Shown: piece after piece, positions 1-39,343 of the stretch
Numbering within the stretch: the stretch's first letter is position 1
How the letters are laid out: each line of letters begins with the position of its first letter
Assembly: GCA_031256445.1 (NCBI GenBank)
Contig: JAIRQN010000047.1
Span: 1 to 39,343 of the forward strand
Source: Treponema sp.
Lineage (GTDB): Bacteria; Spirochaetota; Spirochaetia; Treponematales; Breznakiellaceae
DNA: 39,343 bases
Direction: 5' to 3'
Position numbers and translations under genes: made by a program
The notes under the pieces: model-generated
Databases searched by the model: none
What the model was told of the DNA's origin: nothing
Seen by the model: the letters and a program-made list of their open reading frames with translations, nothing else

Positions 1-210
1 GATTATGATGTTTTTGTAGTTTTAAAAGATGATAGTGATAAGCCAATATTAGTATTACAAAATATTTACGGCGGACTGGCGCAAAACCCCAATTATAAAA
101 GCGTGGATGTCCTTGCCAATTATAAGAGCCGTTTTGAAGCAAGAAGCAATTTACCTACTATTGAGCGTACCATTGCGCAAAAAGGGGTGGTTCTTTATGA
201 CCGCGTTTGA
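1..210 (+). CDS. MNT-type nucleotidyltransferase (MntA-like antitoxin), C-terminal part
   Basis: The frame is open from the first base and ends with TGA at 208-210, so only about 69 C-terminal residues are present. They show the tail typical of minimal nucleotidyltransferases: a strand rich in D/V (DYDVFVVL), then DVLANYKSRFEARSNL, then TIERTIAQKGVVLYDRV. In MntA/HepT systems this protein AMPylates the HEPN toxin and so neutralises it. The next frame starts at 197 and overlaps this stop by 14 bases, the usual antitoxin-toxin coupling. That partner is broken, so the pair is probably inactive. The catalytic GSxAxG motif would lie outside the window and cannot be checked. Confidence 0.7.
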   Translation, partial: DYDVFVVLKDDSDKPILVLQNIYGGLAQNPNYKSVDVLANYKSRFEARSNLPTIERTIAQKGVVLYDRV

Positions 211-478
211 TATTGCCAAAGACTGGCTTCGTTATGCAAAAAGCGATCTCAATACTGCGATCATCTGTTTAATGATGTTAATCCGAAAGAAATAGAACAA
301 TAATTGTTTAGCTTTAGAAAGTGAATTCTCGACAATACACCAGAATTGCGTCTTCCTAAATCCCTACGGTGTTCATGTTCGTTATCCTAATGAATTAGCT
401 GTTGATGACGCAATAACAAAATTAGCCATTTTGAACGCTCAAAAAGTATATAATTTTTGCGCTGACTTGATTAATTGA
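197..478 (+). pseudogene. Decayed HEPN-domain gene (HepT-like toxin)
   Basis: The ATG at 197 opens MTAFDIAKDWLRYAKSDLNTA, the usual first helix of a HEPN protein. The frame then stops at TAG 293-295. A better continuation, HLFNDVNPKEIEQ, is in another frame around 260-300. The original frame resumes after the stop and ends with HVRYPNELAVDDAITKLAI and a last helix up to TGA at 476-478, again typical of HEPN. The middle part, which should hold the RX4-6H RNase motif, is shifted and largely missing. The order of recognisable pieces shows a single gene damaged by at least one frameshift and a deletion. It overlaps the nucleotidyltransferase upstream, as in intact MntA/HepT pairs. Confidence 0.68.
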
Positions 479-539
479 ATGTGAAGCGGTTTCAGAGACA
501 AAGTTTCATAGCGTAGCAGCTAACATGACCTTCTGCGTC

Positions 540-1076
540 CTATGTATTAAAGCCAATTTTCCTTGTTTTTGGAGGCTGGGTAATCAGGTTATTCAATGCA
601 GACACTATTTGTTTTATCGCTTCGTCATGTTCCGAGAATTTGTAATCATTATTTTCGATATGAAGCATAAGGAGTTTGCGCAGTTCAGTTATTTGTTCAT
701 TTGTCTCTTGTTGTGAAATCACATATTTTCGCATTCGAACAAATATTTTCATTATTTTAATATTTGTTTCGATTGCTTTGTCAGAATTTAAAATGCTTGA
801 TAACATTAAAATTCCATGTTCAGTAAAAGCGTAAGGTTTATATTTTCTGTTATCGTAATTAAAGGTCGCAATTTGCGACCTTAGATATTGCCATTCTTTT
901 TCATTTAACTGAAACATAAATTCCGATGGAAATCTCTTTTTGTTCCGTCTTACACTCTCATTTAATCGTTTAATTTCAACTCCATATAAATATGCCAAAT
1001 CACGATCTAGCATAACTTTTTTGCCGCGAATTTCGTAAATTAGGTTCTTGACAGTTAATGCTCTGTTTTTTCCCAT
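540..1076 (-). CDS. ORF6N-domain DNA-binding protein
   Basis: 178 residues. The N-terminal half carries the ORF6N signature: MLDRDLAYLYGVEIKRLNE, then RRNKKRFPSEFMFQL, then a YKPYAFTEHGILMLSSIL block at about residues 80-97. A helical tail follows, with no second catalytic domain. ORF6N is related to the KilA-N/Bro family found in phages, and many bacterial genomes carry such short solitary copies in accessory regions. The molecular role of these solo proteins is not established. A Shine-Dalgarno (GGAG, 9 bases upstream) supports the ATG at 1076. The gene is AT-rich compared with the core block to its right and sits beside a broken toxin-antitoxin pair, so it probably arrived by transfer. Confidence 0.8.
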   Translation of the reverse strand: MGKNRALTVKNLIYEIRGKKVMLDRDLAYLYGVEIKRLNESVRRNKKRFPSEFMFQLNEKEWQYLRSQIATFNYDNRKYKPYAFTEHGILMLSSILNSDKAIETNIKIMKIFVRMRKYVISQQETNEQITELRKLLMLHIENNDYKFSEHDEAIKQIVSALNNLITQPPKTRKIGFNT

Positions 1077-1112
1077 TTTTCAGACTCCATAAAAATTATA
1101 AATTTATCAGCG

Positions 1113-1177
1113 CAAAGCCAAAAATCACCTGCAATGCTGATATATAATATATGGGCGCGCAGGTGCATAACGCTTTG
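1113..1177. repeat. Two-block imperfect inverted repeat
   Basis: CAAAGC (1113-1118) and CACCTGC (1126-1132) are matched in reverse complement by GCAGGTG (1159-1165) and GCTTTG (1172-1177). The spacers within the arms are 7 and 6 bases and the centre is 26 bases. It lies between the start of the ORF6N gene and the terminator of the SPOR gene, at the border of the accessory patch. Two paired boxes per arm recall integron attC sites, but the canonical RYYYAAC/GTTRRRY core boxes are absent. Confidence 0.55.
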
Positions 1178-1199
1178 TTTTAATCCGGGAAAAATAAAA

Positions 1200-1225
1200 A
1201 AACCGTCTCATTGCCGAGACGGTTT
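1200..1225 (-). terminator. Rho-independent terminator of the SPOR-gene operon
   Basis: A perfect 10-bp stem AAACCGTCTC/GAGACGGTTT with a 6-base loop. On the minus strand it is followed by a run of T broken by one A. It lies 20 bases past the stop of the SPOR gene and ends the minus-strand block. Confidence 0.88.
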
Positions 1226-1244
1226 ACAATTAATACTTTTTTTG

Positions 1245-1976
1245 TTATTGCTGCCTTACAGTCTGGCGGACCTGGCTTTCGGAAAAGCCGTCTATGGTTT
1301 TTACAAGGGCAAGCCAGTAATTGGCTTCTTTTTCGGATGTGTAAGGCCCAAGGCGTACGCGGTACCATGTCCTTCCGTCTACCTGACGGTTTTCTATAAT
1401 CGAAGTAATGCCTTTTAAAGCGAGCGTTTCTTTCGCGTCTTCCGCTCTTATCTGCGCGCTGAACGCGCCGGTCTGTACCCAATAGTCATTTATTGTTTTT
1501 ATAGTTGGCGCGCGGTTTACAGCGGGAGCAGGTCTTTGCGTAACTGCGGATTGGGCAGCCGGTTTAGCCGCTTGCGGGCTGGCTGTCTGCGGGTTTGCGG
1601 TTACTCTGACCGGCGCTGTTACTGTGACTTTTTTTGGAGCGGCAGGAACAACCTGGACAGGATCGGAAACCGCGGCGGCGCTTGGTTTGGGTATATTTAT
1701 TATAAGACGTTCGCCGTCATTTTTATCGGAAGCGGCCGCAGGTTCTTCAATAACAGGGGTAATGTTAATTTCCTGTTTAACCTCCGGCTTAACCGGAGTC
1801 TCCCTGATACCTTCAGCTACAGGCTGCACTCTTCCGCTTGAAAAAGACGAGGCTATCGCCGCTTCTTCAGCATTAACTTTTGATGTCATGATGACGATAG
1901 CGGCTGTAATTGTTATAAGCAGAAAGACGCCAACCGACACAGCGACCAATAATAGTTTCTTCATTTCTTTTTCCAT
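1245..1976 (-). CDS. SPOR-domain membrane-anchored protein
   Basis: 243 residues. One N-terminal membrane helix (about 7-30) is followed by a long linker rich in Ala, Pro and Val (about 45-160) and a C-terminal SPOR domain (about 162-241: YWVQTGAFSAQIRAEDAK, later TWYRVRLGPYTSEKEA). SPOR domains bind denuded glycan strands of septal peptidoglycan, so the protein is likely anchored in the inner membrane with its SPOR domain in the periplasm near the division site. It starts 2 bases after the coaE stop and ends at a strong terminator, so it is the last gene of the coaE operon. An AGAGGGG sequence 11 bases upstream supports the ATG at 1976; the Met at codon 5 is an alternative. Confidence 0.85.
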   Translation of the reverse strand: MEKEMKKLLLVAVSVGVFLLITITAAIVIMTSKVNAEEAAIASSFSSGRVQPVAEGIRETPVKPEVKQEINITPVIEEPAAASDKNDGERLIINIPKPSAAAVSDPVQVVPAAPKKVTVTAPVRVTANPQTASPQAAKPAAQSAVTQRPAPAVNRAPTIKTINDYWVQTGAFSAQIRAEDAKETLALKGITSIIENRQVDGRTWYRVRLGPYTSEKEANYWLALVKTIDGFSESQVRQTVRQQ

Positions 1977-1978
1977 AG

Positions 1979-2623
1979 TTAGTTAATCCCCTCTAATATC
2001 CTGTTAATCCGGTATTCCAGTTTTTTACGGTTTTTCATTGCAGCGCTGTGCGTTGATGCGTTTGATAAACCGCAAATTCCCGGGTTTTCTACTCTATAAA
2101 TTTCGGCGTTTAAAGATAAATATTGAGAGTTAAAATGTTTCTGGCTTGCAAAGCGTTTAAAGACCGAGGCCCAGGAAAGATTGTCTCGTTTACGGGCTCT
2201 TAATAACCGTGTAACAAGTGGCGCTGTCACCAAAATTATACAGTCCAGTTTTTTAAAAGCGCTTGACCTGTGAAGCAAAGCCGCGTTTATTATGCACACT
2301 CTTTTCTGCGCCGGTAACTCCTTTGAAAGATGCGCCGCAATCCAGTCATCTGTCATGCGGTTAACAGGAGGATGCACGATGTTTTCAAGCGCGGTTAGTT
2401 CTTCCGGCTTCCCGAAGACCCGCTGCCCCAAAAGCCGTCTGTCTACAGAGCCGTCTTCTCTTTGTATATCCCTGCCAAACCGGTCAAAAACCGCTTCTTT
2501 TTCCGTTTCAAGTGCCTGGTAACCTAATTTATCCACATCAAGAACAGGCAGTCCGCGTTCTTCGAGAATTGAGGAGATATGGTTTTTCCCCGCGCAATAG
2601 GTTCCTGTAAGCCCAATCAGCAT
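1979..2623 (-). CDS. coaE: Dephospho-CoA kinase
   Basis: 214 residues, normal for CoaE. It would phosphorylate the 3'-OH of dephospho-CoA with ATP, the last step of coenzyme A synthesis. The N-terminus MLIGLTGTYCAGKNH holds the P-loop (residues 7-14), followed by DVDKLG (29-34) and RFGRDIQREDGSVDRRLLGQ (about residues 48-67), a block typical of CoaE. The residue after the P-loop lysine is Asn14 where the family normally has Ser or Thr. The C-terminal part (LLRARKRDNLS and on) is only loosely conserved. The gene lies 43 bases after recX and 2 bases before the SPOR gene. No good Shine-Dalgarno is visible, so it may rely on coupling. Confidence 0.83.
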   Translation of the reverse strand: MLIGLTGTYCAGKNHISSILEERGLPVLDVDKLGYQALETEKEAVFDRFGRDIQREDGSVDRRLLGQRVFGKPEELTALENIVHPPVNRMTDDWIAAHLSKELPAQKRVCIINAALLHRSSAFKKLDCIILVTAPLVTRLLRARKRDNLSWASVFKRFASQKHFNSQYLSLNAEIYRVENPGICGLSNASTHSAAMKNRKKLEYRINRILEGIN

Positions 2624-2666
2624 ACTTTTACATCGGCAGGATTAATAACATTTAATATTTTTTATT

Positions 2667-3134
2667 TTATTCGCTGTCTTCAAAATAGCGGCGGATTGAA
2701 GAAGCTGAAAAACCTTCGTTCTTTAACAGGTATTTTAATGAGCGGCTGTCCGCTTCGCCTTTATTTTTTCCTCTTTTTTTCCGCGAATGTTTTTTTATAA
2801 ACCGGGTCAATAACGCAAATTCCGCCTCATCATCAAAGACCGATTTTATGGCGGCTTCGGCATCGTCACGGTCGATGCCGCGGGCGCATAAGGAAGAGAG
2901 AAGCCGGCGGGGAGTGCGCGTATAGCGCATCCGGGATTCAAGCCACAGCCGGGCAAAGCGGCTGTCATCAAGGAGTTTCATTTCGCAAAGGCGGGAAATT
3001 ACCGAGTTTACGCATGCGGCGCTGTATCCGCGTTTTTCCAGTTTACGGGCAAGGCCGCCCATGCATTGTTCGGCTCTTGTGATTAACCGCAGGGCGGTTT
3101 TTTCCGCTTTAATATACTCCGGATTCTCTTGCAT
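2667..3134 (-). CDS. recX: RecX-family regulatory protein
   Basis: 155 residues with the three-repeat helical layout of RecX: ALRLITRAEQCMGGLARKL near residue 15, then LCEMKLLDDSRFARLWLESR, then RRLLSSLCARGIDRDDAEAAI, and a degenerate last repeat rich in Lys and Arg. RecX binds RecA filaments and limits recombinase activity. recA is not in this window. The gene lies between rpsI and coaE on the same strand and is probably co-transcribed with them. The ATG at 3134 has only a weak GGA upstream. Confidence 0.8.
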   Translation of the reverse strand: MQENPEYIKAEKTALRLITRAEQCMGGLARKLEKRGYSAACVNSVISRLCEMKLLDDSRFARLWLESRMRYTRTPRRLLSSLCARGIDRDDAEAAIKSVFDDEAEFALLTRFIKKHSRKKRGKNKGEADSRSLKYLLKNEGFSASSIRRYFEDSE

Positions 3135-3206
3135 ATAGTTAATTCCGCAAAGACACAGAGAGCCATCAGGATTGCCGGACTGCTGTTCGGAATATTCTGA
3201 ATTACG

Positions 3207-3599
3207 CTAACGTTTGGAGAACTGGAAGCGCCGCCGTGCGCCGGCAAGACCGTATTTTTTCCGTTCCACCATTCGCGGGTCGCGTGTAAGGTAACCGTTG
3301 GCGCGTAAGCTGGAATAATTGGTGTGGTCAACCTGGCAAAGAGCGCGGGCGAGACCATGGCGGCAGGCGCCTGCCTGGCCGTTGCTGCCTCCGCCGTAGA
3401 CATTGATCAATACGTCAAATTTGTTCTCGCTGGAGGTTACCATCAGCGGCTGGCGGACCATTTGCGCGTGTTCTCCCTGGGGAAAATAGACAGCTATGTC
3501 CTTGTCGTTTATGATTATTTTTCCGCTTCCATCGCGGATATAAACGCGCGCTACCGAGGTTTTTCTTCTGCCTGTACCTATTCCAAGATTCTTAATCAT
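3207..3599 (-). CDS. rpsI: 30S ribosomal protein S9
   Basis: 130 residues with the S9 hallmarks: an N-terminal GIGTGRRKTSVARVYIRDG, a central VYGGGSNGQAGACRHGLARAL, and the C-terminal LTRDPRMVERKKYGLAGARR ending in basic residues (FSKR) that reach the ribosomal P site. The frame is open further upstream, but the ATG at 3599 follows an AAGGGAAAAGGAA ribosome site and gives the normal S9 length, so it is chosen. It lies 25 bases downstream of rplM, the near-universal S13-S9 pairing. Confidence 0.97.
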   Translation of the reverse strand: MIKNLGIGTGRRKTSVARVYIRDGSGKIIINDKDIAVYFPQGEHAQMVRQPLMVTSSENKFDVLINVYGGGSNGQAGACRHGLARALCQVDHTNYSSLRANGYLTRDPRMVERKKYGLAGARRRFQFSKR

Positions 3600-3624
3600 T
3601 TCCTTTTCCCTTATAAAATATACA

Positions 3625-4053
3625 TCATGCTTCAACCGGAACCGGTTTTTGACTGTCATGCGGATGGCTGGTTCCGGCGTAAATTTTGGCATTCTTCGCC
3701 ATTTTTCTGCCGAGAGGCCCTTTTGGAAGCATCCCCTTTATGGCATTTTCCAGCGGCATTGTCGGATGCCGGGCTATAACTTTTTCATAATTAAGTGATT
3801 TTAACCCGCCGGGATAACCAGAATGGCTATAATACATCTTTTGCTGCGCCTTTCTGCCTGTCACCGCTATCTTTTCCGCGTTAATGATTACTACAAAATC
3901 TCCAACTTCCTGATGCGGAACAAAAATCGCCTTGTTTTTTCCCCTAAGTATTGCCGCCGCTTTGGCTGCCACTCTACCCAGAATCTTCCCCTCGGCGTTA
4001 ATTATATACCATTTTCGTTCTACCGAGGCGGGTTTCGCAAATACTGTCTTCAT
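3625..4053 (-). CDS. rplM: 50S ribosomal protein L13
   Basis: 142 residues, full length for L13. Visible signatures are KWYIINAEGKILGRVAAKAA near residue 14, a GDFVVIINAEKIAVTGRK segment, and the conserved P-E-A-I-like stretch MPLENAIKGMLPKGPLGRKM. L13 is an early assembly protein of the large subunit. An AAAGG ribosome site precedes the ATG, and a strong promoter lies 45-73 bases upstream. It is the first gene of the rplM-rpsI(-recX-coaE) transcript. Confidence 0.97.
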   Translation of the reverse strand: MKTVFAKPASVERKWYIINAEGKILGRVAAKAAAILRGKNKAIFVPHQEVGDFVVIINAEKIAVTGRKAQQKMYYSHSGYPGGLKSLNYEKVIARHPTMPLENAIKGMLPKGPLGRKMAKNAKIYAGTSHPHDSQKPVPVEA

Positions 4054-4097
4054 ACTGTCAACCTTTCTAAAAATTTCTCAATTGTAACGGGAATCTC

Positions 4098-4126
4098 AGC
4101 GTACAAAAATTGTTGAATAATGTCAA
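4098..4126 (-). promoter_or_regulatory. Sigma-70 promoter of rplM-rpsI
   Basis: On the minus strand TTGACA (4126-4121), exactly 17 bases, then TACGCT (4103-4098). The -35 box is a perfect consensus. Transcription would begin about 38 bases before the rplM ATG. Confidence 0.8.
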
Positions 4127-4167
4127 GCGGTCGGCAGGCGCAATCCGGGCTGCCGTAATCCGGATTT

Positions 4168-5157
4168 TCATGGATTCGCGTCCCAAAACGCCGCATTCCC
4201 CGGAAGCACTTTATCCCAAAAAGGCCTTAGGTTGTGATCCGCATTTAAATATACCTCATATCGTAGGCGAATTTTTCCTGTTCCGGCCTGTTCCCTGCGG
4301 TCATTTTCACTTTCTATCGCTTTGGCAAGCGCGTCGCTCCATGATTTGGGGACAGAGGCGTCTTTATCTCCCTGTTCCAGAAGAATTGGCGTACCTGCGG
4401 CGATTTTATCAAGATTATCTATCAGAGAAAAATCCTGCGCGGGGTGGGTTTCCCTAAAACGCGATGCCCACTCAGGAGAACGTCCAAAGTGCGCCGCGCT
4501 GTCGGGAAAATCGATGCATACCGGAGCCCAAAGAACAGTCGGAACCGGTTTTTGAATCACCTCCAGGAAATGAAGAGAGACCTGTCCGCCGTTGCTGTGG
4601 CCCCACGCTGTTATTTTTTTAAAATTTTCCGGAAGGGCAATCCTGTCCGCCTGTGGAACCGGTGAAGCAAAGCGAAAATCGGGCTGCTCCAGGCTTCTGT
4701 ATAATTCTACGGCGTTTACTGTCGAATAAAATTGATGAAGTTCTCCCGGAGACGGAATTGGCGAAGACGAAGCGTATCCTAAAAAATCCGGGGCAATTAC
4801 CGCCCAGCCTTCCCTCAGATAACCTCGCGCGGGATTTTCCGTACCTTTCCCTGTGTAATATCCCCTTGGGTTCTGGTATCCGCGCAGCATAAGCACTATC
4901 CCCTTGATGTCCCGGGACGGTATTGCCGGTATACTCAGGCGGGCGCTTACTGTTAAATCCATTGACGTATAGACAACATTGTACGCGTATTGAAGATCGG
5001 TCTTAAAAGCCAGTTTTTCTATAGTGATGGTACTTGCCTTATAGGGATAACTTTGAAGGCCTTTTAACGAATAATCGGAGTATTTCTTTTCCTGTGCGCA
5101 GAGCGGGACAATCATTAAAAAACACAAGACAACTACAGAAAAGGCGGTTTTTCGCAT
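4168..5157 (-). CDS. Secreted alpha/beta hydrolase (peptidase/esterase type)
   Basis: 329 residues. Residues 1-21 form a signal peptide with likely cleavage near CA/QEK, so the enzyme acts outside the cytoplasm. The fold follows from the nucleophile elbow GHSNGG (Ser188), an acid in EQGDKDASVP (Asp266) and a base in ADHNLRP (His308), spaced as in prolyl-oligopeptidase-like or dienelactone-hydrolase-like serine hydrolases. LMLRGYQNPRGYY around 90-101 would supply the oxyanion region. The substrate cannot be read from the sequence; peptide, acyl-ester and xenobiotic-ester hydrolases share this layout. It diverges from the phosphatase-fold lipoprotein at 5250. No Shine-Dalgarno is seen before the ATG. 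Confidence 0.78.
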   Translation of the reverse strand: MRKTAFSVVVLCFLMIVPLCAQEKKYSDYSLKGLQSYPYKASTITIEKLAFKTDLQYAYNVVYTSMDLTVSARLSIPAIPSRDIKGIVLMLRGYQNPRGYYTGKGTENPARGYLREGWAVIAPDFLGYASSSPIPSPGELHQFYSTVNAVELYRSLEQPDFRFASPVPQADRIALPENFKKITAWGHSNGGQVSLHFLEVIQKPVPTVLWAPVCIDFPDSAAHFGRSPEWASRFRETHPAQDFSLIDNLDKIAAGTPILLEQGDKDASVPKSWSDALAKAIESENDRREQAGTGKIRLRYEVYLNADHNLRPFWDKVLPGNAAFWDANP

Positions 5158-5249
5158 AACTGTAAAAATTTATAAAAATTTTCGCAAAAAGTAAAGCGCT
5201 GTGCATACTCGATCCCAATATAGGTTAGGAAATATTTTCGGAGGTTGCT

Positions 5250-6389
5250 ATGAAAAATTATTTTGGCTCCCGGATTATAAGATGTATGGGGATATTCATC
5301 CTGACTGTATTTTTTCCGGCAGGGTGTAATTTAGCGGAATCAAAGGCTGAAGAAATCGCTGACAGCGGCAGTATTGTCCTGATGACGTGGAATATTCATA
5401 ACCTGTTTGACGGAAGTGATAACGGGTTTGAATATGATGAATATCTTGAATCCGCCGGCTGGTCCGCAGAAAAATACCTGGGCAGGTTAAACGCCGTTTC
5501 TGACGCGATAGGCAGAATAGATCCGCTGCCTGATATTATTGTTCTTCAGGAAGTTGAATCGGTTAGAATCCTGGAAGATGTCGCTGGTCATATTTCCGGC
5601 GGCTATTCGCACAGTCACTTTGCGGGCAATCCCGGCGCGGCGCTTGGGGTTGGCATTATCAGCCGTTTTCCCATTTCAGACACAAGGGTGCACACAATTA
5701 CCATAGGCAGAGACACAACGCCGCGTCCGGTACTGGAAGCCAGGGTAGAAACCGCTCAGCAGGCAGGTTCGGCGCAAAGCGAACTTGTTGTTTTTGCGTG
5801 CCATTGGAAATCAAAACTTGGCGGCGATGATGTTACAGAAAGCGTCCGCAGGGCTTCAGCCATGGCAATTCTTCGCCGGATTCGCGAAATATGGGAAACA
5901 GAGCCGCACATAGGGATAATTGTAGCGGGCGATTTAAATGAAAACCACAATGAATTCTACAGACAGGGAGCGTCCTCGATATGCGCACTGCTTCCTGATG
6001 ATCCTTACTGCGCTCAACTGACCGGCTGCGTTGACGCGGAAGGCAGGCCGAATCCCGGAAAGCAAAAGGACTTTATTGTCATCGGCAGGAACAAACCGCC
6101 TGCGCCTGTACATTTTCCGGATGATGTAATTGTTCTGTATTCTCCCTGGTTACGTGATCTTGAAAACGGCTCTTATTATTACAGATATAACTGGGAAACA
6201 ATCGATCATTTTTTAATCTCTCATCAATTTTTTATTAATGAAAACTGGAACTATGTGGATACAACGATTGTAAATTTTCAGCCGTTTACCGGCTCCGGCG
6301 GGATACCGTCTTCATATAATACGCGCACAGGTTCAGGACTCAGTGATCATCTTCCTTTGTTACTGGAGTTGAAATTTTCAAGGGAATGA
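5250..6389 (+). CDS. Endonuclease/exonuclease/phosphatase-fold lipoprotein
   Basis: 379 residues. A lipoprotein signal (FFPAGC, Cys26) places it on a membrane surface. The EEP-fold motifs appear in order: TWNIHNLFD (Asn48), DIIVLQEVE (metal-ligand Glu101), GVGIISRFPI, FACHWKSK (His), VAGDLNENHNEF (Asp, Asn) and the C-terminal LSDHLPLLLE (Asp-His pair). All catalytic positions of the Mg-dependent family (exonuclease III, DNase I, sphingomyelinase, inositol phosphatase) therefore seem intact. The substrate is open: extracellular DNA or a phospholipid headgroup are both possible. A GGAGG site 6 bases upstream fixes the start. Its stop lies directly against that of the convergent TPR gene. Confidence 0.85.
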   Translation: MKNYFGSRIIRCMGIFILTVFFPAGCNLAESKAEEIADSGSIVLMTWNIHNLFDGSDNGFEYDEYLESAGWSAEKYLGRLNAVSDAIGRIDPLPDIIVLQEVESVRILEDVAGHISGGYSHSHFAGNPGAALGVGIISRFPISDTRVHTITIGRDTTPRPVLEARVETAQQAGSAQSELVVFACHWKSKLGGDDVTESVRRASAMAILRRIREIWETEPHIGIIVAGDLNENHNEFYRQGASSICALLPDDPYCAQLTGCVDAEGRPNPGKQKDFIVIGRNKPPAPVHFPDDVIVLYSPWLRDLENGSYYYRYNWETIDHFLISHQFFINENWNYVDTTIVNFQPFTGSGGIPSSYNTRTGSGLSDHLPLLLELKFSRE

Positions 6390-7757
6390 TTATTTCTTCC
6401 CTATTGCGGCGGCTTTTCCGTCTACTGAGTTAAGAATTGCCTGAAGCCTGTCTTTTTCGATTAGGTCGATAAGGCGCGCTTCTGTGTATCTTTTTGCCTC
6501 TTCTGTAAAGCTGCCGACTGTGATACATATGCCCTTTCCCGCTTTTACTTCTTTCAGATGCGAATGGAAATCCCTCAGGATCAGCTCGCCGATTGACCCC
6601 TGTGTTCTGATGAACCGGAACATTATTGTATCTGACCATTTCGCCGTATCAATTTCGGCTGTTATGTCCGCCCATTCGGTTTTGTTCACAGCGATATTTG
6701 TAATCTTGACTTTTGCTTTTGGAAAATATGTCATTACGATTTTGCGGCACAGGGCTACAAAGTCGGCGGAAGGAGCCATAAGGAACAATTGCAGATTGCG
6801 GTTTGCGTTCAGTTCAATATATTTGCCCAGAAGAACAGAAACATCTTTATATGACGGAGTTTCGGACTGAATTTGTTTTAATATCGGAATTGCCTTGCCT
6901 ATTTCATTCACATGAATGTAAGTTGTAGCCAGTTTGTACCGAAGATCAACCAGAATGTCAGCCTTAACATTGGTATGCCGCAGTCCTATTTCAAAGTCCT
7001 GAATCGCAAGTTCAGTTTGCCTTGTATTCAAGTGGATCTGTCCGGCTATAAGGCAGGAATTCGGACCCATTACCGGGTCGGCGCGCAGATGGTTAAAGAT
7101 ACGAAGCGCCTGCTCAATCTGGTTAGCTTCGTGGTAACATTCCGCCAATGTATAAAGCGATTCTTTGTCATCCGGAGCGAGGTCTATCGCTTTACGGATA
7201 AAACTCATCGCTTCTTTTGGTTTTTTCAGCCTGAACAACGCATGCCCCAGGTAGCGGAGGACGGCCGGGCTTTCCGGATCCTGAATGCGGGCCTGCATCA
7301 GAAGCTGAACAGATTTTTCGTAATTGTTTCTTTCAAACTCTATGGCGCCCAGTTCGTAATTGACCTCAAAATTATCCTGCCTGAATGTTCTTGCCGTTGA
7401 GAAACCCTTATACGCCTGTTCGAGCATATTGAGCCTGCGCGCGCTAAGGCCGTACCTTAAATTTACTTCAAATTTATCTATGCCTGCGGGGTTGCTTGTA
7501 GAGATTTGCTCAATAAGAGTTTCATAACTTTTAAACGCTTTTTCCCAGTTCTGCTCTTCAAAATACGCGCTTGCCAGATCGTACAAAGCCTGCGAATCGT
7601 TAGGATTTTGCGCAAGCCTTTTTGTCGCGTCATTGATCATCGCATCTGTGTTTTTATTCCGTTTTTTCCCGGATAAACTGCCAGATTTGGTTATAACTAT
7701 AAAAAAGATGAACGCTGCTACAACAAAAGCAGCTATTCCGCCGATGATTGCAATCAT
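6390..7757 (-). CDS. Membrane-anchored TPR protein with C-terminal Mrr-like pseudo-nuclease domain
   Basis: 455 residues. One N-terminal membrane helix (about 5-25) is followed by a run of tetratricopeptide repeats from about 45 to 310 (for example AQNPNDSQALYDLASAYFEE, DPESPAVLRYLGHALF). The C-terminal 130 residues match the restriction-endonuclease-like (Mrr) pattern: a strand with WADITAEID, a strand FRFIR, then GKGICITVGSFTEEAKRY near residues 407-424, which closely follows the KGVFITTSxFTxEA motif of Mrr domains. Where Mrr enzymes have Q/E-x-K this protein reads F-I-R, so cleavage is unlikely and the domain may serve binding. It diverges from the LysM gene at 7947. No Shine-Dalgarno is evident. 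Confidence 0.78.
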   Translation of the reverse strand: MIAIIGGIAAFVVAAFIFFIVITKSGSLSGKKRNKNTDAMINDATKRLAQNPNDSQALYDLASAYFEEQNWEKAFKSYETLIEQISTSNPAGIDKFEVNLRYGLSARRLNMLEQAYKGFSTARTFRQDNFEVNYELGAIEFERNNYEKSVQLLMQARIQDPESPAVLRYLGHALFRLKKPKEAMSFIRKAIDLAPDDKESLYTLAECYHEANQIEQALRIFNHLRADPVMGPNSCLIAGQIHLNTRQTELAIQDFEIGLRHTNVKADILVDLRYKLATTYIHVNEIGKAIPILKQIQSETPSYKDVSVLLGKYIELNANRNLQLFLMAPSADFVALCRKIVMTYFPKAKVKITNIAVNKTEWADITAEIDTAKWSDTIMFRFIRTQGSIGELILRDFHSHLKEVKAGKGICITVGSFTEEAKRYTEARLIDLIEKDRLQAILNSVDGKAAAIGKK

Positions 7758-7794
7758 GTATACTATTATCGGATATTTTTGTGTTTTTTCATAG

Positions 7795-7814
7795 ATAAAT
7801 TGCCGACAATTTAT
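7795..7814. promoter_or_regulatory. Inverted repeat between divergent TPR and LysM genes
   Basis: ATAAATTG-CCGA-CAATTTAT, a perfect 8-bp inverted repeat with a 4-base centre. It sits 38 bases upstream of the TPR gene start and 19 bases upstream of the -35 box of the LysM gene. It could be an operator shared by both; no regulator is identified. Confidence 0.45.
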
Positions 7815-7832
7815 GGAGACTGTTTTTTAGGC

Positions 7833-7861
7833 TTGACAAAGGTAAATTCCGTGCATAAATT
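7833..7861 (+). promoter_or_regulatory. Sigma-70 promoter of the LysM-protein gene
   Basis: TTGACA (7833-7838), 17 bases, then TAAATT (7856-7861). Transcription would start near 7868, leaving a leader of about 80 bases before an AAGAAGGAG ribosome site. Confidence 0.6.
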
Positions 7862-7946
7862 TAATTAGATTGTTTATTTTAGGATTTTCCAGCGGATTGA
7901 GAATCTTAAAATTCCCAATACAGCCCAAAAAGAAGGAGCTGATTCA

Positions 7947-8924
7947 ATGGCATCAAAAATAGGTATAAAAATCGCCAATGGGGAATTCTATCCAATCATG
8001 GAAGAAAATTCCATGACGAGGAAAAGACTGATTCTTACAACCGTTCATGATAACCAGCCCAGTATGCAGATTGATCTTTACAGAAGCGCCTCAGGCGTTA
8101 TGAGCGATGCTCAGTACATAGGCAGTCTGGTTGTTGAAAATATAAAACCAAAACTTAAAGGGGATCCCTCGATAGAGATGGTGATTTCCTCAAAATCCAG
8201 CGGTGAAATTATCGCCGATGCTATTGATCTTGATACAGGAGCAAACGGTGAACACTATGTTCTTACTGTTTCGCTGAAATCTCTTGATGAATCCTCGCGC
8301 GATATCAGCATTCCCGATTTTGAACTTGAGGCAAGCGAGCCGCCTCCTTCGGGACTGTATCAGCATGCGAACAGAATCAGGCAGGAAGAGAAGCGTTCTT
8401 CCAATTTATGGGTGTTCATTTTAATCGGAATTATTTTAATTCTTGGTCTTGCGGCATTGTGGTTTTTCCTGTTTGGCGGAAAAGATAAATTGTTTCCGAA
8501 GGATACGTCGGCAGTTACGCAGATCTTGCAGCCTGAACCTGTCAGACAGCCTGAGCCTGTGACTGTGATAAAAGCGGAGCCTGAACCTGTTAAACCGGAA
8601 CCTGTTAAACCTGAACCGGAACCTGTTAAACAGCCGGAACCTGCTCCTGTTATCAAAGCGCCCGTTGAGCCGCCCGCGCCAAAACCGCAGACACAGACAG
8701 TGCGCAAACGTCCGCCTGCGCCTGTAAAGTCATATAAAGTTCCGGCTACCATTCCCAGAAACGGCGCGCCCTATACAATCCGGTGGGGAGATACGTTATG
8801 GGATATCGCGGACGCGTTTTACAGGAATCCCTGGCTGTACCCGAGAATCGCGCGGTACAACAACATCAAAAATCCGGATTTGATTATTTCCGGAAGAACA
8901 ATTCGCATACCGCCAAAGAACTAG
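7947..8924 (+). CDS. Hsp70-substrate-domain-like / LysM membrane protein
   Basis: 325 residues in four parts. Residues 1-115 resemble the beta-sandwich substrate-binding domain of Hsp70 proteins (TRKRLILTTVHDNQPSMQI, YIGSLVVENIKPKLKG, IEMVISSKSSGEIIADAID), without any ATPase domain. Residues 154-176 form a membrane helix. Residues 195-245 are a Pro-Glu-Pro-Val repeat spacer that could span peptidoglycan. Residues 275-322 form one LysM domain (YTIRWGDTLWDIADAFYRNP and NPDLIISGRTIRIP), which binds N-acetylglucosamine-containing glycans. The likely topology is a cytoplasmic N-terminus and periplasmic LysM. A lytic transglycosylase follows on the same strand, consistent with cell-wall work. An AAGGAG site supports the start. 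Confidence 0.82.
   Translation: MASKIGIKIANGEFYPIMEENSMTRKRLILTTVHDNQPSMQIDLYRSASGVMSDAQYIGSLVVENIKPKLKGDPSIEMVISSKSSGEIIADAIDLDTGANGEHYVLTVSLKSLDESSRDISIPDFELEASEPPPSGLYQHANRIRQEEKRSSNLWVFILIGIILILGLAALWFFLFGGKDKLFPKDTSAVTQILQPEPVRQPEPVTVIKAEPEPVKPEPVKPEPEPVKQPEPAPVIKAPVEPPAPKPQTQTVRKRPPAPVKSYKVPATIPRNGAPYTIRWGDTLWDIADAFYRNPWLYPRIARYNNIKNPDLIISGRTIRIPPKN
8526..8660 (+). repeat. In-frame repeat coding Pro-Glu-Pro-Val
   Basis: About ten imperfect copies of a 12-to-15-base unit close to CCTGAACCTGTT encode the PEPV/KPEPV spacer of the LysM protein. Copy number in such repeats varies easily by slippage. Confidence 0.75.
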
Positions 8925-8989
8925 TTTAATATCAGGCACGAAGGCACATACAGTTTTCCGCACAGCTGTTCTGATGAGCGCCTTCGAAT

Positions 8990-11023
8990 TTGTTTTTGCT
9001 GCGCCGCCGGGAGGGGAATATAATATTTCTGAAGCGAATCCGTAATTGTTTTTTAAAGTATTTAATTTTAATTTTATTTTTTCCGGCTTCTGTTATAATA
9101 TGGGCCAGGCCGCAGCAGGAAACTAAAAACGATTTTGACTATTATCGCGGAATTTTAAATAAAACAAATTCCGGTGACATTGAAAATACAATTGATCTTT
9201 TTGAAAAATCTCTTGGCAGTTCCAATGTGTATATAAGACGGGCGGCCGCTGACGAACTTGCCGCCATAATGCATGAAGGAGTTTCGCTTTCATCTGCAGC
9301 CATGGAAGGAATGCGCCGTGAAGCCGCCGGTCCGTGGGGAGCGGCATTTGACGCTGTCAATAAACCAATTGATAAAAATAAAGTTCTCGCATTTTTACTG
9401 AGCGGTGAATACAGAACATCTGAAAATGCAAGAGCCCATGTGCTGCATGAATGCGAAAAGCAGGGCGTTTTTTTTAACAATGCGGAGACGGCGGCTGTTG
9501 AGGGGCATTACGCTGTTTCTAAATCGCAGTACAATGAAGCGCTGAGGTTTTTCCGCGCCTTTATGGAAAACGGAAAATGGCCGGGGCATGCGCCGGCTTT
9601 ATTTATTAAATATCCGGAATTAATTAACGATTTGGGCCGCGTTTTTCAGTATACCGCGTCCGCAAATGAAGGGCTGGACCTTTTTTTGTCATGGGAAAGA
9701 AACCTGCCGTATTATACTTCGAATGATATAAAATACCGGCTCAATTTTTTCGCGGCGCGTATTGCAAGGCAAAGGGGACGCCTTGATCAATGTTATCCGC
9801 TTTTTGAAAAAGCGCGGCTTTTTGCTCCCGGCAGCGAACAGGCCGATGCCTGCATCTGGTATATTCTGGATTCATCCGTAAGGGGGTCTGCCTCGATCTT
9901 TACAGAACGGCTGGAGAAGTACATTCCTCATTTGCACAGCATGGACAGCATTAACGATGTGCTGGAAAAACAATTAAGAGAACTTGTTTCCAGAAAGGAA
10001 TGGAGCAGTATAATCCGCGTGTTAGCTGTAATTAATGAACAAGGCGCGCGTGAACATGAATTGCTCGCGGGGTATGCATGGATAATGGCGCGCGCAATTG
10101 AAGAAGGCTATCTTTCCTCGGGCGACAGGCAATTGGCCGCGCAGGCGTTAAATACGGCTCCGTCAGCGCTTAGCGCCGCCGCTTTTTACCGCATGGCGTA
10201 TAACGCCGGCGACAGTCAAAGATCTTCAGCGCTTTATTACCGCTGGAAAAGCGCCGAGTTTCTTGGAGAGCCTTTCCTTGTATTTGCGGAAAACCATGCC
10301 TCTTCAGAAATCGGCGTTTCACCGGCATGGCAGTTTATTCTTGGTTTCATTATCAACGGCGTGCCTGAATATGCGTTCAGTCACATCAGGCAGATGGAGA
10401 AGGAACTTACCATTCCGGAATTGCGCGTAGCGGCGCAGGCTCTTGCTCATTCCGGAATGTATGTCCAGACCATCCGGCTGGCCAATTTGTACACGAACAG
10501 AGAGGGTTACATCCGCGACAGGCGCGATATGGAACTGCTGTACCCGCGTCCCCATAATGAACTGGTAGAGAGGTATGCGCATCAGGCCGGTATCGCGCCG
10601 TCTCTTTTATTCGCGCTTATCCGCACAGAGAGCGCGTTTCAAAGCGCTGTGGTTTCTCGTTCCGGGGCGGTGGGATTAACTCAGCTAATGCCCGCAACAG
10701 CAAGGGATACGGCGGATAGGATGCGGCGCGCCGGAAATTTTGATTATACCGCGAATCTGGATTTGACGGACCCTGGTATTAACATTCACATCGGCTCATA
10801 TTATTTTAATTACCTGATGGGACGTTTTAATGATCCTCTGCTTGCTTTATTATCCTATAATGGAGGAATGAACCGCGTAAGGCGCTGGAAAGCAGAAAGC
10901 CCGTTCCCTTCAGATATTTTCGCAGAGACAATTTCGATCGCGGAAACAAGGGATTACGGCAGGAAAGTTCTCGCGGCTGCCGCGATGTACGAGGCGCTTT
11001 ACTACAATAAGAGCGGGCAGTGA
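8990..11023 (+). CDS. Lytic transglycosylase (Slt-type, SLT domain)
   Basis: The open frame begins at a TTG at 8990 (677 codons). A signal peptide (LKRIRNC then a hydrophobic stretch to IIWA) sends it to the periplasm. A helical superhelix-like region (about 60-510) leads to a C-terminal SLT domain (about 525-665) with catalytic Glu547 in LIRTESAF, then SRSGAVGLTQLMP and LLSYNGGMNRVRRW. Such enzymes cleave the MurNAc-GlcNAc bond with formation of 1,6-anhydroMurNAc. The start is unclear: the strong site GGGAGGGG (9009-9016) lies inside the frame, 6 bases before an ATA codon, and no ATG or GTG is available near it. Confidence 0.85.
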   Translation: MFLLRRREGNIIFLKRIRNCFLKYLILILFFPASVIIWARPQQETKNDFDYYRGILNKTNSGDIENTIDLFEKSLGSSNVYIRRAAADELAAIMHEGVSLSSAAMEGMRREAAGPWGAAFDAVNKPIDKNKVLAFLLSGEYRTSENARAHVLHECEKQGVFFNNAETAAVEGHYAVSKSQYNEALRFFRAFMENGKWPGHAPALFIKYPELINDLGRVFQYTASANEGLDLFLSWERNLPYYTSNDIKYRLNFFAARIARQRGRLDQCYPLFEKARLFAPGSEQADACIWYILDSSVRGSASIFTERLEKYIPHLHSMDSINDVLEKQLRELVSRKEWSSIIRVLAVINEQGAREHELLAGYAWIMARAIEEGYLSSGDRQLAAQALNTAPSALSAAAFYRMAYNAGDSQRSSALYYRWKSAEFLGEPFLVFAENHASSEIGVSPAWQFILGFIINGVPEYAFSHIRQMEKELTIPELRVAAQALAHSGMYVQTIRLANLYTNREGYIRDRRDMELLYPRPHNELVERYAHQAGIAPSLLFALIRTESAFQSAVVSRSGAVGLTQLMPATARDTADRMRRAGNFDYTANLDLTDPGINIHIGSYYFNYLMGRFNDPLLALLSYNGGMNRVRRWKAESPFPSDIFAETISIAETRDYGRKVLAAAAMYEALYYNKSGQ

Positions 11024-11031
11024 AAAATATA

Positions 11032-12078
11032 TCATTGCAACAGGTTGTTTTCCAACTGACGGCGGGGATTGCTTTTTGGGCCGCCTTTTTTTGTAATGGA
11101 TTTTGCGGCGGCGATAAAGGCGCGGATATCCTGTCCTGATTTTTCAAACAGATCAATGAAAAAATTATCTTCCGCGTAGTAGAGACGGTAGAGTTCAAGG
11201 AAGGCGTTGTTTACCTGAAGTGCTGAAAAATTCCGGTAATTATCATTGGAAAAACGGCTTTCGTATTCATCTTCAAAACGTTCTTTTGCGGCAGCGATTA
11301 TTCTTTCCTTTTCCTTCAATTTTTCTTCCCGGTTCATTTCCTGTGAATAAAGAATTTCCAATTGCGCGGTTAGCTCCTGAATGAAAGCCACATATTTTTT
11401 GCTGTCTGCTTCTGATGAAAACGCCTTTATATATTCTTCTGAATCTTTTCCAAAACGGGATTCCATGTAGACGCGGGCTCCTTCGGCGCCGATAAATTCC
11501 GCCAGCTCTTCATTGAACTTTACCTGTCCCTTGATAAACACCGTAGCGTGTACCAGTTCGTGGATGATGAGTTCGGCAAGCTTTCCTTTGGAATAGCCGC
11601 GCATGTATGAATAAAGCGGATCTTTAAACCATCCCAGCGTACTGAACGCGTCAACCGGGCGTATCCATACGTCAAGGTCTTTTTTTTCCAGTTTTGTCCG
11701 TTCTTTGCGCGCGTCTTCAATGTTAAAAAATCCCTTGTACGGCATACTGCCGACAACTGGAAATTTCCATTCATGACGTTTGAATGAATCCTTTGCCGAG
11801 GCTGAAACGACCGCCGCCAGATAATTGCGGTTAATTTCCACATAGCGGGTGTAATTTTTGCTCATTTTAAGTCCAAGCTCTTCCATCGCGAAATTCCGGA
11901 TATCATTTACCAGTTTTATAAAATCCTCATCGTCTGTTTTTTCCAAAGGAACGGCCTTATTAAGATAGCCAATCATTGTAAAACCCTGCTTAAGGGTGTA
12001 ACAGCCGGAAAACAGGCAGCAGATGACTATTAAAAAAGCAGCGGTAATAATAATGGGAGATACCTTTACCAGAAACAT
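11032..12078 (-). CDS. Predicted zinc aminopeptidase lipoprotein (COG4324 type)
   Basis: 348 residues. The lipobox LFSGC (Cys26) predicts a lipid-anchored protein. The family signature HELVHATVFIKGQVKFNEELAEF (in two parts: HELVH at 173-177 and NEELAEF at 189-195) supplies an HExxH zinc site with a downstream Glu ligand, as in the predicted aminopeptidase family COG4324. The family is poorly studied and the substrate is unknown; a role in trimming periplasmic peptides is an inference. An AGAGG ribosome site precedes the ATG. The stop is 8 bases from that of the convergent transglycosylase gene. Confidence 0.78.
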   Translation of the reverse strand: MFLVKVSPIIITAAFLIVICCLFSGCYTLKQGFTMIGYLNKAVPLEKTDDEDFIKLVNDIRNFAMEELGLKMSKNYTRYVEINRNYLAAVVSASAKDSFKRHEWKFPVVGSMPYKGFFNIEDARKERTKLEKKDLDVWIRPVDAFSTLGWFKDPLYSYMRGYSKGKLAELIIHELVHATVFIKGQVKFNEELAEFIGAEGARVYMESRFGKDSEEYIKAFSSEADSKKYVAFIQELTAQLEILYSQEMNREEKLKEKERIIAAAKERFEDEYESRFSNDNYRNFSALQVNNAFLELYRLYYAEDNFFIDLFEKSGQDIRAFIAAAKSITKKGGPKSNPRRQLENNLLQ

Positions 12079-12088
12079 TTTTTACCTC

Positions 12089-12117
12089 TTGCCTTGAATT
12101 TCATTTATCAATATTAT
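12089..12117 (+). promoter_or_regulatory. Promoter placing transcription start about 5 bases before the oxidoreductase ATG
   Basis: TTGCCT (12089-12094), 17 bases, TATTAT (12112-12117). The start point would fall near 12124 and the ATG is at 12129. No Shine-Dalgarno precedes the ATG, so the mRNA would be almost leaderless. Confidence 0.55.
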
Positions 12118-12128
12118 ATCATGATAAG

Positions 12129-13283
12129 ATGGGTATAAAGTATGGGATGATTGGCGGCGGTCAGGGCGCTTTTATCGGTGATGTTCACCGAAAATCCATC
12201 GCTCTGGATGCTTTTGCCGAGATTGCGGCAGGGTGTTTTTCCCGTTCAGTTGAAAATACCCTGGAAACAGGAAAAAACCTGGGTATTGCTGCTGAACGCT
12301 GCTACAAAACATATGAAGAAATGGCGCAAGCTGAAGCAAAGCGTTCTGATAAAATTGATTTTGTTGTAATTGTAACCCCCAACAGTACCCATTATGATAT
12401 TTCCAGGGCCTTTTTAAACGCCGGCATTCATGTAGTATGCGACAAACCGCTGGTCTGGGAGACAGAGCAGGCTCAGGAACTGGCGGATTTAGCCCAAAAG
12501 AACAATCTGCTGTTCTGTGTCACTTATTCCTACACTGGTTATCCCGCAGTAAAGCATGTGCGCGAAATGATCCGAAAGGGAGAAATCGGCAAAATTCGCT
12601 TTGTAAACGCCGAATATCCCCAGGAGTGGCTTGCGTCTCCAGCCGAAAAAAGCGGTAACAGGCAGGCGCAGTGGAGGGTTGATCCGGAAATTTCCGGTAA
12701 AGTAAACTGCCTTGGGGATATTGGTTCTCATGCAGAGAATATGGTTTCTTATATGACAGGTTTAAGAATTAAATCCCTGTGCGCCAGGCTGGATAAAATT
12801 GTGGAAGGCCGGGTTCTGGACGATAACGCCAGCATAATGATCGAATACGAAGGCGGAGCAAAAGGACTTTACTGGTCAAGCCAGATTGCCATAGGTTATT
12901 TTAACGCTCTGCGTGTGAGGATATTTGGAGAGAAAGGCACAATTCAATGGGCGCAGGAATCGCCTGACTGCATTGATGTATTCATGTCTGGACAGCCTGG
13001 TATGCGCCTGTCGAGAGGCAGAGACGGTTTTTATCAGCATGCTCAGAGTTTTTCCAGGATTCCGGCAGGGCATCCGGAAGGATATTTTGAAGCGTTGGCT
13101 AACATTTATAAAACATTTACCGGCGCCGTTGCAATGCTGAAAGCAGGAAGACATATCCGGGAATTTACGCCGGTTGAAGCGGAATTTGATTTTCCGGACG
13201 CAAAAATGGGAATGGACGGCGTAAAATTTATTAATAAATGCGTTGAAAGTTCAGCCGCTGGATCGGTTTGGGTAAATTATTGA
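12129..13283 (+). CDS. Gfo/Idh/MocA-family oxidoreductase
   Basis: 384 residues. The N-terminal Rossmann fold begins KYGMIGGGQGAFIGDVHRK; the family lysine is Lys106 in HVVCDKPLVW; and the C-terminal alpha/beta domain contains CLGDIGSHAENMVSYMTG with the Asp and His expected in the active site. These enzymes oxidise or reduce sugars and cyclitols with NAD(P). The length and the block around QAQWRVDPEISG resemble inositol or scyllo-inositol dehydrogenase-like members, but the substrate is not fixed by the sequence. It lies 80 bases upstream of a TIM-barrel isomerase on the same strand, a common pairing for cyclitol or sugar breakdown. Confidence 0.88.
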   Translation: MGIKYGMIGGGQGAFIGDVHRKSIALDAFAEIAAGCFSRSVENTLETGKNLGIAAERCYKTYEEMAQAEAKRSDKIDFVVIVTPNSTHYDISRAFLNAGIHVVCDKPLVWETEQAQELADLAQKNNLLFCVTYSYTGYPAVKHVREMIRKGEIGKIRFVNAEYPQEWLASPAEKSGNRQAQWRVDPEISGKVNCLGDIGSHAENMVSYMTGLRIKSLCARLDKIVEGRVLDDNASIMIEYEGGAKGLYWSSQIAIGYFNALRVRIFGEKGTIQWAQESPDCIDVFMSGQPGMRLSRGRDGFYQHAQSFSRIPAGHPEGYFEALANIYKTFTGAVAMLKAGRHIREFTPVEAEFDFPDAKMGMDGVKFINKCVESSAAGSVWVNY

Positions 13284-13315
13284 TTTTTAAATAATCTCGG
13301 GACTTTGTTCCGTAT

Positions 13316-13335
13316 CTGTAATGTGAACATTACAG
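13316..13335. promoter_or_regulatory. Inverted repeat between the oxidoreductase and isomerase genes
   Basis: CTGTAATG-TGAA-CATTACAG, perfect 8-bp arms. No T-run follows, so it is not a standard terminator. It may be an operator, or a hairpin that sets the ratio or stability of the two messages. The isomerase start lies 28 bases further on behind AAAGGAG. Confidence 0.5.
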
Positions 13336-13363
13336 TCAGATTCCAGTCAAAGGAGAAAAGAGT

Positions 13364-14356
13364 ATGACAAGGCCAGTAACATTATTTTCCGGGCAATGGG
13401 CGGATATGCCTTTCGAAAAATTTTGTGAGAAAGTAAAATCATTTGGTTACGAGGGAATTGAAATCGCCTGCTGGGGCGATCACCTGGATTTGAAGAGCGC
13501 GGCGACAGATCCAAAATATGTTGAGGAACGCAAAAATATTTTAAAAAATTACGGCCTTAAAGTATGGGCTATCGGAACTCATTTAATTGGGCAGTGCATA
13601 GGCGACAATTTGGATAGCCGCCATAACGGTTTTGCTCCTGCCAATCTCGCCGGAAAACCGGATGATATCCGCCAGTGGGCAATCCAGGAAATGAAGTACG
13701 CCGCTGCAGCCGCAAAAAATCTGGGCGTAAAAATTGTTACCGGTTTTATGGGCAGCCCGATTTGGGCGTACTGGTATTCATTCCCCCAGACTACAGAGAA
13801 GATGATTGATGATGCCTACAAGCAAATTGTAAGCCTTTGGTCTCCCATTTTTGACGATTTCGACAAAAACGGCGTCAGGTTCGCCCTGGAAGTGCATCCG
13901 ACAGAAATCGCCTTTGACTACTATACCGCCGAGCGGCTCCTTAAAGAATTCAAGAACCGTAAAACCCTCGGCTTTAATTTTGATCCTTCTCATTTAATCT
14001 GGCAGGGAGTTCTGCCGCATCTTTTTATCCGCGATTTCGCGTCAAAGATTTTCCACGTTCACATGAAAGATGCCGCAGTCACTCTTGACGGCAAAGCCGG
14101 AATACTCGGTTCTTTCCTGACCTTTGGCGATGTCAGGCGCGGCTGGAACTTCCGTTCGCTTGGACACGGAGATGTTGATTTTGAAAGCATTATCCGTGAA
14201 TTGAATTCAATCAATTACAAAGGTCCGCTTTCTGTTGAATGGGAAGATACCGGCATGAACAGGGAACTTGGCGCGAAAGAATCCTGCGATTTTGTAAAGG
14301 ATATTAATTTTTCGCCTTCAGACGTGGCGTTTGACGATGCCCTGAAAGTGGAGTAG
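13364..14356 (+). CDS. Sugar phosphate isomerase/epimerase family protein (xylose-isomerase-like TIM barrel)
   Basis: 330 residues. The barrel pattern of the AP-endonuclease-2/xylose-isomerase-like superfamily is clear: GYEGIEIACWGDHLD near 29, ALEVHPTE (Glu176), GFNFDPSHLIWQG (Asp207, His210), IFHVHMKDA (His233) and GPLSVEWEDTG (Glu292) give the metal ligands. Members act on keto-sugars or inositol derivatives (IolE/IolI/IolH types, epimerases). With the preceding Gfo/Idh/MocA enzyme it probably forms a two-step sugar or cyclitol conversion. No transporter lies nearby to name the substrate. The start is set by AAAGGAG 9 bases upstream. Confidence 0.88.
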   Translation: MTRPVTLFSGQWADMPFEKFCEKVKSFGYEGIEIACWGDHLDLKSAATDPKYVEERKNILKNYGLKVWAIGTHLIGQCIGDNLDSRHNGFAPANLAGKPDDIRQWAIQEMKYAAAAAKNLGVKIVTGFMGSPIWAYWYSFPQTTEKMIDDAYKQIVSLWSPIFDDFDKNGVRFALEVHPTEIAFDYYTAERLLKEFKNRKTLGFNFDPSHLIWQGVLPHLFIRDFASKIFHVHMKDAAVTLDGKAGILGSFLTFGDVRRGWNFRSLGHGDVDFESIIRELNSINYKGPLSVEWEDTGMNRELGAKESCDFVKDINFSPSDVAFDDALKVE

Positions 14357-14371
14357 CGAAGCAGGCTTTCT

Positions 14372-14386
14372 GGGCGGATTAACTCA
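14372..14386 (+). repeat. tRNA 5'-end fragment, copy A
   Basis: GGGCGGATTAACTCA repeats the first bases of the tRNA-Val at 14437 (GGGCGATTAACTCA) with one extra G. Only the acceptor strand and the start of the D-arm are kept. Confidence 0.55.
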
Positions 14387-14394
14387 TTAGTTAT

Positions 14395-14424
14395 GGATGG
14401 ATTAACTCAGCGGCGAGAGCGCTA
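14395..14424 (+). repeat. tRNA 5'-half fragment, copy B
   Basis: Starts GGATGGATTAACTCAGCGG and continues CGAGAGCGCTA. It matches the 5' half of the neighbouring tRNA-Val through the whole D-arm with few changes and stops where the anticodon arm should begin. Its acceptor strand GGATG(G)AT can pair with ATCGTCC of fragment C at 14562-14568, allowing one G-T pair and one bulged G. Confidence 0.65.
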
Positions 14425-14520
14425 AGAATAGTTGGTGGGCGATTAACTCAGCGGCGAGAGTACTACCTTCACACGGTAGGAGTCACTGGTTCGAATCCAG
14501 TATCGCCCACCAACTATTCT
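14425..14520. repeat. Perfect 19-bp inverted repeat enclosing tRNA-Val
   Basis: AGAATAGTTGGTGGGCGAT at 14425-14443 is the exact reverse complement of ATCGCCCACCAACTATTCT at 14502-14520. The inner 7 bases are the tRNA acceptor stem; the outer 12 pairs lie in the flanks and include the encoded CCA. The precursor could form a 19-bp stem with the tRNA at its tip. Confidence 0.9.
14437..14512 (+). tRNA. tRNA-Val (anticodon CAC)
   Basis: A complete 76-base cloverleaf: acceptor GGGCGAT/ATCGCCC, D-stem ACTC/GAGT with loop AGCGGCGA, anticodon stem CTACC/GGTAG with loop TTCACAC (anticodon CAC, reading GUG), variable loop GAGTC, T-arm ACTGG-TTCGAAT-CCAGT, discriminator A, and an encoded CCA (14510-14512). 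It lies inside a perfect inverted repeat and is flanked by broken tRNA copies. Confidence 0.93.
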
Positions 14521-14527
14521 CAAAAAA

Positions 14528-14572
14528 TGCTACAATAGCAGGAGTCACGGTCGAGTCCAGTATCGTCCGCTA
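14528..14572 (+). repeat. tRNA 3'-half fragment, copy C
   Basis: Begins with a small hairpin TGCTA-CAA-TAGCA (14528-14540) in the place of the anticodon arm, then GGAGTCACGGTCGAGTCC and AGTATCGTCCGCTA, matching the variable loop, T-arm and acceptor end of the tRNA-Val with two single-base losses. The terminal CCA has become CTA. It is a decayed 3' half, not a functional tRNA. Confidence 0.65.
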
Positions 14573-14667
14573 ACCACATGAACTGATTATTTGAAATTAA
14601 CATTTAACTTATGAAATGTTTAACAGATGATTAGATATGAAGACGGAGACCGGAGGATGAGACAGTT

Positions 14668-15270
14668 ATGCAAACAGGAGATATAATATCGTTCGGCAGC
14701 CATAAATGGCGTGTTCTTGACATGCGGAAAAATGCGGCTTTGATTATAACTGAAGAAATAACAGAACAACGCCGCTACCATGACAGGTATGTTGGTATAA
14801 CATGGGCTGATTGCTCGCTGAGAAAATATCTTAATGGTGAATTTTATGACAAATTTACCGGTATGGATAAATCAAAAATAATACCGGTAAAAAATAAAAA
14901 TCCTGACAATCAATGGTATGGCACAAAAGGCGGTCCGGATACGCAGGACAATATATTTTTATTAAGCCTTGAGGAAGCAACATGCAAATATTTCGGTGAT
15001 AGCAGTTCAAAACTGTATAATAAAGGAAAAAATCAAAGATATTGGTTTGAAAGAAAAGATGAAAATAACAGTAAACGAATAGCGGTTAATAAAAAAGAAA
15101 AATGGTGTCATTGGTGGTGGCTTCGCTCTCCCGGTCGTGTTGGTGTGAAAGCTGTTTATATCTTCCCTGACGGCAATATAGGTATTCAGGGTAATAATAT
15201 ATTTAAAGGCAACATCGCCGAAGGCTATTGCAGGGGCGGCGTTCGTCCCGCTTTGTGGTTAAAGTTGTAA
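14668..15270 (+). CDS. DUF6273-domain protein
   Basis: 200 residues with the DUF6273 pattern. The N-terminus GDIISFGSHKWRVLDMRKN is followed by SLRKYLNGEFYDKF and, at the C-terminus, WWWLRSPGRVGVKAVYIFPD, then GGVRPALWLKL. This ending resembles sulfatase-modifying/C-type-lectin-like folds, which often act as ligand-binding or displayed modules. No signal peptide is seen here, so the whole protein is one cytoplasmic-looking domain. Function is unknown. A CGGAGG site lies 11 bases before the ATG. The gene stands alone, AT-richer than its neighbours, directly behind the tRNA cluster, so it may be an insertion. Confidence 0.75.
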   Translation: MQTGDIISFGSHKWRVLDMRKNAALIITEEITEQRRYHDRYVGITWADCSLRKYLNGEFYDKFTGMDKSKIIPVKNKNPDNQWYGTKGGPDTQDNIFLLSLEEATCKYFGDSSSKLYNKGKNQRYWFERKDENNSKRIAVNKKEKWCHWWWLRSPGRVGVKAVYIFPDGNIGIQGNNIFKGNIAEGYCRGGVRPALWLKL

Positions 15271-15332
15271 TTGCAAAGAAAATTATGAAAGATGAATTTA
15301 AAATATTGGAATAAAAAGAAATTGAAATAAAA

Positions 15333-15360
15333 ACTGCGCCCGGCAAACGCCAGACGCAGT
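15333..15360 (-). terminator. Rho-independent terminator of cstA
   Basis: Outer stem ACTGCG/CGCAGT with an inner GGC/GCC pairing. On the minus strand it is followed by TTTTTATTT. It sits 10 bases past the cstA stop. The DUF6273 gene ends 63 bases away on the other strand. Confidence 0.8.
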
Positions 15361-15370
15361 GATTTAAAAA

Positions 15371-17071
15371 CTATGCTCTTTGCTCAATAGGTTTCTTGTT
15401 GCGCCACATGGAGATAACAGTTTCGATACCAACCATCAAAGCAAGAATTATCAGAACTACTGATACATAGGGAATTACCGGGTGACCTTTTCCCAGAATC
15501 CAACCGGTGTAAACCGCTATAAACAGCGCCCACATGGACATACAATACATAAACACCGCGGGCAGGAACGCAGCCAGCCAGACGTACGGAGTTTTAACTC
15601 CATTCTTCAGCCAAATGGAGATGCCGATGAGAGCAAGCGCCGCAAGAAGCTGATTTGACGCGCCGAAAGTTCCCCAGAAAATGCTCCATGCGGAAGCGAC
15701 TGATCCGTCCGGATTTGTCATGGTCTGGAAAATGAAAAATACGGGCACTAAAGCGGTAAGAACTGTTCCCAGAGCTTTTCCCCTGATGTCTTTCCAGCCG
15801 GTCAGTTCTTCAATGATATAACGTCCAAGACGCGTACATACGTCAAGTGTGTCATAAACGAATGTGGTAAACGCCATAAGGCCAAAACTGATGCCGATAG
15901 TAGCGGGAATGCCGATTAATTCCATAAATCTTCCGATACCGCGCGCATAAATAAAGTTGGGCGCTCTTGAAAGAATGTCAGAACCGGCGACGACGATCAT
16001 AACGCAGGCGACAGAAACGCAGGCGACCATACCTTCCAGCAGCATGCCTCCGTATCCGATTGGCTTGGCGTGGCTTTCCAATGTTAGCTGTTTACAGGTC
16101 GTACCGGACGAGACCAGGGCATGGAAACCGGAACACGCTCCGCACGCGATAGTTATAAACAGTACAGGGAATAACGGAGAACCGTTGGGGGCTGTGAATC
16201 CCCTGAATGCCGGATATTCAATCTTAAAACCGCCGAAGATAAGCCCGATAGCCGCGAATAACAGTACGGCGTACAGGAAGTAACCGCCGAGCGCTCCTCT
16301 TGGCTGCAGCAGAAGCCACATAGGAACAACCGCCGCTACCATACAATAGGCAAGGATTAAAACAGCCCAGACTTTTTGAGCGATTACAGGATTATCAATA
16401 GGAAGATTTATGGGAATGTACTGACCTACGACAATAGCCACTCCAACCAGCGGCAGGAAAATGAGTGTCGCCCAGCCTTCCGTAAGTTTGGTATAACGCA
16501 TAAGGCAGCCCATGATCATCGGCAGTATCAGGTACATTATTGAAGAAGCAGCGATGCCGCCGCCTTTAACCGTTGAACCGTCTTCAAGTCTCCATAATCC
16601 TACAAAGGAGCCGGCTGTTATGTCCGCAAACGCGACAATAAGGTAAACCAGCGTAATCCAGATGAAGACCATGAACAGTATCCATGCGCGGTTTGTTACA
16701 TTTAACCGGATTACCTCTGTGATGGATTTTGCCTTGTGTCTTACTGAAGCTATAAGGCTGCCCATATCGTGGATGCCGCCGATAAAAATCGCTCCCAGCA
16801 GACACCACAGTATTGCAGGACCCCATCCGAACATTACTGCCGCCAGGATAGGGCCGTTTACAGGACCAGCCGCCGCTATCGCGGAGAAATGCTGTCCCAG
16901 CAAAAACCCTTTCTTGGCAGGCACAAAGTCCTGTCCATCCTCGAATTCTTTTGCGGGTGTCACATTTTCATCGTTAAGTTTAAAAACTTTCCTGGCAAGG
17001 AATTTGCCGTATGTAAAATACGCCAATACATACAATGCCCCGCACCCCAGTACAATAAATAGTACATTCAT
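15371..17071 (-). CDS. cstA: Carbon starvation protein A (CstA-family transporter)
   Basis: 566 residues with about 15 hydrophobic segments. The family's N-terminal block is clear: EDGQDFVPAKKGFLLGQHFS, then AAAGPVNGPILAAVMFGWGP, then GGIHDMGSLIASVRHKAKSI. A further conserved block reads ACGACSGFHALVSSGTTCKQL. CstA proteins take up peptides or, in the CstA/BtsT group, pyruvate; the sequence does not decide between them. It is a single-gene unit: AAGGAG lies 9 bases before the ATG and a terminator follows at once. Length is that of the shorter (Firmicutes-like) CstA forms, not the roughly 700-residue E. coli protein. Confidence 0.93.
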   Translation of the reverse strand: MNVLFIVLGCGALYVLAYFTYGKFLARKVFKLNDENVTPAKEFEDGQDFVPAKKGFLLGQHFSAIAAAGPVNGPILAAVMFGWGPAILWCLLGAIFIGGIHDMGSLIASVRHKAKSITEVIRLNVTNRAWILFMVFIWITLVYLIVAFADITAGSFVGLWRLEDGSTVKGGGIAASSIMYLILPMIMGCLMRYTKLTEGWATLIFLPLVGVAIVVGQYIPINLPIDNPVIAQKVWAVLILAYCMVAAVVPMWLLLQPRGALGGYFLYAVLLFAAIGLIFGGFKIEYPAFRGFTAPNGSPLFPVLFITIACGACSGFHALVSSGTTCKQLTLESHAKPIGYGGMLLEGMVACVSVACVMIVVAGSDILSRAPNFIYARGIGRFMELIGIPATIGISFGLMAFTTFVYDTLDVCTRLGRYIIEELTGWKDIRGKALGTVLTALVPVFFIFQTMTNPDGSVASAWSIFWGTFGASNQLLAALALIGISIWLKNGVKTPYVWLAAFLPAVFMYCMSMWALFIAVYTGWILGKGHPVIPYVSVVLIILALMVGIETVISMWRNKKPIEQRA

Positions 17072-17171
17072 GGTTACATTTCTCCTTATAAAAATTGGTA
17101 TATCTAATGCTACTATAACATTGGTAAATTTTCAATTTTTTTATGCAAGAATTTTTTTTACGCCGCTAAAT

Positions 17172-17183
17172 TTTCATATGAAA
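17172..17183. promoter_or_regulatory. Perfect 12-bp palindrome upstream of cstA
   Basis: TTTCATATGAAA lies about 100 bases before the cstA ATG in an AT-rich intergenic stretch (17072-17318) shared with the divergent lipoprotein gene. It is a possible regulator site; no regulator is identified. Confidence 0.3.
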
Positions 17184-17268
17184 TTATCCAATATGGAGTT
17201 ATTTTAATTTTGTCCTACAAATTAATAAAATTTCCTTTTTTTTGCTGAAAAACGCTGTTTTAATCTAC

Positions 17269-17297
17269 TTGATTTCCTTTTTTTCCTGTTTTACTAT
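17269..17297 (+). promoter_or_regulatory. Promoter of the lipoprotein gene at 17319
   Basis: TTGATT (17269-17274), 17 bases, TACTAT (17292-17297). The start point would be near 17304, just ahead of the GAGAGGA ribosome site. Confidence 0.5.
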
Positions 17298-17318
17298 TGC
17301 TTTAAGCGAGAGGAAAAT

Positions 17319-18326
17319 ATGCGTAAAAAACCGGTCTTTTTATCATTTCTAATAATAATGCTTGTATCCAGTTGTTCCAGTATTTCCGCGGTCCAGCCGT
17401 GGGAAGAGGCCGGCAGATGGAACATTTATGGTTTTCGTGACCCTGAACAAAAAGTGCTTCTGAATGATTTTTATAATGACTTTGATTCTGAAAAGGAGAA
17501 GTACAGGACAGAGAGTCTGTTCTGGTATCACAGCGCAGTCAGGGATAATAAATCCGTCAACGTATTTCTTGAATCGGAAACGGTTTATCTGGGACAGGCG
17601 CACACAGGAATTGAACTTTGCAGGCCGGAAGATTTAGAGGGGTTAAATACCAATGAAAAACCCTCCGGCACTATTGTTATGAATGTCCCGAATCTGGAAC
17701 AATTTACAAAAGGCCTTGAGAAATATTCCGTACTGAAGATTAAATACCGCTATTTTTACCGGCCTGTTTATGCTGTCAAAGGACAGGAACCTGCTTCAGT
17801 CAGTAACCGCACGGTTTCGCAAGCGGAAACTATGGGTATTATGAGCATTAATGAATTTTTTCTGGATGAATATGAGATAACCGGGAAAATTAATGTGCCT
17901 CCTCCCCCTCCGTCCCAGTTTGTTCAGGGGATACAACGCGCAGGCGATATACTGGGAGCTGTAGTACGGGGGACGGACAGGGCTATCGGCAGGCTATTGG
18001 GAATTGATGACGTTAATCCCCAGGGAGAAATGACGCTGAACGGTCAAAAATACCAGAAAGCCGCTCTTGGTGAGATAGCCAAGAATTCCGCGACATACAC
18101 TGGCCCGGATTTACTGCTGACAAGCAGGGTAAAATTGAAGGGAGACAGAGGCGGTAATATCTGGGCTTTTCGTGAATCCGACGGCAACCTGGTTCAGACA
18201 ATGAAATATACCGGTCATATTCCTTCCAGCATGAAAGAAATCAGGATTTACTACCGTCTGCTCAGCAGCGGGTCGTTTGAGATTGACGAATGGAAACAGG
18301 CTTCTATTTTTAACGATCAGTGGTGA
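17319..18326 (+). CDS. Lipoprotein of unknown function
   Basis: 335 residues, not recognised. The lipobox-like LVSSC (Cys19) and short signal peptide predict a lipoprotein. The body is mixed alpha/beta with a Pro-rich turn (NVPPPPPSQ) near residue 195 and a small-residue helix after it (DILGAVVRGTDRAIGRLLG). The stretch DPEQKVLLNDFYNDFDSEKEKYRTE near 42 is strongly charged. No catalytic motif is visible. A GAGAGGA site supports the ATG. The stop is 6 bases from that of the convergent flgN-like gene. Confidence 0.65.
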   Translation: MRKKPVFLSFLIIMLVSSCSSISAVQPWEEAGRWNIYGFRDPEQKVLLNDFYNDFDSEKEKYRTESLFWYHSAVRDNKSVNVFLESETVYLGQAHTGIELCRPEDLEGLNTNEKPSGTIVMNVPNLEQFTKGLEKYSVLKIKYRYFYRPVYAVKGQEPASVSNRTVSQAETMGIMSINEFFLDEYEITGKINVPPPPPSQFVQGIQRAGDILGAVVRGTDRAIGRLLGIDDVNPQGEMTLNGQKYQKAALGEIAKNSATYTGPDLLLTSRVKLKGDRGGNIWAFRESDGNLVQTMKYTGHIPSSMKEIRIYYRLLSSGSFEIDEWKQASIFNDQW

Positions 18327-18332
18327 GCCGGG

Positions 18333-18863
18333 TTATCCCTGGATGTCTACCAGAGACGCAGTGTTTACGCTGTTGAATGTCTTTCTGCCGCCGGCCGCGT
18401 AGGGATTGTTCCTTAATGTTGTAATTTCGGATCGAAGTTCCAGCATGCGTTTTGACAGCAGTTCCTTGTTTTTTGTTGAGCGGATGACAGCTTCGCTTTT
18501 AAGCCTGTCCAGAGAAGCTTTAATATCGGGAACATCGTCCTGGGCTGTTTTTTCATGAAGCGGGCCGTTTCCGGAAATCACCGTATAGTACATTTCCTCG
18601 AGAGGATCGATGACTTTCTGGATCGAGAAGATGTCTGCTACTATTTTTTCTTCGATTTCTACATAAGTCAGCAGATCTTCGGCGCTGCCGGATTCAATAG
18701 TATTCTGCTGTTTATCCAAAATATCCAGATAAGAACGAAACCTGTCCCGCTGTTGGGTCAACAGGGTCTTAAAACGCCGCAGAATTGCGACTCTTTGAGC
18801 AAGTTCCGCTGAGTCAATATCGGCTGCTGCCGCTGCTGTGGTCTCTTCAATAAAAATTTTCAT
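18333..18863 (-). CDS. flgN: FlgN-like flagellar chaperone
   Basis: 176 residues, mostly helical and coiled-coil-like (about 20-140), with an Ala-rich N-terminus and the C-terminal NPYAAGGRK tail often seen in FlgN-family proteins. FlgN keeps the hook-filament junction proteins FlgK and FlgL in an exportable state. Identification leans on this pattern and on its place 47 bases behind fliS. The frame extends 4 codons further upstream, but the GGGGGGA site directly precedes the ATG at 18863, so that start is chosen. Confidence 0.7.
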   Translation of the reverse strand: MKIFIEETTAAAAADIDSAELAQRVAILRRFKTLLTQQRDRFRSYLDILDKQQNTIESGSAEDLLTYVEIEEKIVADIFSIQKVIDPLEEMYYTVISGNGPLHEKTAQDDVPDIKASLDRLKSEAVIRSTKNKELLSKRMLELRSEITTLRNNPYAAGGRKTFNSVNTASLVDIQG

Positions 18864-18910
18864 TCTTCCCCCCATATCGCTCCGCGTTTTCTTCCGGAGC
18901 TTTTATTGAT

Positions 18911-19354
18911 TTATCCGGCTATATTTAAACCGACTGCCTCGCGGTTAGCGGGTTCTGCGGCTTTTTTGGTTATCTCACTCCATACATTCCGCAGAGTCAG
19001 AAGCATATTCTTGACTGATATTACCCGTTTTTTGTCCTGGGCAATATTTGCCTCCAATAATTCCCTGTTAAACCATGTGTATAATGAGAACAGGTTTTTG
19101 GAAATATCTCCCCCCTGTTCAAAGTCCAGGGAAACCATTAATTCTGTAATGATTTCTTCGGCTTTCATTATCGACTTGCCGATTATCTCAATTCGGCCGG
19201 GGTCTTTATTTTCGGAATTGTTAAGTTCCAGCAGGTCCGCGGCAATTGTTAACTGCCTGATTGCCTCATCATACAACATTACAATAAGCTGTCCCTGACT
19301 AGCTGTCGTGATTCTGGTTTCTCTATATGTAGATGACGCGTTTTTATATGCCAA
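18911..19354 (-). CDS. fliS: Flagellar export chaperone FliS
   Basis: 147 residues with the FliS pattern: YRETRITTASQGQLIVMLYDEAI near residue 10, a four-helix layout, and LMVSLDFEQGGDISKNLFSLY in the middle, followed by LLEANIAQDKKRVISV. FliS binds the C-terminus of flagellin and prevents early polymerisation in the cytoplasm. The start codon is TTG (19354) behind a strong GAGGGGAG site. A sigma-28-like promoter lies just upstream, which fits late flagellar expression together with flgN. Confidence 0.92.
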   Translation of the reverse strand: MAYKNASSTYRETRITTASQGQLIVMLYDEAIRQLTIAADLLELNNSENKDPGRIEIIGKSIMKAEEIITELMVSLDFEQGGDISKNLFSLYTWFNRELLEANIAQDKKRVISVKNMLLTLRNVWSEITKKAAEPANREAVGLNIAG

Positions 19355-19372
19355 AATACTCCCCTCAACTTA

Positions 19373-19399
19373 TTATCGGTTTTAAAAACCGTTTCTTGA
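19373..19399 (-). promoter_or_regulatory. Sigma-28 (FliA)-like promoter of fliS-flgN
   Basis: On the minus strand TCAA (19399-19396), 15 bases, then ACCGATAA (19380-19373), close to the FliA consensus TAAA-N15-GCCGATAA. The spacer holds part of an inverted repeat CGGTTTT-A-AAAACCG (19377-19391) that overlaps the -10 box. Transcription would start at about the ribosome site of fliS. Confidence 0.6.
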
Positions 19400-19447
19400 G
19401 TTTTTTTCGCCGGTATTGTTTCTGTATATTCAGCCGCTGTTTTTTAA

Positions 19448-19476
19448 TTGGCTTATTATAAAATATAATATAGAAT
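19448..19476 (+). promoter_or_regulatory. Promoter placing transcription start about 4 bases before the YihY-fusion ATG
   Basis: TTGGCT (19448-19453), 17 bases, TAGAAT (19471-19476); ATG at 19487 with no Shine-Dalgarno. A second possible -10, TATAAT, is at 19464-19469 without a matching -35. Confidence 0.5.
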
Positions 19477-19486
19477 ATTAAACGAT

Positions 19487-20848
19487 ATGAAAAATAAATT
19501 TTTTAAAATAATACTGCCCGGCAGAACTTTTTTTCAGCGGTTTTTTATCACTTTGCAGCTTTACAGCGAAAACGGACTGGCAAATCATGCCGCCGCCTGC
19601 GCTTACGGATTTTTGCTTTCTATGGCTCCCATGCTGCTTTTAATTTTATTTTTCATGTTTATTGTTTTTGAGCCTTCTCCAAGGGTTATTTCAACTGTTG
19701 TAGGCTCCCTTCCTTTTTTGGATACCGTTTTTGACGAGCAATGGCTGAACAGCGATTTTTTTTCATTTTCCAATCCCGGTATTCCCGGGGTTATTTCGGT
19801 ATTGAGTGTTTTTTGGGCGGCAAGGATTTTCGCTCTTTCCATACAAAGAGGGCTGAAATTTATTTTTCAATCGGAAAAAAGCAGAAATCCAGTTACAAAT
19901 ACCGTTATTACTCTTGCTATTGAAGCGAGCGTGATTATTTTTGCTGTAATAACCATTATCAGTTCGCAGACGGCAATGCGTTTATACAGACTGTTTGATT
20001 TTTTAGGCAATTCTCCCCTGCACATTATTACTACGCAAATCGGCGGCCGGATTTTTCTTGCCGCGATACTGGGCATTGTTTCGTTTTTGGCGTATATACT
20101 AATTCCTGTTAAATCACCGCGAAAAATTTCCGCGTTTCAGGGCGCTTTTGTATGCGCAGTCTGCTATTTTTGCGTTGCTTTGGGACTGGGTTTTTTCCTG
20201 AATATTTCGCGTATAAATTTTATATACGGTACGCTTGGAAATCTTATTGTTCTTTTAATTAATGTGTTTTTCTTTTTTTCATTTTTCTTTCTTGGAGCGC
20301 AGCTTGTTTTTGTTATAGATTCATTTGACGCGCTGCTCTTTACAAAATTAAGGCAGACTAAAATGATGGATGACGCGTATTCGGCGGCGAAGATTTCCGC
20401 AGGCGAAACGAAAAACGCTGTCCGGTTCAAACATCCGCAGCTGCTTCTCAAATTGTTATTTCCTTTTGAAGGGCACCTTAATAAATATCTGCGCCATTTC
20501 AGGAAAGACGAAGTAATTATTTCCCAGGGTGATAAGGTTGATGATATTTATTACCTTATTGAAGGTGAAGTGGAAGTATTTTTTTCGTTATCTGCTCAGG
20601 ACATCGGCAGCAGCACAGGCATACTGAGCGCGGGTTCGTTCTTCGGCGAAATGGGTTATCTGCTGTCAGAAGAACGCTGCGCGACTGTTATGGCAAAAAC
20701 CGATATTTATGTGTTTGCGCTTCCGCCCGGAATTTTTGAAGAAATTTTAAAACATGACACCAGTCTTGACAGGGACATTATTGAACATATGTCACGCAGG
20801 CTGAAGGATACTACTGAACAGATAATTTCATTAAAGACGGATAATTAA
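19487..20848 (+). CDS. YihY/BrkB-family membrane protein fused to a cyclic-nucleotide-binding-type domain
   Basis: 453 residues. Residues 1-300 form the YihY (formerly 'RNase BN') domain with about six membrane helices; ANHAAACAYGFLLSMAPMLLL and FIYGTLGNLIVLLINVFFFF are typical of it. Residues about 328-453 form a Crp/cNMP-type beta-roll: LNKYLRHFRKDEVIISQGDK, DDIYYLIEGEVEVFF, and GSFFGEMGYLLSEERCATVMA, which keeps the Gly-Glu and Arg positions of the phosphate-binding cassette. No DNA-binding helix-turn-helix follows. A membrane transporter-like protein gated by a small ligand is a fair inference; the ligand is unknown. The stop overlaps that of rsmG on the other strand by 18 bases. Confidence 0.85.
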   Translation: MKNKFFKIILPGRTFFQRFFITLQLYSENGLANHAAACAYGFLLSMAPMLLLILFFMFIVFEPSPRVISTVVGSLPFLDTVFDEQWLNSDFFSFSNPGIPGVISVLSVFWAARIFALSIQRGLKFIFQSEKSRNPVTNTVITLAIEASVIIFAVITIISSQTAMRLYRLFDFLGNSPLHIITTQIGGRIFLAAILGIVSFLAYILIPVKSPRKISAFQGAFVCAVCYFCVALGLGFFLNISRINFIYGTLGNLIVLLINVFFFFSFFFLGAQLVFVIDSFDALLFTKLRQTKMMDDAYSAAKISAGETKNAVRFKHPQLLLKLLFPFEGHLNKYLRHFRKDEVIISQGDKVDDIYYLIEGEVEVFFSLSAQDIGSSTGILSAGSFFGEMGYLLSEERCATVMAKTDIYVFALPPGIFEEILKHDTSLDRDIIEHMSRRLKDTTEQIISLKTDN

Positions 20849-21559
20849 CATGCGGCGTTCTTCGTTCAGGAAAGGCACTGTATAAGGTATCGTTTCCCAA
20901 TTAATTTTTTCTTCGCTGTTCTTTATCAATCGCGCCGTTTCTTCTTCTGTTTTTTTCTGTTTTCCTTTATAGGCGGCAATTATTCCTCCGCGCGCGCATA
21001 TTTTAAAAAGAACTGACAGTAATTTTGGTTCAAGAGGTTTAAAAGCGCGGAATGTCACAAGCGCGAAACGATCCGGTTTTGATTTTTCCAGTTCGCTTTC
21101 TTCTACTGTGACATTGGAAAGGTTAAGCGCCGCTTTTACATTCCATAAAAAACCTGCCCTGCGGCTCATGCGTTCAATAAGAGAAAACCGGCAATCAGGC
21201 AATGTAATTGCCAGCGGAATTCCGGGTAGTCCCGCTCCTGAGCCGGCATCGGCAATTTGCGCGGGATGCTTCGCCGCTCCTGCCGGATGCGCCGCACCTG
21301 CTGGATGCGCCTGTTCCAGCAAGCGGCTGATTATTCCCAAAGGCGCGACAGAGTCCAGAATGTGTTTAACTGCCAGCTCTTCTCTGTCTTTAACTCCTAC
21401 AAGGCCGTATGCCGGGTTAAAAAGTTCGATTTCGTTCATATAGCGGGAAAGCAGATTAGTTATTTCTTCACAACGCGGGTTAATAATGCGGTCTATATGC
21501 GAATCACTTTCACGCAGTGCATTTATGCCTTCCTGTAACAGGGATTCTGCCGATTTCAC
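20831..21559 (-). CDS. rsmG: 16S rRNA (guanine527-N7)-methyltransferase RsmG
   Basis: 242 residues from the GTG at 21559. RsmG methylates G527 of 16S rRNA using S-adenosylmethionine; its loss gives low-level streptomycin resistance. Signatures are NPAYGLVGVKDREELAVKHI, LDSVAPL, the SAM-binding DAGSGAGLPGIPLAI, and LIERMSRRAGFL. An unusual tandem segment AHPAGAAHPAGAAKHPAQ stands directly before the SAM motif. The GTG at 21559 is preceded by TATAAT at the distance expected for transcription to begin on the GTG itself; a GTG at 21595 is the longer alternative. No Shine-Dalgarno is seen. Confidence 0.92.
   Translation of the reverse strand: MKSAESLLQEGINALRESDSHIDRIINPRCEEITNLLSRYMNEIELFNPAYGLVGVKDREELAVKHILDSVAPLGIISRLLEQAHPAGAAHPAGAAKHPAQIADAGSGAGLPGIPLAITLPDCRFSLIERMSRRAGFLWNVKAALNLSNVTVEESELEKSKPDRFALVTFRAFKPLEPKLLSVLFKICARGGIIAAYKGKQKKTEEETARLIKNSEEKINWETIPYTVPFLNEERRMLIIRL
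21261..21314 (-). repeat. Tandem 18-base repeat inside rsmG
   Basis: Two close copies, CCTGCCGGATGCGCCGCA (21279-21296) and CCTGCTGGATGCGCCTGT (21297-21314), plus a diverged third at 21261-21278, code for the HPAGAA-type repeat. All are in frame (multiples of 18). Confidence 0.8.
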
Positions 21560-21565
21560 TCTGTA

Positions 21566-21571
21566 ATTATA
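21566..21571 (-). promoter_or_regulatory. -10 box of rsmG
   Basis: TATAAT on the minus strand, 6 bases before the GTG at 21559. The -35 region (TGTTTT, 21594-21589) is weak. If used, the transcript begins at the G of GTG. Confidence 0.4.
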
Positions 21572-21609
21572 ACAAATAGCCGGATATAAAAACACCGTAG
21601 TTTCTGCAC

Positions 21610-21638
21610 TTGGCTAAGGCTTAAAGAACCAATATACT
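21610..21638 (+). promoter_or_regulatory. Promoter of the SDF transporter, start point at the ATG
   Basis: TTGGCT (21610-21615), 17 bases, TATACT (21633-21638), then GTTCCC and the ATG at 21645. Transcription would begin at the ATG; no ribosome site exists. Confidence 0.6.
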
Positions 21639-21644
21639 GTTCCC

Positions 21645-22883
21645 ATGAAGGTTTGGGTAAAATTATTAATTGGCGCTATTTTGGGAATGACAATCGGGTT
21701 CCTGCTGCCAGAAGAAAACGCGAATATTACCGCTGTTTTACAATGGCTGGAAAAACTGGCGATGGGAGTAGGACGTTACGCGGTTGTTCCCGTATTGCTC
21801 TTTTCGCTCATCATGGCTGTTTATGAACTCCGTTTGGATGATCAATTCTGGTACATGGTATTAAAAAATTTAATTGTAATAGTAATCGCTTCGGTTTTTG
21901 TTATTTCATTCGGTATTTTTGTAACAATGATTTTTTCACCGGCTCGAATTCCGATAGAAAAAGCGGAACAGCTTGAATTATTGAGCCTTGATACAGCCGC
22001 CAATATAATTGACATATTTCCATCCAATATGCTGAGCGTACTGACAAGCGGCGGAATATATCTTTTCCCGGTATTTGTGTTTGCGTTTTTCATTGGCATG
22101 GGGTTAAATTACGACCGAAATTTTGTTAAACCGGTAATTACCCTGATTGATTCTCTTTCGCGTATTTTCTTCCATGTCGCGTCTTTCTTTTCGGAAATTC
22201 TCGGATTTATTTTAATCGTGCTTTCCGCGTACTGGGCGGTTAATTTCAGCGAAATAATGCAGGCAAAAGTATATAAAGAATTGATAATTATGCTGGCTGT
22301 TTTCAGCGCTGTGCTGTGCTTCGGCATATTGCCCCTGTTCCTGTATTTTTTAAAACCGCGCGTTAACCCGTGGGTTGTTCTTTACGGCTCGCTGGGGCCT
22401 GCAATTACGGCGCTTGTCTCCAGAGATATTAATTTCAGCATTCCTGTAGTTCAGCGGCATTCAAAAGATAATTTCGGCATACGCAGGCGTTCCAGCGCTT
22501 TATCGCTGGCTTTATTTTCAACTTTCTGTAGATGCGGAAGCGCAATGGTAGCCGCCGCAGCGTTTATTGTTATTATAAAATCTTATACCTATATAAGGAT
22601 AGAGACAGTTGATTTAATTTCCATTGGAATCCGCGCTCTTGTAATCTCGTTCCTTCTTGCCCGTCATCCCGGCGAAGGCGCCTATATCGCGTTAGCTGCG
22701 CTTTGCCTTGGTTACGGCGGCGGCGAATACCGCGCCGGATACCTGATCTTAAAACCAATGGCTTTTTACCTTGTTGCGATAGGCGCCTTTATTGACATTA
22801 TGTTAACTTCATTCGGCACTTATGTAATAGCCAAGACAAACAATTTTATTCACGAAGAAAGAAGTCCCGGGCGTTTTATTTAG
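21645..22883 (+). CDS. SDF-family (dicarboxylate/amino acid:cation symporter) transporter, divergent
   Basis: 412 residues with the helix pattern of sodium/proton-coupled dicarboxylate or glutamate transporters: LLIGAILGMTIGFLLPEE at the start, a GRYAVVPVLLFSLIMAVYEL second block, and the C-terminal AIGAFIDIMLTSFGTYVIAK. The two re-entrant loop motifs that bind substrate are changed: instead of an SSS-rich loop it has ALVSRDINFSIPVV, and instead of NMTGTA it has FSTFCRCGSAMVAAA. The fold is therefore likely but the substrate may be unusual. It diverges from rsmG across 85 bases and ends just before a terminator. Confidence 0.82.
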   Translation: MKVWVKLLIGAILGMTIGFLLPEENANITAVLQWLEKLAMGVGRYAVVPVLLFSLIMAVYELRLDDQFWYMVLKNLIVIVIASVFVISFGIFVTMIFSPARIPIEKAEQLELLSLDTAANIIDIFPSNMLSVLTSGGIYLFPVFVFAFFIGMGLNYDRNFVKPVITLIDSLSRIFFHVASFFSEILGFILIVLSAYWAVNFSEIMQAKVYKELIIMLAVFSAVLCFGILPLFLYFLKPRVNPWVVLYGSLGPAITALVSRDINFSIPVVQRHSKDNFGIRRRSSALSLALFSTFCRCGSAMVAAAAFIVIIKSYTYIRIETVDLISIGIRALVISFLLARHPGEGAYIALAALCLGYGGGEYRAGYLILKPMAFYLVAIGAFIDIMLTSFGTYVIAKTNNFIHEERSPGRFI

Positions 22884-22907
22884 AGCGGACACTATTTAAA
22901 TAAAAAA

Positions 22908-22937
22908 AAGGGGCTATCCAATCACGGACAGCCCCTT
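22908..22937. terminator. Terminator between the SDF transporter and the CsgG/LpoB-like gene
   Basis: AAGGGGCT-A-TCC / GGA-C-AGCCCCTT, an 11-bp stem with one mismatch and a 6-base loop. A run of eight T follows on the minus strand, so it mainly serves the lipoprotein gene; it may also stop plus-strand messages. Confidence 0.85.
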
Positions 22938-22955
22938 TGCAAAATAGTTCAGGAT

Positions 22956-24173
22956 TTATATTTCAAAGTTCTTTTGATCGACAATTTGCGCTGTTTCCAG
23001 GTTCAATACCCTGATGTTAAGACGGCGTTCGCTCATATCACCAATTATCCAGCAGAGTACAATATACTGAGCGCCCAGTTGCTGGCCTATTGAAACGTAT
23101 GAATCGTCGCTTACATTTCCGGACATCTGGTATTGCACTTCGGCATTTATTAAGGACTGATTCTGACGGTCAACCAGCTTTATGTTTTTTCCCGCCACAA
23201 GCTTTTCTTCTATCTTATTCATAGCGTTGTCGAGTAAACTGGTATGCGCTGTTTGTGTTTTCATCAGGATTATGGTCGTGCCGGCCGGCAGATTTGCGTT
23301 AATTGAATTGATTACGCCTTCAGTGGCTTTCTCAATAAGTCCGCCGGTATCGCTCATAAGCTCTGCCATTTCTGCCTCGGCAGACGCAGCGCTTTCGATA
23401 GCCTGTCTAAGGATGTTGGCGTTTGCTTTGGCGGCAGGGCTGCCAATATCATCATATTGCCGTATTGCTTCATCATACTGCCTGCCTTTCACCAGCTCTT
23501 TAGTCATCTTCATCCGGTCTTTTATCACTTTGTCGCTTGAGGTTTCATCCATCAGCTTCACGTTAGTGCTGACAATAGTAGGAATAATATCACGCGAAAA
23601 ATTCCTCAGCTGCCTGTCAACTGCTCTTTTTGCGAGCGTTACTACATCAGTGAGGCCAGATGACTCGCTGCTTGTGGATGTTGCTGTATCCTGCTTGGTA
23701 ACTACTCCGATTTCCATTTTTGTCCTTGAACTAACAACGCTGTATTGAAAATCCACAGTGACAGTGCGTGAATACGTGACAATAGTGCGGGTATTTCCGT
23801 CTTTATCCTTATATGATGTCTGCGTCCGATCATCCTTTGAATTGATGTTTCTGAGCGTGCCTGTAAATACGCCTTCCACATTGGGATCGTCAGGGCTTAT
23901 TATGGTAAAATGTCCCGCTCCCTGAGTCATGATTTCCTGTTTTGTCTTGTCACTGAGATACTGCGCAATCTGCGAACCAGCGGAACCTCCGGCATGGTTT
24001 TCGAATGCTTTGATACCAAGACGCTGTATGCCGCTTGTATCTATTGTAGGCGATCTCACTGACTGGATAGGTACGTAAGTCGCGCACCCTGCCAGGCCTA
24101 GCCCGATCACCAGAACAACCATGATTATCGCCCTGATGACGATAATCCCTGTAAATTTTGTTCGATTCTTCAT
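22956..24173 (-). CDS. CsgG/LpoB-like lipoprotein
   Basis: 405 residues. The lipobox LGLAGC (Cys30) marks a lipoprotein. The N-terminal part (about 45-200) contains FENHAGGSAGSQIAQYLSDK and a TVTVDFQYSVVSS strand; a helical middle (about 215-270) is followed by a second module (about 285-405) with KLVAGKNIKLVDRQNQSLI, QMSGNVSDDSYVSIGQQLGA and ERRLNIRVLNLET. The second module is the CsgG/LpoB-type fold seen in curli secretion and in activators of penicillin-binding proteins. It is clearly related to the partial protein at 38607. GAGGAGG precedes the ATG. Function in this organism is not established. Confidence 0.8.
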   Translation of the reverse strand: MKNRTKFTGIIVIRAIIMVVLVIGLGLAGCATYVPIQSVRSPTIDTSGIQRLGIKAFENHAGGSAGSQIAQYLSDKTKQEIMTQGAGHFTIISPDDPNVEGVFTGTLRNINSKDDRTQTSYKDKDGNTRTIVTYSRTVTVDFQYSVVSSRTKMEIGVVTKQDTATSTSSESSGLTDVVTLAKRAVDRQLRNFSRDIIPTIVSTNVKLMDETSSDKVIKDRMKMTKELVKGRQYDEAIRQYDDIGSPAAKANANILRQAIESAASAEAEMAELMSDTGGLIEKATEGVINSINANLPAGTTIILMKTQTAHTSLLDNAMNKIEEKLVAGKNIKLVDRQNQSLINAEVQYQMSGNVSDDSYVSIGQQLGAQYIVLCWIIGDMSERRLNIRVLNLETAQIVDQKNFEI

Positions 24174-24227
24174 TAGAATCCTCCTCGTTGTAATCCATCC
24201 TTATTAAAATTTATGGATAAGTTTTTC

Positions 24228-24238
24228 GCCTAATAGGC
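24228..24238. promoter_or_regulatory. Small palindrome at the lipoprotein-gene start region
   Basis: GCCTAATAGGC, 11 bases, 5 bp on each side of a central A. It sits about 6-16 bases downstream of the predicted start point of the gene at 24173 and is a possible operator. Confidence 0.3.
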
Positions 24239-24250
24239 AATAATGACTTT

Positions 24251-24279
24251 ATTTTGATATTTATAACATTATTTGTCAA
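24251..24279 (-). promoter_or_regulatory. Promoter of the CsgG/LpoB-like lipoprotein gene
   Basis: Minus strand TTGACA (24279-24274), 17 bases, CAAAAT (24256-24251). The -35 is perfect, the -10 weak. Leader of about 70 bases. Confidence 0.5.
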
Positions 24280-24332
24280 TAACTGCTGTAAACAAAGAAT
24301 ATCTGTTTCATAGCAAAATGATCTTATTATTT

Positions 24333-25505
24333 TTATAATCTTATTATCCGGGAAGCTGTCAACACTTCCGCTCCGGTCTCTGTCATGAGGATGTCATGTT
24401 CAAGGCGGCAGCCGCCAAGAATGGGATCGTATAAGCCAGGCTCAATTGTAAAAACCATTCCCGGTTCCAGAACCCATTCGTTGCCGGCGCTGTTTCTGAT
24501 AACCGGGTACTCGTGCTCCTGAAGACCGATGCCGTGGCCAAGTCCGTGGGGCATTTGCTTTTTTGAGCGCGCAAAGAAAGCGTCTGCAGCCGCGGCGATA
24601 TTTTTGGCGGGAGTTCCGTTATGCGCCATTGAAATGGCGAGTTTTGAGGCTTTTTCCACAAGGCTCACAAGTTTTTCCTGCCTGGGATTTAAACCGCGGG
24701 TGAAGGTTAATGTAACATCCGTGCAATAACCTTCGTATTTGACGCCGAAGTCCAGAATGGAAAGTCCCTGGCTGCCGAAGGGAGCGCAGGTCCAGCCCGG
24801 AAAAGCATGTATGGCAAAACTGCGCTGAGGGCCTGCGGCCAATGTTCCAAAACTGGCGCCTTCGCAGCCGCGTTTGCGGGATTCTACTTCTATAAGAAGC
24901 GCCGCATCCGCTTCAGTTTTTATTTTCTCCGCGCGTATATTTTTTTCAAGCAAGTCAATCAGCTCGTTTGTGATTGAAACCGCTTTTCTTAAAATTTCAA
25001 TTTCTTCTTTGTCTTTAACAGCCCGGTATTTTCCAATTTCGGCGCCTGCTCCGTTTTCCCGGCAGAGTATGTCGTAATCTGTGAGCTCTCCGACATAATC
25101 AAGAAAAACAGGATATGGCGTAACAGAGGGAATTTCGATTTTTGATCCCGGCGGGATGCCGAATTTTTGCGCTACTGCCGCGATTGCTTTTTTCGGCTGA
25201 CGGTCGAAATCATTGTAAGCTGCCAGAAATACCGGCGCTCTTGTGTATAATTTGGCAAGATTTAAATCCCATGCGACAAGCACCGCCTGTCCCGGCGCGT
25301 TTTTTCCTGTCACAGCCTGGCCGGCTTTTTCCTGATTGTTTAAAGAGATAAAAAGCAGAGCGTCCGAAGGATGGCCTGTGAGCCAGCGGATATTGCTATC
25401 CCTTCTTGATTCACAGTCTTCCAGCATCACAAGAGAGACGCCTTCCGCCGCCATCCATTCCCAAATTTTTTTCAGCCGTATTTCCATGGTGGCAGAGTAC
25501 TCCAT
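24333..25505 (-). CDS. M24B metallopeptidase (Xaa-Pro aminopeptidase type)
   Basis: 390 residues. The N-terminal creatinase-like domain (1-150) precedes a pita-bread catalytic domain with all five metal ligands: Asp252 in LDFGVKYEGYCTDVT, Asp263, His324 in HGLGHGIGLQEHE, Glu355 in TIEPGLY and Glu369 in GCRLEHDI. Such cytosolic enzymes remove an N-terminal residue ahead of proline or cleave Xaa-Pro dipeptides. AAAAGGAG stands 9 bases before the ATG. It follows hpf by 53 bases and is probably the last gene of the rpoN-hpf-peptidase transcript. Confidence 0.9.
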   Translation of the reverse strand: MEYSATMEIRLKKIWEWMAAEGVSLVMLEDCESRRDSNIRWLTGHPSDALLFISLNNQEKAGQAVTGKNAPGQAVLVAWDLNLAKLYTRAPVFLAAYNDFDRQPKKAIAAVAQKFGIPPGSKIEIPSVTPYPVFLDYVGELTDYDILCRENGAGAEIGKYRAVKDKEEIEILRKAVSITNELIDLLEKNIRAEKIKTEADAALLIEVESRKRGCEGASFGTLAAGPQRSFAIHAFPGWTCAPFGSQGLSILDFGVKYEGYCTDVTLTFTRGLNPRQEKLVSLVEKASKLAISMAHNGTPAKNIAAAADAFFARSKKQMPHGLGHGIGLQEHEYPVIRNSAGNEWVLEPGMVFTIEPGLYDPILGGCRLEHDILMTETGAEVLTASRIIRL

Positions 25506-25558
25506 TACGCATCTCCTTTTAATGTAATCGGTTTAAATTCAGATTATTTGGAAATATA

Positions 25559-25849
25559 TCAGCGTTTTTCTTTTACCTTTTCTTTCTCTTTTGTGATTTT
25601 TGTTTCCAGTTTATCTATCATGTTGTCTATTGCTTTGGTCAGATCAAAGTCTGATTCTTTGACATGAACAGAGACGCCCCACCGGAAGTTTACAGTGGCT
25701 TCAGCGTCAAAATCTTTTTCCTTTTTTATGGTGATTAGCAGATCAACGATCATGTTCTCGGCATTGTGAATTCTCTCAATTTTCCTGTTAAGATATTCCT
25801 TCGCGTCCTCATGCAATGTGAAATGTACCGCTTTAATCTCTGTGTTCAT
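25559..25849 (-). CDS. hpf: Ribosome hibernation promoting factor, short form
   Basis: 96 residues, the size of short HPF/YfiA proteins, without the long-form dimerisation tail. Recognisable are NRKIERIHNAENMIVDLLI near residue 21, FDAEATVNFRWGVSVHVKE, and DLTKAIDNMIDKLETKI, then a Lys/Glu tail. It binds the 30S decoding centre and helps silence ribosomes in stationary phase. It lies 56 bases downstream of rpoN, an adjacency also known from proteobacteria. GGAGG precedes the ATG. Confidence 0.92.
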   Translation of the reverse strand: MNTEIKAVHFTLHEDAKEYLNRKIERIHNAENMIVDLLITIKKEKDFDAEATVNFRWGVSVHVKESDFDLTKAIDNMIDKLETKITKEKEKVKEKR

Positions 25850-25905
25850 CTTTGAACCTCCATAATATTTTTCCCGAATATTACCGGGTATCGCTCTTTG
25901 AGCGT

Positions 25906-27312
25906 TTAATTTTTAACTGCCGCTCTCCTGGTATAGGAAGAGCCCATATCCAGTTCTTTTCTGTATTTTGCCACAGTTCGGCGGGCCAGCGCAATTCCCC
26001 TTGCGCCCAACAACCCGGAAATTTCCTGATCTGAAAGCAGCCGGTTTTCTGAGGCTATTATTTCCTTAATTATCTCTTTTACGCTCTCCTTTGAAAATCT
26101 GGAACCGCCTGATCCTGTTCCGCTTATGGAATTGGTGAAAAAATACCGGATTTCATATATACCCCATTCTGTCTGCATATACTTGCCGTTTGCGGTGCGT
26201 GATACAGTTGTTTCGTGTACGTCAATTTCCCTGGCGATATCTCCCAGCGTAAGGGGAGCAAGGTGTTTTGGCCCGTTTATAAAAAATGAACGCTGGAATT
26301 CCAGGATCGCCGCTGTTACCCGGATAAGCGTTTTATTGCGCTGATTCAAATGATTGATAAAAAGACGCGCTTCCCTGATGTTGCTTCTCGCGAAATCGCG
26401 CGCGTCTGCGTTTGCCGGCAGCGGTGATTTTTCCTCCGAATCGCCGAGTTCCCTGAAGAAACTGTTAATGCCAAGAACGGGAAACGCTTCGTCATTCAGA
26501 TTGATGGTAAACTCATCTTTATCCCTTACTACCCGTATGTCAGGAACTACGTAACGAATTTCGGCGGGAGCGAAGGCGCGGCCCGGGAAAGGCGAAAATT
26601 TTTTTAAATAATCGCAGAGGAATTGCGCTTCTTCTTCGTCTATGCCGGTTTTTTTTGCGAGAGCACAATATTTCCCGCGTTCCAGAAGTTCCAGATTGTC
26701 CAATATTTTTTCGATGCCGGCATCCATTACTTCGCCGGCGTCAGGCATCAGTCCTATTTGAATCAAAAGCGATTCGCGGTAACCGCTTGCGCAGGTGCCG
26801 GCCGGTTCCAGAGCGCGGACTAATTGCATCGCTTCCTGCAGTCTTGAAGGGATGACAGGGAAAAGCGATTCTGGTTTTTCTTTATGGAAACCGTCATCAT
26901 CAAGATTTTGAATTAGCACTTCGGCGACAGCGCGCAGCTCATCATCCGCGCTTTCAAGCTGCAATTGCCACAGCAGGTGTTCCTGAAGGGTTTCCGGCCG
27001 TGAAAGCGCGCCTTCTATGAAGCGCCGGTGCTCTTCAGAAGCCTGCTCGCCGCCTCTTCTTCCGGGATCGGACGTTGATTCAAAATATTCGTATTCATCG
27101 GCAGAGGCGCCTGAGCTGTGATTTTCCGTATCGTCCAGGGGGACTGTGCTTTTATCTTCAACAAGTTCCAGCGCCGGATTGCGATCAAGCTCCAGTTCAA
27201 TTCTTTCGCGCAGATCCGCGATTGGCAGTTCCATCAATTTTATCGACTGAAGGAACTGCGGGTTTATTCTTAAACGCTGTTCCTGGACATATGACTGGCG
27301 CTGAATCTGCAT
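25906..27312 (-). CDS. rpoN: RNA polymerase sigma-54 factor RpoN
   Basis: 468 residues, full length. Region I (LRINPQFLQSIKLMELPIADLRERIELELDRNPAL) is Gln/Leu-rich as required for activator response. The core-binding region spans about 110-290. The helix-turn-helix lies near LGDIAREIDVHETTVSRTANGKY, and the RpoN box is ARRTVAKYR at 443-451, which reads the -24 element. It directs transcription that needs AAA+ activators; none is encoded in the window. The ATG has no ribosome site but an excellent promoter ending 6 bases upstream, so the mRNA is probably leaderless. Confidence 0.97.
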   Translation of the reverse strand: MQIQRQSYVQEQRLRINPQFLQSIKLMELPIADLRERIELELDRNPALELVEDKSTVPLDDTENHSSGASADEYEYFESTSDPGRRGGEQASEEHRRFIEGALSRPETLQEHLLWQLQLESADDELRAVAEVLIQNLDDDGFHKEKPESLFPVIPSRLQEAMQLVRALEPAGTCASGYRESLLIQIGLMPDAGEVMDAGIEKILDNLELLERGKYCALAKKTGIDEEEAQFLCDYLKKFSPFPGRAFAPAEIRYVVPDIRVVRDKDEFTINLNDEAFPVLGINSFFRELGDSEEKSPLPANADARDFARSNIREARLFINHLNQRNKTLIRVTAAILEFQRSFFINGPKHLAPLTLGDIAREIDVHETTVSRTANGKYMQTEWGIYEIRYFFTNSISGTGSGGSRFSKESVKEIIKEIIASENRLLSDQEISGLLGARGIALARRTVAKYRKELDMGSSYTRRAAVKN

Positions 27313-27318
27313 GATATT

Positions 27319-27347
27319 ATTGTAAACCCGTATGGGTGATTTATCAA
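27319..27347 (-). promoter_or_regulatory. Promoter of rpoN, start point at the ATG
   Basis: Minus strand TTGATA (27347-27342), exactly 17 bases, TACAAT (27324-27319), then AATATC and ATG at 27312. Both boxes match 5 of 6. The A of ATG is the predicted first base of the mRNA. Confidence 0.68.
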
Positions 27348-27370
27348 TTATAAAAATTTATGGCCGGATA

Positions 27371-29782
27371 TTAAATATATTTCCTCAGTTTTTCGAAAAC
27401 TGTAAAAATATCAATTGGTTTTCCGATATAATCATCCATGCCTGCCGCAAGGCAATTGTCAATATCCTCCCTAAGTACGTTAGCCGTCATTGCAATAATG
27501 GGTATGCGTCCCGGAATGGAATTTTTATTCTGACGTCTGGATTCGTAATTTCTGATTTTCCGCGCTGTTTCAAAGCCGTCCATTTCCGGCGTCTGCATAT
27601 CCATAAATATCAGGTCGTAGGAACTGTAATCCCCGGTTATTTTTTCCAGAGCCTGCCGCCCGTCTTGTGCCGTGTCGATAACAAGACCGGTGCCGTCAAG
27701 CAGCGAAACCAGTATTTCGCGGTTTATTTCCAGGTCTTCCGCGAGAAGTATTTTTTTCCCTGTTAACAGGTAATCTTTGTCTTTTGCGTAAATTTCATCT
27801 TTGTTCAAAAACCTGATGCCTGTGTCTTTGTTTGTGCGAACCAGTTTAACCGTAAAAATAAAACGCGAACCTTCGCCATGCTTTGATTCTACGGCGATAG
27901 TCCCGCCCATTAATTCAATAATTCGTTTGGATACTGAAAGACCGAGTCCCGTGCCCGCGAATTTCCTGGCAGCGCCGCTTTCCGTCTGTTCAAACATGCG
28001 GAATATTCTCTCCTGCTGCTGCGCGGATATTCCCGTTCCGCTGTCAGCCACTATAAAACGCACATCGCATATATTGTTGGTTTCCTTTAGCAGGGAAACC
28101 ATAAGGCTGATTTCACCGTCTTCCGGAGTGGATTTTACCGCATTGGTCAAAAGATTGGTAATTATCTGTGTCAGCCGCTGATCGTCTCCCAAACAGAAGA
28201 ATGGCACGTTATCATCAACATGAATTGTAAACCTGTGCCGTTTTTCTTCCATGAAAAAATGCACAAAAGAAACCGATTTCTGCAATAAATTTTTTAATTC
28301 AAATTCCGAGCTGTTCAGCGTCAGGTTGTTCGTTTCAATCATGGATATGTCAAGAACATCGTTAATTATCCCCAACAGATGCGTCGAGGCTTTCCCTATT
28401 TTGTTAAGCGAATAATTTTTTCTTTCGATATCTGCCGAGTTTTTGCCAATCGCTGTCATACCTGTTATCGCGTTTATGGGCGCGCGCATTTCATGACTTA
28501 TATTGGCTAAAAATTCTCCTTTGGCGCGGTTTGCCTGTTCGGCCCTGTTTTTCGCGTTGACCAATTCCGCCTGCAAAGCGCGTATTTCCGTTAAATCCAT
28601 CGCGATGGAGGCGATAATTTCGTCTTTCATGATAAAACTGGTTATATCCAGTGTTCTTTTTCTGCCGTCTTTGCATTTTAGGATGCTTTCATAGCGCGCC
28701 ATGCCGCTCTGTTTTATTTTTGGAAAAGAAATATCTCTGATAAAACATATCGTCAGGCTGTCAAATAAAAGATTAAATCCGCCTTTCTTTATTTCCGCTT
28801 TGGAATAGCCGCAAACCGCTGATAAAGCGCGGTTCGCGTAAACCAGGTTTCCGTTTGAGTCCGAATAGAAAATGATGTGCGGAGAATTTTCCACAATAGA
28901 TGTGCGGCGTCCCATCGCTTCCCGTTCGAAAACGCCCGATAAAATGTTTGCGCAAAGCATCGCAAGATTTATATCGCTTTCAGTCCATTTTTTGTTATTG
29001 TTGTTATTCGCAAAATCAATGACCGCGCATATCTTTCCCTTGATATATACCGGCGTAGTTATAAAACTGTTAAAGTTTACCCTGTAAGGCGCCATTAAGT
29101 CCCTGTATGTCAGGTTATTGGAAGACATATGCGAATCCGCCGGACTGCCGGCGTTAATGCTTCTTACAGCGGAAAGCATCGGTTCATGCAGGGTTATTGT
29201 GCTTTTTATCCGTGATGCGAGTTTTAGATCGGGATTTGCCCATTCATTGCGGCAGGTTAAGGTTACTCCGTCATCTCCCAGTTTGAAAAAAAGCACCTGC
29301 TGCAAATTCATGAAATTGCCTGTCATTTTTAATGTTTCCGTTATTAATGTATCGGTGTCAATGTCAGACAAAAAACTTCTGGAGATTTTCGCAATCAGAA
29401 TCTGCTGACTCATCTGCTTTTCGGAAAGATTTGCGCGTTTCATTATTACTCTGTTGGAAAATACAATAATGCACACAAATGCCGCGATGCCTGCTAACGA
29501 GGTTATTATAATCCGGATATTCATGTTCAGTCTGCTTTTGAGAGCAGGGCGTTTATCAACGCCTGTGAGCAGCGTCCCGTTGATTGTGGCGCTGTCATCG
29601 TTCAGTAATGCCGGCGTTTCGTATCCTGTTTGTTCCTTTGGTACGGCATGCGCGCTGCGGGTAAGCTCATTGATAATGGCGTTTATCTGGCGCTGCGTTA
29701 TGTAAAAAACAACTCCCATTGTAAGAATGAAAATTAATCCCAAAAAAAAATATACATTTTTCCGCGATATTTTAAATGTCAT
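27371..29782 (-). CDS. Hybrid sensor histidine kinase with GAF, PAS and receiver domains
   Basis: 803 residues. Two membrane helices (about 10-30 and 88-111) enclose a small periplasmic loop. A GAF domain (about 140-290), a PAS domain (about 295-410), HisKA with the phospho-acceptor His430 in FLANISHEMRAP, and a complete ATPase follow: N-box QIITNLLTNAVK, G1 DSGTGIS, G2 GTGLGLSVSKRI. The C-terminal receiver (about 674-800) carries Asp728 in FMDMQTPEMDG. It would phosphorylate itself and pass phosphate to Asp728 and then onward. No output regulator or Hpt gene is adjacent, so the target is unknown. AGGA precedes the ATG. It ends 58 bases upstream of rpoN. Confidence 0.92.
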   Translation of the reverse strand: MTFKISRKNVYFFLGLIFILTMGVVFYITQRQINAIINELTRSAHAVPKEQTGYETPALLNDDSATINGTLLTGVDKRPALKSRLNMNIRIIITSLAGIAAFVCIIVFSNRVIMKRANLSEKQMSQQILIAKISRSFLSDIDTDTLITETLKMTGNFMNLQQVLFFKLGDDGVTLTCRNEWANPDLKLASRIKSTITLHEPMLSAVRSINAGSPADSHMSSNNLTYRDLMAPYRVNFNSFITTPVYIKGKICAVIDFANNNNNKKWTESDINLAMLCANILSGVFEREAMGRRTSIVENSPHIIFYSDSNGNLVYANRALSAVCGYSKAEIKKGGFNLLFDSLTICFIRDISFPKIKQSGMARYESILKCKDGRKRTLDITSFIMKDEIIASIAMDLTEIRALQAELVNAKNRAEQANRAKGEFLANISHEMRAPINAITGMTAIGKNSADIERKNYSLNKIGKASTHLLGIINDVLDISMIETNNLTLNSSEFELKNLLQKSVSFVHFFMEEKRHRFTIHVDDNVPFFCLGDDQRLTQIITNLLTNAVKSTPEDGEISLMVSLLKETNNICDVRFIVADSGTGISAQQQERIFRMFEQTESGAARKFAGTGLGLSVSKRIIELMGGTIAVESKHGEGSRFIFTVKLVRTNKDTGIRFLNKDEIYAKDKDYLLTGKKILLAEDLEINREILVSLLDGTGLVIDTAQDGRQALEKITGDYSSYDLIFMDMQTPEMDGFETARKIRNYESRRQNKNSIPGRIPIIAMTANVLREDIDNCLAAGMDDYIGKPIDIFTVFEKLRKYI

Positions 29783-29856
29783 GTGTTTTTCCTGTCATGG
29801 ATCCCCTCTCGCGCCCATTATATACGAAAGTAAAAAAATAGGCTATCTTTCGATTT

Positions 29857-31257
29857 ATGAATTATTATTACGAAAGATTAAAAAAACTTGGACTTGAAAT
29901 TCCGTCCATACTGCTGCCGAAAGCCGCGCGCGAATCTGCGGAATTAAAAAAATGGCCTGTGATAGCCTGCGATCAATTTACGCAGGATCGCGGCTTTTGG
30001 GAAAAAGTCAAAACAGGAACCGCGGGAACGCCGTCATCTTTGAATTTGATTTTTCCGGAAGCGTATCTGTCTGACGCGGGCGCGTCCGGCAGAATTGCGG
30101 ACATTCATTTGACTATGAAGCGATACCTTGCCGAAGGCGTCTTTGATGAGCCGAAAAAAGGATTCTTTTATATTGAAAGAGATACGCCTTACAATAAAAA
30201 GCGCCGCGGTCTAATCGCTGCGGTAGATCTTGATCAATACGACTGGCATTCAGGAACCAGGCCGCTAATACGAAGTACAGAAGGAACTGTCGCTGACAGG
30301 CTGCCTCCAAGAATGGATATCCGCCGCGGCGCGCCGCTGGAACTTCCCCACATTTTGCTGCTCATTGATGACGATACAGACAATCTGCTGCCTTCCCTCG
30401 GCAGGATCGCTGAAAAAACCGCTCCTGTTTACAGTACGCAGTTAATGATGGACTGCGGCAGCGTGACAGGATGGTTTCTGGATACTGAAGCCGGCGGACA
30501 ATCAGATGAAATTCTGTCTTTAATTGCCCTGGAGCTTCAGCGCCTTTGCGATCGTTCCTGCGGACGTTATACCGAAGACGCGGAGGCTTTATATACCGGG
30601 AGCCCTCCTTTCCTGTACGCGGCCGGAGACGGCAATCATTCGCTGGCTGCGGCAAAGGGCATCTGGCAGGAATACAGGGAACTGCACGGAGGGGCTGGCG
30701 CGCAGCATCCCTGCCGTTACGCGCTTGTTGAGATAGAAAACATCTATGACCCAGCGATTCAATTTGAGCCAATTCACCGTCTTGTCTTTGATTTCAGTCC
30801 GGATGAAATTATATCGGTTCTGTCAGGCTTGCCTGGTTTTTCCTGCCGTTCTGCCGGAAGCGCGGAAGAACTTTCAAAGGCAGTCTGCGGCGGCCGTTAC
30901 GGAGATGGTCAGCAAAAAGGCGTACCGGGAAACATTTTCGGCGTCATTTCGCGGGAACGTTATGCGCTAGTTGAAACTTCCGCGGGCGGGATAGCCACTG
31001 CCTGTTTGCAGCCGCTTTTGGACAGTCTTGTGTCAGAAAAAAGCGGCTTGATAGATTATATTCACGATGAAGAAGAGTTGTTCCGTCTTGCGTTAAATTC
31101 GGGCGGCAGAAAAGCCGCGGGTATTCTTCTGCCTCCTGTTCATAAAGCGGGCTTGTTTGAAACCGTAGCCCGTTACGGCCCTCTGCCGAGAAAAAGTTTT
31201 TCCATGGGACATTCCTGCGAAAAGAGATTTTACCTGGAGAGCAGGGCATTGTTCTAG
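29857..31257 (+). CDS. DUF1015-family protein
   Basis: 466 residues, the full length of the DUF1015 family (COG4198). Visible blocks: GLEIPSILLPKA at the start, KWPVIACDQFTQDRGFWEKV near 32, GFFYIERDT, GLIAAVDLDQYDW, YAAGDGNHSLAAAKG near 251, and a C-terminal HKAGLFETVARYGPLPRKS with SFSMGHSCEKR. The conserved DGNHSLAAAK element suggests a catalytic or nucleotide site, but no biochemical role is established. No Shine-Dalgarno precedes the ATG; TATCTT lies 7 bases upstream. The stop overlaps that of the next gene on the opposite strand through a shared CTAG. Confidence 0.85.
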   Translation: MNYYYERLKKLGLEIPSILLPKAARESAELKKWPVIACDQFTQDRGFWEKVKTGTAGTPSSLNLIFPEAYLSDAGASGRIADIHLTMKRYLAEGVFDEPKKGFFYIERDTPYNKKRRGLIAAVDLDQYDWHSGTRPLIRSTEGTVADRLPPRMDIRRGAPLELPHILLLIDDDTDNLLPSLGRIAEKTAPVYSTQLMMDCGSVTGWFLDTEAGGQSDEILSLIALELQRLCDRSCGRYTEDAEALYTGSPPFLYAAGDGNHSLAAAKGIWQEYRELHGGAGAQHPCRYALVEIENIYDPAIQFEPIHRLVFDFSPDEIISVLSGLPGFSCRSAGSAEELSKAVCGGRYGDGQQKGVPGNIFGVISRERYALVETSAGGIATACLQPLLDSLVSEKSGLIDYIHDEEELFRLALNSGGRKAAGILLPPVHKAGLFETVARYGPLPRKSFSMGHSCEKRFYLESRALF

Positions 31258-33074
31258 TTGAATGACGCCTGACCTGCCTCTGTTCCGGTATCTTCACTTG
31301 CCGGAAGCGGAGGATCTTCCCTGTAGATTAAAGCGACGGTTTCCAGCGCCGCGCGATGCCTGAGTTTTACTACAAGAATCTGCTCCTGGGGATAATATAC
31401 CCAGCCTGAAGAATCGTAACGTTCAAACTGACTGTCTGTTCTCCAATCCTGGCCATGAAGCTGGATTTTCACAAACGGCCTTACCCCCCGGATTATCATA
31501 TAATGCGCCATATTCGTCCGGAAAGAGACATTTACATTCAAATTGCCTTCCGCTGTAGATAATACTCTGACAGAAGGAGATACAGTCCATACCCACATTC
31601 CGTTATCTGAAAGCAACGTAGCCCTGTGAAAATATTCGCCGGGATTGATAAAATTGAATAATCTTCCTGAACCAGGCCCTCTGCTGCCAAGAGCCGATAT
31701 GACAAGCGAACGGCCAATCTGCGCCCATTCGGTTTCTCCGGATATTTGCGCCCAATCCGTGAGCGCCTTTCCAAGCCTGAGATTGTATATTTGACTGTTT
31801 GCTTCGTCCATGTCTTCGGAAAAATGAGCGTAAATATAATTCCTTTCATTGTCTTTATTCAGAATTTGCGAAACAAGCAGAAGTATCGGCTCAATTAGCG
31901 GTTCGACAGGATTATCGGAAGACGGCCGCCACCTGCTGTAATATACGTGTGTTTCCAGGAGGCCCGGGCAGTGATACGGTGTTAGCTGCTCAGGATTAAA
32001 ATTATGTAATATATCAATTACGTCATTCACAAGGGCAATGTAGTTCCGCGGCAGAAGAAAATCCAGAATATTTTCCTGATTAAAAATGTCCGGGGATCTT
32101 TCTCTTGCCAAATTTGTTATTAAATTATTTTTCGATCTTTCATCTGCGGTGAATGAACGGTAAGCCGTTGTCATTCCGCCGACAAATCCTGAAGATCTGT
32201 GCGTATGCTGGGAACTGTTCAGAAAACCGCGCGGTACGGACGCGACCGCTCTTGTGTAATTTCCCTGCCGCATTGCCTCGCTACAGTACGCGGATATATC
32301 ATCATCGTTGTTCAGGGATGATGAGTTTTGAGTCCAGTACGCGTAACTGGAGCCAATCCAGTCTGAAACGACGCTGTTGTAATTCGCCGCCTGTTCAATG
32401 ATAAAATCGGACGGGTTAAAAACAGGCTCATTCTCCCGTGACCGGTAAGAGACAAATTTATTTGCGGCGGAAAGAATCAGTTTTCCGTTGTCAAGTTCCT
32501 GGCCTGAACCGCTGAACTGGAAACGCGCTCCGTTGTATAAAATCGCAAGGCTGTCATCTTCGTTGACTATGGAAGAACGGTTAAGCCTTATCGGTATCAC
32601 AGCTTCGGTAATGTTATCTGCAAACTCCGCGCTTATATGCAGTTCCGGCCCTCTTGAAGATTCAAACGAGCTGAAAAGCAGCGTGGTTCCGCCCGGAAAT
32701 TCAAAACCGGCTGAACTGTCTTCCAGCGTCATTAACCGGGGATTTAGCTGTAATTGAACGCCTTCGCTGCCGGTTAATACCAGTCCCCTGGTTCCGTCCT
32801 GCCTCAGGTTGAATTCAAGGCCGCCGTAGCTGATTTTTATGCCGCCCGTTATGCCGCGGCTTTTACGCTGAACCTGCTCTTCGGTTTCTTCTGTTTCAAT
32901 TAACGATGCCTGAAGCGGAGTCGAATCCATTAAGTAGTGTCCTTTTATTGTCATTTCGCCAGTCATCAGGGTAAAATCTCCCTTATCTGAAAATTGAATG
33001 ATGACAAGAGCGAAAAACACCGCAATGTAAACGAGAGAAAGAATAACTATCCTTGACGCCAATGGTTTATTCAT
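31254..33074 (-). CDS. Large membrane-anchored envelope protein of unknown function
   Basis: 606 residues from the ATG at 33074. A single N-terminal hydrophobic helix (about 7-25) is followed by a large exported part. The first 200 residues are beta-rich (FTLMTGEMTIKGHY, GGIKISYGGLEFNLRQDG, FEFPGGTTLLFSSFES); the middle and C-terminal parts are helical and contain many aromatic residues (YSRWRPSS, WAQISGETEWAQIG). No known catalytic motif was recognised. The frame runs 21 codons further upstream, but AAGGGA before the ATG at 33074 fits a ribosome site and puts the membrane helix at the N-terminus. It diverges from the TPR gene at 33177. Confidence 0.7.
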   Translation of the reverse strand: MNKPLASRIVILSLVYIAVFFALVIIQFSDKGDFTLMTGEMTIKGHYLMDSTPLQASLIETEETEEQVQRKSRGITGGIKISYGGLEFNLRQDGTRGLVLTGSEGVQLQLNPRLMTLEDSSAGFEFPGGTTLLFSSFESSRGPELHISAEFADNITEAVIPIRLNRSSIVNEDDSLAILYNGARFQFSGSGQELDNGKLILSAANKFVSYRSRENEPVFNPSDFIIEQAANYNSVVSDWIGSSYAYWTQNSSSLNNDDDISAYCSEAMRQGNYTRAVASVPRGFLNSSQHTHRSSGFVGGMTTAYRSFTADERSKNNLITNLARERSPDIFNQENILDFLLPRNYIALVNDVIDILHNFNPEQLTPYHCPGLLETHVYYSRWRPSSDNPVEPLIEPILLLVSQILNKDNERNYIYAHFSEDMDEANSQIYNLRLGKALTDWAQISGETEWAQIGRSLVISALGSRGPGSGRLFNFINPGEYFHRATLLSDNGMWVWTVSPSVRVLSTAEGNLNVNVSFRTNMAHYMIIRGVRPFVKIQLHGQDWRTDSQFERYDSSGWVYYPQEQILVVKLRHRAALETVALIYREDPPLPASEDTGTEAGQASFN

Positions 33075-33159
33075 CGCAATAGTTCCCTTTTCCGGCCGGC
33101 TTTTTCCCGAATATTCATTTGCTTGTCTGCTGTGCAACTTGCCGGTTTATCAATAATTG

Positions 33160-33165
33160 TATAAT
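33160..33165 (+). promoter_or_regulatory. -10 box 11 bases before the TPR-gene ATG
   Basis: TATAAT at 33160-33165, consensus. A TTGCCG at 33139 gives only a 15-base spacer. The ATG at 33177 lacks a Shine-Dalgarno, so a very short leader is likely. Confidence 0.4.
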
Positions 33166-33176
33166 ATCATACTAAC

Positions 33177-34613
33177 ATGATAATGTGTAAATATGGAAGC
33201 CTGACTGCCGAAGCCAATATTTTCAGTTCAGGTAAAAGCGGGTTTTCCCCGCGTATTTTCGCGATACTAATTCTGGTTTACGGATTTATTTTTCCCCTTA
33301 ACGCGCAGGAAAACGAACTGGAATCCGTTTTGATCGATATTGCTTTAAAGCTTACAGAAAGGAATTTTTCCGCCGCTTTGGAGCAATTTGACAGGTTGAA
33401 TCCTGATGAAGCCGAAAAAACGGAAATTCTTGTTATGAAGGCGGGTATTTATAATTCAGCGGGCAAAACCGCCGACGCAAGGAAAATAGCCAACAGCGTT
33501 ATTTCCGCGAATCCTGAAAATACAGACGCGCTGATGATACTTGCAGACGCGGCCGCCCGCGAAAATAAAACGAGGGAAAGACGGCTTGTTCTGGAAAGGG
33601 TAATCAAGGCGGATCCAAACAATGCCAGGGCGCTTGTAGATCTGGGCAACATAAACCTTGGAAGTCGCAGCCTTAAAGCGGCCGGCGTTTATTTTGACAG
33701 GGCTCTCGCCGCGGATCCTTCCAGCGGCGAAGCAATAATCGGACGCGCAACTGTGCACCGGTATAGTAATGAGCCTAAGAAAGCTGAACAGCTTCTTAAC
33801 CGCGCGATTAGGGAATATCCTCAATGGGCGGCTCCAAGGCATGAGAGGGCAAGACTCTACAAAAGCGCGGGTTTCTACAATGACGCGCTGTCTGATATTA
33901 ACGCCGCAATAAATCTGGAACCTGATAATTACTGGGTTATGGTAGATCGGGGCCTCATTCTTATGGATATTAACCGTAAAGATGAAGCGCTTAAGGATTT
34001 TTCCCGCGCTGTCGATATTAATCCTGATAATTTTATCGCGTATGTATATACCGCGGGCATTAAAAATGAATCCGGCGATTACGAAGGCGCAGAGCGTGAT
34101 TTTTTAAAGCTGACAAAGCTGAAACCTGAATATTACTTCGCGTTTGAAGGACTTGGAATGATAAGGATGAAGGATAAAAAATGGGCGCTGGCAAGAGATT
34201 CATTCCTGGAAGCCTATAAACAGGCGCCAAAGGAATATTCATACGCGCTGCTTGCCGCGGTAAACTGGATGCGCGCCGGCAGGCAGAGCGATCCAAAACA
34301 GTTTCTTGCGCAGGTTTTAAAAACGGCTCCTAGAGACTCTTTGGAATATTCAATGCTCAAGCTCTTCCATGATCTTGGCGGCGATATGGAAGTAGTAAAA
34401 AAAATTGAAAGCGAAAAAAACATTTATAAAAAAGCCTGCATGACTTTTTATCTTGCTTCGTATTACGACATCAGGGGAAACAAATCGTTAGCTGACAGAT
34501 ATTACATGATTGTTCAGGAACTTGACGCTGTCGCGACCATCGAATGGCGCATTAACGAATGGATACTGAAAGAACGCGGGCTTGGCCTGAGGTTGAACGA
34601 TGAGCGCAAATAA
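33177..34613 (+). CDS. Exported TPR-repeat protein
   Basis: 478 residues. A hydrophobic segment at about 26-43 ending FPLNAQ resembles a signal peptide with an unusually long N-region. About nine tetratricopeptide repeats follow (DARKIANSVISANPENTDALMIL, DPSSGEAIIGRATVHRYS, NPDNFIAYVYTAGIKNESG and so on) up to residue 350, then a helical tail. TPR superhelices hold protein partners; in spirochaetes such periplasmic proteins often support outer-membrane or envelope assembly, which is an inference here. The end overlaps the TraB-family gene by 14 bases, so the two are translated together. Confidence 0.8.
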   Translation: MIMCKYGSLTAEANIFSSGKSGFSPRIFAILILVYGFIFPLNAQENELESVLIDIALKLTERNFSAALEQFDRLNPDEAEKTEILVMKAGIYNSAGKTADARKIANSVISANPENTDALMILADAAARENKTRERRLVLERVIKADPNNARALVDLGNINLGSRSLKAAGVYFDRALAADPSSGEAIIGRATVHRYSNEPKKAEQLLNRAIREYPQWAAPRHERARLYKSAGFYNDALSDINAAINLEPDNYWVMVDRGLILMDINRKDEALKDFSRAVDINPDNFIAYVYTAGIKNESGDYEGAERDFLKLTKLKPEYYFAFEGLGMIRMKDKKWALARDSFLEAYKQAPKEYSYALLAAVNWMRAGRQSDPKQFLAQVLKTAPRDSLEYSMLKLFHDLGGDMEVVKKIESEKNIYKKACMTFYLASYYDIRGNKSLADRYYMIVQELDAVATIEWRINEWILKERGLGLRLNDERK

Positions 34614-35805
34614 TCTGACAATTACGCTGGGCGGCAGGGAAATCAGGCTGATTGGAACTGCCCATGTGTCGCGTGAAAGCATAGAAGAAGTTAAAAATGT
34701 TATATGCGAAGAAAAGCCTGATATAGTCTGCGTTGAGCTTGATCAGGGAAGGTATAATTCCATAATTCAGAACGATAATTGGGAAAAGCTGGATTTATCG
34801 AAAGTATTCAGGGAAGGAAAAGGATTTTTGCTGATTGCGAATTTGGTTCTGGGAAGTTTCCAGCGCCGGCTCGGCAATGATCTGGGAGTAAAACCAGGCG
34901 AGGAAATGAAAGCCGCTTTGGAGACAGCCAGGGATTTGGGAATTAAGCACAGCCTGTGCGACCGTGAGGTGCAAACTACTCTGCGCCGGGCCTGGGCGCG
35001 CTGCGGCTTATGGAGCAAAACAAAACTGCTTTCCGCGCTTTTGGCGTCCGCCTTTACAAATGAGAAACTGACCGAGCAGGAAATAGAAAACCTTAAAAAC
35101 AGGAACGAACTTGACGGCATGATGAGCGAACTTGCGGAGTACCTGCCAGGCGTCAAGGCGACTTTGATTGATGAGCGCGACCGTTATCTTGCCGCGAAAA
35201 TCTGGACATCGGCCGTCCCGCGCGCGGAACAGGAAGAAAATCTGAAAATTATCGCGGTGGTCGGCGCGGGGCATATGCAGGGAATAAAATCTCATCTTGA
35301 AAAACTGTGCAGCGGCGCTTGCGCAGCCGATGTAAGGGAACTTGATTTAATCCCTCCGCCCGGGTTTTTGTCCAAAGCGGCAGGTTTTATTATACCCGCC
35401 GCCATTGTTATTTTAATCGGCGCGGGGTTTATCAGTTCCGGGGTTGATGTCGGAGTGTCCATGCTTCTTCGCTGGGTATTGTGGAACGGCTCCCTTGCCG
35501 CCCTTGGAACATTAATCGCTTTGGGGCATCCGCTTGCAATACTTGTTTCTTTCCTTGGTGCGCCCATTGCCACTTTAAATCCTTTTATCGGAGTCGGGAT
35601 TTTTTCGGGGCTTGTTCAGGTTCTGTTCCGCAAACCGCGCGTCGCCGATGTTCAGAATATTTCTGAAGACGCGACAAGCGTTAAAGGCGTTTACCGCAAC
35701 AGAATAACAAGGGCGCTGCTTGTATTTTTTCTGTCCAGCATTGGAGGAGCCATCGGCAATTTTGTTTCATTCCCCGCGATAGCCAGACTCCTTGGCGGGC
35801 ATTAA
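34600..35805 (+). CDS. TraB/PrgY-family membrane protein
   Basis: 401 residues. The N-terminal TIKI/TraB domain (1-240) shows IRLIGTAHVSRESIEEV (His22), IVCVELDQGRYN (Glu46) and VVGAGHMQGIKSHL, the conserved residues proposed as a metal-dependent protease site. The C-terminal part (about 255-400) has four or five membrane helices. The family is named after PrgY/TraB, which reduce pheromone activity in enterococcal conjugation, but chromosomal copies in spirochaetes and archaea have no proven role. GAGG before the ATG lies in the end of the TPR gene. Confidence 0.88.
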   Translation: MSANNLTITLGGREIRLIGTAHVSRESIEEVKNVICEEKPDIVCVELDQGRYNSIIQNDNWEKLDLSKVFREGKGFLLIANLVLGSFQRRLGNDLGVKPGEEMKAALETARDLGIKHSLCDREVQTTLRRAWARCGLWSKTKLLSALLASAFTNEKLTEQEIENLKNRNELDGMMSELAEYLPGVKATLIDERDRYLAAKIWTSAVPRAEQEENLKIIAVVGAGHMQGIKSHLEKLCSGACAADVRELDLIPPPGFLSKAAGFIIPAAIVILIGAGFISSGVDVGVSMLLRWVLWNGSLAALGTLIALGHPLAILVSFLGAPIATLNPFIGVGIFSGLVQVLFRKPRVADVQNISEDATSVKGVYRNRITRALLVFFLSSIGGAIGNFVSFPAIARLLGGH

Positions 35806-35815
35806 AAACGCCGCG

Positions 35816-36934
35816 TTACATGTCGGGCAGTTCCGCCTTCTGCCCTGTGATCCTGTTTATCTGATCGTTTAATTTTTCCGCGCCTTTTGCCGAATCGTTG
35901 AATTTGCCAAGGGCGTTATTAATATGTTTTCCTACAAGGCTGTACTCCGCAAAGAATTTTCCGAACTTGTCCTGAACCTGCGAAAGTTCTCCAAGAATGG
36001 TTTTGGCTTCCTGTTCAATTTTAAGCCCCTTAAGGCCGAAAACCAGCGCCATCAGGTAGGCGTAAAAACTGTTAGGTGAAACTGGAATCACGTGCTTTGA
36101 CATTGCGTAATTGATAAGTTCGTAGTCTTTGTTGGTAAGCGAATCGTTTATTATGGTCTCGTAAAAAACATTCTCCGCGGGAATATACATAATGGCGAAA
36201 TCGTAGGTTCCCTCGGCTGTGTTAATGTACTTTGCGGAAATTTCATCAATTCGTTTTTTTACGCTTGTTATGAATTCCTTTTTAAACGCTTTTTTGTTTT
36301 CTTCATTGTCGGAGGTTACAAGCCTTTGGAAACTTTCGAGAGGGAACTTTGAGTCAACGGGAACAATGTTTCCGCCAAGCCTGATTACCGCGTCTACCTG
36401 CGTGCCGTTTTTAAAACTGTGCTTCATTTCGTAATTGGCGGCTGGGAAAATCTGCTTGAGCAGATCTTCAAGGAGGTACTCCCCAAGGTTTCCGCGGAGT
36501 TTTGGCGCCTGTAGAATATTCTGCAGACTGGAAATGTCCTTTCCTATATCCTGGATATTTTTCGCTGCCGTTTCCAGAGTTCCCAGTTTATTGTGAATGT
36601 CGCCTATTATCTGATTCGAGCCTGAAAGCTGCTTTGTTATGCTGTTTTGGGCATCGTTAAGCCTCTGATTCATTATACTGCTCATCTGCTGCAGCTGGTT
36701 GTTCAGAACATTCTGGGTATCCGTTAAAAGTTTCTGCTGGGATGTTAAAGATGTCTGCTGGCTTTCAAGCTGCTTTGTTTTAAGCTCGGTAAGCTCGTTT
36801 TTTAGATCCAGCATCCGCGCATCCAGCAGATGCGACGCTGTATTATCCGCGGTTTTATTCGAGTAGAGTTTTACGAGAATAAGCACCACAAGCAAAAATA
36901 AAACCGCGAAAGCGGCGACTGTAAGAATGTCCAT
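35816..36934 (-). CDS. rmuC: DNA recombination protein RmuC
   Basis: 372 residues. An N-terminal membrane helix (4-24) leads into a coiled coil (about 40-140, many Gln/Leu), then the RmuC domain: LRGNLGEYLLEDLLKQIFP, QVDAVIRLGGNIVPVDSKFPLESFQ and AIMYIPAENVFYETI. The nuclease-like core keeps the D-x(n)-D-S-K pattern. RmuC limits inversions at short inverted repeats, presumably as a structure-specific nuclease. AGGAGAG before the ATG supports the start. It ends 10 bases from the convergent TraB-family gene. Confidence 0.92.
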   Translation of the reverse strand: MDILTVAAFAVLFLLVVLILVKLYSNKTADNTASHLLDARMLDLKNELTELKTKQLESQQTSLTSQQKLLTDTQNVLNNQLQQMSSIMNQRLNDAQNSITKQLSGSNQIIGDIHNKLGTLETAAKNIQDIGKDISSLQNILQAPKLRGNLGEYLLEDLLKQIFPAANYEMKHSFKNGTQVDAVIRLGGNIVPVDSKFPLESFQRLVTSDNEENKKAFKKEFITSVKKRIDEISAKYINTAEGTYDFAIMYIPAENVFYETIINDSLTNKDYELINYAMSKHVIPVSPNSFYAYLMALVFGLKGLKIEQEAKTILGELSQVQDKFGKFFAEYSLVGKHINNALGKFNDSAKGAEKLNDQINRITGQKAELPDM

Positions 36935-37238
36935 CAGGTCTCTCCTGCGCTATTTTTTTTCTGGTTTATTTATACCATATTCATCAGTAAGAATCTTCAT
37001 TTATTTTCCTTTATTACTTTACATACGTCAAGTAGTATTTCCTGTTTGTAAAACTGCACAAGAGATTCACCACGAACAGGTCCTAACGGCACGAACTTTT
37101 ACTATGATATATTACCGAAATTCCTGAGAAATCCCGGTTTTCTGACAGAAAATTCATGGGAATTAAGTTAGGAATCATTTTACAGGTTCGGTATTGTTCG
37201 GTTTTGTTAGTGGTTTAAAATTTATCTTAAAGTAAGCT
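36935..37238. other. Intergenic stretch, 304 bases, no gene seen
   Basis: AT-rich. It contains TTTTCTGACAGAAAA (37138-37152), a 15-base inverted repeat, enclosed by a looser ATTCC/GGAAT pairing, and at 37069-37095 a decayed CACCACGAACAGG...GGCACGAAC motif. No open frame with a ribosome site and no tRNA-like fold was found. Confidence 0.5.
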
Positions 37239-37580
37239 CTATTTTCCCCTTAAACTGCGCCGGTTTTTGAATAAATGCATGATGGCGGTGATCATTTTCC
37301 GGTCTTCTTCGTTTAAAAGTTTGAAATTCTGGACAAGAGAGCGGATTTCCGGCCCCAAAGAGGATTTTTCCTGGCTTTTTTCTTCCCCTGTAACGAGATA
37401 TTCAACAGAAACGCCCAAAGCGCGGGCGATTTTTACGGCGACATCTGCTGTTGGCATGCGTTCTCTTACATTTAAGTAATTATCCAGCGTGTGTCTGCTT
37501 ATCCCTGTAACAACAGCCAATTCTTTAACCATCATATCCTGATAAGCAAGTTCGGATTTCAAATTTTCTCTAAATCCCAT
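37239..37580 (-). CDS. XRE-family (Cro/CI-type) transcription regulator
   Basis: 113 residues from the ATG at 37580. The helix-turn-helix covers residues about 12-60: MMVKELAVVTGISRHTLDNY, then RMPTADVAVKIARALGVSVEYLVTG, a standard phage-repressor layout. A helical C-terminal tail (GPEIRSLVQNFKLLNEEDRKMI) may dimerise. The frame continues 15 codons upstream to an ATG at 37625, but MGFRENLKSELAY is the usual beginning of such proteins, and TATGAT lies 6 bases before 37580. It faces the operon at 37724 and may control it and itself. Confidence 0.85.
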   Translation of the reverse strand: MGFRENLKSELAYQDMMVKELAVVTGISRHTLDNYLNVRERMPTADVAVKIARALGVSVEYLVTGEEKSQEKSSLGPEIRSLVQNFKLLNEEDRKMITAIMHLFKNRRSLRGK

Positions 37581-37614
37581 AAAAAAATCATACGCTAAAC
37601 AGCATAATTCATAG

Positions 37615-37643
37615 TTGACAATCATTCATATAAGCTGTATATT
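37615..37643 (+). promoter_or_regulatory. Sigma-70 promoter of the CsgG/LpoB-like pair
   Basis: TTGACA (37615-37620), 17 bases, TATATT (37638-37643). Predicted start point near 37650. The -35 box lies 34 bases upstream of the divergent XRE gene start, so both promoters overlap the same short region. Confidence 0.75.
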
Positions 37644-37651
37644 GTTTTTGT

Positions 37652-37695
37652 TATTATGCCACTCGGCTTTTTTTATTTAATCATCTGGCACAATA
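37652..37695. promoter_or_regulatory. Spaced inverted repeat just after the start point
   Basis: TATTATGCCA (37652-37661) and TGGCACAATA (37686-37695) pair at 9 of 10 positions across 24 bases. Position at about +2 to +45 suits either an operator for the divergent XRE protein (two half-sites) or a leader hairpin. Confidence 0.45.
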
Positions 37696-37723
37696 GCATA
37701 AGGGGAAAAGTAAAGGAGATTTT

Positions 37724-38599
37724 ATGAAAAAGGCTATTTTTTGTTTATTTTCATTATTTATCTGTGCGGGACTTTTTGCTCAACAGCCTGTAGTGGCTGT
37801 CGCGCCTTTTGACATTATTGGTAATGCTGTAACTGCCGAAGAAGCGAGCATGATTAACGACGTTTTTTTTGTCAGATTGGGTAATACCAGAAAAGTGGGA
37901 CTTGTGAATCGCAATTTAGTTGATCGGATATTAAGGGAACATCAATTTCAGGCTGGAGATTGGTCAAATGATAATAAAACAGCAGAACTTGCAAGGGCAT
38001 TAAATGCAGACTGGATAGTACAGGGTAATATCCGTAAATCCAGTAATCAACTGCTTATTATAGTTCAATTTTATGACATAAAAACTTTCAAATTCGAGGG
38101 TGGAACGGATATTCGTATTGCCAATGCGGATGCAGCTTATGACAATATGAATCCACTGGTTGACAGTTTGATACAAACAATAGCATCTAATCCAGCAAGT
38201 ACAGGACAAAGACAAACTGGGAATACTGGTGCTTCTGCTTATCATGGAACATGGTTAGGAAGAAGTGGAAATTCTACAGGTACATTTATTATTGAAGCAA
38301 ATAAAATTACTTTTAGAACAAATGATAGTTATTATTTTGTAATTTCTAACTGCACTTGGACGGCTACAAACAATATAATTGCTGATACACTTAATGATTT
38401 TCCGAATGGATTTAAAGTTTCTGGTGTAGTTACAGATATTCACTCTGGTTGGTCTTCTGTAACTAACCATTTAATGCCTATATATTTCTTCATTAATAAA
38501 AATGACAGAAATATAATTATTTTTAATGACTCACCAAATAATAACAGCGAAATACAAAGAGGGTATTTTTGGGGAAATCAATTTAGAAAGGTACAATGA
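37724..38599 (+). CDS. Secreted protein: CsgG/LpoB-like domain followed by a lipocalin-like beta domain
   Basis: 291 residues. Residues 1-20 are a signal peptide (cleavage near FAQ/QP). Residues about 22-155 follow the CsgG/LpoB pattern: VVAVAPFDIIGNAVTAEEAS, RKVGLVNRNLVDRILREHQFQ, and LARALNADWIVQGNI. A short Gly/Thr-rich linker leads to a beta-rich domain (about 173-291) with YHGTWLGRSGNSTGTFIIEANK, resembling small lipocalin-like stress or envelope domains. AAAGGAG precedes the ATG. The codon use of the second half is AT-rich. The next gene has the same two domains in reverse order, 7 bases after this stop. Confidence 0.75.
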   Translation: MKKAIFCLFSLFICAGLFAQQPVVAVAPFDIIGNAVTAEEASMINDVFFVRLGNTRKVGLVNRNLVDRILREHQFQAGDWSNDNKTAELARALNADWIVQGNIRKSSNQLLIIVQFYDIKTFKFEGGTDIRIANADAAYDNMNPLVDSLIQTIASNPASTGQRQTGNTGASAYHGTWLGRSGNSTGTFIIEANKITFRTNDSYYFVISNCTWTATNNIIADTLNDFPNGFKVSGVVTDIHSGWSSVTNHLMPIYFFINKNDRNIIIFNDSPNNNSEIQRGYFWGNQFRKVQ

Positions 38600-38606
38600 G
38601 GTTGAT

Positions 38607-39343
38607 ATGAAAATAAATGTTATTTTTTATTTTCTTGCTATATTTAACATTACCACCATCCACGCAACTCAAAACTTTATCGGATCATGGACAGCAACAG
38701 TAGAATATAATCGTTCATTCGACACATACAAAATAAATCTTTCAGATAACGGACGCTGCACTGTAAAAGTCAGTAATGATAACACCGAGCAAGAAACAAA
38801 TGGAAATTGGTCTTTTGACGGAACTTTTTTCCGGTTAAACGCTACATTCAGAAACGCGAAACTGACTCATCTGCCGAGTATTCAGTGGGCAAGCGTTGTC
38901 AATTTCGCTTCAGATAATAATTCGTTTAATATTCAGGACAGAACGTCAACTAACGGGATAAGGGCGCGTATTACATTTTTCAGGACCGATGACAGTTTTG
39001 ATTTTAGCTATAATGACAAGGCAATTGCTCAGATTTTTAATGATTTTACCAGAAACATTCCTTCGCGTTCCCGTTTGGCTGTTGTAGGAATTACAGCCGC
39101 CAATTCCAATGAAGCTGTCTTTTATGTTAATGAACTGACGATACAGTTTGTTAATTCAGGAAGATACACGGTTGTTGAAAGAAACGATGTTGACAAGGTA
39201 CTGACTGAACAGAATTTTCAAATGTCAGGCAATGTGGATGACGATACCTTTGTCTCCATCGGCAAATTCATTGGAGCGTCGGTAGTTGTAACGGGAAGCA
39301 TATCAGGGACAGGTTCGCAAAAACGCCTTGTGATCAAGGCCAT
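38607..39343 (+). CDS. Secreted protein: lipocalin-like domain followed by a CsgG/LpoB-like domain (runs off the window)
   Basis: 245 codons are visible, with no stop before the edge. Residues 1-19 look like a signal peptide (MKINVIFYFLAIFNITTIHA). A beta-rich domain (about 20-120) begins FIGSWTATVEYNRSFDTYKI and resembles the end of the preceding protein. From about 150 the CsgG/LpoB pattern appears: SRLAVVGITAANSNEAVFYV, GRYTVVERNDVDKVLTEQNF, QMSGNVDDDTFVSIGKFIGA. This last part is close to the C-terminus of the lipoprotein at 22956. GAGG stands 5 bases before the ATG, and the gene is surely co-transcribed with 37724. Confidence 0.78.
   Translation, partial: MKINVIFYFLAIFNITTIHATQNFIGSWTATVEYNRSFDTYKINLSDNGRCTVKVSNDNTEQETNGNWSFDGTFFRLNATFRNAKLTHLPSIQWASVVNFASDNNSFNIQDRTSTNGIRARITFFRTDDSFDFSYNDKAIAQIFNDFTRNIPSRSRLAVVGITAANSNEAVFYVNELTIQFVNSGRYTVVERNDVDKVLTEQNFQMSGNVDDDTFVSIGKFIGASVVVTGSISGTGSQKRLVIKA

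Follow-up and report, generated by a model that had tools for sequence, protein, structure and literature searches.

How does a tRNA gene come to lie, framed by a perfect inverted repeat, between the two halves of another tRNA gene? The question is raised by a 39,343-nt stretch of DNA (hereafter the window; contig 31 of a 2.8-Mb draft genome), which very probably comes from a termite-gut treponeme and in which an intact tRNA-Val(CAC) is enclosed in this way (Table 1). We consider it probable that two processes act together: selection for a helix between the leader and the trailer of Val(CAC), and repeated self-nesting of the units that carry this helix.

Table 1. Features of the nested tRNA locus and its upstream neighbor (positions in the window)
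Feature	Position	Strand	Evidence
Xylose-isomerase-like TIM-barrel gene, upstream of the tRNA	13364..14356	+	PF01261; synteny
Short tRNA-Val 5' fragment (GGGCGGATTAACTCA), third partial copy	14372..14386	+	Direct repeat family D1
Outer tRNA-Val 5' half, ~positions 1-28	14395..14424	+	Direct repeat D2, 92%; beats shuffled flanks
5' arm (12-nt leader, paired to the trailer)	14425..14436	+	Inverted repeat; covarying in relatives
Intact tRNA-Val(CAC), encoded CCA	14437..14512	+	ARAGORN; Rfam RF00005, 64.9 bits
3' arm (A73 + CCA + trailer), perfect complement of the 5' arm	14509..14520	+	
Small hairpin TGCTACAATAGCA at the broken anticodon arm	14528..14540	+	Sequence, fold
Outer tRNA-Val 3' half, ~positions 43-73	~14541..14569	+	Direct repeat D3; BLAST positions 42-72

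The local anatomy given by the initial annotation was confirmed, apart from minor points. Both ARAGORN and Rfam report the intact gene, and its flanks extend the acceptor stem into an inverted repeat of 19 nt (14425-14443 and 14502-14520, 100% complementary), in which 7 pairs belong to the acceptor stem and 12 are extra. The inner unit folds at -47.1 kcal/mol, and the fold of the whole nest (14390-14575) is concentric as proposed (-71.4 kcal/mol, z -5.2). Directly 3' of the arm there is no T-run, CAAAAAATG being found there instead, and no promoter was recognised upstream of the window tRNA.

The outer pieces gave best ungapped scores against the tRNA of 21 upstream and 14 downstream, whereas shuffled flanks gave means of 6.4 and 6.6, respectively, and a maximum of 11. 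Both pieces stand above all flank shuffles, and the further 5' fragment ahead of the 5' half was also found. The 3' half is real as well, but shorter than the interval first assigned to it (14528-14572), the beginning of which is the small hairpin. The hairpin lies where the anticodon arm is broken. The outer acceptor strands can pair with each other, as had been noticed, but an extra G is present in them, and the outer T-loop is one base short. These two lesions mark the outer tRNA of the window, judged by its sequence, as a decayed pseudogene. Its own arms no longer pair.

An uninterrupted version of the locus was sought in relatives. The isomerase gene, which ends ~80 nt before the window tRNA, lies ahead of the tRNA, with the same orientation, in ~16 relatives. 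In 11 of them (G025, G022, G013, G021, G018, G027, G031, G003, G032, G005 and G002) a single unfragmented tRNA lies 10-65 nt past the isomerase stop codon, and most of these carry extended stems. Fragments of the window type were found at the same locus in G006, and in G012 with the 5' half only. On the other side of the nested tRNA of the window, a gene for a DUF6273 protein follows directly (14668-15270).

To see how general the stem is, we defined it as a leader-trailer helix of at least 8 bp, in register with the acceptor stem, and scored 128 tRNA-Val(CAC) genes across the order Treponematales. It was present in 60 of them, against 3.4 (maximum 9) when trailers were re-dealt among loci. 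Without any selection of genes, positions 1-12 of all 128 contained 838 Watson-Crick pairs, compared with 511 (maximum 571) after shuffling. Pairing of the flanks by chance is ruled out by these re-dealt and shuffled counts. Covariation was then scored in 25 arm-bearing genes, selected as such from several families: 11 of the 12 pairs change on both sides, and the score of 0.956, reached in 0 of 500 shuffles, compares with 0.253 for shuffled partners and no more than 0.25 when the partners were slid.

The stem is not a general tRNA feature of these genomes either, as shown by control genomes from three families. Val(CAC) was the only tRNA with a stem in G057 (1 of 36 examined) and in G042 (1 of 37), and in the window's genome 2 of the 29 tRNAs examined had one, Val(CAC) and Pro(GGG). 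Among relatives, it was detected in 1 of 42 other tRNAs and in 23 of 30 Pro(GGG) genes. Roughly every second Val(CAC) gene in the order lacks it, and in family f3 it is nearly always missing (present in 1 of 8). The isolate Rectinema subterraneum carries the stem as well. The arm sequences differ in every genome. The tRNA-Pro(GGG) stem was seen to covary too, with T-runs behind some copies (L026, that is G000:C49; L180-L208).

A T-run (5 or more T among 6 nucleotides, immediately 3' of the arm) was found in 29 of the 60 stem-bearing genes, versus 1-6 of 60 at other downstream offsets. An example of a stem-bearing unit folds at -50.2 kcal/mol. Upstream, a promoter of the form TTGAC-16..20-TANNNT was present in 74 of 128 Val(CAC) genes (1.35 expected), and promoters of the TTGACA/TATAAT kind often leave a leader hardly longer than the arm. 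Stem, T-run and promoter together have the anatomy of a putative intrinsic terminator, with the whole tRNA as its loop. As in known intrinsic terminators, a G+C-containing stem is followed by a T-run, within a short unit that has its own promoter in many relatives; the difference is that the stem is made of tRNA leader and trailer and the loop of an entire tRNA. As there is no T-run behind the arm in the window, and the outer arms there are unpaired, terminator function is not readable from the window. We take the inverted flanks to be, most plausibly, an RNA stem of Val(CAC) that is under selection and mostly terminator-like, and not the ends of an element.

From this arrangement we infer that transcripts end at the stem and T-run, and that RNase P matures stem-bearing precursors. 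Leader pairing with the 3' RCCA is known to hinder bacterial RNase P (PMC9433436), so that the effect of the extended stem on tRNA processing predicted by the initial annotation is plausible. Precursors with an extended acceptor stem have been described, in which the leader likewise pairs with A73-CCA and trailer, but by few pairs (PMC9433436). Here the helix has 10-12 pairs or more and is conserved by covariation, in one isoacceptor, across the order.

Nesting was examined in the same way. Of 129 Val(CAC) genes, 29 have fragments of the same tRNA on at least one side and 12 on both, while fragments on both sides were found in none of 41 other tRNAs and none of 29 Pro(GGG) genes. The concentric layout occurs in three families, with the outer copy split in the anticodon arm or the T-arm, and is not due to chance. 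In the usual nest (families f1, f4 and f5), positions 1-27 of the outer copy are followed by ~35 nt, the intact tRNA, another ~35 nt, and the outer copy from position 28 or 31 to 76. Pairing between the spacers adds another inverted repeat, with energies of -17 to -34 kcal/mol in five well-preserved nests. Other species of the window's genus have 1-3 units consisting of tRNA positions 1-31, a structured insert and positions 33-52 ahead of the intact gene, and the 3' end behind it. In such congeners the anticodon loop of the outer copy is cut by a dispersed palindromic repeat, and its T-arm by the intact unit. The window nest is a simpler form of this, with decayed outer arms. Inspection of the left junctions by eye revealed that in several genomes they share GTGC/GCGC with the leader of the unit, which fits template switching or a microhomology-based duplication as their possible origin.

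Such layouts might also arise by tandem duplication of tRNA-Val into three copies, with separate later losses of the 3' part from the first and of the 5' part from the third. Units of leader and tRNA positions 1-27 do stand in tandem before the intact gene in G191 (where extra copies lie on repeat-broken contig ends and have the same flanks), G035 and G030 have repeated 5' units ahead of it, and G014 has two near-complete copies. However, at the break one outer half takes up where the other leaves off (27|28, 29|30, 52|53), and in three genomes the outer leader and trailer still pair with each other, through stems that differ in sequence from the inner ones: 12 bp in G051 (f5), 12 bp in G091 (f4) and 10 bp in G238 (f1), with energies of -13.6, -11.1 and -20.7 kcal/mol against a control mean of -4.6. 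A T-run lies behind the outer stem in G051 and G238. In G238, moreover, an outer acceptor variant, GGACGAT/ATCGTCC, is shared across the nest, whereas the inner one is GGGCGAT/ATCGCCC, and the predicted fold of the nest is a double structure (z -11.9). The outer arms match poorly in G235, G245 and G006. Matching arms in G051, G091 and G238 argue that the outer halves were once a single gene that was entered by a copy, and the private sequence of these stems argues for insertion of the copy rather than for two independent tandem duplications. We therefore judge an origin by tandem duplication rather unlikely.

Insertion of a tRNA-bearing palindromic element into a tRNA, as initially suggested, is retained in one part only. 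The nesting of an intact unit within an older copy agrees with the concentric relatives, the unfragmented single-tRNA loci and the matching outer arms. For a mobile element the window's genome gives no support: arm-tRNA-arm has one copy there, its arms vary by genome, and no integrase was detected among the window proteins scanned with Pfam.

It is improbable, in our opinion, that the arms are a mere by-product of palindrome formation through a template switch, devoid of any role in the RNA. The arms of the window, perfect and yet followed by no T-run, would suit such an origin, as would a locus that plainly accumulates palindromes. Against it, the stem is a peculiarity of Val(CAC) and Pro(GGG) and in register with the acceptor stem, it covaries across families, and about half of its copies are followed by T-runs. 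Part of the arm complementarity could nevertheless be kept by palindrome repair rather than by selection on the RNA.

A little less probable still is the scar of an integrative element, in which the crossover of a tyrosine integrase in the anticodon or T arms would have left displaced pieces beside a restored tRNA. The breaks do lie in the anticodon arm and the T-arm, sublocations of tRNA genes that integrases use (PMC4383910), and the genomic-island scars collected in Islander share with these loci an intact tRNA and displaced pieces broken at the anticodon or T-arm. Here, in contrast, there is no island between the pieces, which sit within 100 bp on both sides, and the inserted DNA, only ~150 bp long, consists of a complete tRNA and its arms. 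Furthermore, 5' and 3' pieces flank a complete tRNA, and one integration does not give both.

It is very improbable that the outer halves still make a functional tRNA of the split or intron-bearing kind, joined after excision of the inner tRNA as an intron. The outer copy of G238 keeps its acceptor, T-arm, arms and T-run in a cleanly folding nest, and an interruption at the anticodon arm with halves held by paired sequences recalls the disrupted tRNAs of archaea and algae, but here the halves are in normal order and the outer copy of the window is decayed, with T-loop and acceptor damaged. Archaeal-style splicing of the outer copies is unlikely because the tRNA-splicing endonuclease (PF01974) was absent from six genomes, archaeal controls being positive, and a search for RtcB in five nested relatives found none (G006 and G238 among them are incomplete assemblies); RtcB was present only in G000. 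As for a group I intron, no Rfam family other than tRNA matched at the gathering score in the window, and none was found in eight related loci.

Selection on the helix together with self-nesting would account for the locus as follows. A leader-trailer helix lengthening the acceptor stem of Val(CAC) by ~10-12 pairs would be under selection in Treponematales. Where a T-run follows (about half of the stem-bearing genes), the nascent RNA would end in a terminator hairpin with the entire tRNA as its loop, and RNase P, perhaps with RNase III and 3' enzymes, would have to open or cut the helix to mature the tRNA. In the window, a perfect helix with no T-run, 80 nt behind the isomerase gene and with no recognised promoter, more likely serves to end or protect a transcript reading through from that gene, and may mark or protect a 3' end. 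A complete unit would have been copied into the anticodon arm of an older copy by duplicative insertion; the inner copy presumably stayed intact while the outer halves decayed, and such self-nesting would have recurred within the order. Template switching at hairpins and recombinase action at tRNA arms are candidate mechanisms.

A bolder version of this proposal can be offered tentatively, as a possibility that we do not favor. A self-contained unit of ~130 bp, made of promoter, tRNA and terminator, would copy itself into its own anticodon arm or T-arm and build recursive nests. Each nest would yield a single transcript, matured from its innermost tRNA outwards, and the pairing would tune the amount of a dispensable tRNA.

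The order-wide covariation points to a bacterial tRNA gene that lies inside its own terminator-like hairpin, even though pairing of the leader with RCCA is deemed bad for RNase P. Such genes would offer a test case for the maturation of these precursors and for the end of transcription at a tRNA. The nested copies would capture, stage by stage, how a tRNA gene is copied into itself, and self-nesting may thereby be a route to bacterial tRNA pseudogenes and tRNA halves that needs no integrated element. The parts are already known (tRNA gene, intrinsic terminator, tRNA pseudogene). For their arrangement, a search confined to the open-access literature returned no precedent, neither for a tRNA inside its own terminator nor for a bacterial tRNA within a tRNA.

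Some observations concern the dispersed palindromic repeat, a G+C-rich structured sequence of ~70-90 nt that reads hairpin, GYRCYG-ARAGGAANGATTTA, hairpin, CRGYR. It sits in the anticodon loop of outer tRNA-Val copies (L239:1501-1593, L254:1501-1591, L257:1501-1566, L258:1501-1567 and others), and appears reversed, at tRNA position 8, in G014 and G030. As the insert of these outer copies, it had been considered as an antiterminator switch, CAGTG pairing with CACTG on either side, an idea given up when the insert proved to be a dispersed repeat; its alignment varies too little to separate the two CAGTG/CACTG structures. It gave no Rfam match at the gathering score. An identity of the palindromes with integron attC sites was also discarded, since the core motifs, as generally known, were not seen by eye.

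The repeat is present elsewhere in genomes of the genus as well (16 of 40 genomes, with 13 copies in G019). In G019 it is found at stop codons, up to three in tandem (L234, L235, L238), and the genes bearing it encode related FGE/C-type-lectin-like proteins that end in GFRLVRP, reminiscent of the targets of diversity-generating retroelements, which have a 3' hairpin. In two other genomes (L250:1501-1575 in G011; L260:1501-1576 in G001) it lies directly against the 5' end of a CAT-anticodon tRNA, the start of which supplies the 3' strand of the stem of the repeat.
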